A stretch of DNA of 64,000 nucleotides, from contig JAFEBL010000020.1 in the NCBI GenBank assembly GCA_018242665.1, positions 1-64,000 of the forward strand. The letters run 5' to 3'. Below the pieces are notes generated by a model, which saw only the letters and a program-made list of their open reading frames with translations, had not been told where the DNA came from and did no database searches. The position numbers were made by a program, and so were the translations under genes. This DNA comes from Nitrospira sp. (GTDB taxonomy: Bacteria; Nitrospirota; Nitrospiria; Nitrospirales; Nitrospiraceae). Below are positions 1 through 64,000 of this stretch, piece by piece. Position 1 is the first letter of the stretch; each line of letters starts with the position of its first letter.

Positions 1-76
1 TGGCTCCCCGGGCAGGACTCGAACCTGCGACCAGCCGGTTAACAGCCGGCTGCTCTACCAACTGAGCTACCGGGGA
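1..76 (-). tRNA. tRNA-Asn (anticodon GUU)
   Basis: Read on the minus strand this is a complete 76-nt cloverleaf. The acceptor arm TCCCCGG pairs with CCGGGGA, followed by discriminator G and an encoded CCA at the window edge. The D-arm AGCTCAGTTGGTAGAGC and the T-loop GGTTCGAGTCC are canonical. The anticodon loop CTGTTAA gives anticodon GTT, decoding AAC/AAU as asparagine. The gene lies downstream of a small acidic protein gene on the same strand. Confidence 0.97.
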
Positions 77-136
77 ATGAAGACTTCAAGAACCGACGCA
101 TTGTAACAAAACTCATGTCCGAAGGGGGAGACTTTT

Positions 137-406
137 TTAGATATCGAAGTCATCTGTCTCATCTTCATCGGATAACGCATCGGTGTTGCCCTCTGCCAAG
201 GCGGCAAAGTGCCTGGCCCAGGTGAGATACAAATTTCCACTGTCACGCATCGTATCCGCGGCCTTCACCAGCTTCTCCGCCAACTCAGGGTCTTTCCCTT
301 CCGCATGGATAGCCGCGGCGCGTTGTTCCAGAATCTTCGGGTATTCGTGAAGGAGGCCGGAAATGTTGCGGAGAAGTTCGTCGAGCACATTGTCTTCCTG
401 TTCCAT
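137..406 (-). CDS. small acidic hypothetical protein (89 aa)
   Basis: I do not recognise this protein. It is 89 residues, mostly helical in composition, with an acidic tail ending in SDEDETDDFDI. It has no signal peptide, membrane segment or metal motif. The start is supported by AAAAGGAA just upstream of the ATG. It lies after the terminator of the oxidoreductase operon and before tRNA-Asn, all on the minus strand. The good ribosome binding site and plausible composition argue that it is real; the overlapping frames here are best read as shadows. Function unknown; a cytoplasmic accessory protein is only a guess. Confidence 0.6.
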   Translation of the reverse strand: MEQEDNVLDELLRNISGLLHEYPKILEQRAAAIHAEGKDPELAEKLVKAADTMRDSGNLYLTWARHFAALAEGNTDALSDEDETDDFDI

Positions 407-436
407 TTCCTTTTCATCCTCTCCTGCAGGCCTGTA

Positions 437-471
437 ACAAAAAACCCCACGGCGGCGGCGCCATGGGGTTT
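437..471 (-). terminator. Rho-independent terminator of the oxidoreductase operon
   Basis: On the minus strand AAACCCCA (471-464) pairs with TGGGGTTT (449-442) around a GC-rich loop. The T-rich run TTTTTTGTTAC follows. It sits 25 bases after the stop of the last subunit gene, where an operon end is expected. Confidence 0.85.
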
Positions 472-495
472 GATGAAGAGCCTGTATGGCTCGGT

Positions 496-774
496 CTAGC
501 CTTGGTACGCTTGCCCTAGGGCTGCCGATTCGCCCTTACGATTGATTAATTCACCTGTCGCGCTGACTGCTTGCATGACAATGGCTTCATGTTTTGCGGC
601 GTTACACACGACCACGCATAATTCGCAGCCCTTGCATCGGTCGATGTTAACCTCTGCGACCATCTTGGAGACGTTGAGATCCAAGCAATTAGCCTCTGGG
701 CAATACATAATGCAGAGGCGGCACCCCTTCTTTGCAGTGCATTTCTCATCGATCACTTGTGCAACGTTATACAT
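496..774 (-). CDS. 2-oxoacid:ferredoxin oxidoreductase, delta (ferredoxin-like) subunit
   Basis: A 92-residue iron-sulfur protein with two cysteine clusters, CTAKKGCRLCIMYC near residues 12-25 and CKGCELCVVVC near 47-57. These fit two [4Fe-4S] clusters of the bacterial ferredoxin fold. In this enzyme family the delta subunit relays electrons between the thiamine diphosphate site and external ferredoxin. It is the last gene of a five-gene minus-strand run, 24 bases after the gamma subunit gene, and is followed by a clear terminator. AAGGAA precedes the ATG. The family assignment is firm from neighbours and motifs; whether the complex prefers pyruvate or 2-oxoglutarate cannot be read from this subunit. 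Confidence 0.9.
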   Translation of the reverse strand: MYNVAQVIDEKCTAKKGCRLCIMYCPEANCLDLNVSKMVAEVNIDRCKGCELCVVVCNAAKHEAIVMQAVSATGELINRKGESAALGQAYQG

Positions 775-798
775 GTGGCTGGATTCCTTTTCTTGCGC

Positions 799-1506
799 TC
801 ACGCTGCGACAGCGGGGTTGCCCACCTTCAGCTCAATCTTATTCTTTTCGGCCCATTCGCTGGCGATTTCATAAGCCCGCTTGACGGTGGCAAAGTTCTT
901 CTGGAGCAGCATTTCTTTCTTGGCGAACTTTTTCTTGATGGCTTCGTCTAGCGAGGCTGTTCCGCCGGAGGCCACGAACTTTTTCCCGAATCGCTCCTGC
1001 AGCGCACCGTCCAGGGCTTCCATGGACACGCACTTGGTAATGCCGGCGACCGAGCCAATCATGGTCATATTCGTGGACAATTCCGTCCCGGCGATCTCAA
1101 TGGCCAGTTCCGTTCCGGCAATGTAGAACACGGCGACATTCAAGTCCTTCAACCGCTCAATATCTTCCTCTGACAGGAGATTCTGAGCAGAGTTGATAAT
1201 GACGATGCCACCTTCTTTGATGCCGGAGTAGAAGGGCATAGTGTAGCTCTTCCCCATGGTAATGACCTGAGGATGAAATACTTGGATCACGTCCGGGAAG
1301 ACCAACTCGCCTCGGTCGTAGATGCGTTCAATGCCGATTCGGCAGTAGCTTTCTGCCGGAGCCATACGCTTTTCGGCTCCAAAAAACGGATTGGAGATCG
1401 AAAACTTTCCATCCCGATTGGCTGCCATAGCCATCACGTGGGCTGCAGTGACGGCTCCCTGACCGCCGAGCCCGGACATACGGATATTCAGTCTCTTCTT
1501 AATCAT
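799..1506 (-). CDS. 2-oxoacid:ferredoxin oxidoreductase, gamma subunit
   Basis: A 235-residue protein of the pyruvate/ketoisovalerate oxidoreductase gamma family. It starts with the typical RMSGLGGQGAVTAAHVMA segment (residues 9-26) and continues with FFGAEKRMAPAESYCRIG, the usual family layout. This subunit holds part of the CoA/substrate-facing domain in the multi-subunit enzymes. GGAGGTCGTTC precedes the ATG. It lies 17 bases after the beta gene in the same operon, so co-translation and assembly of the subunits is likely. Length matches five-subunit enzymes of reductive-TCA organisms. Confidence 0.92.
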   Translation of the reverse strand: MIKKRLNIRMSGLGGQGAVTAAHVMAMAANRDGKFSISNPFFGAEKRMAPAESYCRIGIERIYDRGELVFPDVIQVFHPQVITMGKSYTMPFYSGIKEGGIVIINSAQNLLSEEDIERLKDLNVAVFYIAGTELAIEIAGTELSTNMTMIGSVAGITKCVSMEALDGALQERFGKKFVASGGTASLDEAIKKKFAKKEMLLQKNFATVKRAYEIASEWAEKNKIELKVGNPAVAA

Positions 1507-1523
1507 GAACGACCTCCGATTCG

Positions 1524-2426
1524 TTAAGCCTTCCCGGCCAATTGCTTTGCCGCAGCCTTGCGCTCTTTGTCTTTTGCTGCCAGCTCGGCCAGAAGTTGCT
1601 TGGCTGGTTCGCTGACGTATTCTTTGTAGGCAAACCGCTCGGTCGGCTTTTCAGAATCGCGCATTTCTTGAAGGCCTTCCATGCTGTTCTTGCCGATTTC
1701 CAGGATGCACGGCGTGTACAGCTGGATATAGGTCGGACCGATTTCGCGGGCGATCAACACTGAGTTCCGAATCACTTTCTCAACGAGCGATGGTTTGCTC
1801 ACGGTGCAGTTCACGACATAGTGACACCCAGACTCACGTGCGATCTCCGGAAGGCGAACCTTATCAAACAGCTTTCCCACCGGCGCCATTTTGGCGACGA
1901 AGCCCTTCTGCATCAATCCGCTTTCCTGTCCACCGGTATTCGCGTACAGCTCGTTGTCAAAACAGATGGTGGTGAACTTCTCCTGGCGGAACCAGGCCTG
2001 CAACGTCATGTCGAGACCGATGTCGACCGTTGCTCCGTCACCAGCCAACACGACCACGTCCTTCACCCGATCCGGGAAACGGACGCTGAGGGCTCGTTTC
2101 AAACCGGAGGCAATGGCATTCTGGTTGCCAAACAGAGAGTGAATGTTGTGCACAGCTACCATGGGGAATACCAGGCTGGTGCAGCCCGTGGAGCCGACCA
2201 TCACCGTGTCTTCCGGATTGGGGAGGGAAGCGAGAATGTAACGGAACGCCATGGACTCAGGACAGCCGGCGCACAGGGAGTGCTGTTCAATCAATTCCTT
2301 CGATGTGCCGATGTCCTTCCACCCACGGTCCTCCTTGCCATAGGTGGCACTCTGGACCAGGTCCTGATAATCCGATGGCATGATGTCATATAGATCCGGC
2401 GAAATTTTGATTCGCTCTTTGCTCAT
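1524..2426 (-). CDS. 2-oxoacid:ferredoxin oxidoreductase, beta (thiamine diphosphate) subunit
   Basis: A 300-residue subunit carrying the thiamine diphosphate site. CAGCPESMAFRYI (residues 52-64) provides family cysteines, and GDGATVDIGLD followed by NELYANTGGQ is the ThDP/Mg-binding signature with the substrate-side NTGGQ. It catalyses, with the alpha subunit, reversible CoA-dependent decarboxylation of a 2-oxoacid. In reductive-TCA organisms the enzyme runs in the carboxylating direction. The strong ribosome site GAGGAGGCATAC precedes the ATG. The charged, lysine-rich C-terminus (KDKERKAAAK) is an extension of unclear role. Confidence 0.93.
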   Translation of the reverse strand: MSKERIKISPDLYDIMPSDYQDLVQSATYGKEDRGWKDIGTSKELIEQHSLCAGCPESMAFRYILASLPNPEDTVMVGSTGCTSLVFPMVAVHNIHSLFGNQNAIASGLKRALSVRFPDRVKDVVVLAGDGATVDIGLDMTLQAWFRQEKFTTICFDNELYANTGGQESGLMQKGFVAKMAPVGKLFDKVRLPEIARESGCHYVVNCTVSKPSLVEKVIRNSVLIAREIGPTYIQLYTPCILEIGKNSMEGLQEMRDSEKPTERFAYKEYVSEPAKQLLAELAAKDKERKAAAKQLAGKA

Positions 2427-2493
2427 GTATGCCTCCTCACGGCGTGTCTATCGGGATAAGTAATCAGTCAGTTCTCAACAAAGCCGCAACGGC

Positions 2494-3705
2494 TCAGCTA
2501 CCTCTGCCGGCGAGTGACTCGGAACGCAACCCAAGCGCCGTCTTAATTTCGGATACGATAATTTCCGGTGGCATCGTCATTCCACCGCAAACATGTGGCC
2601 CAGCGTGGACACGTTCGCTATTAGGAATGGTCGCCTTGATTTCTTTGGCCAGCCACCCCGTCACATTAAATTCCGGGACGAAGATGTGTTTAGCATTCTT
2701 GGTCGCTTCTCGAATCTCTTCTCCTGGCCATGGCCGGAGAGACTTGACCTTCACGAGCCCGCAACGGACACCCTCATCCTCCAGAAGGCGGATGGCTTCG
2801 CGTCCTTGAGACACCGCCGTGCCGGATGCCACGATCATAACTTCAGCATCGCCGTTTTCGGTATCGATGAGGCCGTCCAACCAATGAATCGTGTGCTTTC
2901 TTGACCGTTCCACCGCCGCCCAGACTTCCTGCTGCCAGCTGGCATGGGTGGCGTAGCTGATGTAGTTGCTCTTCATGACGAATGGATCCCGCATCATGCG
3001 AACAGGCGGGCATTCCATATCCATGCAGGGAACTGGCGACCGGTAGGGATCATACGGCGGCAGGCACATATCGGTAGGAGTCAGATTGACCACGTCCTTG
3101 GTGTGCGTCACAAAGAATCCGTCGCAACATAGTGCGAGAGGCAAGTGCACATCCGGTTCTTCCGACACCATGTATCCTTTGAGGATCCAGTCGAAAAAGT
3201 CTTGGGCCGTTTCTGCATGCCAGACCAGCATGCCTGTATTCAGGAGATACGCAATTTCCAACGTGTCCGGTTGAATCGACAAGGGTGAGTTGATACCACG
3301 GCAGGTGACGATCATTTGAATCGGCAGTCTGGCTCCGGCCCACATCGGGAAGTTTTCCATTGCCCGCATGGTGCCTGGACCAGCCGTCGTTGTGAATACT
3401 CTCGCTCCGCCGAATGCCGCCCCTGCACATTGAGACATGACGGCAAATTCACTTTCGCCCCGGAAATAATCCCCGATGTACCCCTCGGCAAATAGCTCGC
3501 CGATGAGGGCTGCCGCTTCGCTTTGCGGGGTAATGGGGTAGGCAATCATGACATCGCAGCTGGCACGTCGGATGGCTTCTTTGATGACCTCGCTTCCCGT
3601 ATAGAAGGAAGGCTTGCGAGGGGCCTCATTCAGCATTTTCCAAGGATCTGTGTAGGTCTGGCCCTTTTTATTTTGTGTCCCGATGTGGGATTTCGTTTCC
3701 GCCAT
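2494..3705 (-). CDS. 2-oxoacid:ferredoxin oxidoreductase, alpha subunit
   Basis: A 403-residue subunit with YPITPQSEAA near residue 56, the pyrimidine-binding signature of this family. TTAGPGTMRAMENFPMWAG follows, and a C-terminal domain II (VASGTAVSQGREAIRLLEDEG). It forms the active centre with the beta subunit. GAAAGGAGGCC precedes the ATG. The gene lies between the epsilon-like and beta genes. Five separate subunits (alpha, beta, gamma, delta, epsilon) are characteristic of reductive-TCA enzymes from Hydrogenobacter-like and Nitrospira lineages. I cannot separate a pyruvate enzyme from a 2-oxoglutarate enzyme by reading alone, so no gene symbol is given. Confidence 0.93.
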   Translation of the reverse strand: MAETKSHIGTQNKKGQTYTDPWKMLNEAPRKPSFYTGSEVIKEAIRRASCDVMIAYPITPQSEAAALIGELFAEGYIGDYFRGESEFAVMSQCAGAAFGGARVFTTTAGPGTMRAMENFPMWAGARLPIQMIVTCRGINSPLSIQPDTLEIAYLLNTGMLVWHAETAQDFFDWILKGYMVSEEPDVHLPLALCCDGFFVTHTKDVVNLTPTDMCLPPYDPYRSPVPCMDMECPPVRMMRDPFVMKSNYISYATHASWQQEVWAAVERSRKHTIHWLDGLIDTENGDAEVMIVASGTAVSQGREAIRLLEDEGVRCGLVKVKSLRPWPGEEIREATKNAKHIFVPEFNVTGWLAKEIKATIPNSERVHAGPHVCGGMTMPPEIIVSEIKTALGLRSESLAGRGS

Positions 3706-3746
3706 GGACGCGGCCTCCTTTCAATCGTTGTCAGTGCTTCAAATGG

Positions 3747-4382
3747 TTAATTCGAAGCGCCGGTCTTGGCTGCTGCCAGCCTTGGTTTAACGGTCCCTTT
3801 TAATTTGCGGATCCACTCGCCCAGTTTCAGGATTTTTTCGACGCTCGCATCTCTGAATGACAGCATGGCGTCTTCGTGTCCGGCTTGTGCGCACATCGCA
3901 ACAGTGTAGCAAGAGGTACCGCCGCGGATGATTTTCAGGGACAAGTTTGCCTGATGGCAGTGCACCCCGATAAACATGCAGCAGTCAATCTTGTTATGCC
4001 AGATCGTGAGGTTGGGATGATTCGGGTTAATTTCGACTTCGGGGTTGATCTTGGGATACTTCGGACGATAGTCCGGCATGGGGATCAGCATCGGCTTTTG
4101 GCCGGGCTGTACGCATTCCTTCAATGTTTCGTAAAGGCTTCGAACTGCCGCGGCTTTTTTTGCGGCTTTTTCATTCCATGCCCACAGAACGAGCGGGCCA
4201 GGGAAAATGGTTGGAACTTGTGCCATCAGGAACTGGCGTGCTGCCTCTTCGTAGGCTTTTTCTTCCGGAACGATCACGCCATTGATATGAGCCTCGCCAG
4301 GGTTGGGAAGATAAATTCCCATCGAGGCTGCGGCCGGGGGCAGGAAGTGTTCTGGGCCTGGTAACACGCGATACTGAGTCAT
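3747..4382 (-). CDS. 2-oxoacid:ferredoxin oxidoreductase, epsilon subunit (CO-dehydrogenase beta-like family)
   Basis: The first gene of the operon, 211 residues from the ATG at 4382; an upstream TTG at 4412 would add ten residues. It resembles the small extra subunit of five-subunit oxidoreductases, often labelled carbon monoxide dehydrogenase beta subunit family. Visible features are WHNKIDCCMFIGVHCHQ (about 133-149) and GTSCYTVAMCAQAGHEDAM, with several Cys and His that could bind metal. No canonical ferredoxin motif is present. The name in databases is probably misleading; context ties it to the oxidoreductase complex. AGAGAG and CAGG precede the chosen start. Confidence 0.8.
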   Translation of the reverse strand: MTQYRVLPGPEHFLPPAAASMGIYLPNPGEAHINGVIVPEEKAYEEAARQFLMAQVPTIFPGPLVLWAWNEKAAKKAAAVRSLYETLKECVQPGQKPMLIPMPDYRPKYPKINPEVEINPNHPNLTIWHNKIDCCMFIGVHCHQANLSLKIIRGGTSCYTVAMCAQAGHEDAMLSFRDASVEKILKLGEWIRKLKGTVKPRLAAAKTGASN

Positions 4383-4591
4383 TCGAACCTGCTCTCTTTT
4401 TGGGGTTAACAAACTTGGAGAAGGGACACCATCGGTTAAAGCGTGGGGTCAACGCACTCTATGCTTCCTCGATGTTTTTCTGCAACACAGCAGAAGGCCC
4501 ACTTTGGGGAAATTTAGGGCCAGCGCGTATGAAGGCACTTAGGTCTTTTGAACTACAGAAGTCAAGCCCGCAGAAACATTGCTAAGTACGC

Positions 4592-4621
4592 ATTATAGGT
4601 GGCAATCTTTGAAGTTGTCAA
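4592..4621 (-). promoter_or_regulatory. sigma-70 promoter of the oxidoreductase operon
   Basis: On the minus strand a perfect TTGACA (4621-4616) and a perfect TATAAT (4597-4592) are separated by 18 bases. Transcription would begin near 4585, about 200 bases before the first start codon at 4382. The stretch 4383-4744 holds no gene I can support; besides this promoter it contains a short GGCCC...GGGCC inverted repeat in the leader. Confidence 0.85.
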
Positions 4622-4744
4622 TCGAGGCACCGCACAGATTGCCACATCATTGTCGCCGTTGTAGCGAGTGCGCGTGAGTCATCACCAGAGTGAGAAAATA
4701 AGGCGGGTGCTTGCCATGTAGATGATCCTGCCAGGGAACTTCGA

Positions 4745-5035
4745 TTAGGTCGAGGAAGGTGGAGCAGGCAACACCTGATGAAAGGGATGAACCTCAACTC
4801 GTTCAAAAATACCGTGGACTGTATAGGGATCTTCGGCGGCAAACTGTTTGGCTTCTTCAAGCGAGGAAGCCTCAATGATGATCAGGCTGCCGGCTTGATC
4901 TGTGAACGGTCCCGCCAGCAATACTTTGCCTTGGCGATTGAGGGGCTCTAAGTTGGCAAGGTGTGCAGGGCGGTGGATTTTTCGCTTGGCTTGACCGTCA
5001 GGCCCATCAAAACCAAGAATAACGAATTTCATCAC
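4745..5035 (-). CDS. YciI-like domain protein
   Basis: A 96-residue protein with the compact ferredoxin-like alpha+beta YciI fold. FVILGFDGPDGQAKR is the first strand, the HRPAHLANLEPL helix carries the conserved His, then GKVLLAGPFTDQAGSLII and EEAKQFAAEDPY follow, with HGIFERVEVHPF at the end. Family members are small, often uncharacterised, putative dehydratase/chlorohydrolase-like proteins. It begins 3 bases after the stop of the DUF2203 gene, so the two are co-transcribed. No substrate can be deduced. An ATG one codon downstream is an equally good start. Confidence 0.8.
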   Translation of the reverse strand: MMKFVILGFDGPDGQAKRKIHRPAHLANLEPLNRQGKVLLAGPFTDQAGSLIIIEASSLEEAKQFAAEDPYTVHGIFERVEVHPFHQVLPAPPSST

Positions 5036-5038
5036 GAC

Positions 5039-5467
5039 TCAATCGTCCCTTCCTGAGGCAGCGGCTCCGTCCAGCGGGTGGCGATCTTTATAGCCGCAGG
5101 AGGTCTCGTGCCACCACCGGATTTCGTCCTCGCCGTATTTCCAGCAGAGATACACAATGCGGCCTTCATGCTGATAGGGAAAGTCACACAGGCCTAGGTC
5201 GACGTCTTTCACCACTACACCCAGCTCATGAATCGCTTGCAGATTGCCGCTGATTTCGTGCAGGGCCTGAATATAGGTCGCACCGGCTGAGCTGCCACCG
5301 CCAAGCGAGGCATTGGCGCTGGCCTTCTGAATTTCGGCTTTGGTGTTTGTGATGACGGTCTTGGCCCGACGGACGGTGGTAAACCGCTGTTTTAGTTGAG
5401 GGAGAAGCTCATTGGCCTCAGTCAACGTGAAGATGCGGTCAGGCGTGTCGTGGTCAGATTTTGCCAT
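5039..5467 (-). CDS. DUF2203 family protein
   Basis: A 142-residue protein from the ATG at 5467; a GTG at 5494 preceded by AGAAGGG is an alternative start. The sequence FTLTEANELLPQLKQ followed by helices, then the C-terminal VVVKDVDLGLCDFP, GRIVYLCWKYGEDEIRWWHE matches the DUF2203 family. That family of small cytoplasmic proteins has no established function. It is the first gene of a two-gene unit with the YciI-like gene. The aromatic, acidic C-terminus (EIRWWHE) is the best-conserved part of the family as I know it. Confidence 0.8.
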   Translation of the reverse strand: MAKSDHDTPDRIFTLTEANELLPQLKQRFTTVRRAKTVITNTKAEIQKASANASLGGGSSAGATYIQALHEISGNLQAIHELGVVVKDVDLGLCDFPYQHEGRIVYLCWKYGEDEIRWWHETSCGYKDRHPLDGAAASGRDD

Positions 5468-5619
5468 GCGTGTGTCCCGCGGGATCTTTAACACAACCCT
5501 TCTCGGGCTGCAACCGAGAGCCGATCAACCACCGGGGCATACCAGCACCCTGAATGGAAAGCTCAGGATACAGGAGCCAATTGCCTCGATGCGAAACCAC
5601 TTCCAGGCCCTTTAATATG

Positions 5620-5648
5620 TTGACAACGTGCTGGGTGGACGCTAATAT
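5620..5648 (+). promoter_or_regulatory. sigma-70 promoter upstream of rho, with a long leader
   Basis: TTGACA (5620-5625) and TAATAT (5643-5648) are spaced by 17 bases. If used, transcription starts near 5655 and leaves about 300 bases of untranslated leader before rho. A second TTGACA at about 5833 lacks a good -10. The stretch 5468-5962 contains no gene I can support. Confidence 0.65.
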
Positions 5649-5962
5649 CTGAATAACTTCGTGCTCTAGATAAAACGCATTACCTCTGTACGTCAGCTCC
5701 CGAGACCCATCTCAATCGTAAAATATCCCAAGGCAGTGCAGCGACAAGTCTTGAATAGTGGGTTACTGTCGTTTCCGCAAAATCTCAATTGAAAACGCCT
5801 TCATCTAACGCGATCCTGCCATAAGACAACCAATAGGTTGACAGCCAGACCATCACTTCCGTGAATTCGTTCATGAGTACTCAATCGTATGTCTCATTTT
5901 GGGGAGCTATCGGGTTGAGAGCCTGATAGGGAAGAGGTATGACACAGGTTAAAGGGGAAGTT

Positions 5963-7210
5963 ATGCATCTCGCGGAGCTCAAACAGAAGTCGATTGCCGA
6001 CCTGAATGATGTCGCGAGAGAATTAAAGATCGAAGGTGCGGCAAACCTTCGCAAGCAAGAACTCATCTTCGCCATTTTGCAGGCGCAGACCGAGAAAAAC
6101 GGGGTTGTCTTCGGCGAAGGGGTGTTGGAAACGCTCCCGGACGGCTTCGGATTTCTCCGCGCCCCCGATTCAAACTATCTGCCGGGCCCGGACGACATCT
6201 ATATTTCCCCATCCCAGATCCGTCGATTCAATCTCCGGACGGGCGACATTGTCTCTGGACAAATCCGTCCCCCGAAGGAGAGTGAGCGGTATTTCGCCTT
6301 ACTGAAGGTGGAAAAGGTCAACTACGAGGATCCGGAAGTCGCGCGCGACAAGATTCTGTTCGATAACCTTACGCCGCTCTATCCCGAGGAACGCCTCAAC
6401 CTTGAGTTTGATCGCGAAGAATACTGTACGCGCGTCATGGACCTCACGACCCCGATCGGGAAAGGCCAGCGGGGCCTCATCGTCGCGGCTCCCCGAACTG
6501 GTAAGACGATGCTGTTGCAGGCCATCGCCCGCGCGATTCTCAAGAATCATAAAGAAGTCACACTCATTGTCCTGTTGATTGATGAACGTCCGGAAGAAGT
6601 CACGGACTGGCAGCGTCAGGTCAAAGCGGAAGTCATCAGTTCGACCTTTGATGAACCGGCTCAACGGCATGCTCAGGTCGCCGAAATGGTACTGGAGAAG
6701 GCGAAGCGGCTTGTTGAACATAAGAAGGATGTGGTCATCCTGCTCGATAGCATCACGCGGTTGGCACGGGCTTACAACACCATCGCTCCTCCCAGCGGGA
6801 AGGTACTCTCAGGCGGTCTGGATTCCAATGCCTTACAGCGGCCGAAGCGCTTCTTCGGCGCAGCCAGAAACATTGAAAACGGCGGCAGTTTGACCATCAT
6901 GGCGACCGCCCTGATCGACACCGGCAGCCGTATGGACGATGTGATTTTCGAAGAGTTCAAGGGAACCGGCAACATGGAAGTGCACTTGGATCGGCGGTTG
7001 GCTGATAAGCGTCTCTTCCCCGCCATCGATATCAGCCAGTCCGGTACCCGTAAGGAGGAGTTGCTGGTTGACCGCGACCGGTTGAACAAGATGTGGATCC
7101 TGCGAAAGGTCTTGAGCCCGTTGGGGACGATGGAGGCGATGGAGTTCCTGATGGACAAGATTGGCGGAACCAAAACCAATCAGGAGTTTTTGCAATCGAT
7201 GAACCGGTAG
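5963..7210 (+). CDS. rho: transcription termination factor Rho
   Basis: A 415-residue hexameric RNA helicase that ends transcription of untranslated RNA. The N-terminal Rho_N helix bundle ([20 protein letters not shown]) is followed by the cold-shock RNA-binding domain ([17 protein letters not shown]). The RecA-like motor has Walker A in [13 protein letters not shown], Walker B in [17 protein letters not shown] and the Q-loop/R-loop region [23 protein letters not shown] chose the ATG at 5963 because it gives the family's usual N-terminus and follows AAAGGGGAAG; an ATG at 5939 adds eight residues and also has a purine-rich site. Confidence 0.97.
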
Positions 7211-7309
7211 GTTGCCGCTTGCCAGTGCGGGTGACTCCAGTGTAAAGTCACGCACCCTGGCGAGCAGGATCGAACGAGTCAACGAATCACGGGCAGTAGA
7301 GGAGCAAGC

Positions 7310-7516
7310 ATGCAAAAGGGAATTCATCCAGTCTACCGGGAAGCGACGGTGCATTGCGCTTGCGGGAATACGTTCAAGACGCGATCGACCATCGGAGACA
7401 TCAAAGTCGACATTTGTGCAGGATGCCATCCGTTCTTTACGGGCACGCAGAAAATCGTCGATACGGAAGGGCGTGTCGAACGGTTCAAGAAGAAGTACGC
7501 CAAAAAAGATAAGTAG
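7310..7516 (+). CDS. rpmE: 50S ribosomal protein L31
   Basis: A 68-residue protein beginning [19 protein letters not shown], the L31 signature. CAC near residue 16 and CAGC near residue 36 form the four-cysteine zinc site, so this is the zinc-containing type of L31. It follows rho at about 100 bases and is followed by a strong terminator. The basic tail KKYAKKDK contacts rRNA in the family. Rho-rpmE adjacency is common in bacteria. Confidence 0.97.
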
Positions 7517-7537
7517 GCCCAGTCAGGACATCACGGA

Positions 7538-7576
7538 GACCCTGCTTCCTTTTTGGGGCAGGGTCTTTTGTTTTTT
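7538..7576 (+). terminator. Rho-independent terminator after rpmE
   Basis: GACCCTGC (7538-7545) pairs with GCAGGGTC (7558-7565) and is followed by TTTTGTTTTTT. Because prfA starts only 37 bases later, the downstream operon needs read-through or its own promoter. Confidence 0.88.
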
Positions 7577-7612
7577 GGGGGTGATGCGGGCAACGGCCGG
7601 AATGGGCGGAGT

Positions 7613-8695
7613 ATGGAAGACGGGTTGATCAAGAAGTGGGAGGGGATGGCGGCGAGGTACCAGGAGCTGACCAATCAGCTGATGGACCCGACTGTCCTCA
7701 ATCAACCGGGCATGATTCATAAGCTCAACAAAGAGCGAACCGAATTAGAAGAAGCCGCACAGCATTTTGTGGTTTACCGCGAGGCGAAGAAGCAGCTCGA
7801 GGATGTGGCGGCCATGCTTCAGGATCCTTCCACGGGTGCCGACATGAAGCAGCTGTTTGCCGAGGAAAGCGAGCAACTCAATCAGCAGGTGCTGGAGCTG
7901 GAAGCCCGCGCCAAGGATTTCTTGACGCCGAAAGACCCGCGCGATGAGAAGAACATGTTTCTCGAAATCCGGGCGGGAACGGGTGGGGATGAAGCCGCGC
8001 TGTTTGCGGGGGATCTCTTCCGCATGTATGTCAAATATGCCGAGCGTCATCGCCTGCGGCTGGAAGTGGTTGACGCCTCCGAGACCGGTATCGGCGGCTA
8101 TCGTGAGGTGATCGCCCTGTTGGAAGGTAAGGGGGCATTTGGACGCCTCAGGTATGAAAGCGGTGTGCACCGTGTGCAACGGGTCCCGACCACGGAAGCC
8201 AGTGGAAGAATTCATACTTCGACGGTCACGGTTGCGGTGATGCCCGAGGTAGACGAGGTCGATGTGCACATTGACCAGAAAGATTTGCGCATCGACACGT
8301 TCTGCTCCTCAGGCGCAGGCGGACAAAGCGTCAACACAACGTATTCAGCCGTTCGCATTACGCACATCCCCACCGGGGTGGTGGTCAGTTGCCAGGATGA
8401 GCGGTCGCAGCTCAAAAACCGTACCAAAGCTATGCGCACCCTGCGCGCGCGGATCGTGGAGGCCGAGCGGGAGAAGCAGGAAGCGGCGATCGCACAAGAC
8501 CGAAAGTCTCAGGTCGGGACAGGTGATCGGAGCGAAAAAATCCGCACCTACAATTTCCCGCAAAACCGAGTGACTGATCATCGGATCGGTTTGACGGTGC
8601 ATAAGCTTGATCAGGTTCTAGCAGGCGACCTGGAAGAGATTGTTCAGGCGTTGCGTGCGCACTATGAGCACTTGGCCAGCCTGGAGGCAAAGTGA
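7613..8695 (+). CDS. prfA: peptide chain release factor 1
   Basis: A 360-residue class I release factor that reads UAA and UAG and releases the finished peptide. The GGQ loop is visible ([17 protein letters not shown]) and is the target of PrmC methylation. [15 protein letters not shown] includes the PxT codon-reading tripeptide of RF1 (here PTT). The start at 7613 follows GGGCGGAG and gives the family N-terminus; a longer frame starting at 7553 would run through the terminator and is rejected. The stop overlaps the GTG of prmC, so the two products are probably made together. Confidence 0.97.
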
Positions 8696-9624
8696 GCGGG
8701 GCACAACATGGAAGTGTCGTGACGGCTATGCCAACGGTTCGTGTCGTGGCGGATGAGGCCGAACAGCGCCTCGCCGCCGCCGGGATCGATCAGCCGGCTT
8801 TGGAAGCGGCATGGCTGGTGGAGCATGCAGTGGGGGTGTCGCCGTTGCTGCAGCGTGTGAATGCCGATCGCGCACTGACGGCTACGGAATGTGAAGGCGT
8901 CCGAGCACTCGTCGCGCGTCGTGCCTGCCGGGAGCCGCTCCAATATGTGCTTGGCACGCAAGAGTTCTGCGGGCGTGAATTTCAGGTGACCCCCGCCGTC
9001 TTGATCCCGCGTCCAGAGAGTACGTTGTTGGTTGCGGAAACGATTCGTCGTTGTGCGAGCCATTCTGCCGCCACCGTGGTGGATGTGGGAACCGGTTCCG
9101 GGTGTCTGGCGGTGTCTGTGGCGCTGGCTTTGCCTGAGGCACGGGTGTTCGCGATTGATGCCTCGGCTGAAGCCTTGCTGGTTGCGCGCCGCAATATGGC
9201 GCAACACGGGTGCGAGGCACAAATCGATTGCCGGCAGGGCGACCTCCTGGCTCCGCTTGGTGAAGCGGATTGGGCACAGAAGATTGATGTGATCCTATCC
9301 AATCCTCCTTACATTGCGGATGGCGAGATCCCGATGCTCCAACCCGAGGTCGGGCGCTTTGAGCCACGATCGGCATTGGCGGGTGGTATGGATGGCATGG
9401 AGGTGCATCGGCGTCTTTTGCAGGAGGCGCCGATCTACTTGAAGTCCGGAGGCGCATTGCTCATGGAAGTGGGGCTCGGTCAGGCCGACGCCGTGTGCCA
9501 GAGAGCGGAGCAGAGCGGGTGGTTCCGGACCGCTGCCGTCCTCCATGATGAAGCGGGTATTGCACGTGTCGTCTGCTTTGAAAAGCATGCGTCGCGAAGA
9601 GAGTCGTTCACGGGTGATTGCTGA
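8692..9624 (+). CDS. prmC: release factor glutamine N5-methyltransferase
   Basis: A 310-residue SAM-dependent methyltransferase that modifies the GGQ glutamine of release factors. The N-terminal helical domain is followed by [17 protein letters not shown] (SAM-binding motif I) and the catalytic SNPPYI near residue 203. The GTG start overlaps the prfA stop (GTGA) and follows TGGAGGCAAA; an ATG at 8728 is an alternative. Direct coupling to its substrate's gene fits its role. Confidence 0.95.
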
Positions 9625-9669
9625 CAGCGACCTGCCGTCGCGAATGACTCCAGGTACACACTGAAACGT

Positions 9670-10926
9670 ATGGATCAAATTCTTATTCATGGCGGGCGCC
9701 GGCTGAAGGGAGAAGTCCGCACCAGCGGGGCCAAAAACGCGGCCTTGCCGATTCTTGCATCGACGATTCTGGGTGGCGGCGAGTGTGTGCTCTCGAACAT
9801 GCCGAGCGTGGTGGATGTCCTCACCATGGGCAAGTTGCTCCGTATGCTGGGGATTGCCGTCGCCCAGGAGGGGGAGCACACGGTTGTGGATGCCCAGACC
9901 ATCGCATCGACGGAGGCCCCCTACGACTTAGTTCGGACCATGCGGGCGTCGGTGCTCGTGTTGGGCCCGCTGGTGGCTCGAATGGGTGAAGCGAAGGTGT
10001 CGCTTCCCGGAGGCTGCGCCATCGGCTCTCGACCGGTCAATTTTCATCTGGCTGGCCTGGAAAAGATGGGGGCCTCGGTCGAAATCGAGCATGGATACAT
10101 CAAGGCCACGGCCCGTCGTTTGCGGGGAAACCGTATCTACTTCGATATACCGAGTGTCACCGGTACGGAAAATCTCATGATGGCCGCGGTGTTGGCCGAG
10201 GGGACCACCGTCCTCGAAAACGCGGCCAAGGAACCGGAAATTACGGATTTGGCCGAGTTTCTTGTGAAGCGGGGCGCACGCATCGCGGGGGCGGGCACGG
10301 ACATGATCACGATCGAAGGGGTGACGGATCTGCACGGGGCCGAGCACGCCGTCATTCCTGATCGTATCGAGGCCGGGACCTATCTCGTGGCCGGCGCCAT
10401 CACCGGTGGCGAAGTCTCGGTGGAGCGTTGCCGCCCGGAGCATATGGAGCCCTTGTTAGTGAAATTGCGGGAAGGCGGAGTGCAGTTGACTGAAGAGAGC
10501 GGGAGCATCCACCTGAAGATAAATGGGCGCCTGAAGGGAACGAATGTGCGGACCAGTCCGCATCCCGGCTTTCCCACCGATATGCAGGCGCAGTTCGTCG
10601 CGCTGATGGCCGTGGCTGAAGGCACCAGCGTGGTGACGGAGACGATTTTCGAAAGCCGGTTCATGCATGTGGAGGAATTGCGCCGCATGGGCGCCGATAT
10701 TCGCGTGGAGGGCAATCGGGTGGTGATTACGGGCAAGGAGCGGTTGACGGGCGCACCGGTCATGGCCTCGGATCTCCGGGCCAGTGCCGGCCTGATCGTG
10801 GCCGGCCTCGCGGCCGAAGGCACGACGGAGGTGTCCCGTGTGTACCATCTCGACCGCGGCTACGAACGGCTTGAGGAAAAACTGAACGCCTTAGGGGCTA
10901 GCATCGAGCGAAGGAAGGGGAAGTGA
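9670..10926 (+). CDS. murA: UDP-N-acetylglucosamine 1-carboxyvinyltransferase
   Basis: A 418-residue cytoplasmic enzyme of the first committed step of peptidoglycan synthesis. It transfers enolpyruvate from PEP to UDP-GlcNAc. The active-site cysteine loop is present as [16 protein letters not shown] near residue 117, so the enzyme should be fosfomycin-sensitive in principle. GAKNAALPI at 20-28 holds the substrate-binding Lys-Asn pair. Length matches the family. Its last codons overlap the GTG start of hisG, which suggests murA heads the transcript that includes the histidine genes. Confidence 0.97.
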
Positions 10927-11597
10927 ACGTGAGGGCGAGGAGAGTCGTGGGGGAGCGACCGAAAGGTCTGACAATCGCGCTATCGAAGGGGAAACTACTT
11001 GGTCCAGTACTGCAGTTGATGAAGCAGGCCGGATATGAGAGTCCCGGTCTCTCCGCCGAGAGCCGAAAGTTGGTGTTCGACTGTGCGGCCAACGACGCGA
11101 AATTCCTGATTGTCAGGCCTACCGATGTGCCGACCTACGTCGAACACGGGGCGGCCGACGTCGGGGTGGTGGGGAAGGACGTGCTGTTGGAGCAGGGAAG
11201 CGACGTCTATGAGCCGTTGGATTTGAAGGTTGGAGCGTGTAGAATCTCGGTCGCCGCATTGCAGGGCCAACCGTCGCCGGATCGGTGGTCGTCAAAAATT
11301 CGCGTGGCGACGAAGTATCCCAACGTCACCGAGCGCTATTTCAATCAGCGTGGCGTGCCGGTTGAGATTGTCAAATTGTATGGGTCAATCGAACTGGCAC
11401 CTCTGGTCGGCTTGGCTGATCGAATTGTCGATCTCGTTGAAACCGGGAGCACCTTGCGGGCCCATGACCTGGCTGAGGTGGAGGTGATCACCCACTCCAC
11501 TGCCCGTCTAATCGTGAATCGGGCAAGCCTCAAGTTGAAGCACGAATCCTTGAAGGAATTGATCGAGCGGCTGCGCGATGCCGTCGCGGCTGGATAG
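10923..11597 (+). CDS. hisG: ATP phosphoribosyltransferase, short form
   Basis: At 224 residues this is the short form of HisG, which catalyses the first step of histidine synthesis (ATP + PRPP). [40 protein letters not shown] and the PRPP-binding [15 protein letters not shown] are clear. It lacks the C-terminal regulatory domain of the long form. Short-form enzymes normally need HisZ; no hisZ is in this window. The GTG start overlaps murA; a second in-frame GTG lies at 10929. Confidence 0.95.
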
Positions 11598-11681
11598 CGT
11601 GCCGACCTATCCCACGCGGTGGTCGTGGATTTGTGTAGGTGTGTCGCCGTGACGCCGGAGGGCGGCGGCAGGACGGAAGTC

Positions 11682-12965
11682 ATGACGATTTTTGCGAGTA
11701 CCGATCGGGGGTTTGCCAACGCGTTGCGAAAAATCGCGACTCGCTCGCGCTCGCAGGTGACCAGCGTCGAGAAAAGTGTCCGCACGATTCTCCAGGCGGT
11801 AGAGCGTGGTGGAGATCGGGCGGTCCTGCGGTATACCAAGAAATTCGATCGGCTGACCTTGAAAGTGGATCAGGTGCGTGTGACGCCTGAGGAAGTCAAG
11901 GACGCGTACTACCATATTCGCAAAGATGAAGGGGATTCCCTCCGGTACGCGGCAGAACGGGTCCGTCAGTTCCACGAGCGTCAACGAACCAAAACCTGGA
12001 TGTATCAGGAGCAGAACGCGACGCTGGGCCAGTCGGTAACGCCGCTGGATGCGGTCGGGGTCTACGTGCCCGGCGGGAAGGCCGTCTACCCCTCATCGGT
12101 GCTCATGTGCGCCATTCCGGCAAAGGTCGCCGGGGTTCGCCGGATAGTGATGTGTACGCCGACCCCCAAGGGGGACATCAATCCCTATTTGCTCGTTGCC
12201 GCCGATATTGCCGGTGTCGACGAAATCTATCGGGTCGGCGGGGTGCAAGCGATCGGAGCCATGGCCTTTGGGACGAAGACCATTGCCAAGGTCGATAAAA
12301 TTGTGGGGCCCGGCAATAAATATGTCGCGACCGCCAAACGGCTGCTGTATGGCACGGTGGGGATCGATATGGTGGCCGGTCCTAGCGAACTGTTGGTCGT
12401 GGCCGATGATGACGCGAAGCCGGCGCATGTGGCGGCGGACTTGCTGTGCGAGGCCGAACACGACGAAGAGGCGCAGGTGTACCTCGTGACCACCTCGGCA
12501 TCATTGGCACAAGAAGTCGTGCGATTGATTCAGGTGCAGCTGAAGGGGCTTCAACGGGAGAAAATTGCCGCCAAGTCAATTGCGCGGCATTTCGCCGCAT
12601 TTGTGGTTCCCACGATGGATGACGCCATTGAGGTGGCGAACCAGATCGCACCCGAACACCTCACCCTGTCGGTCGATCGCCCATTTGATTATCTGGAGCA
12701 AGTTCGCCACGCCGGGGCGTTATTCCTGGGACGCTACACCCCGCCTGCCGTGGCGGATTACGTGGCAGGCCCCAATCACGTGTTGCCGACGGGTGCGACG
12801 GCGCGATTCTTTTCCCCGCTCTCCGTGAACGACTATGTGAAGGTCAGCAATATCGTGCATTACACGAAAGAAGAATTGACGAAAGCCAAGGATCACATCG
12901 TCCGACTGGCGCACATCGAAGGCTTCGATGCGCACGCCAAATCAGCCCAAAGCAGGTTTTCATGA
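11682..12965 (+). CDS. hisD: histidinol dehydrogenase
   Basis: A 427-residue NAD- and zinc-dependent enzyme that oxidises L-histidinol to L-histidine. [32 protein letters not shown] and the EHLTLSVD region with its conserved acid/His residues match the family. I place the start at the ATG at 11682 (GGAAG upstream), because the 21 residues added by the frame start at 11619 do not look like the family. The stop overlaps the hisB start as ATGA. Confidence 0.95.
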
Positions 12966-13567
12966 AAAAGACCGATGCTCCGAGACAAGCCGCGCTTCAT
13001 CGTGCCACGAAAGAAACGGACATTCGCGTCGAGTGGACGCTGGATGGGAGCGGGCGAGGACAGATCGACACCTCCATCCGGTTTTTTGATCACATGCTGG
13101 AGTTGTTAGCCAAGCATGGATTTTTTGATCTTACGGTTCAGGCTAAGGGCGATATCGACATTGATGAGCACCATACGGTGGAAGACGTCGGGATCACGAT
13201 GGGCAAAGCGTTGCATCAGGCCCTGGGGGAGAAGGCCGGAATCAAGCGATTCGGATGGGCCTCAGTGCCTCTTGATGAAACGCTCGCTCAGGTGACGGTG
13301 GATCTGAGCGGTCGGCCATACCTGGTCTACAACGTGGCGTTGCCGGACCGAAAGATCAAAACATTCGACCTGGGGCTGTTCGAAGATTTTTTTCAGGCCT
13401 TTGTGACCCATGGTGGGTTGAATCTTCACATCAATCTCCAGTACGGGCGCAATCCCCACCACATCATGGAAGCCATCTTCAAAGCGCTGGCTCGGGCACT
13501 GGATCAGGCCACCATGGTGGAAGAGCGGTTGTCGGGGACGGTCCTGTCGACCAAGGGAAGCCTCTAG
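12962..13567 (+). CDS. hisB: imidazoleglycerol-phosphate dehydratase
   Basis: A 201-residue monofunctional dehydratase. The Mn-binding repeats are visible as [22 protein letters not shown] and the second half [34 protein letters not shown]. It converts imidazole glycerol phosphate to imidazole acetol phosphate. There is no fused histidinol phosphatase domain, so that activity is encoded elsewhere. The ATG overlaps the hisD stop, indicating translational coupling. Confidence 0.97.
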
Positions 13568-13641
13568 CTGCGGCAGAGTGGGGCTTGGTATTCCGCGCTG
13601 CGTAGTCGGCTGTACCTCACGAAGCATTCTTGAGCCTCATC

Positions 13642-14250
13642 ATGATTGCCATCATTGATTACGGTATGGGTAATTTGCGGAGTGTCTCCAAGGCCTTCGA
13701 GGCTGTGGGGCACCAAGCCGTGGTGACTCGTGATCCTCGGACCATCGCGAATGCCAGCCACGTCGTCTTGCCGGGGGTCGGGGCGTTCGGCGACTGCATG
13801 GCGAACCTCGAACGCTATGAATTGATCGCGCCCATTCAGGCCGCGATCCAGTCCGGCAAGCCGTTTCTGGGTATTTGCCTGGGGCTCCAGTTGCTGTTCA
13901 CGGAGAGTGAAGAATTCGGCATCCACAAAGGGCTTGGCCTCATCCCGGGCCGCGTCAAAAAGTTTTCATTGGATGCTTCGTTGAAGGTTCCGCATATGGG
14001 GTGGAATGAAATCCAGGTTGTGCGGCCCGCGCCGCCATTGGCTGGAATTACGCCGGGCAGCTACTGCTACTTTGTGCATTCCTACTATGTTGAGCCTGCG
14101 GATTCGACGATCGTTGCGACCACGACCGAGTATGGAACGCAGTTTGTCTCGGCGGTCTGGAAAGACAATGTGGTGGCCTGCCAGTTCCATCCGGAAAAAA
14201 GCCAAGCGGTCGGCCTGCAGCTCATCAAAAATTTCGGTGCCTGGACGTGA
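13642..14250 (+). CDS. hisH: imidazole glycerol phosphate synthase, glutaminase subunit
   Basis: A 202-residue class I glutamine amidotransferase that feeds ammonia to HisF. The nucleophile elbow GICLGLQLL and the Cys-His-Glu triad (His and Glu in CQFHPEKSQ) are intact. It starts IAIIDYGMGNLRSV, the family N-terminus, supporting the ATG at 13642 over the TTG at 13630. Unusually for a tightly packed operon, its partner hisF is separated by a lipoprotein gene and hisA. The stop overlaps the next gene's GTG. Confidence 0.96.
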   Translation: MIAIIDYGMGNLRSVSKAFEAVGHQAVVTRDPRTIANASHVVLPGVGAFGDCMANLERYELIAPIQAAIQSGKPFLGICLGLQLLFTESEEFGIHKGLGLIPGRVKKFSLDASLKVPHMGWNEIQVVRPAPPLAGITPGSYCYFVHSYYVEPADSTIVATTTEYGTQFVSAVWKDNVVACQFHPEKSQAVGLQLIKNFGAWT

Positions 14251-14981
14251 GCGCACGATTGTTCCGTGGCCTGCCCGCTTTGTTGGCGGTCCTGCTCATT
14301 GTCGGGTGCAGCGGGACAAAGGTGACGAGCAAGGCGTCCGCTCAAGCAGCGAAATATCCGGTCCGTACGATCGTACTGATTCCGTTCGACACCATCGCCA
14401 CGCCTCAAGTCGTTGAAGCGAGCGGCCCGGCCTTTCCTGTCCCTTCGGGCGTACGGCGGTCTGACATGGTCTCGGGCATGGCTCCCACGTCCGATCACTA
14501 TGTGCGCCGAACGCACATGATACCGCTGGGCGCCGCCGAAAAAATTACCGAGCTAGTGTGGGCCAAACTGAAGGCCAAGCCGGGCTTGCGCGTGCTTTCG
14601 CCAAACGAGGCCAGGAGCGCGACGCGGGACCTTTCCGGAGGGGCTGCCGCCGAGGCGCCGCCCCCGCAGAAAATTGCCCAGCGCCTGGGAGCCGATGCGG
14701 CACTGAGCGGAAAGGTGCTGGTGTTTCAAGAACGCGTCGGAAGCAGGCTGGGTGCAGATCCGCCGGCAGCCGTCGGGTTTGAATTGAAACTGGTCGCGTC
14801 GGATGGAACCGTGTTATGGGAAGGCAATTATTACGAAAAACAGCGTCCGATGACCGAAGATGTGGTCGGCTTCTTTCAGCGATCCGGCGGATTTGTGACC
14901 GCGGATGAGCTGGCGGCGTACGGGGCTTCCGAATTGGCGGAGGTCTTTCCCTACGGCGGGGCGGTCGAGGGGACTCCATAG
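14247..14981 (+). CDS. predicted lipoprotein embedded in the histidine operon
   Basis: A 244-residue protein with a lipoprotein signal peptide: a basic start, hydrophobic LPALLAVLLIVG and lipobox cysteine at residue 21 (LIVGC). The mature part begins SGTKVTSKAS and includes VRTIVLIPFDTIATP and a later LGADAALSGKVLVFQ segment. That pattern is reminiscent of LpoB/CsgG-like or TolB-N-like periplasmic folds, but no family is certain. The GTG overlaps the hisH stop and hisA follows within 25 bases, so it is locked into the his transcript. A histidine role is not implied; it may be a passenger. Confidence 0.85.
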   Translation: MSARLFRGLPALLAVLLIVGCSGTKVTSKASAQAAKYPVRTIVLIPFDTIATPQVVEASGPAFPVPSGVRRSDMVSGMAPTSDHYVRRTHMIPLGAAEKITELVWAKLKAKPGLRVLSPNEARSATRDLSGGAAAEAPPPQKIAQRLGADAALSGKVLVFQERVGSRLGADPPAAVGFELKLVASDGTVLWEGNYYEKQRPMTEDVVGFFQRSGGFVTADELAAYGASELAEVFPYGGAVEGTP

Positions 14982-15002
14982 GGAATGGTGGTGGGTGGAT
15001 AC

Positions 15003-15728
15003 ATGCGTGTGATTCCAGCGATTGATCTCAAAGACGGCCGTTGTGTGCGCTTGCGGCAGGGTGATATGGCGGCGGAAACCGTCTATTCGGATGATGTGCC
15101 ATCGGTCGCAAGGGGGTGGCAGGAACAGGGGGCCGACCTCATTCATGTCGTCGATCTGAACGGTGCGGTCGATGGGGAGCCGAAGAATCTGCCTCAGATC
15201 GAGGCGGTGATGAAGACGGTCAGTGTGAAGGTACAGGTTGGCGGCGGCATCAGAACCATCGAGACGGTCAGAACATATCTTCAGGCCGGAGTGGCGCGAG
15301 TGGTGCTTGGGACGGCTGCCCTCACTGATCGAGGATTTCTGGCGCAGGCCTGTCGTGAATTTCCTCGCCGCATTCTTCTGGGGCTCGATGCGCGAGACGG
15401 CAAGGTCGCGGTGAAAGGCTGGACCACGGTGTCGGAGACTAGGGCGATCGACCTGTTGAAGGAACTGGCCCTGCATGAGTTGGGCGCCGTCATTTATACG
15501 GATATTGCGCGAGACGGCATGCTGAGCGGGCCTAACCTGCCGGCGTTACGGGAAGTGGTGGAGAGTTCCTCGTTGCCCGTCATTGCGTCCGGCGGCATTA
15601 CACGGGTGGAGGACTTACAGGCAGTGCAAGCGCTTGGTCCGCGTGTCGAAGGAGCCATTGTGGGGAAAGCGCTGTATGACGGCAAGTTGGATTATGCGGC
15701 GGCAGTTGCGGCCATCCGGCGTCGTTAA
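15003..15728 (+). CDS. hisA: phosphoribosylformimino-AICAR-phosphate isomerase
   Basis: A 241-residue TIM-barrel isomerase of histidine synthesis. [20 protein letters not shown] holds the first catalytic Asp, VQVGGGIRT and the second-half [16 protein letters not shown] hold the second Asp and phosphate loops. The ATG at 15003 follows GGTGGGTGG and gives the family N-terminus; an ATG at 14985 would add six residues. It precedes hisF after a short gap with an unusual heptamer repeat. Confidence 0.96.
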
Positions 15729-15763
15729 GCATCTCCGATGAGGGTTGGAGAACGAGCCGTTTC

Positions 15764-15791
15764 GTTTCACCGTTCACGTTTCACGCGTCAC
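15764..15791 (+). repeat. four degenerate tandem heptamers (GTTTCAC type)
   Basis: Units GTTTCAC, CGTTCAC, GTTTCAC and GCGTCAC follow each other without gaps in the hisA-hisF intergenic region. They lie immediately before the hisF start, where no clear Shine-Dalgarno sequence is seen. Confidence 0.8.
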
Positions 15792-15799
15792 GAATTTAT

Positions 15800-16588
15800 A
15801 TGTTGACCAAACGTATCATTCCCTGCCTGGACGTGAAGGATGGCCGGGTCGTCAAGGGCGTGAGTTTCGAGAATTTGCGCGATGCCGGGGATCCCGTGGA
15901 AGTGGCCACCATCTATGACCGAGAAGGTGCGGACGAATTGTGCTTTCTGGATATCACGGCGTCGCATGAAAACCGCAAAACCATTATTGATGTGGTGGAG
16001 CAGACGGCGGCTCGGGTGTTTATGCCGGTCACGGTGGGCGGCGGCGTGCGCACACTGGAAGACATTCGTGCGCTACTCAATGCGGGAGCCGACAAGGTGA
16101 GTATCAACACCACGGCTGTCCAGCAGCCAGAATTTGTTCGTGAAGCCGCGCGACGGTTCGGTACGCAGTGCATCGTGGTGGCCATTGATGCCAAACGGAA
16201 TGACTCCGGCGGACAGTGGCAGGTGTATACGCATGGTGGGCGGAAGGCCACAGGGCTGGATGCCGTTGAGTGGGCGCAGCGCATGGAAGGGTATGGCGCC
16301 GGGGAAATCCTCTTGACCAGCATGGACCAGGACGGTCGACAGAATGGGTACGATTTGGCGTTGACGGCTGCAGTGTCCGAGTACCTCTCGATTCCGGTGA
16401 TTGCCTCGGGAGGGGTCGGCACGTTGGAGCACCTGTACGATGGGCTGGTTCAGGGGAAGGCCGATGCCGTGTTGGCCGCCTCGATTTTTCACTATCGGAC
16501 GTATACGATCCAGCAGGCGAAAGCGTATTTGCAGGAACGTGGCGTGCCGGTTCGGTTCGCGGTTGCACCGCAGGAGCAGGTGTCATGA
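15800..16588 (+). CDS. hisF: imidazole glycerol phosphate synthase, cyclase subunit
   Basis: A 262-residue TIM-barrel cyclase that, with HisH, forms imidazole glycerol phosphate and [25 protein letters not shown] contains the catalytic Asp near residue 11; [14 protein letters not shown] and the [15 protein letters not shown] loop contain the second Asp and phosphate-binding parts. The ATG lacks an obvious ribosome binding site; the upstream 28 bases are a heptamer repeat. Its stop overlaps the hisIE start (ATGA). Confidence 0.97.
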
Positions 16589-17268
16589 CACAGGACAGTC
16601 GCGATGTGAAGTTCGACGGGCAGGGCCTGCTCCCCGCCGTGATTCAGGACTGGTTGGATGGGACGGTCTTGATGGTGGGATATATGAACCAGCAGGCTAT
16701 CGCTAAGACGCTGGAGACCAGGACCGTTTACTTTTGGAGTCGCTCACGACAAAAGTTATGGCAAAAGGGAGAATCGTCCGGTCATGTTCTACGGGTGAAG
16801 GATCTCTTTGTCGATTGCGATCATGACACGATCCTGGTGAAGGCAGAACCGGTCGGACCCACTTGTCACACGGGTGAACGCGCCTGTTTTTTTGTCAGAA
16901 TGACGGAGCAGGGGCAGGCCAGTGAGGTGAAGACTCAGGATGCCGGCGGAGGGATTCTTGAACGAATTTATCAGACGATTCTGGCGCGAAAAGCCAATCC
17001 CCAGCCTGATTCGTATGTGTCGAAGCTGCTGCAGGGTGGGACTGACCGAATCTTGAAGAAGGTGGCCGAAGAGGCTGGTGAGGTGATCATCGCGGCGAAA
17101 AACCAGAAGCGGGAGGAGATCGTCTACGAAACCGCCGATCTGTTGTTCCACACGCTTCTGGTGCTGGGGTACCATGACGTAACGCTTGGCGACGTATACC
17201 GCGAGTTGGGCTCCCGGTTCGGAAAGTCGGGGATTCGGCCTGAGCCAGGAGGGAGGGCGGGTGGATAA
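16585..17268 (+). CDS. hisIE: bifunctional phosphoribosyl-AMP cyclohydrolase / phosphoribosyl-ATP pyrophosphatase
   Basis: A 227-residue fusion. Residues about 1-115 are HisI, with zinc/Mg ligands in [19 protein letters not shown] and [16 protein letters not shown]. Residues about 125-215 are HisE, with the helical [18 protein letters not shown] and [13 protein letters not shown] carrying the acidic catalytic residues. It performs steps 2 and 3 of histidine synthesis. I start it at the ATG overlapping the hisF stop; a much longer frame begins inside hisF and is rejected. It overlaps the next gene by eight bases. Confidence 0.96.
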
Positions 17269-17605
17269 CTGCATTTTTTGTCGCATTGTGGCCGGCACGA
17301 TTCCAGCGAAGATTGTCTACCAGGATGACGAGGTGTTGGCATTCGAAGACATCAATGCCCAGGCTCCGGTCCATCTCCTGGTGATCCCCAAGCGCCATGT
17401 GGCGGCAGTCCAGGATTGTGGAGACGGCGATCACGCCTTGCTGGGCAAGCTTCTGTTGACCTGCGCGGATGTGGCGCGGGCTCGAACGCTGAATGACTCC
17501 GGATATCGCATCGTGACCAACACGGGGGCGGACAGTGGGCAAACCGTATTCCATCTCCACCTGCATGTTCTTGGAGGACGGCCCATGGGCTGGCCTCCGG
17601 GGTAA
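17261..17605 (+). CDS. HIT family hydrolase (HinT-like)
   Basis: A 114-residue histidine-triad protein. CIFCRIVAGTIPAKIVYQDD at the N-terminus has two cysteines that bind zinc in some members, and the triad HLHLHVLGG is near the C-terminus. HinT-type proteins hydrolyse nucleoside phosphoramidates; the true substrate is unknown. The GTG at 17261 follows a very strong AGGAGGGAGG inside the end of hisIE. HIT genes at the end of his operons are common, so co-transcription is expected. Confidence 0.93.
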   Translation: MDNCIFCRIVAGTIPAKIVYQDDEVLAFEDINAQAPVHLLVIPKRHVAAVQDCGDGDHALLGKLLLTCADVARARTLNDSGYRIVTNTGADSGQTVFHLHLHVLGGRPMGWPPG

Positions 17606-17622
17606 CCGGTTCGTCGCCTCGA

Positions 17623-17652
17623 TTGACACTTGTGCCGACCGTTTGTTAGGGT
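17623..17652 (+). promoter_or_regulatory. candidate promoter of dnaG-rpoD
   Basis: A perfect -35 TTGACA (17623-17628) is followed at 18 bases by TAGGGT, or at 17 bases by TTAGGG, which are weak -10 matches. Its position between the HIT gene and dnaG fits a new transcription unit. Confidence 0.5.
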
Positions 17653-17736
17653 GAACGGTCAACTTTCAATCGCGTCTAAGGCATCCGACCGGGTATCCGC
17701 TCGGTGGGATCCCTGCGGGCACTAGCGAGGACCGCC

Positions 17737-19581
17737 GTGGGCCAAGGCCTGATTTCGGACGACGTCATTAACCAAATCAGAGACCGAGTGGACATCGCGG
17801 AGATCGTGGGCCAACATGTGGCGTTGACGCGGGCCGGGCAGAACCTCAAGGGCCTGTGTCCGTTCCATCAAGAGAAGTCTCCTTCCTTTACCGTTAGTTC
17901 TTCGCGACAGATTTTTCATTGTTTCGGCTGCGGAGCTGGAGGCAATGTCTATACATTTCTCATGAAATTGACCGGAGCGGCTTTTCCGGAGATTGTTCGG
18001 GATCTGGGGCGCAAGGTCGGGGTTGATGTCCCGGAATCGAGTGGTGGATATTCTAATGAAGTGCGTGCACAACTGGGTCGGTTGGAGCGACTGAATGCGG
18101 CAGCCGGCGCCTGGTATCAACGGATGTTGACGGAAGGTACTGTGGGGGCGCAGGCGCGGGCCTATCTGGAGGATCGCGGCATCCAGGTCAACACCTCCGA
18201 GCAATTCAAGATCGGGTTTGCCCCGGCTGATTGGGACGGATTGACCAAGGCCATGCTCAAAGAAGGATTCGCCGCAGCTGATCTGGTGGCTGCCGGCCTC
18301 TCGATTCCTCGGGAGCATAGTGGTTCGCCGAAAACCGGCGCATCCGGGCACTACGACCGTTTCCGCTCGCGAGTGATGTTTCCGATCGTTGATTTGCGCA
18401 AGCGTGTCGTGGCGTTCGGCGGGCGGATATTGGGTGAAGGTACACCCAAATACTTGAACTCGCCGGAGACGCCGCTATTTAAAAAAGGCCATACACTGTT
18501 CGCCTTGGAAGCCGCGCGAGATGCGGCAGGGCAGCAGCAGACCTTGATTATTGTCGAAGGGTATTTCGATGCAGTCGCCCTCCATCAAGCCGGGATCCGT
18601 CATGTTGCGGCTACGTTAGGCACGGCCTTGACTCCTGAGCACATTGCTGTGATCAGGCGGTTCGCGTCGAATATCGTGCTGCTGTTCGATCCGGACCAGG
18701 CGGGAGTCAGGGCAGCCCTGCGGACATTGGATTTATTCGTTAACAGCGGTCTTAGCGTGAAGGTGGTGTCGCTGCCGGAAGGCGACGATCCGGATACGTA
18801 TGTCCGTAAATTTGGCGCGGAGGGGTTTACGGCCCTACATAAAGCGGCGCCCAGTTTGCTGGACTTTGCGGTGGAGCACAGTCTGCGGACAGCGGAGGCC
18901 GGCACCGTTGAAGATCGGATTCGGGCGGTGGATGCGGTCTTGCGCATTCTTCAAAAAAGCGCACATCCCATTGAACGGGAGGAGCGCATTCGTCTGGTGG
19001 CGGAACGGTTGGGGCTGAGTCAACAACGGTTGATCGATCGGTATCCCGCCCTGGCCGCTCAGGACCAACGCCGACCTGAGCGAGAGATGAAAGCTCCGTC
19101 CCAGGCTGGGCCCTCGAAGCTGAGAGGGAATCCCGAGGAACGTGACTTGGCGCACTTGCTGGTGCAAGGCAATCTATCGGCGCAGGACCTGGGGAAATTG
19201 TCTCCGGAGGCCTTTTCGGTACCGGCCTATCGCCGGCTCATTCAGTGCGCGATGCAGCATCTCGGGCAGGACGGCCGCCTGTCGGTGCGCGACCTACTGG
19301 ACGCGCTCATCCAGGACGAGGAATGCGGCACGCTGATTTCTGAACTCTCGATGCTGGAGCAACATTATGACGATGTCCCGGCACATATTGCCGGGTGTTT
19401 GGAGACGCTGGAGCGACGGGGCCGAGAACGGACCATGGGGGCCTTGATTCAGGAGTTAAAGGCCGCTGAGCGCGAGCGACGGGACGACGACGTGCATCGC
19501 TTGAACAGATTGATTAACGAGATGCGGATTCGGAAAGCCGGCGTGGCGCCGGTTGCGCTGACGTCTGCGGTGAAGGAGTAG
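17737..19581 (+). CDS. dnaG: DNA primase
   Basis: A 614-residue primase that makes RNA primers at the replication fork. The N-terminal CHC2 zinc finger is clear ([13 protein letters not shown] with [10 protein letters not shown]). The TOPRIM core has [14 protein letters not shown] and [13 protein letters not shown] with its acidic metal ligands. The C-terminal helicase-interacting region is divergent. The GTG at 17737 is preceded by GCGAGGACCGCC and gives a normal N-terminus; a GTG at 17704 has no ribosome site. rpoD follows after two bases, the classical macromolecular synthesis arrangement without rpsU. Confidence 0.96.
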
Positions 19582-19583
19582 GT

Positions 19584-21389
19584 ATGCCGAAACAAGAATT
19601 ACTCGGCGAGGTGAAGAAGCTCATTAATCTGGGCAAGGAAAAGGGCTTCCTCACGTACGACGATCTCAACAGCACGTTGCCGGCAGATGTGGTTTCGTCG
19701 GATCAGTTCAGCACGATCATGACGATGTTCGGTGAAATGGACATCGAAATTGTGGAGTCCGCCGAAACCGAACGGGCGCCCAAGGCTGCGGAAAGTGATG
19801 ATGCCATCGAGGAAAGCGAGGAGGCGGACTCGTCGGAGGACAACGAGAAAGAGATCGACCTCACGCCAGGGGCGCTCAGTCGTACCGACGACCCGGTCCG
19901 GCTCTATTTGAAAGAGATGGGCAGTGTGGCCTTGCTGAGCCGCGAAGGCGAAATCGAGATCGCCAAGCGGATCGAAGAGGGTAAAAAAGACATCGCGACG
20001 GTTGTCTATGGACTGCCGATGACCCTGGAGTTCGTGCTGAATCTCCGCGATCAGTTGAAAAACGGCAAGATTGATGTGCGCGAGATTGTGCCGGTCGTGG
20101 AGACGGAAGAGGATTTCGAAGAAGAGGCCGTCGAAAAGGACTACGAAGAGTTGCGGGTGAAAACGCTGGACTCTCTGAACGCCGTTCGCAAGGTCTCCGC
20201 CTCGCTCAAAGATCTCTACGACAAGGCCCGCCATGTCGGCGCCGATCCTGAGAAGCAGAAAAAGCTTCGCAAGCAGATCGATACAGTGCGCGGACAGGTC
20301 GTGGATAAGATGGAATCGGTGAACCTGCACGGCGTGCTGAAAGATCGGATGACGCAGCGAGTGCGCGACCTCAACCTGCTGTTCCGTCAATCGGAACGCG
20401 AGGTCACCAGCTGCCAGCGCCGTCTCGGAGTGGGCGGCGAGGCTGGCGCCGAATTGCTGCGCAAGTTATGTCGAACTCATAAAGATCTGCTGGCGGTGAA
20501 GCGGAGAACCAGTCTGTCCGAAGAAGTGCTGCAGGACATCAAGAAACATTATCAGGCCGCCAAAGGTCGTATCCGCCAGCTCGAAGAAGAAGAGGCACTG
20601 ATTTCGGCTGAAGAAATCAAGGATGCGGTGAAGCATCTCGATGTGGCGGAAGAAAAGGTCAAGCGCGGGAAGGCGGAATTGGTGGAAGCCAACCTGCGGT
20701 TGGTCGTGAGTATCGCGAAAAAGTACACGAACCGCGGGTTGCAGTTCCTGGATTTGATCCAGGAGGGCAATATCGGTCTCATGAAAGCGGTCGACAAGTT
20801 CGAATACAAGCGCGGGTACAAGTTCAGTACCTATGCGACCTGGTGGATCCGGCAGGCGATTACCCGTGCGATCGCCGACCAGGCTCGGACCATCCGCATT
20901 CCGGTCCACATGATCGAAACCATCAACAAGCTGATCAGGACCTCGCGCCATCTGGTGCAGAAACTCGGTCGAGAACCGACGCCGGAAGAGATTGCGGAAC
21001 GAATGGACTTGCCGCTCGATAAAGTGCGGAAGATTTTGAAGATCGCGCGCGAGCCGATCTCCCTCGAAACCCCGATCGGCGAGGAGGAAGACAGCCATCT
21101 GGGCGACTTTATCGAGGACAAGAAAGCCGTCTCTCCGTTGGAGGCCGCCATCCGATACGACCTGCAGCGGCAGATCAATGGGGCGCTGGAGACCCTGACG
21201 CCTCGTGAAGAGAAGGTACTTCGCAAACGGTTCGGCATTGGCGAGGCCACCGATCATACGCTGGAGGAAGTGGGCCAGGATTTCGAGGTGACCCGTGAGC
21301 GCATCCGGCAAATCGAAGCCAAGGCCTTGCGCAAGTTGCGGCATCCAAGCCGGAGTAAGAAGTTGCGCAGTTTTGTGGAGAGTCTCTAG
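19584..21389 (+). CDS. rpoD: RNA polymerase sigma-70 factor
   Basis: A 601-residue primary sigma factor. Region 1.1 is at the N-terminus ([19 protein letters not shown]), followed by an acidic linker. Region 1.2 is [21 protein letters not shown] roughly 200-residue non-conserved insert precedes region 2 ([20 protein letters not shown], then the melting segment [14 protein letters not shown]). Region 4 ends with the helix-turn-helix [20 protein letters not shown]. All parts needed to read TTGACA/TATAAT promoters are present, and such promoters are seen in this window. Confidence 0.98.
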
Positions 21390-21501
21390 CGCCGGGTGCC
21401 GAGTCTCGTTTGACTCTGCGGTACCGGCAGCCTAGAATCGTGCCGCTCGAACCAATGGTGCCATGAAGCGAGCTGAGGCCTGCTGATTGGCCGGCAGGGT
21501 T

Positions 21502-21578
21502 GGGCCCATAGCTCAGGTGGTTAGAGCGGCTGACTCATAATCAGCTGGTCCTAGGTTCAAGTCCTAGTGGGCCCACCA
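21502..21578 (+). tRNA. tRNA with CAU anticodon (elongator Met or Ile2)
   Basis: A complete 77-nt cloverleaf with encoded CCA. The acceptor arm GGGCCCA pairs with TGGGCCC; the anticodon loop is CTCATAA, anticodon CAT. The anticodon stem CTGA/TCAG and the short GACTCATAATC core resemble tRNA-Ile2, where TilS converts C34 to lysidine to read AUA. An elongator tRNA-Met is the alternative. It is not an initiator: the acceptor end is fully paired and the anticodon stem lacks three G-C pairs. Confidence 0.93.
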
Positions 21579-21653
21579 GCCTGAGTGTCTTCCGATCGTC
21601 ATGCTTCGAGGGGCGTGAATGCACGTTGCCCTCAGACAAGCCACAAGGAACCT

Positions 21654-22430
21654 GTGAACGTACAGCTTGCTCCCCTCATTGAATTGCAAAAGCTTGATCT
21701 CCGCATCGCTGACCTGAAAGAGCAGCGCCGAAGAATACCCGAACGCCTGGAGGCAAGTGAGGCTCCCGTTCGCGATGTGAAGCGAGTGTTGCAGGACGCC
21801 TCAACCTCCGCTGACTCGCTGAACAAGGAACGCCGCAGCCATGAGAAAGACCTGGAGGCGCACGAAGACCGGATCGGCAAGATGAAGGATCGTGCCGCTC
21901 AATTGAAGACGAATCAGGAATACCAGGCGCATCTCTTTGAGGTGGAGTTGGCGAATAAGAAGCGGGGTGAGTTCGAGGAAAAAATCCTGCTGGCCATGGA
22001 GCAAATCGAGCAGGCTCAGCGGACCATCACGGCAGCCCAGGCACAGTTGAAAGAGTCGGAAGCCCTTTTCCGGAAAGAGAAGGCGGTATGGGATGAGAAG
22101 GAGCGCGTGCTGGCGGCAGAATTGGCCGAGCTGGAGGCGAAACAGGCCCACATGGCCGGGCAAGTCGAGAAAGTGCTCTACGCGCGCTACAACAAACTGA
22201 AAACCATGCGAAAAGATCCGGCTTTGGTGCTCATCAAGGACGGGATCTGCATCGGGTGCCGGTTACAACTACCGCCGCAGCTCGTTTCCCAAGTGAAACG
22301 TGGAGAAGACGTGCATACCTGCCCGTATTGCTACAGGATGTTGTATTGGGAAGGCGAGCCTGGGCTCGTAGAGAAGCCGGCCGTGGTCCAGGACCAGGCG
22401 AAAGATCTTGAGGTCGGCGAGTCGGTCTAG
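21654..22430 (+). CDS. coiled-coil protein with C4 zinc ribbon (DUF164/CT398-like)
   Basis: A 258-residue protein: about 190 residues of charged helical coiled coil (rich in E, K, Q, A), then a C-terminal zinc ribbon with CIGC and CPYC near residues 200-225. This is the architecture of the DUF164/CT398-type family, whose members are tentatively linked to secretion or nucleic-acid handling. The GTG at 21654 follows AAGGAACC; an earlier frame start at 21585 is immediately behind the tRNA and unlikely. No operon partner is evident. Confidence 0.85.
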   Translation: MNVQLAPLIELQKLDLRIADLKEQRRRIPERLEASEAPVRDVKRVLQDASTSADSLNKERRSHEKDLEAHEDRIGKMKDRAAQLKTNQEYQAHLFEVELANKKRGEFEEKILLAMEQIEQAQRTITAAQAQLKESEALFRKEKAVWDEKERVLAAELAELEAKQAHMAGQVEKVLYARYNKLKTMRKDPALVLIKDGICIGCRLQLPPQLVSQVKRGEDVHTCPYCYRMLYWEGEPGLVEKPAVVQDQAKDLEVGESV

Positions 22431-22519
22431 TCGCTGCTGAGAACTGTTCATTCCGTGATGCTCGCCGTGCCGAACGGCACCACCGACCGAACCACCATGA
22501 TATGTCGAATCTCCGGGCG

Positions 22520-23179
22520 CTAGAGCTCGGCCAGCACTTGTTGGGTCGTTTTGAAGTGCAGCTTCGCGACGGTACCCAACCGGTCGCGCCCGTATTTTTT
22601 CACGACCATGCGCCCAGCCAGTTCCACTGAGGGGGATGCGCCTTTCGGCAACGTGGTGTTCAGTTCCTGGGACAGTCGCTGGAGTCGCAACAAAAATTCT
22701 GCGCGGGCCAGAATCGACGCGGCCGCGACCGCCAGATCCGACTCCGCTTTCGTCCGTTGCACCAGCCGGATGTGCTTCCCTTTCTCCTGCAGCGCATTGA
22801 GAATCAAACGCTCATCGCCGAACTGGTCGGCAATCGCCAAGTCGCAGTCGACTTGCTGAAGCAGGTTTTCCAGCGCCCGCGCATGGCCCCACGCCAAGAG
22901 CCGATTCAGATTTTTAATTTTGGTATAGAGCTCATTGTAGCGCTGTGGGCCGATCGCGACGACACTGTGAGGGCAGACTACGCGGATGTCGGGGGCCATT
23001 TCGAGAATTCGGCCATCGGAGATTTTTTTACTATCTCGCACCTGCATGAGGGCCAGGTCCTGTTCCGATGCTGGCGTGACATAGACGGCGGCAATCACCA
23101 GCGGCCCAAAATAGTCGCCCTTGCCGGATTCGTCGATGCCGATGCGATTCAACGATGAGAGTGTCGTGATGGCAGGCAC
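22520..23179 (-). CDS. ribonuclease HIII-type nuclease lacking the usual N-terminal domain
   Basis: A 219-residue type 2 RNase H. IGIDESGKGDYFGPLVIAA near residue 13 is the RNase HIII signature; RDSKKI and AIADQFGD supply further acidic active-site residues. RNase HIII proteins usually have about 80-100 extra N-terminal residues forming a TBP-like RNA/DNA hybrid-binding domain; here the catalytic domain begins at residue 12. It removes RNA from RNA/DNA hybrids. Either the domain was lost or this is an RNase HII/HIII intermediate. It diverges from the M48 protease gene. Confidence 0.88.
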   Translation of the reverse strand: MPAITTLSSLNRIGIDESGKGDYFGPLVIAAVYVTPASEQDLALMQVRDSKKISDGRILEMAPDIRVVCPHSVVAIGPQRYNELYTKIKNLNRLLAWGHARALENLLQQVDCDLAIADQFGDERLILNALQEKGKHIRLVQRTKAESDLAVAAASILARAEFLLRLQRLSQELNTTLPKGASPSVELAGRMVVKKYGRDRLGTVAKLHFKTTQQVLAEL

Positions 23180-23264
23180 TCGGTGAAACTCCCAGGTGGA
23201 AACGGGTGGGGCGGCGCGGTAATCTAGCAGAGCTCACCAAGCTGGTCAATTTCCGGAGGCATTG

Positions 23265-24155
23265 ATGGAGATGGAATTCGATCGAATCAACAGGCGTAAC
23301 GCCGCGAGATGGTCCAACCTCGTATGGCTACTCTGCGGCATTGTGACCCTGTTGGTGACCACCAGTTGTCAAACCAATCCCTACACTGGGCGATGGCAGC
23401 TCATGATGATGCCGATGTCGCAGGAAGTGCAGATGGGCGCCCAGGCCTACGCCGAGGTCAAGAGCGATCCCAAAATGAAGCCATCCACCGATCCGCGGGA
23501 GATCGAGCCGGTCAAACGCGTCGCGGCGAGAGTGATCGAGGCCGCCAAACGGTCCAAATATAGTGAGATGGCCAATGAATTTGAATGGGAAGTGACGGTC
23601 ATCAAAGACGACAAGACCATGAACGCCTTTGCCCTTCCGGGCGGCAAGATTGCGGTTTATACCGGAATTTTCCCCGTGGCCAAGACCGAGGCCGGCCTTG
23701 CGGCGGTGATGGGACATGAAGTCGTGCACGCGTTGGCTCGTCACGGCGGAGAACGGATGAGTCAGAACACATTGGCGCAGACGACCTTGCAGGCGATTGG
23801 CATTGCGCTGGGGGTGAGCGGCGCCAATCCGGTGCTCTCGCAAGCAGGCATGGCGGCATTGGGTGTCGGCGCGCAGGTCGGCGTGTTGCTCCCGTTCAGT
23901 CGCAAACACGAATCAGAGGCAGACTATGTGGGCGTGTTGCTGGCGGCGGATGCCGGCTACGACCCGCGTGAGGCGATTCAATTGTGGCAAAGAATGGGCG
24001 AGATGTCCGGGGGGAAATCTCAGTCCGAGTTCATGTCCACGCATCCGAGCCATGAAACGAGAATCCAACAGCTTGAAGAGTGGATGGCCGAGGCGATGCC
24101 GATTTACCAGTCGAAGCCGCCCGCTCCCAACCATGAATTGCCGCCGTTGCACTAG
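23265..24155 (+). CDS. M48 family metalloprotease lipoprotein
   Basis: A 296-residue zinc protease with a lipoprotein signal peptide (hydrophobic LVWLLCGIVTLLVTTS, lipobox Cys). The active site is HEVVH near residue 154, and the third zinc ligand lies in ESEADYVGVLLA. Family members include BepA/LoiP-like outer-membrane quality-control proteases, the likely role by analogy. CCGGAGGC precedes the ATG at 23265; a TTG one codon earlier is possible. It stands alone between RNase HIII (divergent) and RNase P RNA. Confidence 0.92.
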   Translation: MEMEFDRINRRNAARWSNLVWLLCGIVTLLVTTSCQTNPYTGRWQLMMMPMSQEVQMGAQAYAEVKSDPKMKPSTDPREIEPVKRVAARVIEAAKRSKYSEMANEFEWEVTVIKDDKTMNAFALPGGKIAVYTGIFPVAKTEAGLAAVMGHEVVHALARHGGERMSQNTLAQTTLQAIGIALGVSGANPVLSQAGMAALGVGAQVGVLLPFSRKHESEADYVGVLLAADAGYDPREAIQLWQRMGEMSGGKSQSEFMSTHPSHETRIQQLEEWMAEAMPIYQSKPPAPNHELPPLH

Positions 24156-24209
24156 TCGCGAACGGTTCGTTGCTTGAATCCCCTTGAACTGGCTCGTATA
24201 CTTTCATCC

Positions 24210-24643
24210 GCGCGCTGGGGGGACACGGGTGCTCGCTCGCCGAGCCTGCTCGGCGAGAGGAAAGTCCGGACTCCAAGGGCAAGGACGCTGGATAACGTCC
24301 AGGCGGAGCGATCCGACACCAGCACCACAGAAAACAAACCGCCGATGGCCGCGTGAGGGACTTCGGTCACTTACTGCGGCTCAGGTAAGGGTGAAACGGC
24401 GGGGTAAGAGCCCACCGCGGTGATGGCGACATCAACGGCACGGTAAGCGTCGTCCGGAGCAAGACCAAATAGGGAGACGCCCGCGGGCTCGTAAGAGTTC
24501 AGCGGAAAGGCCGGCCCGGCCGAAGTCTTCGGGTAGGTTGCTTGAGGCTCGGGGTAACTCGAGTCCCAGAGAAATGATCACCCCCGTGTGAGCGCAAGCT
24601 TCACGCGGGACAGAATCCGGCTTATAGGGTCTCTCCAACGCGC
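24210..24643 (+). ncRNA. rnpB: RNase P RNA (class A)
   Basis: The universally conserved parts are all present in order: GAGGAAAGTCCGGACTCC (CR I), AGAGCCCACCGC, and the 3' ACAGAATCCGGCTTAT. Helix P1 can be drawn between 24210-24223 (GCGCGCTGGGGGGA) and 24630-24643 (TCTCTCCAACGCGC) with one mismatch and two G-U pairs, which sets both ends. A run of seven T follows at 24644, so P1 and the U-tract may also end transcription. It is the catalytic RNA that removes tRNA 5' leaders. Confidence 0.95.
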
Positions 24644-24883
24644 TTTTTTTATCGCCTTCCGCAGCTCTCCCCCGGTGACCTTGCCGGACAGAATTTCCCG
24701 GTCGTTCAGCAGTACGACGGGTATGTGATCACCATATCGCTGCCGCAGGCGTTCATCCCGATCGATATCGACGATCGTCAGCTGAAAGGCAAGATCCTCC
24801 TGCACCTGGGCCGCCACGCGGGCAACTGCATGGCACAAGTGACAATCGCGGCGTGACATGATCGTGAGGCGCATGGAGCTCAT
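24578..24883 (-). CDS. glutaredoxin-like thioredoxin-fold protein
   Basis: A 101-residue protein with the redox motif CHLC (residues 14-17) after a first beta strand (RLTIMSRRD). The cis-Pro region HIPVVLLNDREILSG and a C-terminal helical tail (DPISRILSRVKLALTRG) follow. It fits small glutaredoxin-like (DUF836-type) proteins that reduce disulfides. Its last 22 codons lie antisense to the 3' end of RNase P RNA, so the gene cannot change freely there. ATG 24874 is a possible alternative start. The stop lies inside the RNA gene. Confidence 0.8.
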   Translation of the reverse strand: MSSMRLTIMSRRDCHLCHAVARVAAQVQEDLAFQLTIVDIDRDERLRQRYGDHIPVVLLNDREILSGKVTGGELRKAIKKARWRDPISRILSRVKLALTRG

Positions 24884-24974
24884 TGGCGTAGTCTCACCAC
24901 TTGAGCACGTTCCTATACCACGGGGCGGTGATCGACACTAGTCTGTCGCGCCACGAGTTCCTGTCGCGGCTCTC

Positions 24975-25004
24975 TTGACCTCACTTGCGGCCCGGTGATA
25001 CGAT
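24975..25004 (+). promoter_or_regulatory. sigma-70 promoter of the ilvBNC operon
   Basis: TTGACC (24975-24980) and TACGAT (24999-25004) are separated by 18 bases. Transcription would start near 25011, giving a 120-base leader. CGCGACC (25053-25059) can pair with GGTCGCG (25072-25078) in that leader; no leader peptide rich in Ile, Val or Leu is seen. Confidence 0.65.
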
Positions 25005-25131
25005 CCGCCATCTTACCCATTGATTTTTCAGAAAGATCGTAGCAGTCTGTGTCGCGACCTGGTCGCAGTACGGTCGCGTGATTCGTTCAGGCATCACGTC
25101 CTTCGCCTCAACGCGCGAAGGGGAGGTTGAT

Positions 25132-26910
25132 ATGAAGTTGACAGGGTCTGAAATCCTCATCGAGTGCTTAAAAGCGGAAGGCGTGAAAACGATTTTCGCC
25201 CTACCTGGTGGCGTCGTGTTGAAGATTTTCGACATGCTGCATCAGCAGAAGGACATTGAAGTCGTGTTGACCCGGCACGAACAAGGCGCCGGGCATATGG
25301 CGGAAGGGTATGCCAAGGCCACGGGGAAGGCCGGTGTCTGTTTAGTGACCTCCGGTCCTGGCATGACCAATGTCATCACCGCCTTAGCCGATGCCTACAT
25401 GGATTCAGTTCCTCTGGTGTGTATCAGTGGGCAGGTGTCTACCAGTTTGATCGGGAACGATGCGTTTCAGGAAGCGGATAACATCGGCCTGAGTCGCCCG
25501 TGCACCAAATACAACTTTTTGGTGAAGGACGTGAACGATCTGGCGACGACCATCAAGGAAGCGTTCTACATCGCGACGACCGGGCGCCCCGGGCCGGTGC
25601 TGGTGGATATTCCTAAAGATGTGTCGATGGCCAAGGCCGACTTCACCTATCCGAGCTCCGTCTCTATTCGCGGATACAATCCGACCTACGAAGGCAACAA
25701 GTGGCAGATCAAGCAGGCCGCTGAAGCCATCATGAAGGCGAAAAAGCCGATTCTGTATGTCGGCGGCGGCGTCGTGTTTTCCCAGGCCTCGAAAGAATTG
25801 CTCGAATTGGCGGAGATGACCCAGATCCCCGTGGACATGACGTTGATGGGCCTCGGCGCATTTCCCGGCGAACATACCCTGTCGATGGGCATGTTAGGTA
25901 TGCATGGGACCTACTGCGCCAACATGGCGGTCCACTATTCCGATCTGGTGATTGCGGTGGGTGCACGATTTGATGACCGGGTGACAGGGAAGGTGTCGGA
26001 GTTTTGTCCCTTCGCCAAGGTGATCCATATTGATATCGATCCGACCTCGATCCGCAAGAACATCCATGTCGATATCCCGATCGTAGGTGATTGCAAGGCG
26101 GTGCTGCGGGAGTTGAATCAAATTCTCCGCGCCACGGTCAACGGCAATCAAAAAGATCTTCGCAAACCCTGGTGGGATCAAATCCGTGAATGGCAGCAGG
26201 CGCATCCGTTGGCCTACCAACAAGAGCCGGATGGGGCGATCAAGCCACAGCATGTCGTCAAACGGTTGTATGAACTGACGAAGGATCGTGATCCGATCGT
26301 GGCGACGGACGTGGGGCAACATCAGATGTGGACGGCGCAGTATTTTAAACTTGCCCGCCCGAATCGTTGGTTGACGTCTGGTGGATTGGGCACGATGGGA
26401 TTCGGCTTTCCCGCCGCCATGGGGGCCCAGGCTGCGTTCAGGGACCGACTGGTGCTCTGCGTGGCCGGAGACGGCAGTATTCAAATGAATATGCAGGAAA
26501 TGGCCACCGCCGTGGTGTCAAAGTTGCCGGTGAAAATCATCATTTTGAACAATCGTTTCCACGGCATGGTTCGCCAATGGCAGGATCTGTTCTATGAAGG
26601 GCGCTATGCCTCCAGCTATCTGGAGACGACGCCGGACTTTGTGAAATTGGCGGAAGCCTATGGCGCGGTCGGCTTGCGTGCCGGCCACGTGAGCGACCTT
26701 GATGCGGTGTTGAAGGAAGCCATTTCGACCGATAAACCGGTGGTGGTTGATGTACCGACCTATCCCTACGAGAATTGTTATCCGATGATCCCGGCGGGCG
26801 GCTGCAATCACGAAATGATTCTCGAAGATCCGCCAGAATTAAAACAGCGGATGGCCGGTGTGCCGAGTACCGGATCGGATGAAAACAAAGATACTATTTT
26901 AACCGCCTAA
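25132..26910 (+). CDS. ilvB: acetolactate synthase large subunit
   Basis: A 592-residue thiamine-diphosphate enzyme that makes acetolactate and acetohydroxybutyrate, the first common step to Val, Leu and Ile. The N-terminal EGVKTIFALPGGVVL and the catalytic Glu in TRHEQGAGHMAEGYA are visible. GDGSIQMNMQEMATA and the following N form the ThDP/Mg motif. The ATG at 25132 follows AAGGGGAGG; an ATG at 25078 is rejected as poorly conserved. The small subunit gene follows 41 bases later. Confidence 0.97.
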   Translation: MKLTGSEILIECLKAEGVKTIFALPGGVVLKIFDMLHQQKDIEVVLTRHEQGAGHMAEGYAKATGKAGVCLVTSGPGMTNVITALADAYMDSVPLVCISGQVSTSLIGNDAFQEADNIGLSRPCTKYNFLVKDVNDLATTIKEAFYIATTGRPGPVLVDIPKDVSMAKADFTYPSSVSIRGYNPTYEGNKWQIKQAAEAIMKAKKPILYVGGGVVFSQASKELLELAEMTQIPVDMTLMGLGAFPGEHTLSMGMLGMHGTYCANMAVHYSDLVIAVGARFDDRVTGKVSEFCPFAKVIHIDIDPTSIRKNIHVDIPIVGDCKAVLRELNQILRATVNGNQKDLRKPWWDQIREWQQAHPLAYQQEPDGAIKPQHVVKRLYELTKDRDPIVATDVGQHQMWTAQYFKLARPNRWLTSGGLGTMGFGFPAAMGAQAAFRDRLVLCVAGDGSIQMNMQEMATAVVSKLPVKIIILNNRFHGMVRQWQDLFYEGRYASSYLETTPDFVKLAEAYGAVGLRAGHVSDLDAVLKEAISTDKPVVVDVPTYPYENCYPMIPAGGCNHEMILEDPPELKQRMAGVPSTGSDENKDTILTA

Positions 26911-26951
26911 CACACGCTGTGAATCGACAGCTATCCGCATAGAGCATTGTG

Positions 26952-27470
26952 ATGGAACATATCATTTCAGTGACCGTTGAAAATAAGTTTGGCGTGTTGT
27001 CGCGCGTGGCCGGGCTGTTCAGCGGCCGCGGATTCAATATCGAAAGTCTCTCGGTTGCTCCGACCCTTGATCCATCCATGTCCCAGATGACCATCGTCAC
27101 GTCGGGCGATGAGCGAATCGTCGAACAAATCGTGAAGCAGCTCAACAAGCTGATCGACGTCATCAAGGTCGTGGATCTCAACGAAAGCGAGTTTGTCTCG
27201 CGCGAAACCGCGCTGATCAAGGTGCATACCAAGGCAGAGGATCGTGCCGAAGCGCTGCGAATCGCCGATATTTTTCGCGCCAATGTGATCGACTCCACGC
27301 CCTCGACCTATACCATTGAGGTCACCGGCGATCCCAAGAAGCTTGAGGCCATCATCAACTTGCTCCAGCCCCTCGGCATCAAGGAGCTGATCCGGACGGG
27401 GCGAGTGGCGATTGCGCGCGAGGCGATCCGGCCGGCCGTCAGCCAACCCAAGAAGCTCGCGCGCGAATAG
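26952..27470 (+). CDS. ilvN: acetolactate synthase small (regulatory) subunit
   Basis: A 172-residue regulatory subunit. The N-terminal ACT domain (HIISVTVENKFGVLSRVAGLFSGRGFNIESLSV) binds valine as feedback inhibitor in the family, and the C-terminal ALS_ss domain activates the large subunit. GTG at 26949 is one codon upstream; I prefer the ATG. It is in the middle of ilvB-ilvN-ilvC. Length is at the upper normal range for bacterial IlvH-type subunits. Confidence 0.96.
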   Translation: MEHIISVTVENKFGVLSRVAGLFSGRGFNIESLSVAPTLDPSMSQMTIVTSGDERIVEQIVKQLNKLIDVIKVVDLNESEFVSRETALIKVHTKAEDRAEALRIADIFRANVIDSTPSTYTIEVTGDPKKLEAIINLLQPLGIKELIRTGRVAIAREAIRPAVSQPKKLARE

Positions 27471-27532
27471 CGCGTATCCTCTCTGTGCAACCGTCGTTTC
27501 CATCCATGGTCCCTATGAACATTCAGGAGTGA

Positions 27533-28549
<1,017 letters not shown>

Positions 28550-28598
28550 CCCTGTAGCCGGGCTCCTCGTGGTAGCATAAAAGAGGGCCTGGAGGTGT

Positions 28599-29249
28599 AT
28601 GGCTGATCGAGCCGTCGGGATCCCGATCGTGAAAGAAGGCTTGCCGTTTGTCGGTGGTCTCGCTGGTGCCACCCTGTTGTGCGGATTGGCAGGGTGGACC
28701 ATTCCTGCGGTCGTGGCGGGTGGTTTTTTGGTGTTTACCGCCTGGTTCTTCCGAAATCCCAGCCGGACCATTCCTCAGCAGCCGAATGTGGTGGTCTCGT
28801 CGGGGGACGGCAAGGTCATCGCGATCGAGGAAGAGTTCGAGCCGAGGTATTTGAAGGACAAAAGCATCCGCGTGACGGTGTTCTTAAATGTCTTCGACGT
28901 GCACGTGAACCGGACGCCTTGTGCGGGAATCGTCGAAGGGGTGAGCTATCAACCCGGCCAATTCCTTGTGGCCAGCAAGCCGGAGGCGACAGTCCGGAAT
29001 GAGCAGAATGCTGTGATGTTAAAGACTGCGTCCGGCGCGAAGGTCCTCTGTGTGCAAGTGGCCGGCTTAATTGCCCGCCGCATCGTGTGCTGGGTCGGGC
29101 AGGGTGATCGCGTGCAGCGTGGAGAACGGTTCGGGCTGATCAGGTTTGGTTCGCGGATGGACACGTTCCTTCCGCTGGGTTCGAAGGTCTGTGTGTCGAT
29201 CGGTGATCGGGTCAAAGGGGGCGAAACCATCGTGGGGGAACTCCGATGA
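28599..29249 (+). CDS. psd: phosphatidylserine decarboxylase proenzyme (short, PSD-A type)
   Basis: A 216-residue pyruvoyl enzyme that turns phosphatidylserine into phosphatidylethanolamine at the inner membrane. Two N-terminal hydrophobic stretches (about 12-45) anchor it. FGSR near residue 183 contains the Gly-Ser bond at which the chain self-cleaves to alpha and beta parts. Conserved histidine segments (NVFDVHVNRTPCAG) are present. GGAGGTGT precedes the ATG. Its stop overlaps the pssA start, so both phosphatidylethanolamine steps are coupled. Confidence 0.95.
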   Translation: MADRAVGIPIVKEGLPFVGGLAGATLLCGLAGWTIPAVVAGGFLVFTAWFFRNPSRTIPQQPNVVVSSGDGKVIAIEEEFEPRYLKDKSIRVTVFLNVFDVHVNRTPCAGIVEGVSYQPGQFLVASKPEATVRNEQNAVMLKTASGAKVLCVQVAGLIARRIVCWVGQGDRVQRGERFGLIRFGSRMDTFLPLGSKVCVSIGDRVKGGETIVGELR

Positions 29250-30046
29250 AATCATCAACCATGAAACCTCCATTTGCGAAGGGGAATCGCAAGCGACAGG
29301 CCATGTATCTGATTCCCAACCTCTGCACGACGGGGAATCTCTTTTGTGGCGTGTTTGCGATCCTGTCGGTGTTCAACGGCCAACATCTCTCGGCGGCCAT
29401 CGCCATCCTCGTCGGCATGATTTTCGACATGTTGGATGGGAAATTGGCGCGGTTGACGAACAGCACCGGACAGTTCGGTATTGAATATGACTCCTTGTCG
29501 GATGTCGTGTCGTTCGGTGTCGCGCCAGGCGTATTAATCTATTCGTATGCGTTGAGCGGGCAGGGCACGTTTGGTGTGGCGGTGATGTTTGCCTATGTCG
29601 CCATGGGTGCTGTGCGACTCGCTCGATTCAATGCCACGGTGAGTACGTCCGACAGCAAATACTTCACAGGCTTGGCCATTCCGGCGGCGGCTGGAGTGAT
29701 CGCCTCGCTGGTGATTTTTGATTTGCACATCACCCAGCTGGGCTCGGAGGTCAAACCGCTGCTCATTTTGGTGATTACGTTTGCCCTGGCCTTTCTGATG
29801 GTCAGTACGATCAAGTATCGCAGCTTCAAGGATATGAAGTTCCGGCGGGGCGATCACTTCACCTATCTGGTGTGGGGTATTCTGGCGCTGATGTTGATTG
29901 TCGCGTGGCCTCAGGCTATGCTGTTCGTAGCGTTCAGCGGCTATGCCGTGTCCGGTCCGGTGGCGCGTCTGTGGACGATGGTCGCCAAAGGCGCCGCCAA
30001 GCCGGCCGCAAAAGCTGATGGGCCGGTCTTAGATTCGAGAGAGTAG
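29246..30046 (+). CDS. pssA: CDP-diacylglycerol-serine O-phosphatidyltransferase
   Basis: A 266-residue membrane protein of the CDP-alcohol phosphatidyltransferase family. The signature DG-x2-AR-x8-G-x3-D-x3-D appears as DGKLARL...GIEYDSLSD near residues 61-83. Six to eight hydrophobic helices are visible. It makes phosphatidylserine, the substrate of the psd product. The ATG overlaps the psd stop (ATGA). The gene is followed directly by the T-box leader of leuA. Confidence 0.95.
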   Translation: MKSSTMKPPFAKGNRKRQAMYLIPNLCTTGNLFCGVFAILSVFNGQHLSAAIAILVGMIFDMLDGKLARLTNSTGQFGIEYDSLSDVVSFGVAPGVLIYSYALSGQGTFGVAVMFAYVAMGAVRLARFNATVSTSDSKYFTGLAIPAAAGVIASLVIFDLHITQLGSEVKPLLILVITFALAFLMVSTIKYRSFKDMKFRRGDHFTYLVWGILALMLIVAWPQAMLFVAFSGYAVSGPVARLWTMVAKGAAKPAAKADGPVLDSRE

Positions 30047-30051
30047 CACAG

Positions 30052-30313
30052 GCGTTGACGAGGACCAGTAGGGAGAGTCAACCGAACTGAGAGAGCTGGT
30101 GGGCGGTGCAAACCAGCCGGTTGCCTTCTGAACTCACCTCCGAGCCGGATTTATGAACCCCGTTCGGACGGGTCGTAATGAATCCCGAGTGATCCGCGTC
30201 ACGGATGTCATGAGGGTGTCGGGTGAAGGTTGTCTTCATCCGGCGCTGAATCAGGGTGGTACCACGAAGCTCGCAAGGCCTTCGTCCCTGTCGTGGGGCG
30301 GAGGCTTTTTTAT
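30052..30313 (+). promoter_or_regulatory. T-box riboswitch, leucine-specific, controlling leuA
   Basis: The stem I landmarks GACGAGGACCAGTAGG and AGAGAGCTGGTGGG are present, followed by a specifier region GAACTCACC in which CTC (30133-30135) reads as a leucine codon. AGGGTGGTACCACG (30253-30266) is the conserved antiterminator bulge that pairs with an uncharged tRNA acceptor end. An imperfect terminator hairpin follows (about 30275-30305) with a T-run to 30311. Uncharged tRNA-Leu(GAG) would stabilise the antiterminator and allow leuA transcription. No promoter fits between pssA and the element, so transcription may come from further upstream. Confidence 0.95.
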
Positions 30314-30322
30314 TGCTCGCAT

Positions 30323-30436
30323 GCTGAAACGGGCTTCCAACTTTGTTCTCGGCTTGAAAACATCCTCAACGTACCCCAGAGGGTACGCCTCCGGTGTTTT
30401 CTCCGCCTGCGGCCGCGTTGGAAAGCCCGTTTGAGC
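30323..30436 (+). repeat. nested palindromic element between the T-box and leuA
   Basis: Three nested inverted repeats share one centre. The outer arms are 30323-30341 and 30417-30436 (core AAACGGGCT / AGCCCGTTT, one bulge, one mismatch). The middle arms are GAAAACA (30356-30362) and TGTTTTC (30395-30401). The inner arms are CGTACCC (30370-30376) and GGGTACG (30381-30387), with a 4-base loop. It lies wholly after the T-box terminator and ends before the leuA ribosome site. The size and layout recall REP- or MITE-like elements; no second copy is in this window. Confidence 0.8.
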
Positions 30437-30462
30437 ACGCCGGAGCTGAGGAGGAGGTTGCC

Positions 30463-32010
30463 ATGACTCGGATGATCAGAATATTCGACACGACGTTGCG
30501 GGACGGCGAGCAGTCGCCTGGGGCGAGCATGAACGTCGAAGAGAAGCTCATGATCGCCAAGCAGCTGGCACGCCTCGGCGTGGATATTATCGAGGCCGGG
30601 TTTGCCTATAGCTCGCCTGGAGATTTCGAGGCCGTGCGACGGATCGCCCTGGAAGTCGAAGGACCGGTCGTGTGCAGCCTTGCGCGGGCGAGGCCGGAAG
30701 ACATTACACGAGCCTCGGAAGCCTTGAAGGGCGCGCCGCGAGTGCGCATCCATACATTTCTCTCCACGTCGGATATCCATTTGAAGCATCAGTTCCGGAT
30801 GACGCGCGAGGAAGCAAAGAAACGAGCCGTGGAAATGGTGCAACTGGCACGCACCTATGTCGATGACGTCGAGTTTTCTCCGATGGACGCCAGCCGGTCG
30901 GACCCCGCGTACCTCTGTGAAGTGATTGCGGCGGTGATTGCGGCGGGTGCGGGAACGATCAATATTCCCGACACGGTGGGGTATGCCGTCCCGCAGGAGT
31001 TCGGCGGCTTGATCAAGCGAATTAAGGACACGGTGCCAAACAGCGGCCAGGCGGTCATTTCCGTGCATTGTCACAACGATTTGGGAATGGCGGTGGCCAA
31101 TAGTCTCGCGGCGGTCGTGGCGGGAGCCGGTCAGGTGGAATGCACCATCAACGGTATTGGCGAACGAGCCGGCAATACCTCGCTGGAAGAAATTGTGATG
31201 GGGCTCCGGACGCGCAGGGATTGGTACGGGGCCGACACGAAGGTGGTGACGGAAGAGATCTCCAAAACCAGCCGCCTGGTCAGCAAGATCACCGGCATGG
31301 TCATTCAACCGAACAAGGCCATCGTGGGCGCGAATGCCTTCGCCCATACGTCTGGCATTCATCAGGACGGTTTGCTCAAGGATAAAACCACCTATGAAAT
31401 CATGCGGCCCGAATCGGTCGGCCTGGAGCAGGTCAAGCTGGTGATGGGCAAGTTGTCAGGACGCCATGCGTTCCGGCAACGGCTGGAAGATCTGGGTTAC
31501 AAGCTGAGTGGGGAAGAGGTCAATCACGCCTTTGAACGGTTCAAGCGATTGGCGGATCAAAAGAAAGAAATTTACGAGGAAGACCTCGAAGTCATCATCT
31601 CCGAAGAAGTGGCCAAGATGTCCGAACGGGTGGTCCTGAAGTCGTTTCAGGTTGAAAGTGGAACGAATAAGACGCCAAAAGCCACGGTCGAACTGGAGAT
31701 TGACGGGAACGTGGTATCGCACAGCGGCACGGGCGATGGACCGGTGGATGCCGTCTACCGAACGATTGCCGCCATGACCCAGACGAGGAGCAAGCTGCTG
31801 ATGTTCGGGGTGAATGCCATTACCGGGGGGACAGACGCGCAAGGAGAAGTCTCAGTGCGGCTCGAAGAAGATGGCCGGACCGTCTCCGGTCATGGCGCAG
31901 ATACGGACATCATCACCGCGGCCGCCAGGGCCTATCTGAACGCCCTCAACAAACTGGCCTATTTTGCGGCCAAGCAGGCGGAAGGGGTTCAGAAGGTCAG
32001 CTTGATTTGA
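30463..32010 (+). CDS. leuA: 2-isopropylmalate synthase
   Basis: A 515-residue enzyme that condenses acetyl-CoA with 2-ketoisovalerate, the committed step to leucine. IFDTTLRDGEQSPGASM holds the catalytic/metal Asp, and SVHCHNDLGMAVANS holds the HxH metal ligands. The C-terminal LeuA allosteric domain (about 390-510) is complete, so leucine feedback is expected. The ATG at 30463 follows GAGGAGGTTGCC; the longer frame starting at 30394 lies in the palindromic leader and is rejected. A T-box controls it from upstream. Confidence 0.97.
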   Translation: MTRMIRIFDTTLRDGEQSPGASMNVEEKLMIAKQLARLGVDIIEAGFAYSSPGDFEAVRRIALEVEGPVVCSLARARPEDITRASEALKGAPRVRIHTFLSTSDIHLKHQFRMTREEAKKRAVEMVQLARTYVDDVEFSPMDASRSDPAYLCEVIAAVIAAGAGTINIPDTVGYAVPQEFGGLIKRIKDTVPNSGQAVISVHCHNDLGMAVANSLAAVVAGAGQVECTINGIGERAGNTSLEEIVMGLRTRRDWYGADTKVVTEEISKTSRLVSKITGMVIQPNKAIVGANAFAHTSGIHQDGLLKDKTTYEIMRPESVGLEQVKLVMGKLSGRHAFRQRLEDLGYKLSGEEVNHAFERFKRLADQKKEIYEEDLEVIISEEVAKMSERVVLKSFQVESGTNKTPKATVELEIDGNVVSHSGTGDGPVDAVYRTIAAMTQTRSKLLMFGVNAITGGTDAQGEVSVRLEEDGRTVSGHGADTDIITAAARAYLNALNKLAYFAAKQAEGVQKVSLI

Positions 32011-32035
32011 TCCCAACCTGCACGGTAGATTCCTC

Positions 32036-32067
32036 CGTCCGGTCGGTACGGGTGTACCGACCGGACG
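32036..32067 (+). terminator. perfect 14-bp hairpin after leuA, without U-tract
   Basis: CGTCCGGTCGGTAC (32036-32049) pairs exactly with GTACCGACCGGACG (32054-32067) across a GGGT loop. No T-run follows on either side, so it may protect the leuA 3' end, pause polymerase, or terminate weakly. Confidence 0.6.
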
Positions 32068-32113
32068 CCGCGTCGTCTACTCATACACCCATCATGATTG
32101 ATCAAGGTATCGT

Positions 32114-32476
32114 ATGTTCGGCACGCATCGTGACCGATGCCCTGAATTTCTAGCCGGAGATCATACCCGGTTGCGGGAACTCCTGCATCCGGCCAAGGCC
32201 GACCTGAAGTTAGGCTATAGCCTGGCTCACGGATTCCTCGACCCCGGCGAGCAGTCGCTGTGGCACCGTCTGAAATCGTCCGAGGTGTACTACTTCATCG
32301 CTGGACGTGGCGTGATGAAAGTGGAAGAAACAGCAACGGCAGTTCAGGCTGGCTCCGTCATGTATGTGCCGCCGGGCGCCAAGCAGTCGTTGATCAATAC
32401 GGGAACGGAATCGATAGAGTTTCTCTGCCTGGTCGATCCCGCCTGGAAGGCGGAAGATGAGGTGGTCGTTGAATAG
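32114..32476 (+). CDS. cupin-domain protein
   Basis: A 120-residue single-domain cupin. LWHRLKSSEVYYFIAGRG carries the first cupin motif with a single His and a Glu, and GSVMYVPPGAKQSLINTG carries the second motif, where the usual metal His is replaced by Gln. The metal site is therefore incomplete. It sits between leuA and leuB on the same strand, 18 bases before leuB. Function cannot be deduced; similar stand-alone cupins bind small acids or sugars. AAGGTA precedes the ATG. Confidence 0.85.
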   Translation: MFGTHRDRCPEFLAGDHTRLRELLHPAKADLKLGYSLAHGFLDPGEQSLWHRLKSSEVYYFIAGRGVMKVEETATAVQAGSVMYVPPGAKQSLINTGTESIEFLCLVDPAWKAEDEVVVE

Positions 32477-32494
32477 CCGAGAGGAGAGCGCGAC

Positions 32495-33571
32495 GTGAAA
32501 GCAAAAATCGCAGTCCTGGCCGGAGATGGAGTCGGCCGTGAAATTGTCCCCGAAGCGGTCAAGGTCTTAAAGACGGTAGCGGAGCGGTTCGGGCACACCT
32601 TTGAATTTCACGCGGCGGATGTGGGTGGCCATGCCATCGATAAGGTCGGAGTTCCCCTTCCGGTGGAGACGCTCACCCTCGCAAAACACAGCGATGCCGT
32701 CTTGCTCGGCGCCGTCGGCGGACCAAAATGGGAAGGCCTGGATTACAGTATCCGTCCCGAGCGGGCCTTGCTTGGCCTTCGCGAGCAGTTGGGGCTCTAT
32801 GCGAATTTGCGCCCGGCGAAACTCTATCCCATGCTCGCCGATGCTTCCACGTTGCGGCGTGAGGTCATCGAGGGGATCGATATGCTCGTCATCCGCGAGC
32901 TGACCGGCGGCATCTATTTCGGCAAACCGAAGGGCGTGGAAAAACTGCCTGGCGGTGGAGAGCGCGGGTTTAATACGGAGGTCTATACGACCGAAGAAAT
33001 TCGCCGCATTGCGGTGGTGGCGTTCGAAGCGGCCCGCAAGCGCCGCAAGAAGGTGATGTCGGTCGATAAGGCCAATGTGCTGGAGTCCTCCGAATTATGG
33101 CGGCGGGTGGTGACCGAGGTGCATAAGAACTATGCCGACGTGACGTTGAGCCATATCTATGTCGACAATTGCGCCATGCAGTTGGTGCGCAATCCGCGTC
33201 AATTCGATGTGCTGCTCTGCAACAATATCTTCGGCGATATTTTGAGTGACGAGGCCGCCATGCTCACGGGATCGATCGGCATGCTGCCCTCCGCCAGTGT
33301 CGGCGCCAAGGTTGGCCTCTTTGAACCGATTCATGGGAGCGCTCCGGATATTGCGGGGAAGAACATTGCCAATCCCATTGCCACCATCGCCTCCGGCGCC
33401 ATGATGTTGTCCTATGCTTTTCAATTGGACAAGGAAGCGGCCGCCATTGAGCAGGCGATTGTGAAGACCCTTGATCTGGGATTCCGCACCAAAGACATTC
33501 ATGCCGAAGGAATGCGGTTGGTCGGGACCACTGAGATGGGTGATGCGATTGTGAAGAATCTTCCCGCGTAG
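32495..33571 (+). CDS. leuB: 3-isopropylmalate dehydrogenase
   Basis: A 358-residue NAD-dependent decarboxylating dehydrogenase of leucine synthesis. [20 protein letters not shown] starts it; [14 protein letters not shown] carries the substrate Arg and the Tyr, and the [19 protein letters not shown] segment supplies the metal-binding Asp residues. [18 protein letters not shown] is the NAD-binding loop. GTG start behind GAGGAGAG. The leuC and leuD genes for the preceding isomerase are not in this window. Confidence 0.97.
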
Positions 33572-33574
33572 GCC

Positions 33575-34789
33575 ATGACGATCAGCACCACACCATCCGC
33601 GATCATTGCGACGTTGGCAGGAAACGGCGAACCCGGATATGCCGGTGACGGGGGAACTGCCGGAGCCGCCTCGTTGAACGAGCCGAAAGGACTCTGTATC
33701 GACCGCGAAGGCCATGTGTATATTGCAGACTCTGAGAATCACGTCGTGCGCCGGGTCGATCGGAACACGGGCATAATTACGACGGTCGCCGGCGTGGGGC
33801 CTGGCGGAACGACGGGAGCCATGATGGCGCCGGAGCCTGTCGCGATGCCACCCCAAGAAGAAGAGGATCCTTTTAGCGACACCTCGGCAGACAGCACAAA
33901 GGCGTATATGCAGGTCACGGATCTGAGCGGCACTGTCCGGTATGTCACCGGGGGACGTCTGACGATTGAACTGGAATCTGGTGACGGCGGACCGGCTCGC
34001 CGCGCGCGGCTGAACTTTCCGAGTGCCGTGGCCGTGGATCGTGTGGGAAATCTCTACATTGCCGATACGATGAATCATCGGGTCAGGAAAGTCGATTTGC
34101 ATTCGGGAATCATCACGCACATCGCCGGCACAGGTCAGGCGCGGTATTCCGGCGACGGCGGACCGGCGGCTCAAGCGGCGATCAATGAACCGACCGGGTT
34201 GGCCGTGACCGAGGACGCCCTGTACATCGCCGACCAAAGTAACAATCGTGTTCGCCGGGTAGACCTCGCGACCGGCATCATCACCACGGTGGCAGGAGAT
34301 GGATCGGCGGCGTACAGCGGTGATCAGGTGCCGGCTGTGCAGGCCAGTTTGGCAGGGCCGAGCGGCGTGGCGGTGGGCGTTGATGGTCTGTTGTATGTGG
34401 CGGATACCTTCAATAGCCGGATACGGTCGGTCGATCCAGCGACGGGCCAGATTGCCACGGTGGCAGGAGATGGCGGCACGTACCGCTATCAGGGCCCTGA
34501 GGAGCCTGCATCACCAAGTCTCTCACGCCCGGCCGGCCTAACCGTTGATCACGACGGCAACGTGTATATCACGGATTCAGACAGTCATTTGATTCGAGTA
34601 TGGAATGGGCGCACGAACGCCATCACGCGTCTGTCAGGAACTGGTGTCGCGCAATTCGGGGGCGACGGCGGCGACGCATTGGCAGGCAGTCTCAGTTATC
34701 CATTCGGTGTGGCGGTCGATGCGGCGGGAACCGTGTATGTGGCGGATACGTTCAATCACCGCATCAGGGTTCTCACGGTGACTGCGTAA
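33575..34789 (+). CDS. NHL-repeat beta-propeller protein
   Basis: A 404-residue protein made of about six NHL repeats. Each has a pattern like VYIADSENHVVRRVD, LYIADTMNHRVRKVD or LYVADTFNSRIRSVD followed by GIITTVAG, and repeats occur at about 45-60 residue spacing. An insert near residues 70-125 (PPQEEEDPFSDTS) breaks the pattern. NHL propellers bind proteins, RNA or ligands. There is no signal peptide, so a cytoplasmic location is inferred, unlike many secreted homologues. It lies 3 bases after leuB and 10 bases before asd, so it is co-transcribed with amino-acid genes. Confidence 0.9.
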   Translation: MTISTTPSAIIATLAGNGEPGYAGDGGTAGAASLNEPKGLCIDREGHVYIADSENHVVRRVDRNTGIITTVAGVGPGGTTGAMMAPEPVAMPPQEEEDPFSDTSADSTKAYMQVTDLSGTVRYVTGGRLTIELESGDGGPARRARLNFPSAVAVDRVGNLYIADTMNHRVRKVDLHSGIITHIAGTGQARYSGDGGPAAQAAINEPTGLAVTEDALYIADQSNNRVRRVDLATGIITTVAGDGSAAYSGDQVPAVQASLAGPSGVAVGVDGLLYVADTFNSRIRSVDPATGQIATVAGDGGTYRYQGPEEPASPSLSRPAGLTVDHDGNVYITDSDSHLIRVWNGRTNAITRLSGTGVAQFGGDGGDALAGSLSYPFGVAVDAAGTVYVADTFNHRIRVLTVTA

Positions 34790-34799
34790 GGACAGGATT

Positions 34800-35819
34800 A
34801 TGTTGAAGAAGAAACAAGCCTATACGGTGGCGGTGCTTGGGGCGACCGGAGCGGTCGGGAAAGAAAGTCTCGAGATTCTGGAAGAACGCAATTTCCCGAT
34901 CGAGACGCTGCGACTCTTTTCGTCGAAACGTTCGGCCGGTGAGGTGCTCACGTGCCAGGGTAAGGAGTACAAAGTCGAGGAGCTCACAGAGGCGTCGTCC
35001 TTTGCGGGTGTCGACATTGCGTTTATCTCCGCGACCGATGCGATCAGCCGGGACTATGGTGCGCGGTTGGGCGCGGCAGGCATCGTGGTCATCGATGACA
35101 GTGCCGTGTTCCGGATGGATCCGAACGTTCCGCTCGTGGTGCCGGAGGTGAATGCTGCGGCGCTGCAGTCGATGAAGCGCGGCATCGTGGCCATTCCTAA
35201 TTGCACCACGACTCCGTTAGTGATGGCGCTGAAGCCATTGCGCGATGTGGCGGGGATCAAACGCGTCGTCGTGACCACCTTTCAATCGGTGTCCGGCACT
35301 GGGGCGGCCGCGATGGATGAATTGATGGACCAGACGAAGGCGCTCATCTCGTTTCAGGATGTGAAGGTCCAGGTCTATCCCTATCAAATCGCGTTCAACC
35401 TGCTTCCTCAGGTGGGATCGTTCGGAGATGGTGGGGATTGTTCGGAAGAGGTCAAGATCGTGCAGGAGACGCGCAAGATTCTGGATATGCCCGCGCTCCG
35501 GGTCACGGCAACGACGGTGCGCGTGCCGGTCTTACGCTGTCACTCGGAAGCGATCAATGTCGAACTCGAACGTCCCTTGAAGGCCAACGACGCGCGGGCC
35601 GCCATTGCTGACATGCCAGGCGTGATTGTCTATGACGATCCGGTGAAGAAACTCTATCCCATGCCGTTCGATGTCTCCGGCAAAGACGAGGTGTATGTCG
35701 GACGGGTGCGCGTGGACGAATCAATCAACAACGGCTTGAATCTCTGGGTCGTCAGCGACAACCTCCGCAAGGGTGCCGCTCTCAACGCCGTTCAAATCGC
35801 CGAATGTTTGATACAATGA
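34800..35819 (+). CDS. asd: aspartate-semialdehyde dehydrogenase
   Basis: A 339-residue enzyme that makes aspartate semialdehyde, the branch point to Lys, diaminopimelate, Met, Thr and hence Ile. AVLGATGAVGKESLEIL is the NADP-binding loop. AIPNCTTTPLVMALKPL carries the catalytic Cys, and the C-terminal RVPVLRCHSEAINVE carries the catalytic His. AAGGACAGGATT precedes the ATG. The DUF2905 gene follows without a gap. Confidence 0.96.
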   Translation: MLKKKQAYTVAVLGATGAVGKESLEILEERNFPIETLRLFSSKRSAGEVLTCQGKEYKVEELTEASSFAGVDIAFISATDAISRDYGARLGAAGIVVIDDSAVFRMDPNVPLVVPEVNAAALQSMKRGIVAIPNCTTTPLVMALKPLRDVAGIKRVVVTTFQSVSGTGAAAMDELMDQTKALISFQDVKVQVYPYQIAFNLLPQVGSFGDGGDCSEEVKIVQETRKILDMPALRVTATTVRVPVLRCHSEAINVELERPLKANDARAAIADMPGVIVYDDPVKKLYPMPFDVSGKDEVYVGRVRVDESINNGLNLWVVSDNLRKGAALNAVQIAECLIQ

Positions 35820-36077
35820 ATGATGGATGCCTGGAACGGGATCGGCCGGCTCCTGATCGTCGCAGGGTTGGTCCTAGCAGTCGTCGGACTAGTCCTCACG
35901 CTGGCGGAGAGATGGTTTGGTGTCGGTGCACTGTTCAGTTGGATCGGCAGATTACCCGGTGATGTCTCGATTACGCGAGAGCGATTCAGTCTGTATGTTC
36001 CGATCGCGACCAGTCTTGTGCTCAGCATTCTGCTGAGCCTGCTTGTGTACATCCTTTCATGGCTCTTTCGCCGCTGA
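35820..36077 (+). CDS. DUF2905 membrane protein
   Basis: An 85-residue inner-membrane protein with two hydrophobic helices (about 9-29 and 60-82). Between them lies the family motif FSWIGRLPGDVSITRERFSLYVPIATS. DUF2905 proteins are widespread and uncharacterised. ATGATG gives two start choices, at 35820 and 35823. It directly follows the asd stop and overlaps the spoIID-like gene by 19 bases, so translation of the three is probably linked. Confidence 0.88.
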   Translation: MMDAWNGIGRLLIVAGLVLAVVGLVLTLAERWFGVGALFSWIGRLPGDVSITRERFSLYVPIATSLVLSILLSLLVYILSWLFRR

Positions 36078-37270
36078 TTCGACACCGTTTTCTGAGTCTG
36101 GCCGCAGCGGGAAGCGTGGTGTGGCTCGTTCTCGTCTTGGCCCAGCCGTCCTGTGCCGAGTCCATTCGGGTGTTGTTGGCGCAGGAGGCGCCGTTCCTCG
36201 ATGTGCGCTCAGAGGGCGCCTTTGCACTCGTCAGTGAAAGCGGCGAGATGAAGACGTTGCATGGGCCCATTCATCTCACCGCTCGGGCGGACGGCTTCCA
36301 TCTCGACGGCCGACGGCTCGCAGGTGGGCAGGTGCAGCTTCGTCCGCTCCGGCAGCATTTGACCTTGGTCATCGGGAAGGATGGGGGCACGGGCACGGCG
36401 ACCCCGTTGCCGGTCAGTGGGGCCGTGCGGGTGTCGCGGAAAGGCCATGCGCTCTCCATCGTCAACCAGGTTGATCTGGAAGAGTACGTTAAAGGTGTGG
36501 TGCCGTCGGAGGTCAGTGCGGCCTGGCATCCGGAAATGCTCAAGGTCCAGGCTGTGGCCGCACGGACGTATGCCCTATACAACAAAATGCTGAGCGCGGC
36601 GCGGGACTATGATGTCGTCTCGACCATTCAAGATCAGGTCTATCGGGGACGCACTGGTGTCGATCACCGGGTGGAAGATGCAGTTGAATCCACGCGGGGA
36701 ATTGTGGTGACGCATCAGCAGGCGCCGATCTATGCCGCCTTCTCCTCGACGGCGGCCGGCCCGACCGAAGATGCGGTGAATGTGTGGGCCAATAAAGACT
36801 TGCCGTACTTGAAAGGCGTTGAGTGTCCGTTCGATCTGGAATCCCCCTACTACCAATGGAAAGCCAGCGTGAAAATCGAGCAGCTGGAGCATAATCTGCG
36901 CCACCAGGGGTTTGCTGTGGGCACGATTGCCACGATCACCCCGATTGCCTATAGTCGTGCCGGACGAGTGGCCCGCTTGCGGATTCTGCATTCCGGCGGC
37001 GAGACGATCTTGCGCGGGGAGGATCTTCGGAAGGCGGCGGGATACACAGTCATCCCGAGCACCCAATTTGAAGTCGAGTCGATCGGCGCCGAGGTGGTCT
37101 TTGCCGGTTACGGGGCAGGCCACGCTGTGGGGCTCTGCCAGTGGGGCGCGAAAGAGCTGGCGGAACTCGGCTATTCCTACAACAGTATTCTGCAGTACTA
37201 CTATCCGGGCACAGAGTTGCACAATGCCGCCCGGTCGCAACTGCTGATGCCGGTCATTCCAACCCCCTGA
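36059..37270 (+). CDS. SpoIID/LytB domain protein (exported)
   Basis: A 403-residue exported protein with an N-terminal signal peptide ending near AQPSCA (about residue 34). The SpoIID domain is clear: VNQVDLEEYVKGVVPSEVSA, WHPEMLKVQAVAARTYALYN, then QVYRGRTGVDHRVEDAVEST and AVGLCQWGAKELAELGYSYN with the conserved acid and His. SpoIID-type proteins are lytic transglycosylases cleaving denuded glycan; outside spore formers they are linked to cell-wall turnover. The ATG lies within the DUF2905 end, and its stop shares one base with the queA start. Confidence 0.92.
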   Translation: MALSPLIRHRFLSLAAAGSVVWLVLVLAQPSCAESIRVLLAQEAPFLDVRSEGAFALVSESGEMKTLHGPIHLTARADGFHLDGRRLAGGQVQLRPLRQHLTLVIGKDGGTGTATPLPVSGAVRVSRKGHALSIVNQVDLEEYVKGVVPSEVSAAWHPEMLKVQAVAARTYALYNKMLSAARDYDVVSTIQDQVYRGRTGVDHRVEDAVESTRGIVVTHQQAPIYAAFSSTAAGPTEDAVNVWANKDLPYLKGVECPFDLESPYYQWKASVKIEQLEHNLRHQGFAVGTIATITPIAYSRAGRVARLRILHSGGETILRGEDLRKAAGYTVIPSTQFEVESIGAEVVFAGYGAGHAVGLCQWGAKELAELGYSYNSILQYYYPGTELHNAARSQLLMPVIPTP

Positions 37271-38310
37271 TGCTGCTCAGCGAATTTGATTTCCCATTTG
37301 ATCCGGCGCTTGTCGCCGACCACCCGGTGCTCCCGCGCGATCAGGCGCGGTTGTTGGTTATGGAGCGGGCGAGCGGTACGAGGGCGCATCGCCGCGTAGC
37401 GGATCTTCCGTCATTGTTGAGCCCTGGCGATCTGGTGGTGGTGAATAACACGAAGGTGATGCCGGCGCGCATGCCAGCTCAGGTGCGGGCGACGGGAAAA
37501 CAGCTGGATCTGCTGTTTGTGCAGGATCTCGGAGCGAATCTGTGGGAGGTGCTGATCAAGGGACGTTTTCGACCAGGGGCCAAGATCGATTTCCCAGGTG
37601 ACGCCAGCGGCGAGATCGTGGAGCGAAGCCAGGCCCGTACGACCCTCATGGTCAAAGGCGTGACCAATGTGTATGACCTCATGCATGAGGCCGGCACCAT
37701 GCCACTCCCTCCATATATTAAGCGTGAGCCGTCAACGGAGGATCAAGGCTGGTACCAGACGGTCTTTGCGCAACACGAGGGGGCTATTGCGGCGCCGACG
37801 GCGGGACTGCATTTCACGAGAGAATTGCTGGAGTCGATGCGGGCCAAGGGCATCGGGGTCGCGCAGGTGACCTTGCATGTCGGTCCCGGCACATTTCGCA
37901 GCGTGAAGAGTGAACGGATCGAGGATCATCAGATGCTGGCGGAGCAGGTGGCGGTGTCGGATGCCACGGTTGGGCAGATTCGCCGTGCCCAACAGGATGG
38001 CCACCGGGTGATCGCGGTCGGGACCACGGTCGTACGGGCGCTGGAGACGGCGGCTCGTGGCGGGCGCGGCATCGAGCCCTATCAGGGGCCGGCCGATCTG
38101 TTCATCACGCCGGGGTTTCGGTTTCAGGTGATCGACGCGCTGATGACGAACTTCCATCTGCCGCGAACGACGCTGCTGATGCTGGTGTCCGCGTTTGTGG
38201 GCGTGGAACCGCTCCGGGACGCCTATCAGGAAGCGGTGGTGCAACGGTACCGGTTTTACAGTTATGGGGATGCGATGCTGCTAGGAACGGGATGGCCGCT
38301 CGTTACATGA
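37270..38310 (+). CDS. queA: S-adenosylmethionine:tRNA ribosyltransferase-isomerase
   Basis: A 346-residue enzyme that transfers and isomerises the ribosyl group of SAM to make epoxyqueuosine in tRNA. FDFPFDPALVADHPVLPRD at the start, GDLVVVNNTKVMPARM and the C-terminal TNFHLPRTTLLMLVSAF are family signatures. The ATG overlaps the previous stop (TGATG). The last 8 bases overlap the convergent PpiD-like gene. Confidence 0.96.
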   Translation: MLLSEFDFPFDPALVADHPVLPRDQARLLVMERASGTRAHRRVADLPSLLSPGDLVVVNNTKVMPARMPAQVRATGKQLDLLFVQDLGANLWEVLIKGRFRPGAKIDFPGDASGEIVERSQARTTLMVKGVTNVYDLMHEAGTMPLPPYIKREPSTEDQGWYQTVFAQHEGAIAAPTAGLHFTRELLESMRAKGIGVAQVTLHVGPGTFRSVKSERIEDHQMLAEQVAVSDATVGQIRRAQQDGHRVIAVGTTVVRALETAARGGRGIEPYQGPADLFITPGFRFQVIDALMTNFHLPRTTLLMLVSAFVGVEPLRDAYQEAVVQRYRFYSYGDAMLLGTGWPLVT

Positions 38311-39001
38311 GCTCTTTGTGGATCTTAACGGGGACCTTGCTCTTCATCGATTCGGAATAGGCCATCAAGGCCCGCTGTTGTTTCTGGAACAGCAGGTTCT
38401 GATGCACGCGCTCTTTGATGATGGCGGCTTTGGCTGGATCGGATTCGCCTTCGCGTGAGGCCAGGGTCTGAGCTTCGGCATATTCGGACGGCGTCAGGGC
38501 CACTGCATCCATGATCACCAATCGTGCTTTATTGGTGAGGATATCCTTGGCTTCCATCGCCTCGAAGGAGGCCGGTGTCAGTCGGTTGGCCGACAGCAGT
38601 CGACGATACGAATCGGGATCGAACGCCCCGTTCTTCTGAAACTCCGCCCGCTGCGTGATCGCCTTGCGCAAATCCTCATCCGACACCGTGAGTCCCATCT
38701 CTTTCGCGACATGTAGCCACATGCGATTGTCGATGAGCTGGTCGAGCACGAATTGCTTGAGTAACTCGTCCTTGATCTCGTTCTGTCCCTTGTCTTTGTA
38801 GAATCGATACGTATTTTCATAGGCGCGGCGATATTCATCGAGCGGGACAGTTTGGTCCCCGACAGACGCGACGACGTTGCCGCCTTGCTGGCCGAATCCC
38901 CACCAACCCATGGTGATGACGAACGCCAGGGCAAGAATGCCCATGATGGATTTCAGGAACCAGGGATAATCGTGAGCGGCTTCGCGTAGCAGTTTGATCA
39001 T
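38303..39001 (-). CDS. SurA-N/PpiD-like chaperone without a PPIase domain
   Basis: A 232-residue inner-membrane-anchored protein. One N-terminal helix (residues about 15-37, SIMGILALAFVITMGWWGFG) is followed by VASVGDQTVPLDEYRRAYEN and a helical SurA_N-type chaperone domain (LKQFVLDQLIDNRMWLHVAKE). PpiD proteins are usually about 600 residues with a parvulin domain; here none is present. The periplasmic chaperone role is inferred from the domain. It converges on queA and diverges from the RDD gene. Confidence 0.85.
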   Translation of the reverse strand: MIKLLREAAHDYPWFLKSIMGILALAFVITMGWWGFGQQGGNVVASVGDQTVPLDEYRRAYENTYRFYKDKGQNEIKDELLKQFVLDQLIDNRMWLHVAKEMGLTVSDEDLRKAITQRAEFQKNGAFDPDSYRRLLSANRLTPASFEAMEAKDILTNKARLVIMDAVALTPSEYAEAQTLASREGESDPAKAAIIKERVHQNLLFQKQQRALMAYSESMKSKVPVKIHKELM

Positions 39002-39110
39002 CGAGAGTGCCTCTTGTCGCCAACGTTTCGCGGATTCTACTCAGGGGGCGACAGCAAAGGCAAGTGCCAGAATCGCATGGACAGCGGGTGTGAGAAGATT
39101 GCGACTTTGT

Positions 39111-39139
39111 TTGTGCAGGTTGAACAGATTTGTTATAGT
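39111..39139 (+). promoter_or_regulatory. promoter of the RDD-protein gene
   Basis: TTGTGC (39111-39116) and TATAGT (39134-39139) are spaced by 17 bases. The -10 lies within AGATTTGTTATAGTG, also found before topA. The start point near 39146 rules out a start codon at 39014 for the downstream gene. Confidence 0.7.
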
Positions 39140-39163
39140 GACGACGAATTGGGGAGATTTCCG

Positions 39164-39622
39164 GTGGCGGAGGAGGCAATCGGGCACGGCCCGGTGGAAC
39201 TGGGCGTCTATCCCAAAGCCCAGGTGCTGAATCGCTTCATCGCCAAAACGATCGATCTCCTGATCGTCGCGGCGGCGGGTAAGCTGGTCCCGCCGATCGG
39301 TGTTCTTGCCGGGCTTGCCTACATTCTGCTGGCCGACGGGTTTGGTGGTGGTCGCAGTGTCGGGAAGCGGCTGATCGGACTTCAAACCATCGTCCCACGT
39401 ACCAGGGATCCGGCGGGTTTCCGGGAGTCGATCATCCGCAATCTGCCCTGTGGCCTTGCCCAGTTGGCGTTTGAAATCCCGTATGTGGGATGGATTGGCT
39501 GGGGCGCGGTGCTCTCGCTGGAAGGACTGCTGGTCATCGGGAATGAACAGGGGCGCCGGTTGGGCGATGACATCGCCAAGACGCAGGTGCTGGAGAGCGG
39601 ACAGCTGGATGTGTCGGATTGA
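39164..39622 (+). CDS. RDD family membrane protein
   Basis: A 152-residue protein with the RDD pattern. VLNRFIAKTIDLLIVAAAGK begins the first helix with the conserved Arg and Asp, SVGKRLIGLQTI follows the second helix, and GRRLGDDIAKTQVL ends it. RDD proteins are small polytopic membrane proteins, some linked to ion or antibiotic tolerance; the substrate is unknown. The GTG at 39164 is chosen because it follows GGGGAG and lies behind the predicted promoter. mreB begins 48 bases later. Confidence 0.88.
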   Translation: MAEEAIGHGPVELGVYPKAQVLNRFIAKTIDLLIVAAAGKLVPPIGVLAGLAYILLADGFGGGRSVGKRLIGLQTIVPRTRDPAGFRESIIRNLPCGLAQLAFEIPYVGWIGWGAVLSLEGLLVIGNEQGRRLGDDIAKTQVLESGQLDVSD

Positions 39623-39640
39623 ACGCCTCGGCGCGGCTGA

Positions 39641-40720
<1,080 letters not shown>

Positions 40721-40732
40721 CCTCCATCCCGA

Positions 40733-41620
40733 GTGTGGATGGCTATATCGCGCTCTACATACGGCACCCGGCGTCTCGCCATCGTCCTGTTCGCCTGCCT
40801 GCTCATCGCCCTCTTTCTGCTCCCTAGTCAAAGCCAGAGGTTGCTGCAGTATGTCGGTGGGCCGTTAGGCCAGGTCCTCAGTCTGCCCCTCGCCGCGTTT
40901 TCCTCCGTGGATCATGGCATTTCCGAAACTTGGAGCGGGTATGTCGCGCTGCAAACCGTGCATGAGGAAAACCGCCAGCTCCGCCGCGACATCGATCTGC
41001 TCAAGGGCCAGAACAATCAGCTGCGTGAATCCGTGGCTGCGGCGCAGCGCTACGAGACCCTGCTGAGCTTCAAGCAGCAGTCGCCTTCGCAAACGGTGGC
41101 TGCGCAAGTCATCGGGCGGGATGCCACCAACTGGTACCGCGGGATGATCCTCAATAAAGGCGAGAGCGACGGGGTGCGGCCGGAAATGGGCGTCGTGACG
41201 CCAGCCGGCGTGGTCGGGCGCATTGTCAAAACCAATTCCACGTCGTCCGTCGTGTTGCTCGTGACCGATCCCAACAATGCGATCGCCGGGGTGATCCAGC
41301 GGACCCGTGACGAAGGTATTGTCGAGGGTACCAGCAACGGCCGCGCGCGACTCAAATATATTCCGCTGTTGTCGCGGGTGCAGGCCGGTGATCGGGTCGT
41401 CACCTCCGGTCTGACCGGCGCCTTCCCACGCGGGTTGGCGATCGGAGGGTTGATCCAAGTCGAAAAATCAGAAGGTGATCTGTTTCAGTCGGCCGAGATC
41501 GAACCGGAAGTTGACCTGTCGAAGCTGGATGAAGTGCTGATCATCACGGCTCCCTATGACGATGCTGAGGCTGCGCAGAAGCTGCTGCAGGAAATCCACG
41601 GGGATCGGAAGAAGCCATGA
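40733..41620 (+). CDS. mreC: rod shape-determining protein MreC
   Basis: A 295-residue bitopic protein. One N-terminal helix (LAIVLFACLLIALFLLPSQS) is followed by a coiled coil (about 65-110, EENRQLRRDIDLLKGQ) and the MreC beta domain (VVTPAGVVGRIVKTNSTSSV). It links MreB, MreD and the penicillin-binding protein in the periplasm. An ATG two codons downstream (40739) is an alternative start. The stop overlaps the mreD start. Confidence 0.95.
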   Translation: MWMAISRSTYGTRRLAIVLFACLLIALFLLPSQSQRLLQYVGGPLGQVLSLPLAAFSSVDHGISETWSGYVALQTVHEENRQLRRDIDLLKGQNNQLRESVAAAQRYETLLSFKQQSPSQTVAAQVIGRDATNWYRGMILNKGESDGVRPEMGVVTPAGVVGRIVKTNSTSSVVLLVTDPNNAIAGVIQRTRDEGIVEGTSNGRARLKYIPLLSRVQAGDRVVTSGLTGAFPRGLAIGGLIQVEKSEGDLFQSAEIEPEVDLSKLDEVLIITAPYDDAEAAQKLLQEIHGDRKKP

Positions 41621-42117
41621 AGTTTCTCTTGTATCTTCTCCTGGCCTTAGTGGTCGTCCCCTTTCAGACCACGCTGCTGCACTACTTCAGCCTGTTCGGT
41701 GTCCGTCCTGATCTCGGGCTCGTGGCTGCTTGTCTCGTGGGATTTCTTGGCGGCGAGCTCGATGGGTTGATACTCGGCCTCATTCTGGGCTGCTTTCAAG
41801 ACATGTTGTCTGCCGGAGATCTGTGGATCAACGTGGTAACGAAGGGCGGAAGCGGCTTCCTCGCCGGATTGGCGGGGCGCCATATGGCGCATATCACCCC
41901 GGCGGTCATGACGGCGGGATTGGCGATCATCTCCTGTCTGTCGAGCGCCGTGTTTCTGTACTCGTTAACCCCCGCTGGCTTGGATGACGTGTGGTTGGGG
42001 GTGCGATCAACAATTCTGGTGCAGGCGGGACTTGACGCGGCTGTCGGTACCGCCCTGTACCTGTTGTTCCGGCAGCGCTGGTCCGATGATCGAATGGTGA
42101 CAGAGGGGGCGCTCTAA
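41617..42117 (+). CDS. mreD: rod shape-determining protein MreD
   Basis: A 166-residue integral membrane protein with about five hydrophobic helices. It has the MreD pattern of PDLGLVAACLVGFLGGELDGLILGL and LGCFQDMLSAGDLW. It completes the MreBCD core. Its ATG overlaps the mreC stop. Assignment rests on position, topology and these short segments. Confidence 0.92.
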   Translation: MKFLLYLLLALVVVPFQTTLLHYFSLFGVRPDLGLVAACLVGFLGGELDGLILGLILGCFQDMLSAGDLWINVVTKGGSGFLAGLAGRHMAHITPAVMTAGLAIISCLSSAVFLYSLTPAGLDDVWLGVRSTILVQAGLDAAVGTALYLLFRQRWSDDRMVTEGAL

Positions 42118-42161
42118 GTCCGGCCGGGTGTGTTTCCGGAGCCGGGAACGGGCAGACGATT

Positions 42162-44045
42162 ATGGCGACGGCAGGATTCAACGATTCCGAGTTGCTGGAT
42201 CTTCAGCGGCGTCTGGTCATTCTGCGCGTGGGGCTGCTCTTGGTGGTGGGATTGCTCGCCTTGCGCCTGTGGCATCTCCAGATTCGCGAAGGCCCCTACT
42301 ACCGGGATCTCTCAGAGAACAACCGGACGCGTTCGGTGGTACTCGAGCCGGCACGGGGGTTGATCTTTGACCGCAATGGCATTCTGCTGGCCAACAACGT
42401 CCCCAGTTTCGCCCTGTATGTCACGCTGGAAGATGTGAAGGATCGAGGGGCGCTGGTGGCGCAATTGGCCTCCCTGCTCAGCCTCGATCCGGAATTAATT
42501 CAGAAGAAGCTCTCTCTTGGGAAGGGAGGCAAGTTACAGCCTCGCAAAATTAAAGATCGGCTGACCCTGCGCGAGGCGACCCTGATCGAGTCTCACCGGT
42601 TGGATTTGCCCGGCGTCATGATTCAGGTCGAGTCACAGCGGAACTATCCAGCCGGGGATGTGGCCGCGCATTTGCTGGGTTATGTCGGCGAAGTCTCGGC
42701 CGATCAGCTGGAGAAACCGGATTTTGCCGATCTTCATCAGGGCAGCATCGTCGGTCAGTATGGCGTGGAGAAATGGTTCGATCGACAGGTGCGCGGGAGA
42801 GCCGGGCAGAAAAGTGTGGAAGTCGATGCGCTGGGCCACGAGAAACGGGCCATCGTGTCGGATAAACCAGTGGCGGGGGATGACCTGTATCTGACCATTG
42901 ACGCTAAGCTGCAGAAAATCGCTGAGGATCTTCTGGGTGAGGAGTCGGGCGCGATTGTCGCGCTGGATCCCACGAACGGCGATATTCTGGCGATGGCGAG
43001 TCGCCCGGGATTCGATCCCAATGTATTGTCCAAAGAATTAACGAACAAGCAGTGGGTTGAAATTGTTCAGAACGAACGGCGGCCGCTGAACAACCGTGCC
43101 ACGCAGGGACAGTATCCTCCCGGATCGACATTCAAGGTCGTCATGGCGGCGGCCGCGCTCGAATCGAACACGGTCACGCCTTCGACGATGGTGCGGTGCA
43201 ACGGCGGGTATCAGTTCGGCAATCGGTTGTTTCATGACTGGAAACAGGGTGGTCACGGATCAGTCGATATGAACGAAGCATTGATCCACTCGTGCGACGT
43301 GTATTTTTACACAGTCGGGCAGCGCATGGGGATCGATACGATCGCGGAATATGCGAAACAATTCGGGCTCGGACAGGAGACGGGAGTTGAGTTGCCATCG
43401 GAACGTGTGGGTATTGTTCCATCCACCGCATGGAAGCAAAAAGCGAGAAATCAGCCCTGGTATCCGGGCGAAACCATTTCAGCTGCGATCGGACAGGGAT
43501 ATGTCACGGTGACGCCGTTGCAGATGGCTAGTGTCATCGGGACGGTCGCCAATGACGGGGTATCGGTCAAGCCGCGATTAGTGCAAGCGGTGATGAACCG
43601 CGGGACCGGAGAGCGGGCGGAATTTCCGCCGACGGTGCGCGGGAAAGTGGCAGTCAAGCCCGCAACCCTTGCGCTCATCAAGGCGGCGCTGGCCGACGTG
43701 GTCACCAAAGGAACGGCGACGCGGGCAAAGTCGCCCCTGGTCGCGATTGCCGGGAAGACCGGTACGGCTCAAACTGCGGCTCTGCGTACCGGCCCGGAGA
43801 AAGATATTCCGAAGAAATTCCGGGATCACGCCTGGTTTGTCGCCTTTGCGCCGGTCGAGGCGCCGCGCATCGCCGTGGCGGTATTGGCTGAGCATATGGG
43901 ACATGGTGGATCCGCCGCCGCCCCCCTGGCGAAGGATGTCATCGAAGCCTATGTCAAAGCGTACCCCGAGGTACTTCACGGTGTTCCCTCTAGCGGGCGG
44001 GCAAAGTCGGCTGCAACCGCAGTCGGCACGCGGCCGAATTTGTAA
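42162..44045 (+). CDS. mrdA: penicillin-binding protein 2 (peptidoglycan transpeptidase)
   Basis: A 627-residue class B penicillin-binding protein of the elongasome. One N-terminal membrane helix (LLLVVGLLALRLWHLQ) precedes the dimerisation domain. The transpeptidase motifs are PPGSTFKVV (SxxK), HSCDVYFYT (SxD) and AGKTGTAQT (KTG). It cross-links new wall during elongation and works with RodA, whose gene overlaps its stop by one base (TAATG). Confidence 0.97.
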   Translation: MATAGFNDSELLDLQRRLVILRVGLLLVVGLLALRLWHLQIREGPYYRDLSENNRTRSVVLEPARGLIFDRNGILLANNVPSFALYVTLEDVKDRGALVAQLASLLSLDPELIQKKLSLGKGGKLQPRKIKDRLTLREATLIESHRLDLPGVMIQVESQRNYPAGDVAAHLLGYVGEVSADQLEKPDFADLHQGSIVGQYGVEKWFDRQVRGRAGQKSVEVDALGHEKRAIVSDKPVAGDDLYLTIDAKLQKIAEDLLGEESGAIVALDPTNGDILAMASRPGFDPNVLSKELTNKQWVEIVQNERRPLNNRATQGQYPPGSTFKVVMAAAALESNTVTPSTMVRCNGGYQFGNRLFHDWKQGGHGSVDMNEALIHSCDVYFYTVGQRMGIDTIAEYAKQFGLGQETGVELPSERVGIVPSTAWKQKARNQPWYPGETISAAIGQGYVTVTPLQMASVIGTVANDGVSVKPRLVQAVMNRGTGERAEFPPTVRGKVAVKPATLALIKAALADVVTKGTATRAKSPLVAIAGKTGTAQTAALRTGPEKDIPKKFRDHAWFVAFAPVEAPRIAVAVLAEHMGHGGSAAAPLAKDVIEAYVKAYPEVLHGVPSSGRAKSAATAVGTRPNL

Positions 44046-45163
44046 TGATTGATCGGGTGATCGACAGTCGAGGGTTCGATAGTTTTGATCTTCGTTTCAT
44101 CGGATTGATCGCCATCATTCTGTCGGTCGGCGTCCTATCGATCTACAGCGTGACGCACTCTCAGGACACATCCTTCCCGTTTTACCTGAAACAGCTGGTC
44201 TGGATTCTGCTGGGAACCGTGGCGTTCCTGGTGATGTATCTCTCGGACTACCACAAGATCGCGCGCTTGGCCTATCCGACCTACGCCGTCATTTTGATCA
44301 TGCTGGCGGTCGTGTTGTTTATGGGAAAATCCAGCCGCGGAGCGCAGCGCTGGATTCCGATCGGCCCCTTTGCGTTTCAACCGTCGGAATTTGCCAAGCT
44401 GGTGCTGATCCTGGTGTTGGCCAATTACTATTCCCGGGCCCCTCGCGTCGGTTGGTTGCATCGAGTGGTCTTGCCGGGCCTGATCGTGTTGCCGGGGCTG
44501 TTGTTGATCCTCAAACAGCCGGATTTGGGCAGCGGTCTCAGCTTTTTGGCCGTCTACGCCGCCATGCTGCTGATGGTGGGGGTTCGGTCAAAGGCGTTGG
44601 GCATCATCCTGTTGTTGTCCGTCATGCTGTTTCCATTTGTGTGGGAAATGGTCTGGGCATCGCTGCATGACTATCAACGGGAACGGGTCATGGCCTTTGT
44701 GGATCCGGACTATGATCCGGGCGGCAAGGGCTATCACGCGCTGCAATCGCGAATTGCCATTGGTTCCGGGGAGCTGTCGGGGAAGGGACTGTACGGTGGC
44801 ACACAAAGCCAGCTGAAGTTTCTGCCTGAAGGCCATACCGATTTTGTATTTGCCGTGTATGCGGAGGAATGGGGCTTTGTTGGAGTCTTAGTCTTGTTGG
44901 CCTTGTTTATCGCGCTGATATGGGTGTCATTGGAAATTGCCGCGCGTGCGAAGGATACGTTGGGAGCGTTACTCGCGGCAGGAGTCGTTGCCATGCTGTG
45001 TTTTTGCGTGGTGGTCAATATCGGCATGACTGCGGGGATGTTCCCTATCGTAGGAATTCCGCTTCCTCTCGTGAGTTATGGAGGCAGCGCGACCATCATG
45101 ACGATGGCGTCACTGGGTCTGTTGTTGAACGTGAAGCGACGTCGGTTGAGCCTGTTCTACTAG
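44045..45163 (+). CDS. rodA: rod shape-determining protein RodA (SEDS glycosyltransferase)
   Basis: A 372-residue polytopic SEDS-family protein with about ten membrane helices. KSSRGAQRWIPIGPFAFQPSE and the YSRAPR region, then GGTQSQLKFLPEGHTDFVFA and GIPLPLVSYGGSA, are the family signatures, including the catalytic Asp region. It polymerises glycan strands as the partner of PBP2. It closes the mre operon. Confidence 0.97.
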   Translation: MIDRVIDSRGFDSFDLRFIGLIAIILSVGVLSIYSVTHSQDTSFPFYLKQLVWILLGTVAFLVMYLSDYHKIARLAYPTYAVILIMLAVVLFMGKSSRGAQRWIPIGPFAFQPSEFAKLVLILVLANYYSRAPRVGWLHRVVLPGLIVLPGLLLILKQPDLGSGLSFLAVYAAMLLMVGVRSKALGIILLLSVMLFPFVWEMVWASLHDYQRERVMAFVDPDYDPGGKGYHALQSRIAIGSGELSGKGLYGGTQSQLKFLPEGHTDFVFAVYAEEWGFVGVLVLLALFIALIWVSLEIAARAKDTLGALLAAGVVAMLCFCVVVNIGMTAGMFPIVGIPLPLVSYGGSATIMTMASLGLLLNVKRRRLSLFY

Positions 45164-45305
45164 ACAATGCCTGGACAGGGGCCGACTTGTTGTGAAATAA
45201 CCATCTGAACCAGATCGGCGCTGGAACGACAGCGAGACGAGAGAACCCGGACATCCGTCCGCGTGCGTCTGCCGATCCGATCGATCTGGGGTTAAAGGAG
45301 CGTGT

Positions 45306-46817
45306 ATGGGTGTGGAGATCGCAATCAGTATCGCGCGGGAAGAAACCCGCGTCGCGGTGTTGGACAACGGTACGGTCACAGACTTGTATGGTGATCGTGC
45401 GAAGGACCAAGACTACGTCGGCAACATTTATAAGGGCCGGGTGGCGAAAGTGCTGCCGGGCATGCAGGCGGCCTTCATCGATATCGGGCTGGAGAAGGCG
45501 GCGTTTATGCACGTCTCCGATCTGTCGATGGATGTCGAGCCTGGTGACACCCTCGTGGAGGGTGATGATGAAGATAATAAAGATTCGGAAGTTCCCAAAC
45601 CCAAGCGGCAAAGTTCCAAGCCCATCGAAGAGTTGCTCTCTGAGGGGCAGGAGCTGATGGTGCAGATTTCCAAAGGCCCGATCGGCACGAAGGGGTCGCG
45701 CGTCACGACCTATGTCTCGCTGCCGGGCCGATACCTGGTATTTATGCCGACCGTGGAGCATATCGGTGTGTCTCGACGGATTCCTCGCGACGAGGAACGA
45801 GCACGATTGAAAGAGATCATGAAGCGGGCCCGTCGGCCGGGGTACGGCTACATTGTCCGCACGGTCAGCGAAGGGGTCAAGGAAGAAGATTTGCGCTCCG
45901 ACATCGAGTTTCTCCATGTCTTGTGGCAGGACATCTTGACGAAACGTGACCAGCAGCCAGCTCCCAGCCTGCTTCACAGCGATTTGAGCCTGAGCTTTCG
46001 TGTCGTGCGGGACCTCTTCGGTCGGCGTGTCGATCGATTGCTGATCGATTCACGAGACGAATACAACGCGATTAAAGGATTCGTGCAGCGGTTTTCTCCG
46101 GAACAAACCTCGCGTATCCATTTTTACGACAAAGAAGAAAGCCTGTTCGACTATCTCGGTGTCGAGCAGGAAATCGCTCGCGCCATGAGTCGGAAAGTGT
46201 GGCTCAAATCGGGCGGCTACCTGGTCATCGATCACACCGAGGCCATGACGGTCATCGACGTGAATACCGGCCGGTTCGTCGGCAAGCGCGATCAGGAAGA
46301 AACGATTCTGCGGAACAATCTGGAAGCCGCGCGAGAAATTGCCTATCAGGTCAAGTTGCGGGGCATCGGCGGGATTATCATCGTCGATTTCATCGATATG
46401 GAGCGGGAGAAGAACCGCGACAAGGTGTACCACGCCTTGGTGGATGCCATGGCTTCGGACAAGGCGCGTACCAGAATCTCGCGGGTGTCGGATCTCGGGT
46501 TGATTGAAATTTCTCGTGAGCGTGTCCGGGAGGATTTGCTTCGTTCTCTGTCGGAGCCCTGTCACTATTGCGACGGGCGCGGCTACACCAAATCTCCCAT
46601 GTCGGTGGCCTACGAAATCTTCCGGGAAGTGCGTCGACTTGGTCATGAAATTGAACAGCAGCGTGTCGTCGTCGGCGCGCACCCCGCTGTGGCGTTGCTG
46701 TTGCAGGAGCAGGAACTGTCAGGCGTCGAAGACCTGGAGCGACGGTACAACGCCAAAATTCTGGTGACGCCCGATGACCGGTTGCATCTGGAGCAGTTCG
46801 ACCTGGTCGTGATGTAA
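45306..46817 (+). CDS. rng: ribonuclease G
   Basis: A 503-residue RNase E/G family endoribonuclease. The N-terminal S1 domain (DYVGNIYKGRVAKVLPGMQA) is interrupted by an acidic, lysine-rich insert near residues 82-110. The nuclease domain carries TVIDVNTGRFVGKRD and GIIIVDFIDM with the catalytic Asp residues. CHYCDGRGYTKS is the zinc-link. It processes rRNA 5' ends and decays mRNA. AAAGGAGCGTGT precedes the ATG. Proximity to mre genes is also seen in proteobacteria. Confidence 0.96.
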   Translation: MGVEIAISIAREETRVAVLDNGTVTDLYGDRAKDQDYVGNIYKGRVAKVLPGMQAAFIDIGLEKAAFMHVSDLSMDVEPGDTLVEGDDEDNKDSEVPKPKRQSSKPIEELLSEGQELMVQISKGPIGTKGSRVTTYVSLPGRYLVFMPTVEHIGVSRRIPRDEERARLKEIMKRARRPGYGYIVRTVSEGVKEEDLRSDIEFLHVLWQDILTKRDQQPAPSLLHSDLSLSFRVVRDLFGRRVDRLLIDSRDEYNAIKGFVQRFSPEQTSRIHFYDKEESLFDYLGVEQEIARAMSRKVWLKSGGYLVIDHTEAMTVIDVNTGRFVGKRDQEETILRNNLEAAREIAYQVKLRGIGGIIIVDFIDMEREKNRDKVYHALVDAMASDKARTRISRVSDLGLIEISRERVREDLLRSLSEPCHYCDGRGYTKSPMSVAYEIFREVRRLGHEIEQQRVVVGAHPAVALLLQEQELSGVEDLERRYNAKILVTPDDRLHLEQFDLVVM

Positions 46818-46930
46818 CGCGGGCCGCGCACCCGCGGCTGATTGAAACCGGACATCCCACATCGGCCGCATCGGCTATCTCCAGCACACCTGTTTTGGGT
46901 CGTCCCAGCCTCGCAAGGAGAGATCGGGCG

Positions 46931-48061
46931 ATGGTGAACAGTCAATCTCTCCGCCCCTGGCTGATGCTTCGTGCGATTCCCGGCGTGGGCGATGCGAGTC
47001 TGATCAAACTGGTGGAGGCTTTTGGAACTCCGGATGCGGTGTTCTCGGCGCCGCCGGCCGCTTTGGAAGATGCCGGATGCCGGCCGCAGTTGAGCGAGGC
47101 GATCCGCCGGGGGCCTGATACCGAGGCCATCAAGCGGCTGGATGACGAACTCACGCAATTACAGCGGCGCCGGATCTCGGTGTTGACCTATCTGGATTCA
47201 CGATATCCTGCGTCGCTGAAGGGAATTGCGGACCCGCCCCCGTTGCTCTATGTCCAGGGCACATTGTTGGAGACTGACCGGCGAGCCCTAGCCATCGTTG
47301 GGACCAGGAAGGTTAGTACGGCGGGACGCGCGTTCGCTGAAGAATTGGCCTCCGACCTGGCGGCCCTAGGATTCACGATTGTCAGCGGGTTGGCGCGTGG
47401 CGTCGATGCAGCTGCGCATCGCGGGGCATTGGTCGGAGGGGGACGGACGCTTGCCGTGATGGGCTGTGGACTGGACCGTACGTATCCGGCCGATCATCGA
47501 CAGCTACGCGAGTCGATCGAAGGGCAGGGGGCCGTGTTGTCTGAACTCCCGCTGGGGGCGGCGCCGCACAGTTATCATTTTCCCCGCCGCAATCGGATTA
47601 TCAGCGGATTGTCATTGGGAGTCGTTGTGACGGAGGCCACCGTGCAGAGTGGATCGCTCATCACCGCGCGGCTGGCCGGCGAGCAGGGGCGGGAGGTGTT
47701 TGCGGTACCGGGCTTTGTGAAGGCGGAGAATAGTCGCGGTCCTAACCGTCTGCTCAAAGACGGGGCGCGACTGGTCGAATCGGCGCAGGATATTGTTGAG
47801 GAATTGCTGCCGCAACTTGATGCGCCGTTCCGCGAGCAACTCGGCGAGCGAGGAGTCGCAAAGGTCCAAGGACGCCCCGCGTTGGCGGGCGATGAGGCTC
47901 GTGTGTACGATGCTCTATCCGTTCTGCCGCAATCGGTAGATGACGTGATTCGGCGAAGCGGGCTGCCCGCCGCGCTTGTCGCGGCGCTGTTGTTGTCATT
48001 GGAGTTGAAGAATTGCATTCGACAGTTGCCGGGCAATGAATACGTGCGACTCTCGAATTGA
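46931..48061 (+). CDS. dprA: DNA processing protein DprA
   Basis: A 376-residue single-strand DNA-binding protein that loads RecA during natural transformation. An N-terminal helix-hairpin-helix (LRAIPGVGDASLIKLVEAFG) precedes the Rossmann DprA core (LAIVGTRKVSTAGRAFAEEL, TIVSGLARGVDAAAH, PRRNRIISGLSLGVVV). A C-terminal winged helix (VDDVIRRSGLPAALVAALLL) follows. The ATG at 46931 follows AAGGAGAGATCGGGCG. No other competence genes are near. Confidence 0.95.
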   Translation: MVNSQSLRPWLMLRAIPGVGDASLIKLVEAFGTPDAVFSAPPAALEDAGCRPQLSEAIRRGPDTEAIKRLDDELTQLQRRRISVLTYLDSRYPASLKGIADPPPLLYVQGTLLETDRRALAIVGTRKVSTAGRAFAEELASDLAALGFTIVSGLARGVDAAAHRGALVGGGRTLAVMGCGLDRTYPADHRQLRESIEGQGAVLSELPLGAAPHSYHFPRRNRIISGLSLGVVVTEATVQSGSLITARLAGEQGREVFAVPGFVKAENSRGPNRLLKDGARLVESAQDIVEELLPQLDAPFREQLGERGVAKVQGRPALAGDEARVYDALSVLPQSVDDVIRRSGLPAALVAALLLSLELKNCIRQLPGNEYVRLSN

Positions 48062-48080
48062 ATTCGTTGAGAGATTCAAG

Positions 48081-48108
48081 CTGACAAGGCTTCGAGATTT
48101 GTTATAGT
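48081..48108 (+). promoter_or_regulatory. promoter of topA
   Basis: CTGACA (48081-48086) and TATAGT (48103-48108) are spaced by 16 bases, the -10 lying in AGATTTGTTATAGTG. topA starts 44 bases downstream of the -10. Confidence 0.7.
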
Positions 48109-48151
48109 GGGTGTGGTACGCTGGCGAAGGTATTGAGGACTCTGAATCGAC

Positions 48152-50488
48152 ATGGCGAAATCTTTGATCATTGTTGAGTCGCCGACGAAGGCGCGCACAA
48201 TCACGAAATATCTCGGCCGCGGCTACTCTGTGATGGCCTCCGTCGGACATGTCAAAGACCTGCCGACCAGTAAGTTGGGTGTCGATCTCGAAAACGATTT
48301 CGAGCCCCAATACGTCACGATCAAGGGAAAATCGAAGGTCCTTGCGGATATTAAGAAGAAAGCCCAGGAAGTCGATACCGTGTTCCTGGCCCCGGACCCG
48401 GACCGCGAAGGAGAAGCGATCGCCTGGCATATCGCGCAGGAATTACACGGCAAGGGGAAGAAGAAGGACGGCAAAGTCTTTCGAGTCTTGTTTAACGAAA
48501 TCACGGAATCGGCGATTAAGCGAGCCTTGAAGTCGCCGGGCGAGATCGACATCAAGCTGGTGCAGGCGCAGCAGGCGCGGCGGGTGCTTGATCGCATCGT
48601 CGGCTATCAGGGCAGTCAGTTGTTGTGGAAAAAGGTTCGCCGTGGCCTCAGCATGGGACGGGTGCAGTCTGTCGCAGTCCGGCTCATCTGCGATCGCGAA
48701 AAGGAACGCGAAGCGTTCCGGGCGGAAGAGTATTGGTCCATCGTCGCACTCTTGAGCGGGGCGAATCCTCCGGCCTTTGAGGCGAAACTGCATTCCGTCA
48801 ATGGGCAGGACGCGGATATCGGTACCCAGGAACAGGCCGAGCACATTCTCCAGGCCGTGCAGGGGAAAGCGTTCGTCGTGCAATCGATTGAGCGCAAGGA
48901 AAAGAAGCGGAACCCTGTCGCGCCGTTCATTACCAGCCGGCTTCAGCAGGAGGCTGCCAGGAAACTGCACTTCACCCCCAAAAAGACCATGACTTTGGCG
49001 CAACAGCTCTATGAGGGGGTGGAAATCGGCGCGGAAGGTCAGACTGGCCTGATCACCTATATGCGAACCGATTCGCCAAGAATTTCCCAGGAGGCGACTG
49101 ACGATGCCAGGGCGGTGATCGGGGCGCGATTCGGGGCAGAGTATTTACCGGCTACGCCCAATGTGTACAAGACGCAAAAGGCCGCGCAAGAGGCCCATGA
49201 AGCGATTCGTCCTACCGTCGCGGCTCGCGATCCTGAATCAATCAGACAATACCTGGAGCAAGATCAGTATAACTTGTACAAGCTGATTTGGAACCGATTC
49301 ATCGCGTCGCAGATGGTTCCCGCCATTTTGGATGTCACGCGGGTGGATTCCAGTCCTGTCGGGACAGTGGATCGCTATGTGTTTCGGACGACCGGCACTG
49401 TCATCAAGTTTCCTGGACATACGGCGGTATATCTTGAGGGAACCGATGCGATCCAGCCTTCGCAGAAGCCGAAGAATGAGCAGGAAGCGGAGGAAGAATC
49501 AGATCGGCAACTTCCTGCTCTCAGTGAGGGTGAGTCGTTGCGCCTCGTGAATCAGGAGGGCCAGACTGCGCCGGGCTTGCTGTCGAAGCAACACTTCACG
49601 CAACCGCCGCCACGATACAATGAGGCGCTGCTGATTCGGGAGCTGGAAGAGAAGGGGATCGGACGTCCGTCAACCTATGCCACCATTATCTCCACCATTC
49701 AGGACCGGAAGTATGTGGAGAAGCTTGAGGGGCGTTTTCTTCCGACCGAAACCGGCCGAACTGTAAATGACTTCCTCCTCAAGGGATTCCCGGATCTCCT
49801 CGATACCGAATTTACTTCCCACATGGAGGAGCAACTCGACGAGGTGGAGGAAGGCACGAAGCCTTGGGTCTCCGCGGTGCGGGAGTTTTATACCCCGTTC
49901 GTCAGAGAGATGGAGTTGGCGCAGAGTATTCCCGGACCAAAGGATATCGTCGAGCCTCCAACAAATCTGCCTTGTGAAAAGTGCGGCCGCATGATGGAGA
50001 TCAAGTGGGGGCGGAACGGCAAGTTTCTCGCCTGCCCAGCGTACAAAGAAGATCCTCCCTGTAAGAATACGCAAAACTTTGAGCGGCTGCCGGATGGGAC
50101 CATTAAGATCGTTCCCAAGCTGGAGGAAACAACGGACGAAAAATGTGAGAAGTGTTCCAGTCCCATGGTTGTCAAGTCAGGGCGTTTCGGCAAATTTCTG
50201 GCTTGTTCGGCCTACCCGGAGTGTAAGACGACGAAAGCGATCGCGCTGGGGGTGAAATGTCCTCAGCCCGGATGCGGTGGAGATCTGGTGCAGAAACGAA
50301 CGAAAAAAGGACGCAACTTTTACTCCTGCAGCCGATACCCCGAATGCGAATTCGCACTCTGGGATCGTCCCGTCAATAAACCGTGTCCCACGTGCAAAGC
50401 GCCCTTCCTGATTGAGAAGGTCAGCAAGCAAGCCGGCCGTTCCGTCCAGTGTCGCAATGAGGAATGCGGATATCGCGAAGCGGGATAA
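48152..50488 (+). CDS. topA: DNA topoisomerase I (type IA)
   Basis: A 778-residue enzyme that relaxes negative supercoils. The TOPRIM domain starts it (LIIVESPTKARTITKYLGRG; DPDREGEAIAWHIA), and the active-site tyrosine lies in GLITYMRTDSPRIS. The C-terminal part has four zinc ribbons, each CxxC...C(x)nC: near CEKCGRMME, CEKCSSPMVV, CPQPGCGGDL and CPTCKAPFL. Such ribbons bind DNA and RNA polymerase. It has its own promoter, so it is separate from dprA despite the short gap. Confidence 0.97.
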   Translation: MAKSLIIVESPTKARTITKYLGRGYSVMASVGHVKDLPTSKLGVDLENDFEPQYVTIKGKSKVLADIKKKAQEVDTVFLAPDPDREGEAIAWHIAQELHGKGKKKDGKVFRVLFNEITESAIKRALKSPGEIDIKLVQAQQARRVLDRIVGYQGSQLLWKKVRRGLSMGRVQSVAVRLICDREKEREAFRAEEYWSIVALLSGANPPAFEAKLHSVNGQDADIGTQEQAEHILQAVQGKAFVVQSIERKEKKRNPVAPFITSRLQQEAARKLHFTPKKTMTLAQQLYEGVEIGAEGQTGLITYMRTDSPRISQEATDDARAVIGARFGAEYLPATPNVYKTQKAAQEAHEAIRPTVAARDPESIRQYLEQDQYNLYKLIWNRFIASQMVPAILDVTRVDSSPVGTVDRYVFRTTGTVIKFPGHTAVYLEGTDAIQPSQKPKNEQEAEEESDRQLPALSEGESLRLVNQEGQTAPGLLSKQHFTQPPPRYNEALLIRELEEKGIGRPSTYATIISTIQDRKYVEKLEGRFLPTETGRTVNDFLLKGFPDLLDTEFTSHMEEQLDEVEEGTKPWVSAVREFYTPFVREMELAQSIPGPKDIVEPPTNLPCEKCGRMMEIKWGRNGKFLACPAYKEDPPCKNTQNFERLPDGTIKIVPKLEETTDEKCEKCSSPMVVKSGRFGKFLACSAYPECKTTKAIALGVKCPQPGCGGDLVQKRTKKGRNFYSCSRYPECEFALWDRPVNKPCPTCKAPFLIEKVSKQAGRSVQCRNEECGYREAG

Positions 50489-50676
50489 CAAATTCCCTCC
50501 CGTGTTCCGACCTCGTGTGGTGAGTCTTCTTCGTCACTGTCGATCATCCATTCCGTGCCAACCCCCATCATTCGCCGGCCTCGCCACGGCGCATCCATCT
50601 CAGATCCTTGATGAGGGCAATGAGAAGCGTTCTCGTCGATGTTGAGAACCGCCCTCATAACTACGTAACTCCGTGG

Positions 50677-50705
50677 TTGACAAGGCCAGCGAGAATCTCT
50701 AAGTA
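50677..50705 (+). promoter_or_regulatory. candidate promoter of the bacterioferritin pair
   Basis: TTGACA (50677-50682) with TAAGTA at 17 bases (50700-50705). The -35 is perfect, the -10 is weak; TAGAAT slightly downstream has no matching -35. No convincing Fur box was found in 50489-50784, which otherwise holds no gene I can support. Confidence 0.45.
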
Positions 50706-50784
50706 AGGTGTAGAATGAATTCAAGATGGATGAAGCAACATCCATCAAGAGGGCCGGATCGTTCATGGCTGGAGGGAGGGCTCT

Positions 50785-51261
50785 ATGAAAGCTAAACAGG
50801 GCGTAATCGACTTACTCAATAAAATACTGACAGCTGATCTCACCGCCATCAATCAATACTTCGTCCATGCGAAGATGTGCGCGAATTGGGGATATGATCG
50901 CCTCCACCATAAGGTGAGAGAGCGTAGTATCGATGAGATGAAGGATGCCGACGAGTTGATCAGCCACATTCTGTACTTGGAAGGTGTGCCTAACGTGCAG
51001 CGGATGAATACCGTGCACATTGGGGAGACGGTTCCCGAGCAGTTGAAGCTTGACCTCAAGGCCGAGCAGGAAATGTTGGCGCTGTTGAGCGAAGGCGTGA
51101 CCCATTGCGCGAAGGTCAGTGACTTTACGACCCGGCATATGCTTGAGGACATGGCCAAGGATGTGGATGGGCACATCGATTGGATCGAGACGCAAATGGA
51201 AACGATCAAGCAAATCGGTGTCGAGAATTATCTGGCTGAGCAGATCAAGAAGGACAGTTAA
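50785..51261 (+). CDS. bfr: bacterioferritin, haem-binding type with degraded ferroxidase site
   Basis: A 158-residue four-helix ferritin that aligns to E. coli bacterioferritin without gaps through residue 133, so numbering is shared. The haem ligand Met52 is present (DEMKDAD). Of the six ferroxidase ligands, Glu51, Glu94 and His130 remain. The others are changed: Glu18 is Asp, His54 is Asp and Glu127 is Val. It should bind haem but oxidise Fe(II) poorly alone. The next gene encodes a complementary paralogue 32 bases downstream; a mixed 24-mer is inferred. Confidence 0.93.
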   Translation: MKAKQGVIDLLNKILTADLTAINQYFVHAKMCANWGYDRLHHKVRERSIDEMKDADELISHILYLEGVPNVQRMNTVHIGETVPEQLKLDLKAEQEMLALLSEGVTHCAKVSDFTTRHMLEDMAKDVDGHIDWIETQMETIKQIGVENYLAEQIKKDS

Positions 51262-51293
51262 TATCGCGCCCTGGCGTGGTGATGGGGGTATGG

Positions 51294-51764
51294 ATGAAAG
51301 CGAAAGAGGGAGTCCTCGATATTTTGAACAAAGTGTTGGTCAGTGAGCTCACCGCGGTGCATCAATATCTGCTGCACGCGGCGCTCTGTAAGCACTGGGG
51401 GTATGGTCGGCTTCACGAGCATTTCAGCCACCTGGCCCAGGAAGAAGTCGGCCATTCCTCTGGCCTCATCGATCACATCCTCTACCTGGGCGGAGCGCCC
51501 GAGATGAATCGGCTCGATGCCGTCGCTGTCGGAAAGAAAGTGCCGGAGTTGTTGGAGGCCGATCTTGCGTTCGAGCGCGAGGATGCAGAGGCATTGCGTG
51601 GGGGAATCGCCCATTGTGTCAAGGTCGCAGACTACACGACCAGACATCGACTTGAGGAAATGATTGTTGACACGGAGGAGCACATTGAGTGGTTTGAAAC
51701 CCAGCTCCGCACAATTTCCCAAGTTGGATTGGAACGGTACCTGGCCGAGCAGATTGCTGGATAA
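51294..51764 (+). CDS. bfr: bacterioferritin, ferroxidase type lacking the haem methionine
   Basis: A 156-residue paralogue of the preceding protein in the same numbering. Ferroxidase ligands Glu18, Glu51, His54, Glu94 and His130 are present; Glu127 is Thr. The haem ligand Met52 is Val. It therefore looks like the iron-oxidising partner of a two-subunit bacterioferritin. The ATG at 51294 gives the family start KAKEGVLDILNKVL; an earlier in-frame start at 51276 would add six residues. Both genes form one transcript ahead of a hairpin. Confidence 0.93.
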   Translation: MKAKEGVLDILNKVLVSELTAVHQYLLHAALCKHWGYGRLHEHFSHLAQEEVGHSSGLIDHILYLGGAPEMNRLDAVAVGKKVPELLEADLAFEREDAEALRGGIAHCVKVADYTTRHRLEEMIVDTEEHIEWFETQLRTISQVGLERYLAEQIAG

Positions 51765-51787
51765 GTCATCACGTGCTTGAAGAATGA

Positions 51788-51836
51788 GGGCCGGTCGGCG
51801 CGTGTGAAACTCTTGGCTGGCCGGCCCCAGGGTTTT
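51788..51836 (+). terminator. terminator-like hairpin after the bacterioferritin pair
   Basis: GGGCCGG (51788-51794) pairs with CCGGCCC (51821-51827), followed shortly by GGTTTTCTC. The loop is long and the U-tract short. The rest of 51765-52014 shows no gene. Confidence 0.5.
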
Positions 51837-52014
51837 CTCTCGCGACCCCGTCCACCACAAGTTGCGCACTCGAGTCATACTGGTGCTGCAACGCACGGCA
51901 GTGTTCCCTTTGCTTTTCTTGCTCGGTGTCTGAGTGATCCCTTCCTCAATCTTTTCTACGATTGCTCGTTCGATAGACCCCTACTACCAAGACAGGTATT
52001 GGGAAGCGACTTCG

Positions 52015-52545
52015 CTAGCGGGCCTGCTGCCGGATTGAGAGCATGCGCAATTGCAGCGGAGAATGTCCTGTCGCTCTCTTGAAGAAATGGCTGAAGGCGA
52101 ATTGATCGCTGAAGCCTAGGCTCGCCGCAATTTCAGCCAGCGTCTGACCGCTGGTGCGAAGCAGCGTACTTCCGAGCTCCACCCGGTACCGCCGTAGATA
52201 TGTCGAAAAGGGTTCGCCCATCATTTTGGCAAACAGATCGGAGCAATACTTTTCTGAATAGCCTAAGAATTGTGCCAACACCTTCAGGCTCATGCCGCGG
52301 TGCAGATTATCGCTAATAAATGCTGTGATACGGGCAGGGAGTGTCTGGGCGGTGGAAGGCGCCCTGTTGTGTGGGGCCAACACGTGTGACAGGTTGAAGA
52401 GATCGCAGACGAGGGTGCGAAGTTCGTGCTCTGTTCGGACTTGCTCCAATCGATCTGCCCATTCGGGTGAATGTGCTCGAAGCTCGGCAGCGAGTGTGTG
52501 TAGACGGTCAAAGAACAATGGCAAATTTGATGATGTATGTGGCAT
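52015..52545 (-). CDS. AraC-family transcriptional regulator
   Basis: A 176-residue regulator. The C-terminal half is a double helix-turn-helix AraC domain (MSLKVLAQFLGYSEKYCSDL and TLAEIAASLGFSDQFAFSHF with FKRATGHSPLQLR). The N-terminal 75 residues match no ligand domain I recognise. The ATG at 52545 follows GGAAGGAGACGCCGC; an upstream TTG overlaps the HD-GYP stop. As last gene of an apparent iron-regulated operon it may control the same or neighbouring genes, as AraC regulators do for siderophore genes. Confidence 0.92.
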   Translation of the reverse strand: MPHTSSNLPLFFDRLHTLAAELRAHSPEWADRLEQVRTEHELRTLVCDLFNLSHVLAPHNRAPSTAQTLPARITAFISDNLHRGMSLKVLAQFLGYSEKYCSDLFAKMMGEPFSTYLRRYRVELGSTLLRTSGQTLAEIAASLGFSDQFAFSHFFKRATGHSPLQLRMLSIRQQAR

Positions 52546-52568
52546 GCGGCGTCTCCTTCCCGATGGGC

Positions 52569-53318
52569 TCAAAACATTCGAAGATTGGCGTTGGTAGGCA
52601 GTGGTGCTACCGGGGCTGGTTCGCGGACTGACTGTAAGAGGACATCATCGTCCGATTGCGCTACTGTGGCCTGGGTGTGTAGGACTTCGCAAAATTTCGC
52701 GCAGAGATCAGGGTCAAATTGCGAGCCCGCGGAGGCCTGTAAGGCACGCAGGGCGGTCTGCCAGGAGGTCGAGCGGGAAACGATGGTATCGAACACGTCC
52801 GCGAGTGCCAACATTCTCGCCCCAACTGGGATGTAGGCTCCTCGAAGTCCATAGGGGTACCCGGCCCCGTCCCATCGTTCGTGATGGTGAGCGATAAGCC
52901 GTGCCGGGCCATGCAAAAAGGAAAAGGGGGCAAGAAGGGCTGCGCCTTCCCTCGGGTGACTTTGGAGGAGCGCATAGTCTTTCAATGAATGCGCGGTAGT
53001 CTCGTCGCGGAGGTGTCCCGGCAAGGTGAGCAGCCCGATGTCATGTAATAGTGCCGCATACTGCAAATTGAGTCGCTGCTCACGGTCCAAACCGACCTGT
53101 CGGGCGAGCAGGAGGGCATAGTGTGCTGTGCGTTCTCCATGACCGAAGTGATCCGGAATGACGGACTCAATCTGACGCGCCACCCGTTGGAGTTGAATGA
53201 GTCTGACCGATTCCAATGAGTCTTGGGTGAGGTTCAGGTCTTCCAAGCTACCGAGCTGTTGCCCGACATCCTGGATCAATTGCGCCACGGTGTTGATTGG
53301 TACTGCGAGTCGCTCCAT
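52569..53318 (-). CDS. HD-GYP domain protein (putative c-di-GMP phosphodiesterase)
   Basis: A 249-residue protein with a full HD-GYP domain. HGERTAHYALLLARQVGL, the HD pair in ALLHDIGLL, and HHERWDGAGYPYGLRG supply the metal ligands and the GYP motif. There is no receiver, PAS or membrane segment, so input must come through the N-terminal 50 residues or expression level. The C-terminus is proline-rich. It precedes the AraC regulator on the minus strand. GGAGGGTTTC precedes the ATG, behind a long hairpin. Confidence 0.92.
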   Translation of the reverse strand: MERLAVPINTVAQLIQDVGQQLGSLEDLNLTQDSLESVRLIQLQRVARQIESVIPDHFGHGERTAHYALLLARQVGLDREQRLNLQYAALLHDIGLLTLPGHLRDETTAHSLKDYALLQSHPREGAALLAPFSFLHGPARLIAHHHERWDGAGYPYGLRGAYIPVGARMLALADVFDTIVSRSTSWQTALRALQASAGSQFDPDLCAKFCEVLHTQATVAQSDDDVLLQSVREPAPVAPLPTNANLRMF

Positions 53319-53336
53319 GAAACCCTCCGAAATGAA

Positions 53337-53373
53337 CAGAGCCCAAGACCGTGCGACACGATCTTGAGCTCTG
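53337..53373 (-). promoter_or_regulatory. 17-bp hairpin in the HD-GYP leader
   Basis: CAGAGCCCAAGACCGTG (53337-53353) faces CACGATCTTGAGCTCTG (53357-53373) across a CGA loop, with two G-U-type positions. It lies 49 bases past the membrane-protein gene and 18 bases before the HD-GYP ATG. No U-tract follows on the minus strand. Confidence 0.75.
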
Positions 53374-53422
53374 GGTTCGAAACCTCTGGCCGCTGTCTAA
53401 GGCATCGCCTCGTTATTCGACG

Positions 53423-53941
53423 TTATCCGTGCTCTCCCCGCTTTCCTGACAGCAGTGGCTGCTGCAGCACCCACATTTCGTGAAGAGGGATGACCATCAT
53501 AATCAGGAATCCAACCGTCATGCAGGTATCGCCCGTGAGCATCGTTAGCACAAAAATGGGGGACACATAACTGATCAGCCAGGGAGACAGCAGGTCGAGC
53601 AGCACTCCTCCGAACGAGAGCCACGTGGTAATTGTCTTGAGTCGATGGCTCGCGCTGGTGAGATAGAGGACATGCACCAAGATCATGAACACCACCGGCA
53701 TGGTGAACAAATGAAAGTGGGTGACTTCAGCAAGTTCACGAAACGACATCGGCTCGCCGAAGGTTGCATCGGATCCACGGTAGTGATCAGCGATCCCTTG
53801 GGGCGATAGCCCGGTCATGCTGTGGGCCCAAAAAAATGAAAACGTGAAGCCGGCCAGCATCAGCAAGAGAAAAAACGTATAGACGAGCCTGATGTGGCGA
53901 TCCGAGTCACGGAGCCGAAATCGAGTGTTGAAATTGCGCAT
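53423..53941 (-). CDS. four-helix membrane protein, candidate haem-b electron carrier
   Basis: A 172-residue inner-membrane protein with four hydrophobic helices (about 21-40, 76-96, 106-126, 130-150). It has many histidines at helix ends: RHIRL (16), WAHSM (40), THFHLF (75, 77), LVHVLY (88) and LHEMW (154). The periplasmic loop is GLSPQGIADHYRGSD and the following helix THFHLFTMPVVFMILVH. I know no named family for it. The layout resembles small cytochrome b proteins, so haem binding is inferred. It follows the FMN-binding protein gene by 12 bases, which suggests electron transfer from quinol to the flavin. Confidence 0.8.
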   Translation of the reverse strand: MRNFNTRFRLRDSDRHIRLVYTFFLLLMLAGFTFSFFWAHSMTGLSPQGIADHYRGSDATFGEPMSFRELAEVTHFHLFTMPVVFMILVHVLYLTSASHRLKTITTWLSFGGVLLDLLSPWLISYVSPIFVLTMLTGDTCMTVGFLIMMVIPLHEMWVLQQPLLSGKRGEHG

Positions 53942-53953
53942 GACCGCGGAGAA

Positions 53954-54631
53954 TCAGTTCCCAAAAATCGACTTGAAGAAACCCTTATCCGTTTTTTGAG
54001 CGGTCACGGTGTCGCTGCCCAGTCCTTGGGGCTTCAAATAGAATTCATCGACTAAGACCAGCACCCGTTTAATGCCTGCGGTCATGGACCGGACGGACAT
54101 CGTTGCTCCGCTGATGTTGATGATGTCTTTGTTGATCCGAACCGGATCAAGGACGGACTTCCCTTCGTACTGGACGTTAAACCGCTTCGTGCGCACTTCA
54201 CTGCCTCGCGCTTCGCGAAAGACGAGCAGTTCGACGTTGGAGACAACGCCGTGGGCATCGACTCCGACCATATAGGTCATAGGCTTGTGTTTGCCGATGG
54301 TGTTTTGCACGAGCGCATACCCGTCGATGTGCGTGCCGGTTTCGCCAAGATAGACTTCGAAGGATTCCTCGGGGAATTTCCAGCCGATGCGGTTCTCGAC
54401 GATCGCCTTTTTGTCCGCGGGGATAGTCAACAGTTCCTTCCTGATGCGTTCGGATTTTGGAAACATCAATTTGATCGCGTCCTCTTCGGTGAGAAACACT
54501 TCAGCCATCGTCATTTCTTGTTCTGTCAAGTAACGTTTGAGTTCATTATCCCAGACCCGTTCCGCCCGAAGAAGAGAAGGGGATAGCAAGTACAACAGCA
54601 TCATTGAGCAGGCAAGCCGATGAGCGTTCAT
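53954..54631 (-). CDS. exported FMN-binding domain protein (flavinylated)
   Basis: A 225-residue exported protein. The signal peptide (MNAHRLACSMMLLYLLSPS) ends near LLRA-E. The C-terminal FMN-binding domain has SGATMS at residues 174-179, the motif whose Thr is covalently loaded with FMN by ApbE in NqrC and RnfG; the Asp often found three residues before the Ser is not there. The ATG at 54631 overlaps the lipoprotein stop (ATGA). With the divergent apbE gene it forms a flavin-based extracytoplasmic redox pair; an Fe(III) reductase role is inferred. Confidence 0.9.
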   Translation of the reverse strand: MNAHRLACSMMLLYLLSPSLLRAERVWDNELKRYLTEQEMTMAEVFLTEEDAIKLMFPKSERIRKELLTIPADKKAIVENRIGWKFPEESFEVYLGETGTHIDGYALVQNTIGKHKPMTYMVGVDAHGVVSNVELLVFREARGSEVRTKRFNVQYEGKSVLDPVRINKDIINISGATMSVRSMTAGIKRVLVLVDEFYLKPQGLGSDTVTAQKTDKGFFKSIFGN

Positions 54632-55092
54632 GTGGGCAGACATCCTTGTTCTTTCAGTTTGGCGTTGATTCGGTCAACGATTTCATTTGTCGCCACTTCA
54701 GACGGCTCGGCAGGCCACCACTTAGTAGCTTGTGACGTGGCTCCTCCTCGCGAATGCCACCGCTGTCTGGTTTCTAAGACGCTTACAGAGGTCACATCGG
54801 TCGTTCGATTAATGGAAAGGCTCAAGCGTGCGCGCTCTTTGTTCCCAAATCCTTCTCGTGAAAAAATGCCGAAAGAGCGTTCCGTAAGCGGGGCGACATC
54901 CATCCATCCAGTTTCAATCGACCCCTTCTCCTTGCTTGATGACGCGATGGATTCTCCCTTCATCACTTCCAGGGATGCATCCCAAACCATATCGTAGGAG
55001 CAGGCATAGAATTGTTTTCGGTCTCCACTCAATGTGGCGCAACCTGCGCAGATTGAGAGGAGTATCAGTGCAGCTATCCGTGAGGTCAACAC
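54628..55092 (-). CDS. predicted outer-membrane lipoprotein
   Basis: A 154-residue protein from the GTG at 55092, giving a short signal peptide with lipobox Cys (ICAGC) at residue 18. A longer start at 55194 overlaps the porin gene by 35 bases and puts the signal too far in, so it is less likely. The mature part (YDMVWDASLEVMKGE, LSINRTTDVTSVSVLETRQRW) recalls BamC-like or DUF3576-like folds without firm identity. It lies between porin and FMN-binding genes, overlapping the latter by ATGA. Confidence 0.75.
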   Translation of the reverse strand: MLTSRIAALILLSICAGCATLSGDRKQFYACSYDMVWDASLEVMKGESIASSSKEKGSIETGWMDVAPLTERSFGIFSREGFGNKERARLSLSINRTTDVTSVSVLETRQRWHSRGGATSQATKWWPAEPSEVATNEIVDRINAKLKEQGCLPT

Positions 55093-55159
55093 AGCGATCA
55101 GGGCTCCATCGTCTGCAGGCGATCCCTCTTTGCGAGAGAGCGCCTGCACTAAAGTAAGG

Positions 55160-56635
55160 TTAGAAGTACGTTGCAGCTGAGATGACAAACGCACTGTCGT
55201 GAATTCTCTCTCCGGTGTTCGGGTTAAATGCTTTCGGCATATATTGATAGCTGACCTTAAAGACAGTATCTTCCACAGGACGATAGTTCAGACCAAAAGA
55301 GATCTGCTCCAACTCACCCTGATTCTCACCACGATTGTCGCGGTTTAAGTTCACGCGGTCATATCGAACAACGGCCGTGAAGGTGGACCCTTCGCCGAAC
55401 CGCTTGGGTGAGAGCTTGGTCAGGAATGCAGGCATGAAGTGGTAGTTGCCTTGCAGGTAGAATCCTTGCATCCGTTGCGGTGGCCCGGCAAAGGAATTCA
55501 AGGTATTGATGCCGGTCAGGAAGGTTCCAGGTGTCGCGAATGTGGCGCCTGGAATGGCACGGGAGTTTCCTCTGGAATAGGCCCATGCGGCCTCACCGAG
55601 GATTTCAAATGGTCCCTTTTGAAGCGTCCAATCAATCGCTGTAATGCTCAGCGGGTTATAGCTGGTGGCGGATTGATTCCCATAATAACTCGATCCTGCG
55701 ACTTCAACCCCTAGCATGGGGCTGAAGGCCACGCGACCTGAAACCGCTTTCCCGTTGTTAATATCCAAGCCGTCATTGGAAGCACATTTCCGTTGACGGG
55801 AGTTTCGAGTCCCGTTTTCCTCGCTGATTCGTGGAGATCCATCCTGGTTGTATCCGCAAGGGCCGGTGGTCACGTAAAACTCATAGTCCAGTTTACTGGT
55901 GCGGCCTGGATAGAGAGTGCCATAGAACCCCATTCCGGTTTCGGCCATGGTCGACGGAATGATGAGTTGGCTGACGAGTGGTCGATCGGTCAGGTCGTTC
56001 AGCGGCGAATCGTGTAGCAAGTTGAACTTGCCGATAGGAATGAGCAAGATTCCCGCCCTGAGGTTGAATGGTTCATGTACCAAGTAGTCGATATGGGCAA
56101 ATTCCAGACTGATTTCATTGTCACTGGTTTCTCGAATGCCGTGTTCGATCTCAATTTCTGATGCGAACTTTACATGTTCGGTAATGTCGGCATAGATGAA
56201 GGGAACAAATCGTTGCTGGTCGAATCCATTCGTCGTTCCGCTTCCAAATCCGCCCGTTTCTATGACGCCTTTACTATGGGCTCGATATTGAATGTCCATG
56301 TACCCGCCCACAATAGCCTTCGGGGCTGAAACGAATGGCTTGGCATACACCAATCGACCTGATCCGGTCGAGCCGAACGACAGCGCAGGTTGCGTGTCCG
56401 CGCGGCGTTCCTTTCCAACCTCCGGAAGCGTGCCGATCCCAGGTTCACTACCCGGAGCCACCATGCCTTCTCTTCGTTCGGACACTCCTTCCCGCCGCTC
56501 ATGCTCCTGCAATCGTTTTTCAACCGCTTCGTCAACCAGCTTCTTGATCTCCTCCGGGGTCATGTTTTCTGCCAACGCCGGCATCGCCGACAGACTGGCC
56601 AGCACGAGAGCCCCGAGGAATGCCCGCATCTTCAT
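55160..56635 (-). CDS. outer-membrane porin (OprP/OprO-like) with N-terminal coiled coil
   Basis: A 491-residue outer-membrane protein. A signal peptide (ending PALAE near residue 23) is followed by a charged coiled coil (EEIKKLVDEAVEKRLQEHERR) and a linker, then about 370 residues of alternating beta strands. The chain ends in Phe, typical of beta barrels. FAHIDYLVHEPFNLRAGILL and VRYDRVNLNRDNRG fit the phosphate-selective porin class. It probably lets small iron complexes or anions across the outer membrane. GGAGGATACCC precedes the ATG. No TonB-dependent receptor is seen. Confidence 0.88.
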   Translation of the reverse strand: MKMRAFLGALVLASLSAMPALAENMTPEEIKKLVDEAVEKRLQEHERREGVSERREGMVAPGSEPGIGTLPEVGKERRADTQPALSFGSTGSGRLVYAKPFVSAPKAIVGGYMDIQYRAHSKGVIETGGFGSGTTNGFDQQRFVPFIYADITEHVKFASEIEIEHGIRETSDNEISLEFAHIDYLVHEPFNLRAGILLIPIGKFNLLHDSPLNDLTDRPLVSQLIIPSTMAETGMGFYGTLYPGRTSKLDYEFYVTTGPCGYNQDGSPRISEENGTRNSRQRKCASNDGLDINNGKAVSGRVAFSPMLGVEVAGSSYYGNQSATSYNPLSITAIDWTLQKGPFEILGEAAWAYSRGNSRAIPGATFATPGTFLTGINTLNSFAGPPQRMQGFYLQGNYHFMPAFLTKLSPKRFGEGSTFTAVVRYDRVNLNRDNRGENQGELEQISFGLNYRPVEDTVFKVSYQYMPKAFNPNTGERIHDSAFVISAATYF

Positions 56636-56771
56636 GGGTATCCTCCATCCACGAGTAAGGTTGTCATATGACTCGGGACTCTCGATGGTCTCTGGTCTGC
56701 TAAGAATGCATGTCTGTGAGATTGAAGCCCTCGACTTGTACTGGTGAGAACGCCTCCTTTCATGAATCGAA

Positions 56772-56951
56772 TCATGCCGGTACCGTGCTCCATCCTTCGA
56801 TTGCGGTGAAAGGGATCACAACGATACGCTTACAGCGTTTGCACTTCAGCTCAAGGCCTTGCCCCCCAACCTTGGCGATGAGTTGGCCACATTCACATCT
56901 GGTTTCGCTGTCTTGGCAGGAGTGAGTTACTAGATCGTTGCGAACAGCCAT
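56772..56951 (-). CDS. 59-aa Com-like zinc-ribbon protein
   Basis: A small gene in a stretch that looks intergenic. The 59-residue product has RCECGQLIAKVG (Cys 19, 21) and ELKCKRCKRI (Cys 37, 40), a four-cysteine ribbon like the Com translational regulators of Mu-like phages. It ends before the porin gene with a 136-base gap. It is the first gene behind the predicted Fur-controlled promoter. The plus-strand frame overlapping it has no ribosome site. It could be a regulatory nucleic-acid-binding protein; the ribosome site (AAGG) is weak. Confidence 0.75.
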   Translation of the reverse strand: MAVRNDLVTHSCQDSETRCECGQLIAKVGGQGLELKCKRCKRIVVIPFTAIEGWSTVPA

Positions 56952-56980
56952 GGAAACCCGGCCTTGGTAATTGTGAAATT

Positions 56981-56999
56981 GAGAACGATTATTAATATC
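56981..56999. promoter_or_regulatory. Fur-box-like operator
   Basis: The 19-mer GAGAACGATTATTAATATC matches the classical Fur consensus at 14 of 19 positions. It covers the -10 of the minus-strand promoter that would express the porin/FMN genes and lies about 120 bases from the apbE start. Binding by Fe-Fur would block that promoter. Confidence 0.65.
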
Positions 57000-57021
57000 C
57001 TGATCGATGTCGGATTGTCAA
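56992..57021 (-). promoter_or_regulatory. promoter of the porin/FMN-protein operon
   Basis: On the minus strand TTGACA (57021-57016) and TATTAA (56997-56992) are 18 bases apart. The -10 is inside the Fur-box-like site. On the plus strand TTGTCA (57015-57020) with CAATAT at 17 bases could be a weak divergent promoter for apbE. Confidence 0.65.
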
Positions 57022-57117
57022 GCCTAGGCACATCTCCCAATATGGCCGAACACATTTGCAATCTGTAGAGCAGCCAGAGAATATGGCGATGTATGCTCAC
57101 TCAAGCGCGAGGCATGA

Positions 57118-58224
57118 ATGGAATGCGACAAATTCATAAGATTCTCTGAAAGTTTGTGTGCCACAGATCGAAAACGGGTGCATACCAAACCAGTGCGGTT
57201 GTTCTCGGCCATGATCGCACTGGCGGGTTCTCTTTGGGCGTTCGGCGGTTGTGCAGGGCCGACGCCCAGTCCTGCGCCGGTGATTGTGAAGAGGACGCAG
57301 ATGCAGATGGGAACCCTGGTGACAATCACAGCGGTGGCATCGGACCGCCAGGCGGCGCAGGAGGCAACATCGGCGGGATTTCAGGAGATCCATCGACTAG
57401 AGGGGTTGCTGAGCACCTGGATTAAAGACAGTGAACTATCACGCCTCAATGCGGCGGCAGGAACAGGTGCCGTGCCAATCAGCCCCGAGACCATGCAGGT
57501 GTTGGAAGATTCGGTGAAGATCTCCATGCTGACAGGGGGAGGCTTCAATATTCTGATAGGCCCTGCTGTGGATGTGTGGAGTGTGCTTGATCGACAACAG
57601 ATTCCGTCCGAGGCTGAGTTGGCCGCAATTCGCTCCCTGACCGACCTCGGCTCGCTGTATCTTGATAAGAAACATGGGGCAGTCAAGCTCAACAAAACTG
57701 GTATGCGTGTAGATGTCGGTGGAATCGGTAAAGGATATGCTGCCGACATGGCCGTGGCGGCAATGAGGAACGCGGGCGCGACTGCGGGAGTGGTTGCCCT
57801 ATCTGGAGATATCAAGACCTTCGGGTTGCTTCCCGACGGGCAAACGTTTCCGTTCGGTATACGGCACCCTCGACGGGAGGGGGCTATTCTGGCATTCATT
57901 GACCTTCAGGACGAAGCGATTTCAACGGCGGGGGACTACGAGCGGTTTTTTGAGCGAGACGGGGTGCGATATCATCACATCCTGGATCCAGCCACTCTCC
58001 AGCCCGCCCGGGATTGCCAAAGCGTGACGGTTGTGGCTCCTGATGGTGTGACCGCGGATGGATTGGATACGGGTATTTTTGTCATGGGCCGAGAGCGAGG
58101 CATGGCGTTGATCGAACAGTTGCCTGGCGTCGGGGCGGTCATCGTGGACCGGGACGGAAAAGTATGGGTGTCGTCCTATCTGCGTGGGCGAGTGAGGATG
58201 AACGAGGAGGGTGCCGGTCAGTGA
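57118..58224 (+). CDS. apbE: FAD:protein FMN transferase (lipoprotein)
   Basis: A 368-residue ApbE protein that transfers FMN from FAD to a Thr of FMN-binding domain proteins in the periplasm. An N-terminal lipoprotein signal (ALAGSLWAFGGC) precedes MGTLVTITAVA. Catalytic motifs include RVDVGGIGKGYAADMAV, AISTAGDYERFF and the C-terminal TADGLDTGIFVMG. A start at 57211 is possible and shortens the N-terminus by 31 residues. It diverges from the operon carrying its likely substrate (the SGAT protein), sharing the Fur-box region. Confidence 0.95.
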   Translation: MECDKFIRFSESLCATDRKRVHTKPVRLFSAMIALAGSLWAFGGCAGPTPSPAPVIVKRTQMQMGTLVTITAVASDRQAAQEATSAGFQEIHRLEGLLSTWIKDSELSRLNAAAGTGAVPISPETMQVLEDSVKISMLTGGGFNILIGPAVDVWSVLDRQQIPSEAELAAIRSLTDLGSLYLDKKHGAVKLNKTGMRVDVGGIGKGYAADMAVAAMRNAGATAGVVALSGDIKTFGLLPDGQTFPFGIRHPRREGAILAFIDLQDEAISTAGDYERFFERDGVRYHHILDPATLQPARDCQSVTVVAPDGVTADGLDTGIFVMGRERGMALIEQLPGVGAVIVDRDGKVWVSSYLRGRVRMNEEGAGQ

Positions 58225-58324
58225 GGCACCGATGCGGCGGATCTATGCGCTTCCGCGACGAGCGACTCCATCGTCAGGATCTCAATCGCCAGAAACGAAC
58301 CCATAAGGTTATGGTCGATGAGCG

Positions 58325-59281
58325 TTAGTGTGCCAGCTGATAGTTGATAGGAATCTGAAGCGTGACCGAAGACTTTTCGAGCGGCTGAGTCAGCGTGATG
58401 GGTGACGATTTCTGAAGTGTCTCGATCGCCGCCAAATCGAGAATGTCGTGCCCAGAACTTTTTGTGATGGTGGCAGACACGATCCGACCGTCCTCTTGAA
58501 TGACAATACGGACGAGCACCCGCCCTTCCAAATGCTTGACCCGCGCTTCCGCCGGATATTGTTTGAGCGACTCGATCCGGGGTAGAAGACTTGCTGCCAG
58601 CCATCCATAGTCAGGCTTTTTGGCCACCGAGGCAGGGGGTGTCGACGGCGTCAGCCTTGCGGTTTGCGTCGGACCCGAAGTGCTCTCAGGAGCTTGCTCC
58701 ATGCGGGCAGGGGAGAGGGAAGGCTCAGGAACGGAAGGTAGTTCTTGGCGTTGACTGGGAGACGCCGCCTGTTCTGGTTCCTGGCCGAGCTCGCTTGTGG
58801 CTTGTGGAGCCGGTATTGGAGAAGGCATTTCATGTATCGCCCTCTCGGGCATGGATGGAGAAGCTGACGTAGAAGCTTCCAATCCGGATTGGAGGCCTTG
58901 AATTGGCGGAGGAGCCATGGGCTGGGACATCTGCGGTTCAACCGGTAGGGGGGCGGCCGTGACTGCGGTTGCACGCGAACGAGAAGGCTGTGATGCGGTA
59001 GGTCGTGGTGTTGTAGTGGGAACGGTCTGCTCATTCACGTTAGTTGCTGCCGGCGTCGTAGAGGGGACGCTTGGGGTCGCTGAGGGCAGGTTTGTCGAAC
59101 TGGCTGATTTCACAACGGCGACATCCCAATGGAACGAAGGCGATGGTGGGGCAAGGCCCATCTTTGCGATCAGCAGGCCAGCCAGAATGATGGCGGTACC
59201 ATGCAGCCCCAGCGAGATGATCCAACAGCTCGCTCGCTGGCGGACGAACGTATCTTGCCCGACAGGGTGGTGGGCGGTCAC
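58325..59281 (-). CDS. tonB: energy transducer TonB
   Basis: A 318-residue protein with one N-terminal helix (IISLGLHGTAIILAGLLIAK). A long Pro/Ser/Thr/Gln-rich periplasmic spacer (about 60-225) follows, and then a TonB C-terminal domain (YPAEARVKHLEGRVLVRIVI). It carries proton-motive energy to outer-membrane receptors. It overlaps exbD by 4 bases and converges on apbE. No receptor gene is in the window, so its partner is elsewhere. Confidence 0.93.
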   Translation of the reverse strand: MTAHHPVGQDTFVRQRASCWIISLGLHGTAIILAGLLIAKMGLAPPSPSFHWDVAVVKSASSTNLPSATPSVPSTTPAATNVNEQTVPTTTPRPTASQPSRSRATAVTAAPLPVEPQMSQPMAPPPIQGLQSGLEASTSASPSMPERAIHEMPSPIPAPQATSELGQEPEQAASPSQRQELPSVPEPSLSPARMEQAPESTSGPTQTARLTPSTPPASVAKKPDYGWLAASLLPRIESLKQYPAEARVKHLEGRVLVRIVIQEDGRIVSATITKSSGHDILDLAAIETLQKSSPITLTQPLEKSSVTLQIPINYQLAH

Positions 59282-59652
59282 AGGCGGACGACCTCCAGGC
59301 TGACCGACTGAAACCCAAGGCCGCGTATCTCATCCACCACCGTGACAAAGCGTTCGAGTAGGGTCACTTTGTCCGCTCGCACCACGACGAGAGACTCTCG
59401 GGGATGTGCAAGCAACATCGTTTTCAACCCATCGGCCGGCACGGGCCGATCATTCACAAACAATTCGCCGGTCGCGGTCAAGGTCACGACGACGGGCACA
59501 TCCTTATGGTCTCCGGCCTCTTTGGCCTTGGCGAGATTCACGGGAATTTGGCCCGTGCTGATGAATGTCGCCGTCGTTAAGACGATGACGAGCAACACCA
59601 GCATCACGTCCACCAGGGGGATGACATTGATTTGATTAACTTCGCGTTCCAT
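59278..59652 (-). CDS. exbD: biopolymer transport protein ExbD
   Basis: A 124-residue motor subunit. VIPLVDVMLVLLVIVLTTA holds the membrane helix with the conserved proton-coupling Asp, and the periplasmic domain follows (GELFVNDRPVPADGLKTMLL). It forms the stator with ExbB and drives TonB. It overlaps exbB by 17 bases and tonB by 4, a fully coupled unit. Confidence 0.95.
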   Translation of the reverse strand: MEREVNQINVIPLVDVMLVLLVIVLTTATFISTGQIPVNLAKAKEAGDHKDVPVVVTLTATGELFVNDRPVPADGLKTMLLAHPRESLVVVRADKVTLLERFVTVVDEIRGLGFQSVSLEVVRL

Positions 59653-60067
59653 GCTGCACCTTATAGGTCGTCAGAAGTTCCGCGACGCGCCGGCGAAGAA
59701 TGTTGTTCATGACGACACAGGGAATGGCCACCAGCAGGCCGACGGCCGTGGCCTTCAGGGCGAGGCTCAAGCCGATCATGATGGTATTCACCGCCATGGT
59801 ACCCGATGTTCCCATGGTGTGAAATGTCATCATGATACCCAGCACGGTGCCTAACAATCCGATGTACGGAGCATTGGCGGCGACAGTGCCGATGATAACC
59901 AAACGTTTGGTCAGGGCGATTTCAAATGTTTGAACATCGGTAAATTGAGACACGTCCACGCGCCGGTAGTATAGCCATCGCTCAATTGCCACGGCCACCG
60001 ACCACACACTCAAGGCCACCAACAGGCCGATGATGCCGTATTCTACCGCATTCTTAAGCACATCCAT
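59636..60067 (-). CDS. exbB: biopolymer transport protein ExbB
   Basis: A 143-residue three-helix MotA/TolQ/ExbB protein, shorter than the 230-residue proteobacterial form. AANAPYIGLLGTVLGIMMTF and MIGLSLALKATAVGLLVAIP are the channel helices. GGTGGAGG precedes the ATG. It begins the exbB-exbD-tonB block about 100 bases after the ABC ATPase gene, on the same strand. Confidence 0.94.
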   Translation of the reverse strand: MDVLKNAVEYGIIGLLVALSVWSVAVAIERWLYYRRVDVSQFTDVQTFEIALTKRLVIIGTVAANAPYIGLLGTVLGIMMTFHTMGTSGTMAVNTIMIGLSLALKATAVGLLVAIPCVVMNNILRRRVAELLTTYKVQHGTRS

Positions 60068-60164
60068 TCGTCAATCCTCCACCTCTTACTGTTGACGCAG
60101 AGCGGCCCTCCCCGCTGTGGTCACTACATGGTGTTCTTGTGCATCGGGCCGGCTGTCATGGAAT

Positions 60165-61325
60165 TCAGGGATGTTCGTCGAGTGATGCGGGCCCAGCCGG
60201 CGATGTGCCGCGTTGCGGGAACAGGACCGTATGAGTGGCCACGACGCGTAGCGCAATGGCTGTTCCCACTTGGTAAATGCTCAACGACGATTCGCTGCTG
60301 TGCACGATTTGCCCAGACGCAAGCTGGATAGTATAGACGTTCTCGGACCCCTTGAATTGTCGCGCCACGATGCGCGCATCGGCCCCCTTTGTCGGCACGA
60401 TATGCACATCATCTGGGCGTATCATGACCACGACATTCGTGCCCATGGCGAGATGTTGCGTGTTAGGGAAATCCCCGAGTTCGGTCGTGATCACTTGATT
60501 GGTCGCCACCCCCGAGATGAAATCCGCCTGCCCGACGAAATCGGCTACGAAGGGGGTTGTGGGGAGATGGTAAATGTTCTCGGGGGTATCAAACTGTTCG
60601 AGACGCCCGTGGTTCAGGACCGCCACATGATCGGCCATGGAAAAGGCCTCGTCGTGGTCGTGGGTGACGAGGATGGCTGTGGTTTTCGTTTGTCTCAGCA
60701 AGGCATGCAGGTCTTGCCGCATGCGGCTGGCCATATCGGGATCCAAATTGCTGAACGGTTCATCCAGCAGCAACAGCACCGGTCGCAGGGCGAGGGCGCG
60801 AGCCAGCGCCACGCGCTGCTGCTGGCCGCCGGAAAGTTCATGCGGGTAGCGATGCTCCAAACCGCGCAATCCGGTCAGTGCCAGGAGATCGTCGACGATC
60901 GCTCGTTGCTGAAGGCGGGGGAGGCGGCTCAACCCGAAGGCGATATTCTTGTCCACGCGAAGATGCGGGAATAGGGCATACTCTTGAAATACCATGCCGA
61001 TGTGCCGTTGTTCCGTCGGCACCATCGTGTCCGACGAGGAGACGAGTCGCCCAGACAGTGTGATGGAGCCTCGGGTGAGACGTTCAAACCCTGCAATGGC
61101 ACGAAGGATCGTCGTTTTTCCGCAACCGGATGGGCCGAGGAGGCAGAGGATTTCTCCCTGATGCACGTTAAACGTGATGGCTTCGACCGCAGGCTGCGTT
61201 GGTTCGTAGGCGCAGGAAACTTCTCGAAGTTCGAGCACCGCTGAATCGTCCGGCGTCGGCTCAAGCGCGGCTCCTACACCCGTGACCTCAGTTCCATCGG
61301 TGCTCGATCCGTTCATGGACGTCAC
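60165..61325 (-). CDS. Fe(III) ABC transporter ATP-binding protein
   Basis: A 386-residue ATPase. GPSGCGKTTIL (Walker A), LSGGQQQRVALARAL (signature) and LLLLDEPFSNLD (Walker B) are intact, and the C-terminal TOBE-like domain (about 260-370) is of the FbpC/PotA type. It powers the permease encoded just upstream, whose stop it overlaps by 4 bases. Iron specificity is inferred from the binding protein gene and the ExbB/TonB neighbourhood. Confidence 0.92.
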   Translation of the reverse strand: MTSMNGSSTDGTEVTGVGAALEPTPDDSAVLELREVSCAYEPTQPAVEAITFNVHQGEILCLLGPSGCGKTTILRAIAGFERLTRGSITLSGRLVSSSDTMVPTEQRHIGMVFQEYALFPHLRVDKNIAFGLSRLPRLQQRAIVDDLLALTGLRGLEHRYPHELSGGQQQRVALARALALRPVLLLLDEPFSNLDPDMASRMRQDLHALLRQTKTTAILVTHDHDEAFSMADHVAVLNHGRLEQFDTPENIYHLPTTPFVADFVGQADFISGVATNQVITTELGDFPNTQHLAMGTNVVVMIRPDDVHIVPTKGADARIVARQFKGSENVYTIQLASGQIVHSSESSLSIYQVGTAIALRVVATHTVLFPQRGTSPAGPASLDEHP

Positions 61326-62926
61326 GAGGCAATCTCCTGTTCACGCCCGCGCCAGTCTTTGGAGACCAGCATCATCAGCGCCGGGAGACTCAACAAGACG
61401 ATCAGCAGCGCCGCAGGCGCCGCCAATTGATAATATTCTTCGCTGGCCTCCAGCCACACTCGAATAGCCAGTGTATCAAATCCTACGGGTCTCAACAGCA
61501 AGGTCGCCGGCAATTCCTTCATGGTTTGAAGAAACATGAGTACCCATGCCGCGGTAAAGCCATTGCGAACAAGTGGCAAGGTGATGCGCCGCAGGCTTTG
61601 TTGGACGGTGCAACCGAGAGTGCGAGCGACCTCTTCCACGTTGGGGGTGATTTGTTGCAGGGCCGGCTCCATCGACTGCAGTCCGACCGGGAGGAAATGC
61701 AGAATGTAGGCGGTCAAGAGCACGATGACCGTCCCGTAGACGGCCGGGACAAAGTGCGTGAACAATACCAGCACCGCCAGGGCCGCAACGGGACCCGGCA
61801 ATGCGTAGCCGGCATAGGCGGCGTGGAGACAGGCCAGGTTCAGTCGGGACGGGCGACGGCTGGCGAGGTAGGCTAACGGAAGCCCGATGATCACCCCGCC
61901 GCTGGCCGCCAGGGCTGCAAGAACGCTACTGTTCCATACGAAGCCTACAAAGCGTGTATCCAGTGCGCCTTGGCCGATAGCTTCTCCGCTCCACTGCACC
62001 AACATGCCTGCGGGAATGCCGAATGACACGCCGAAGACCAGAGCCACGTAGCCGGTGATCGCCGCCGTTCCGAGGGGCCCAGCCTGCCGGCGCGTCGGCC
62101 TCCTGTACCGCCCCGTCGTTTGATAAAAGCGGCTGCGTTGCCGAAACCACCGTTCAGTCACCAGAAAAAGACCGGCCATCAGCACGAGGAGCAAACTGAG
62201 GATGCTGGCAGCCGTATGGTCGTAACGGCTGGTCATTTGCTGGTAGACCGCATAGGTCAGTGTTTGATAGCGGAGGAGCGAGACGGCCCCGAAATCCGAA
62301 ATCACATACAGCACCACAAGTGCGAGACCTGCTGCGATGGCGGGGCGAATGAGCGGTAGCGTGACTCGCCACATCGTGGCCCAGGGAGAGATGCTGCAGA
62401 CCCGTGCCACTTCCTCAAACGACAGATTGAGGTTGAGGAAGGCACCACGAGCCAGCAAATAGACAAATGGAAAGGTGTCGAGGGCCATGATGAGCGTCAC
62501 CCCGGGAAAGCCTTGAGGGGAAAGCAGTCGCGCGTCCGACCCAAGCATCCCCTGCCACCACTGTTCCACCGGCCCTCCCATTCCGAGGAGGTGTGCGTAG
62601 ACATAGGCCAGGACGTAGGTCGGCATGGCCAATGGCAGGGCGAGTGCCCATTCCCACACCCGACGGCCAGGGAATTCGTAGCGCACAACGAGCCATGCCA
62701 GAGAAAGACCAAGCCCCAAAGTCGTGAGGGCCACGCTGGCGGCCAACGAAAGGGTGTTTCCCAGCAATTCCGGAATGCGGGTGGACCACAGGCGAGCCCA
62801 CACGGATGGCGCAGCTGTCACTGCCACGTAGATGATGTAGCCGGTAGGGAGGACCAGAATCGCTGCAGTGATAAGGCTCACCCATTGCAGCATCGATGGG
62901 GTGTGGACTCGTGCGGCAGTGAACAT
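61322..62926 (-). CDS. Fe(III) ABC transporter permease (fused two-module type)
   Basis: A 534-residue permease with about twelve membrane helices in two similar halves. Each half carries an EAA-type loop (EEVARVCSISPWATMWRVTL and EEVARTLGCTVQQSLRRITL) that contacts the ATPase. This two-module form is typical of FbpB/AfuB/SfuB iron permeases. It lies between the binding-protein gene (14 bases upstream) and the ATPase gene (4-base overlap). Confidence 0.93.
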   Translation of the reverse strand: MFTAARVHTPSMLQWVSLITAAILVLPTGYIIYVAVTAAPSVWARLWSTRIPELLGNTLSLAASVALTTLGLGLSLAWLVVRYEFPGRRVWEWALALPLAMPTYVLAYVYAHLLGMGGPVEQWWQGMLGSDARLLSPQGFPGVTLIMALDTFPFVYLLARGAFLNLNLSFEEVARVCSISPWATMWRVTLPLIRPAIAAGLALVVLYVISDFGAVSLLRYQTLTYAVYQQMTSRYDHTAASILSLLLVLMAGLFLVTERWFRQRSRFYQTTGRYRRPTRRQAGPLGTAAITGYVALVFGVSFGIPAGMLVQWSGEAIGQGALDTRFVGFVWNSSVLAALAASGGVIIGLPLAYLASRRPSRLNLACLHAAYAGYALPGPVAALAVLVLFTHFVPAVYGTVIVLLTAYILHFLPVGLQSMEPALQQITPNVEEVARTLGCTVQQSLRRITLPLVRNGFTAAWVLMFLQTMKELPATLLLRPVGFDTLAIRVWLEASEEYYQLAAPAALLIVLLSLPALMMLVSKDWRGREQEIAS

Positions 62927-62939
62927 GTGCGGCCAATGT

Positions 62940-63971
62940 TCAGCGAAGGCCGACTTGTTCGATGAGTGTGAGTGTACTCTCTCGCAATTCCGCGAGCCGG
63001 GCTAACGGCACAAGGGCCGCGCGAAAGCTGTGCCGGTCGACGAGTACCGGATCGGCTTTGACATCCGGATGCAAGGGGTATTCTTTATCAAGATCGGCAA
63101 ACAATTTTTGTCCAGCCTGGGCAACCAGGAATTCCACCAGGAGTTTGGCGCTGTCCACATGCTTTGAGGTCCGTGTGATCCCGATTCCGGTCACATTCAT
63201 GATGGCGCCCATGCCACCTTCCTGTTGGTCGGGCATAATCGCCGCGATGGGGGCGGCCGGCTGGGCCGCCAGGTGCCGGTAAATGTAGTAATGGTTCACG
63301 ATGCCGAGTGCGACTTGGCCTTTGGCGACGGCTTCCACAATTTGTGAGCTTTTCTGATAGACCTGCGTCCCGGCGTTGGCCTTGAGACCTTGGAGAAACT
63401 GTTTCGTACGGTCCTCACCGAAGGTGGCCTTGATGACTGAGACGCCGGCTTGGAGATACTCGCTGCCGGAGTTCGGAATAGCGATTTTGTCTTTCCATTG
63501 CGGGTGAGCCAGGTCGAGTAAGGACGTGACTTGGTTGGGTTTAACGAGATTGGTGTTGTAGACGACGATCCAGAATCGACCGGAAAGGCCGATCCAGCTG
63601 TTGTCGCTTGCGCGGAACTGTGAAGGAATGGCTCGTTCGACTTCGCGCATGTTCATGGGCCGAAGGAGTTTGAGTTCCCGGGCATGCTCCAGGCTCCCGG
63701 CATCGTTGGTCAGGAACACGTCGGCCGGGCTGTGGTCACCCTCAGCCTGCAAACGATTGACCAATTCAGTTGTCCCGGACGAGAGGAGTTCAATCTGGAT
63801 ACCGCTTTTGGATTGAAATTCGTCGAGGACCGGCTTGATGAGACGTTCCGCCCGCCCGGAATAGACGACAAGTTTATCCGCCGCATCGGCAGGGGCTGTG
63901 ACGAATGTCGAGGCCAACAGACCACCCAGGATCAGGGCGAAGGAAAAGACGGTGCGATGGAATGAAGCCAT
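62940..63971 (-). CDS. periplasmic Fe(III)-binding protein (FbpA/FutA-like)
   Basis: A 343-residue exported binding protein. The signal peptide ends near APADAAD (about residue 31), followed by KLVVYSGRAERLIKPVLDEF, the class start. GIVNHYYIYRHL near residue 223 contains the adjacent tyrosines that bind Fe(III) in FbpA, and QKSSQIVEAVAKGQ precedes it. It delivers ferric iron to the permease. GGAGGCATTGCCGC precedes the ATG. Its promoter lies beyond the window edge; only 29 bases upstream are visible. Confidence 0.95.
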   Translation of the reverse strand: MASFHRTVFSFALILGGLLASTFVTAPADAADKLVVYSGRAERLIKPVLDEFQSKSGIQIELLSSGTTELVNRLQAEGDHSPADVFLTNDAGSLEHARELKLLRPMNMREVERAIPSQFRASDNSWIGLSGRFWIVVYNTNLVKPNQVTSLLDLAHPQWKDKIAIPNSGSEYLQAGVSVIKATFGEDRTKQFLQGLKANAGTQVYQKSSQIVEAVAKGQVALGIVNHYYIYRHLAAQPAAPIAAIMPDQQEGGMGAIMNVTGIGITRTSKHVDSAKLLVEFLVAQAGQKLFADLDKEYPLHPDVKADPVLVDRHSFRAALVPLARLAELRESTLTLIEQVGLR

Positions 63972-64000
63972 GCGGCAATGCCTCCACGTGTAGGACAGCC

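Follow-up and report, generated by a model that had tools for sequence, protein, structure and literature searches.

The window, a 64,000-nucleotide stretch of a Nitrospira sp. genome (assembly GCA_018242665.1, contig JAFEBL010000020.1), carries two adjacent, co-directional bacterioferritin (bfr) genes, the arrangement that marks tandem-type pairs (PMC12120770). We call their products alpha and beta (Table 1). Both proteins score over their full length above the curated cut-off (125.55 bits) of the bacterioferritin profile NCBIfam TIGR00754, alpha at 185.9 bits and beta at 146.8. Both also match the PF00210 domain, and they align with each other without gaps at 51% identity over 154 residues. 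We place the start of beta at its ATG; starting at the listed GTG (51276) would lengthen the protein by six residues that homologues do not have. Modelled alone with AlphaFold2 (mean pLDDT 96.3), beta has five helices in the predicted bacterioferritin fold of a four-helix bundle and a short C-terminal helix, and the best structural match to the model is the Achromobacter bacterioferritin 5zur (Z 26.6, rmsd 0.7 over 155 residues). Alpha has the same fold as judged from its sequence. Close homologues that carry names in the genome collection all belong to Nitrospira or Nitrospiraceae, including N. moscoviensis and N. defluvii, and the same-strand spacing between alpha and beta is short in most pairs of the family, which is compatible with a single transcript.

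Table 1. Coordinates of the bacterioferritin gene pair, its upstream block and its diagnostic codons in the window.
Feature	Position	Strand	Remarks
Alpha, haem-type bacterioferritin subunit, 158 aa	50785..51261	+	intact ORF
Beta, ferroxidase-type, haem-free bacterioferritin subunit, 156 aa from ATG	51294..51764	+	intact ORF
Spacer between alpha and beta, 32 bp	51262..51293	+	
Conserved upstream block, putatively regulatory; TTGACA and palindrome TGAGAAGCGTTCTC (50621-50634)	50609..50715	+	
Alpha codon 18, GAT Asp (E. coli Glu)	50836..50838	+	Asp 124, Asn 6 among 130 alphas
Alpha codon 52, ATG Met, axial haem ligand position	50938..50940	+	Met in 130/130 alphas
Alpha codon 54, GAT Asp (E. coli His)	50944..50946	+	Asp in 130/130 alphas
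Alpha codon 127, GTG Val (E. coli bridging Glu)	51163..51165	+	Val in 126/130 alphas
Beta codon 52, GTC Val (E. coli haem Met)	51447..51449	+	Val 80, Met 14, Ile 5, Leu 2, Thr 1, Cys 1 among 103 betas
Beta codon 127, ACG Thr (E. coli bridging Glu)	51672..51674	+	Thr 52, Ser 51, Glu 0 among 103 betas

Alpha follows topA (48152-50488) in the window and in two further genomes (G135, G189), and an AraC-type regulator gene is convergent with the pair. The block upstream of alpha recurs in close Nitrospira relatives. Its palindrome, TGAGAANNNTTCTC, matches the E. coli Fur box at 13 of 19 positions, a score that about 1.5% of simple shuffles reach, and is possibly an iron-responsive operator. Across the 4.06-Mb genome the exact palindrome occurs just once more, within an ORF, and thus no regulon emerged; a sigma-70 scan found no consensus promoter. 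In comammox-lineage genomes (L282 1-7224; L283; L286), a bfr gene or pair sits beside CopD, CopC and AmoC genes and not topA. On one comammox Nitrospira scaffold, L234 by name and L282 by place, the pair adjoins these genes, in agreement with PMC4863621. In N. moscoviensis, two neighboring bfr genes are among the 300 most expressed (PMC6606698); these are probably the pair at our locus L213.

Two complementary signatures distinguish the subunits. Numbered by E. coli Bfr (verified as identical to PDB 1bcf) in a single-block, gap-free alignment, positions 18/51/52/54/94/127/130 read DEMDEVH in alpha and EEVHETH in beta. Alpha has three of the six canonical di-iron ligands (E18, E51, H54, E94, E127, H130) and beta has five; neither has the full set. 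This is the complementary pattern described for tandem pairs (PMC12120770), in that beta lacks Met52 and keeps the ligands save Glu127, while alpha has Met52 and altered ligands. An earlier note on this DNA had assigned Met52, Asp18, Asp54 and Val127 to the first protein, Glu18, Glu51, His54, Glu94, His130 and Val52 to the second, and a missing Glu127 to both (Val in alpha, Thr in beta); the gap-free alignment agrees at every position. The window's genome also encodes a third ferritin-like protein (L003 1372-1920, G000:C15), which reads EEQHEEH and falls below the bacterioferritin cut-off.

The signatures hold across relatives. We took regions from a 395-genome phylum sample, a 78-genome family sample and 80 named loci, and compared 130 distinct alphas and 103 distinct betas. 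All alphas share Met52, Lys53, Asp54, Glu94, His130 and Tyr25; Glu51 is found in 129, Asp18 in 124 (Asn in the other six) and Val127 in 126. All betas share Glu18, Glu51, His54, Glu94, His130 and Tyr25, and 14 of the 103 carry Met52. The inner-site residue His46 is kept in 85 betas and is never the commonest residue in alphas. Alpha is the more conserved protein, with 56 invariant columns of 154 to beta's 26, and the chance that beta's five kept ligands would all fall within those 26 is roughly 1e-4 if columns are treated as exchangeable. At their invariant ligand sites, alphas and betas both show synonymous codon variation, which is what selection on the residue would produce. (A register shift in one beta row gives odd codons in the codon table; it does not affect the residue counts, which were taken from the alignments.) The earlier note had argued that haem and ferroxidase signatures are complementary, and a search among these alphas and betas for other residues at the ligand positions left that claim standing.

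Genome G372, in which beta is frameshifted, has a further alpha-like gene, L145, whose signature DVMDEAH includes Val51 and Ala127. Single-copy bacterioferritins of a sister family (L011-L015, L022, L023 and others) read EEMDEEH, with Asp54 and all the other ligands kept, an unusual site in what may be that family's main bacterioferritin.

We considered how the loss of Glu127 bears on beta's di-iron site. In Bfr of Blastochloris, Fe1 has Glu18 and His54 as its terminal ligands, Fe2 has Glu94 and His130, and the two irons are bridged by Glu51 and Glu127 (PMC3467274); by these roles, beta has both terminal sets and one bridge. Thr127 also occurs, together with Met52, in single-copy bacterioferritins of Achromobacter (5ZUR), Burkholderia, Indioceanicola and Niveispirillum. 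Loss of Glu127 alone is therefore no mark of an exotic site, and the idea that Thr127 is unprecedented can be set aside. Moreover, mutating the Glu127 equivalent of Shewanella SoBfr1 left iron staining visibly unchanged (PMC12120770), which together with the natural Thr127 proteins makes activity of beta's site plausible. The literature searched yielded neither a Thr127 bacterioferritin mutant nor an activity measurement for any Thr127 protein. Combining these observations, we conclude that the di-iron site of beta is altered yet probably usable. The earlier suggestion that the ferroxidase subunit may use an altered site thus stands insofar as Glu127 is absent, and falls short insofar as this absence is not peculiar to beta.

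The surface that docks the ferredoxin Bfd separates the subunits as well. In P. aeruginosa Bfr, the Bfd cleft combines residues 68, 69, 70 and 72 from one subunit with 78-80 from its neighbor (PMC13366587); we added positions 81 and 85, the sites of deposited BfrB mutants. The 130 alphas keep V68, P69, N70, Q72, G80, E81 and E85. The 103 betas mostly have T/A68, D/E70 and K/R81, with position 72 mixed. A Bfd-like gene is present in the window's genome and in 19 of the 21 family genomes examined, and Bfd- and haem-mediated release is predicted, on these residues, to go through alpha-alpha dimers. The docking residues are lost even in the betas that carry Met52 (EEMHETH; L160, L161, L167, L168, L179, L186, L192, L196, L265 and L277). 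Met52 betas of the L160 group nest within Val52 betas in the tree, which suggests that they regained the methionine.

Dependence between the subunits is one-sided: beta occurs only together with alpha, and alpha also occurs without beta. A beta-profile search of 78 family genomes gave a match in 62, comprising 40 with alpha-type and beta genes, 22 with an alpha-type gene and no intact beta, and none with beta alone. The 22 alpha-only genomes, which reject a strict one-to-one dependence, are at least 90% complete in 18 cases; three are of the EEMDEEH form or less complete, and one (G112) is uncertain, with Ns adjoining alpha. The genomes in these counts are non-independent, hence we claim no p-value. 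Remnants of beta survive in G102 (the first ~42 residues) and G372 (frameshifted), the same as loci L247 and L227. Each of the genera g2, g4 and g7 contains both paired and alpha-only genomes, which under vertical inheritance makes three or more losses of beta likely. The absence of beta-alone genomes matches experiments showing poor assembly of the ferroxidase subunit when its haem partner is missing (PMC6529640). For the division of labor that the earlier note had proposed, the complementary signatures prove to be fixed, and strict obligation does not follow, given the 22 of 62 genomes without intact beta and the 14 of 103 betas with Met52.

In G143, an alpha-like EEMDEEH gene (L010) and a beta-like EECHESH gene (L140) lie on separate contigs and are apparently unlinked. 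G127 has, besides an intact pair elsewhere, a second beta-like copy decayed by two stop codons (L157, C19). The only pair found with beta before alpha is L047 (G226), whose alpha reads NEMDETH.

We propose, as the likeliest reading, that the pair is a tandem-type hetero-bacterioferritin in which alpha is the structural and haem subunit and beta an added, haem-free subunit responsible for most Fe(II) oxidation. We infer a mixed 24-mer, its dimer types, the binding of haem and the identity of the iron-oxidizing subunit from what the genomes display directly, namely the sequences and their conservation, the gene pairing, the one-sided co-occurrence and beta's loss of Bfd-docking residues. Alpha-alpha dimers would hold haem between their two Met52 residues and provide the docking surface for Bfd, so that electrons would enter there to free stored iron. 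Beta, normally haem-free, would do most of the Fe(II) oxidation at a site formed by E18, E51, H54, E94, H130 and Thr/Ser127. Beta would be non-functional without alpha, and alpha functional without beta.

How alpha works alone is the question raised by genomes that lack beta. Since alpha still has His130 and a carboxylate at four of the six ligand positions, it may not be inactive. It could instead be an active or semi-active ferritin by itself, with a rebuilt site of D18, E51, D54, E94 and H130, and beta an optional booster and not the sole ferroxidase. In keeping with this, D54, E94 and H130 are invariant and E51 nearly so (129/130), and at every one of these sites both of the synonymous codons occur, whereas sampled proteobacterial haem subunits are scrambled at the ligand positions (LEMAENH, QVMSETR, EKMNEQQ, EDMQEEY, EDMHVEH). 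Single-copy relatives of the same order combine Asp54 with the other ligands (EEMDEEH), and alpha does without intact beta in the 22 of 62 genomes, among them G189, a single-contig assembly in which it is the sole PF00210 gene. That genome makes a purely haem-only role for alpha doubtful, and the altered site may still work. However, G189 also encodes a rubrerythrin that could share an oxidative-stress role, a di-iron site with Val127 and Asp18 would be unusual, and invariant ligands are weak evidence in a protein so highly conserved overall. We judge an active alpha unlikely as the full account of the pair.

Separate homopolymers of alpha and beta, used under different conditions, are considerably less probable. 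Both are complete bacterioferritin chains above the family cut-off, and alpha stands alone in many genomes. Against this, the genes are adjacent on the same strand with short spacing, beta is never found without alpha, and the tandem pairs tested in other bacteria all co-assemble (PMC6529640, PMC12120770). That the substitutions are meaningless drift between degenerate paralogues after duplication is very improbable: several lineages are indeed losing beta, and G102 and G372 retain only remnants of it, yet beta's kept ligands are invariant in 103 proteins despite synonymous codon change, and the loss of Met52 and gain of Thr/Ser127 follow a consistent pattern across genera.

Returning to the reading of alpha as haem subunit and beta as added ferroxidase, we asked where beta came from. 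In trees built after removing all seven signature columns, alpha, beta and single-copy forms of the same order (EEMDEEH, EEMHEEH) cluster together, and a proteobacterial haem-free clade (Neisseria, Azospirillum, Pseudoalteromonas) with full support is separate from beta in both trees. Placing alpha within the proteobacterial haem subunits is strongly rejected (AU p 3e-51). Forcing beta into the proteobacterial haem-free clade gave an AU p of 0.0105 on a careful 61-row tree and 0.108 on a quick, rougher 108-row tree; the smaller set was picked after the larger result, so an independent origin of beta is favored and unproven. Window beta also lacks, in the alignment, the one-residue helix-4 insertion (DTEEDH) of the proteobacterial haem-free subunits. 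A haem-free subunit shared with proteobacteria by descent or transfer is thus disfavored, even though the larger tree gave the higher value, and the data suggest that beta arose independently. Two further tandem pairs, G137 (L018; EEMDEEH + EEMHEEH) and G376 (L074; EEMHEEH + EELHETH), look like intermediate stages by their signatures. A bolder scenario, in which alpha is a stand-alone haem bacterioferritin with a rebuilt, carboxylate-rich D18/E51/D54/E94/H130 site and beta a later optional booster of independent Nitrospirales origin, is conceivable but rather unlikely.

Nitrospira rank among the major nitrifiers, and their respiratory enzymes are rich in iron. An independent origin of the subunit split in this group, if true, would mean that division of labor in ferritins evolved repeatedly in bacteria. 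The variety in this family, with pairs, alpha alone, beta remnants, Met52 betas and single-copy Asp54 forms, is a natural series that could show which di-iron ligands and haems are truly needed for iron oxidation and release.

Several known systems share the division of signatures. In Magnetospirillum gryphiswaldense, one of two tandem bfr genes lacks Met52 and has a ferroxidase center, its partner has Met52 and mutated ferroxidase residues, and the mixed 24-mer of Bfr1 and Bfr2 has been demonstrated (PMC6529640). That system is proteobacterial, and its haem subunit has different ligand losses (E18Q, H54A and H131M were introduced from Bfr2 in PMC6529640); in Nitrospira, by comparison, nearly every pair starts with the haem gene, and Glu127 is missing from both subunits. 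SoBfr12 of Shewanella oneidensis (PDB 9IIG), also a hetero-bacterioferritin born of tandem duplication, assembles 12+12 subunits as homodimers, with a haem-free subunit for oxidation and a haem subunit for reduction and release (PMC12120770). SoBfr1 has the one-residue helix-4 insertion and keeps the Glu (E128), whereas Nitrospira beta has no insertion and carries Thr/Ser127; SoBfr2 has lost Glu94, whereas Nitrospira alpha keeps it and has D18, D54 and V127. The window's subunits are 51% identical, against the at most 45% reported for known tandem pairs, a reported observation and no strict definition (PMC12120770). BfrA/BfrB of Neisseria gonorrhoeae resemble the pair in tandem order and division (EETHEEH beside LEMAENH), but their haem-free subunit falls inside the proteobacterial haem-free clade and has the helix-4 insertion. 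The Achromobacter protein (PDB 5ZUR), the nearest solved structure to beta, shares Thr127 and differs in having Met52 (EEMHETH); we take it to be an ordinary single-copy bacterioferritin. The likeness to heteropolymeric bacterioferritins that the earlier note had drawn is thus supported by the same division in Magnetospirillum and Shewanella, and its proteobacterial analogy needs qualifying, in that the host is Nitrospira and beta is, by the trees, apparently of separate origin. In the literature searched, the pair in Nitrospira's phylum was not described as a tandem hetero-bacterioferritin. Together, these comparisons indicate that it is probably a conserved tandem hetero-bacterioferritin of the known kind, with fixed substitutions of its own and, probably, its own origin.

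Follow-up and report, generated by a model that had tools for sequence, protein, structure and literature searches.

Gene clusters for flavinylation have been linked to iron, and several of these systems have been tied to iron assimilation (PMC8238504). Some half of all genomes encoding ApbE machineries have been reported to be without a previously characterised flavinylation system, and two kinds of protein are described in the same report (PMC10979944): FezC, a cytochrome that according to modelling forms its haem sites by pairing into a homodimer, and the DUF4405 proteins, which have six transmembrane helices and four central His residues.

The cassette described here gives one such ApbE group a membrane partner, a dedicated FMN protein and a porin, and occurs in many phyla, including Nitrospirota and relatives of Manganitrophus. 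It lies in a window of Nitrospira DNA (the whole stretch analysed, 64,000 nucleotides) and contains a gene for a small membrane protein, which we call H4. Our literature searches found no description of the cassette; words that begin with "nitrospir" or "porin" are absent from the main texts of PMC8238504 and PMC10979944, whose supplementary tables may list the cassette unnamed.

Gene order, partners and distribution of the cassette

Features of the window are listed in Table 1. The first-pass annotation, made from the sequence of the window, had proposed an uncharacterised four-helix protein paired with a flavinylated protein encoded 12 bases away. The pair of ORFs was borne out, with both genes on the minus strand, the FMN_bind gene preceding that of H4 and 12 bp between them. 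The end coordinate given at that time, 54631, is the likelier start of the FMN_bind gene, because this second ATG overlaps the stop of the upstream lipoprotein-like gene. H4 is indeed uncharacterised, being assigned to no family in Pfam or NCBIfam, and the 67 members of the H4 alignment have no Pfam family except DUF4212 and TB2_DP1_HVA22, with one match in one member each. The porin, ApbE and the iron-uptake surroundings were omitted from that annotation.

Table 1. Features around H4 in the window, with coordinates, strand and remarks
Feature	Coordinates	Strand	Remarks
Bacterioferritin	50785..51261	+	TIGR00754 over cut-off
Second bacterioferritin-like ORF	51276..51764	+	Judged by sequence only
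H4	53423..53941	-	ORF, 172 aa; predicted four-helix membrane protein; conserved E72, H75, H77, H90, W121
FMN_bind periplasmic flavoprotein (predicted)	53954..54643	-	Pfam; SGATMS flavinylation motif; likely start 54631
Lipoprotein-like ORF	54628..55194	-	Found in Nitrospirales cassettes; start codon uncertain
Outer-membrane porin	55160..56635	-	Porin_O_P 23.6 bits (cut-off 20.9); weakly Porin_O_P-like
59-aa Cys-rich small protein	56772..56951	-	Conserved upstream of porin, between ApbE and porin, in Nitrospirales; zinc-ribbon-looking
Promoter-region element, 19 bp	56981..56999	-	Upstream of small Cys-rich ORF; near-identical in many Nitrospirales genomes
ApbE FAD:protein FMN transferase	57118..58224	+	Pfam; divergent from porin-FMN_bind-H4 genes
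TonB	58325..59281	-	TonB_C domain match
ExbD-like	59278..59652	-	Below ExbD_2 cut-off
ExbB	59636..60067	-	exbB2 over cut-off
ABC transporter ATPase, FbpC-like	60165..61325	-	By position
ABC transporter permease, FbpB-like	61322..62926	-	By position
Ferric-iron-type periplasmic binding protein, FbpA-like	62940..63971	-	Best matches Fe(3+) binding proteins, E 8.6e-50

The partner protein has an FMN_bind domain above the Pfam cut-off (31.9 bits against 22) and is RnfG-like among PDB sequences. Its flavinylation motif is intact, which agrees at the level of sequence with the earlier claim that it is flavinylated, and GATMS is invariant in an alignment of 46 rows. With this motif and with ApbE encoded alongside, the protein is predicted to be a covalent FMN carrier. 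Among the 68 FMN proteins adjacent to H4 in the wider collection described below, 55 fit the strict (S/T)GA(S/T) pattern, and the remaining 13 have variants such as VGATLS or MGSTLT in which the Thr is kept.

The lipoprotein-like ORF has a weak DUF3576 likeness below the cut-off. The Cys-rich small protein resembles phage Com-type regulators but has no Pfam match. The promoter-region element agrees with a Fur-box consensus at 15 of 19 positions and was considered a candidate Fur box. This reading was weakened, as the element recurs only once genome-wide at three or fewer mismatches, by position apparently inside a gene, and is not repeated at the other iron genes of the genome within the same limit. 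Directly downstream of H4, an HD-domain protein and an AraC-type regulator are encoded on the minus strand (52015-53318), and both are present in most of the same-genus loci fetched.

H4 is present in 125 of 148 genomes (its own and relatives). When 295 genomes from the phylum were searched with a profile, 109 had matches, among them a longer form as well as short forms from other families, and a scan of a species-level genome collection gave 69 H4 loci, a lower bound since an exact peptide pattern was required. By depositor names, the 69 loci come from Nitrospirota/Nitrospirae, Manganitrophaceae, Dadabacteria, Rokuibacteriota, Deltaproteobacteria/Desulfobacterota, Methylococcales, other Gammaproteobacteria, Planctomycetota (and Brocadia), Acidobacteria, Binatota, Riflebacteria, Wallbacteria and others. 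Plasmid searches found nothing.

The first-pass annotation had suggested a functional pair and had proposed linkage to FMN_bind genes as a check, and the suggestion is strongly supported. An FMN_bind gene lies directly upstream of H4 on the same strand in 68 of the 69 loci, from many phyla, and the single exception (L113) starts at a contig end, within an ApbE gene. In the wider-phylum search FMN_bind adjoins H4 in all 12 short-form loci fetched. The order porin, FMN_bind, H4 is kept across many phyla, with the porin upstream in 59 of the 69 loci; eight of the ten loci without it were judged to be cut by contig ends, and two (L081 and L082) appear genuinely to lack it. ApbE is found in 37 of the 69 loci and is fused to FMN_bind in 12. 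The genome of the window has one FMN_bind match and one ApbE match, both in this cassette, and has no match to DUF2271 or DUF3570. Co-loss in relatives points the same way: among 40 Nitrospirales genomes, FMN_bind was found in 20/20 with H4 and 1/20 without it, and ApbE in 20/20 and 8/20, respectively, where some genomes without H4 are incomplete and part of the co-absence may be missing sequence.

Conserved residues, predicted structure and longer relatives of H4

The AlphaFold2 model of H4, built with 67 sequences, is confident (pLDDT 92.2, pTM 0.83) and has helices at 15-43, 47-55, 67-93, 99-125 and 128-157, all transmembrane except 47-55, which supports the four-helix membrane protein proposed before. 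A model of a second member (L104) has a pLDDT of 90.0. On a positive-inside reading both termini would be cytoplasmic, and helix 2 would have H75 and H77 towards its periplasmic end and H90 towards its cytoplasmic one.

H4 has His residues at 16, 40, 53, 75, 77, 90, 99, 154 and 171. The first-pass annotation had named helix-edge His at 16, 40, 75, 77, 88 and 154 as possible haem ligands and had asked for their conservation in homologues. There is no His at 88, which presumably meant H90. In the Nitrospirales homologues (46 aligned), H53, H75, H77 and H90 are each kept in 46/46, H40 in 43/46, H16 in 35/46, H99 in 12/46 and H154 in 10/46. In an alignment across several phyla (75 rows, after removal of three rows truncated by contig ends, L080, L127 and L139, and of eight loci taken as duplicate places), H75 and H77 are found in 75/75 and H90 in 73/75, with E72 in 75, G56 in 75 and W121 in 74; position 53 is Y or H, and H16, H40, H99 and H154 are lost. 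Thus H75, H77 and presumably the intended H90 stood, but most of the proposed ligands are not conserved, and the conserved His all sit on helix 2. Since the pattern that fetched 66 of the 75 rows covered E72, H75 and H77, the conservation of these three in those rows is partly selected, whereas H90 was outside the pattern; for the three, the Nitrospirales and phylum searches, made without this pattern, are less biased evidence.

Because a single helix carries all the conserved His, binding a haem between two His would call for an oligomer, or else one ligand would have to be a residue other than His. By helix geometry, E72, H75 and H90 lie on one face of helix 2 and H77 on the other, with H75 and H77 pointing about 200 degrees apart, so that both faces are conserved; this suits a helix buried between protomers.

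No solved cytochrome matches H4 by sequence, or confidently by fold. A PDB sequence search gave one weak match only (E 0.74), and the best Foldseek E values were no lower than 0.66 for the H4 model (model 1) and 1.6 for that of the second member (model 2); structural neighbours of the second member are generic helical bundles. Weak fold overlap with subunit I of haem-copper oxidases was found for model 1, as its best alignment (Z 8.3, rmsd 4.3, 134 aligned), a Z common among helical bundles, and for model 2 (Z 5.4, rmsd 4.5, 141 aligned), where it was not top-ranked. Kinship with these oxidases was rejected, as the profile comparison is not significant (no COX1 Pfam match among the 67 members; hhalign P-values 0.09 and 0.08 against three COX1 sequences) and the ranking was not reproduced by the second member; we kept a resemblance at the level of a motif only.

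Longer relatives of about 235-270 aa share the H4 core and have a c-haem motif, CxxCH, inserted between helices 1 and 2. A short-form profile built from Nitrospirales only gave E values of 6e-18 to 5e-13 for 11 of the 12 long or divergent forms and of 0.0012 for the other (L068), with shuffled and reversed controls no better than 0.85, and reciprocally the long-form profile matches all 75 short forms. Two of those 12 (L069 and L070) have no CxxCH on reading of the sequence. The four long forms that were aligned keep H75 and H77 without H90, so the three His need not act together.

The c-haem long forms (L047-L050, L063-L068), for which we know of no described family, adjoin redox-type genes in several cases. 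By eye these are Rieske and cytochrome b (L064), hydrogenase subunits (L063) and multihaem cytochromes (L047, L066), of which only the L047 neighbour was confirmed by Pfam; others, such as L048, L049, L067 and L068, have no clear redox neighbour in the same listing. Among the divergent forms, an H4-like protein in the region L069:4974-6205 has as its neighbour an FMN_bind-like protein in which no flavinylation motif is visible, and the cluster also encodes CbiM and DUF4198; in the region L070:1521-5576, an H4-like protein with a His-rich loop directly follows an RND-family efflux pump gene.

Iron-related genes around the cassette

Next to ApbE in the window come TonB, ExbD, ExbB and then the ABC transporter, and bacterioferritin lies on the other side of the cassette; two Bfr matches are found at the corresponding place in many relatives. 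In NCBIfam, the nearest models to the periplasmic binding protein are those of 2-aminoethylphosphonate binding proteins, below cut-off.

Nitrospirota windows of about 20 kb contain at least one of the searched iron-type genes in 36 of 39 cases. The sets of iron partners differ by family within the phylum: Fbp-like, ExbBD, TonB and Bfr; Fur and FTR1; Fur and FbpBC; or FeoB, DtxR and FTR1. In the same 20 genomes, iron genes were found in 19/20 cassette windows and 1/20 random windows, with the provisos that the relatedness of these genomes makes their windows non-independent and that some of the iron reference set was drawn from these loci. Beyond Nitrospirota, an iron gene was detected within about 6 kb in 3 of 53 loci (L082, L095, L134); the survey that gave this count and the 36 of 39 above left out L160 (100 bases). 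A Pfam scan of 100 of the 208 listed neighbour proteins in these loci revealed no common theme.

Proposed electron transfer and comparison with known systems

We favour, with a probability of roughly 0.6, the reading that the cassette is a flavin-based periplasmic reductase with H4 as its inner-membrane electron-entry subunit, iron being a likely substrate in Nitrospirota. As the best explanation, H4 would represent a new class of flavinylation-associated inner-membrane electron-transfer protein, for which we infer the haem, the quinol, the direction of electrons, the oligomer, the topology and the iron substrate. In the proposed layout, the porin would lie in the outer membrane, the ApbE-flavinylated FMN_bind protein in the periplasm and H4 in the inner membrane. 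Electrons from the membrane, probably from quinol, would enter H4, where a cofactor may be held by E72, H75 and H77 of helix 2 near the periplasmic face and by H90 near the cytoplasmic face; this would most likely be a haem b shared between protomers. H4 would pass the electrons to the covalent FMN of the periplasmic protein, which in its reduced state would reduce a substrate admitted through the porin. In Nitrospirota this substrate would most likely be ferric iron, which would then serve the iron-uptake genes nearby. H4 as electron donor is the simplest reading because the FMN protein needs a donor, no inner-membrane protein other than H4 is encoded in the cassette, homologues of H4 carry c-haem motifs and its conserved His lie in the membrane. 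The electron conduit suggested in the first-pass annotation is plausible, since homologous long forms have a c-haem motif and adjoin redox-type genes. Iron reduction is probably the role of the cassette in Nitrospirota, and periplasmic iron reduction by these bacteria becomes a directly testable question. A bolder extension, which we regard as doubtful, is that H4 founds an unrecognised cytochrome family over several phyla, with oligomeric four-helix protomers in which the HxH and H90 ligate interface haems and with one scaffold that feeds either a separate flavoprotein (short form) or its own inserted c-haem (long form), forming the membrane half of a porin-flavoprotein ferric reductase.

The ligands E72, H75, H77 and H90 might instead bind metal, with H4 acting as a ferrous-iron permease or chaperone that takes Fe(II) after the FMN protein has reduced Fe(III) with electrons from elsewhere. 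HxH is a common metal motif, the cassette has iron neighbours, and distant relatives adjoin CbiM and DUF4198 (L069) or an RND-family efflux gene (L070), all of which fit such a role. However, it would leave the FMN protein without an encoded donor, though this protein and ApbE are the sole FMN_bind and ApbE matches of the genome, and several iron loci already have a FeoB, FTR1 or Fbp-type transporter; moreover, the long homologues have a c-haem motif and redox-type neighbours, and the two His of the HxH are too divergent in direction on the helix, at the angle given above, to favour it. We consider a metal-binding H4 improbable. Still less probable, in our judgement, is a cofactor-free H4 that would serve only to anchor, or to help assemble, the FMN protein or ApbE: the strict gene linkage would fit this too, but not the conserved His and Glu inside a membrane helix, the homologues with a c-haem motif, or a cassette having no other electron donor.

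The substrate is a separate question. The system may be a real flavin-based electron-transfer system whose substrate is not iron (another anion, a metal or an organic acceptor entering by the porin), the iron genes being merely co-located in Nitrospirota; this overlaps our best explanation and differs in substrate only. Diverse neighbours outside Nitrospirota, which are seldom iron genes, and a porin that is weakly Porin_O_P-like are consistent with it. Against it, the iron partners, though they vary from one Nitrospirota family to another, do recur (Fur, FTR1, FeoB with DtxR, Fbp-like, ExbBD, Bfr), and they separate cassette windows from random ones in the counts above. We regard a non-iron substrate as less likely than not.

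On the favoured electron-entry reading, one and the same membrane scaffold would serve two alternative acceptors, flavin and c-haem. Subunit I of haem-copper oxidases shares with H4 an HxH near a periplasmic helix end, that of H4 helix 2 resembling the one of helix X, and H4 differs in having no significant profile match. The flavinylation- and ferrosome-associated cytochromes DUF4405 and FezC, as described in PMC10979944, are likewise small membrane proteins with conserved His that are tied to ApbE/FMN or iron; H4, in contrast, has four helices with its conserved His on one of them, and DUF4405 (PF14358) gave no match among the 67 members at E 0.01 and an hhalign probability of 0.4%. PepSY-, MsrQ- and NapH-like, DsbD and Nqr/Rnf-like systems (PMC8238504) also have a transmembrane donor to an ApbE-flavinylated periplasmic protein, but H4 is unrelated to them by Pfam (no PepSY-like, MsrQ-like, NapH-like or DsbD domain among the 67 members) and its cassette has a recurrent porin. 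RnfG and NqrC share the FMN_bind domain and motif with the FMN partner of the cassette, whereas this partner scores far below the cut-off of RnfG models and is a separate periplasmic protein encoded with H4 and the porin.
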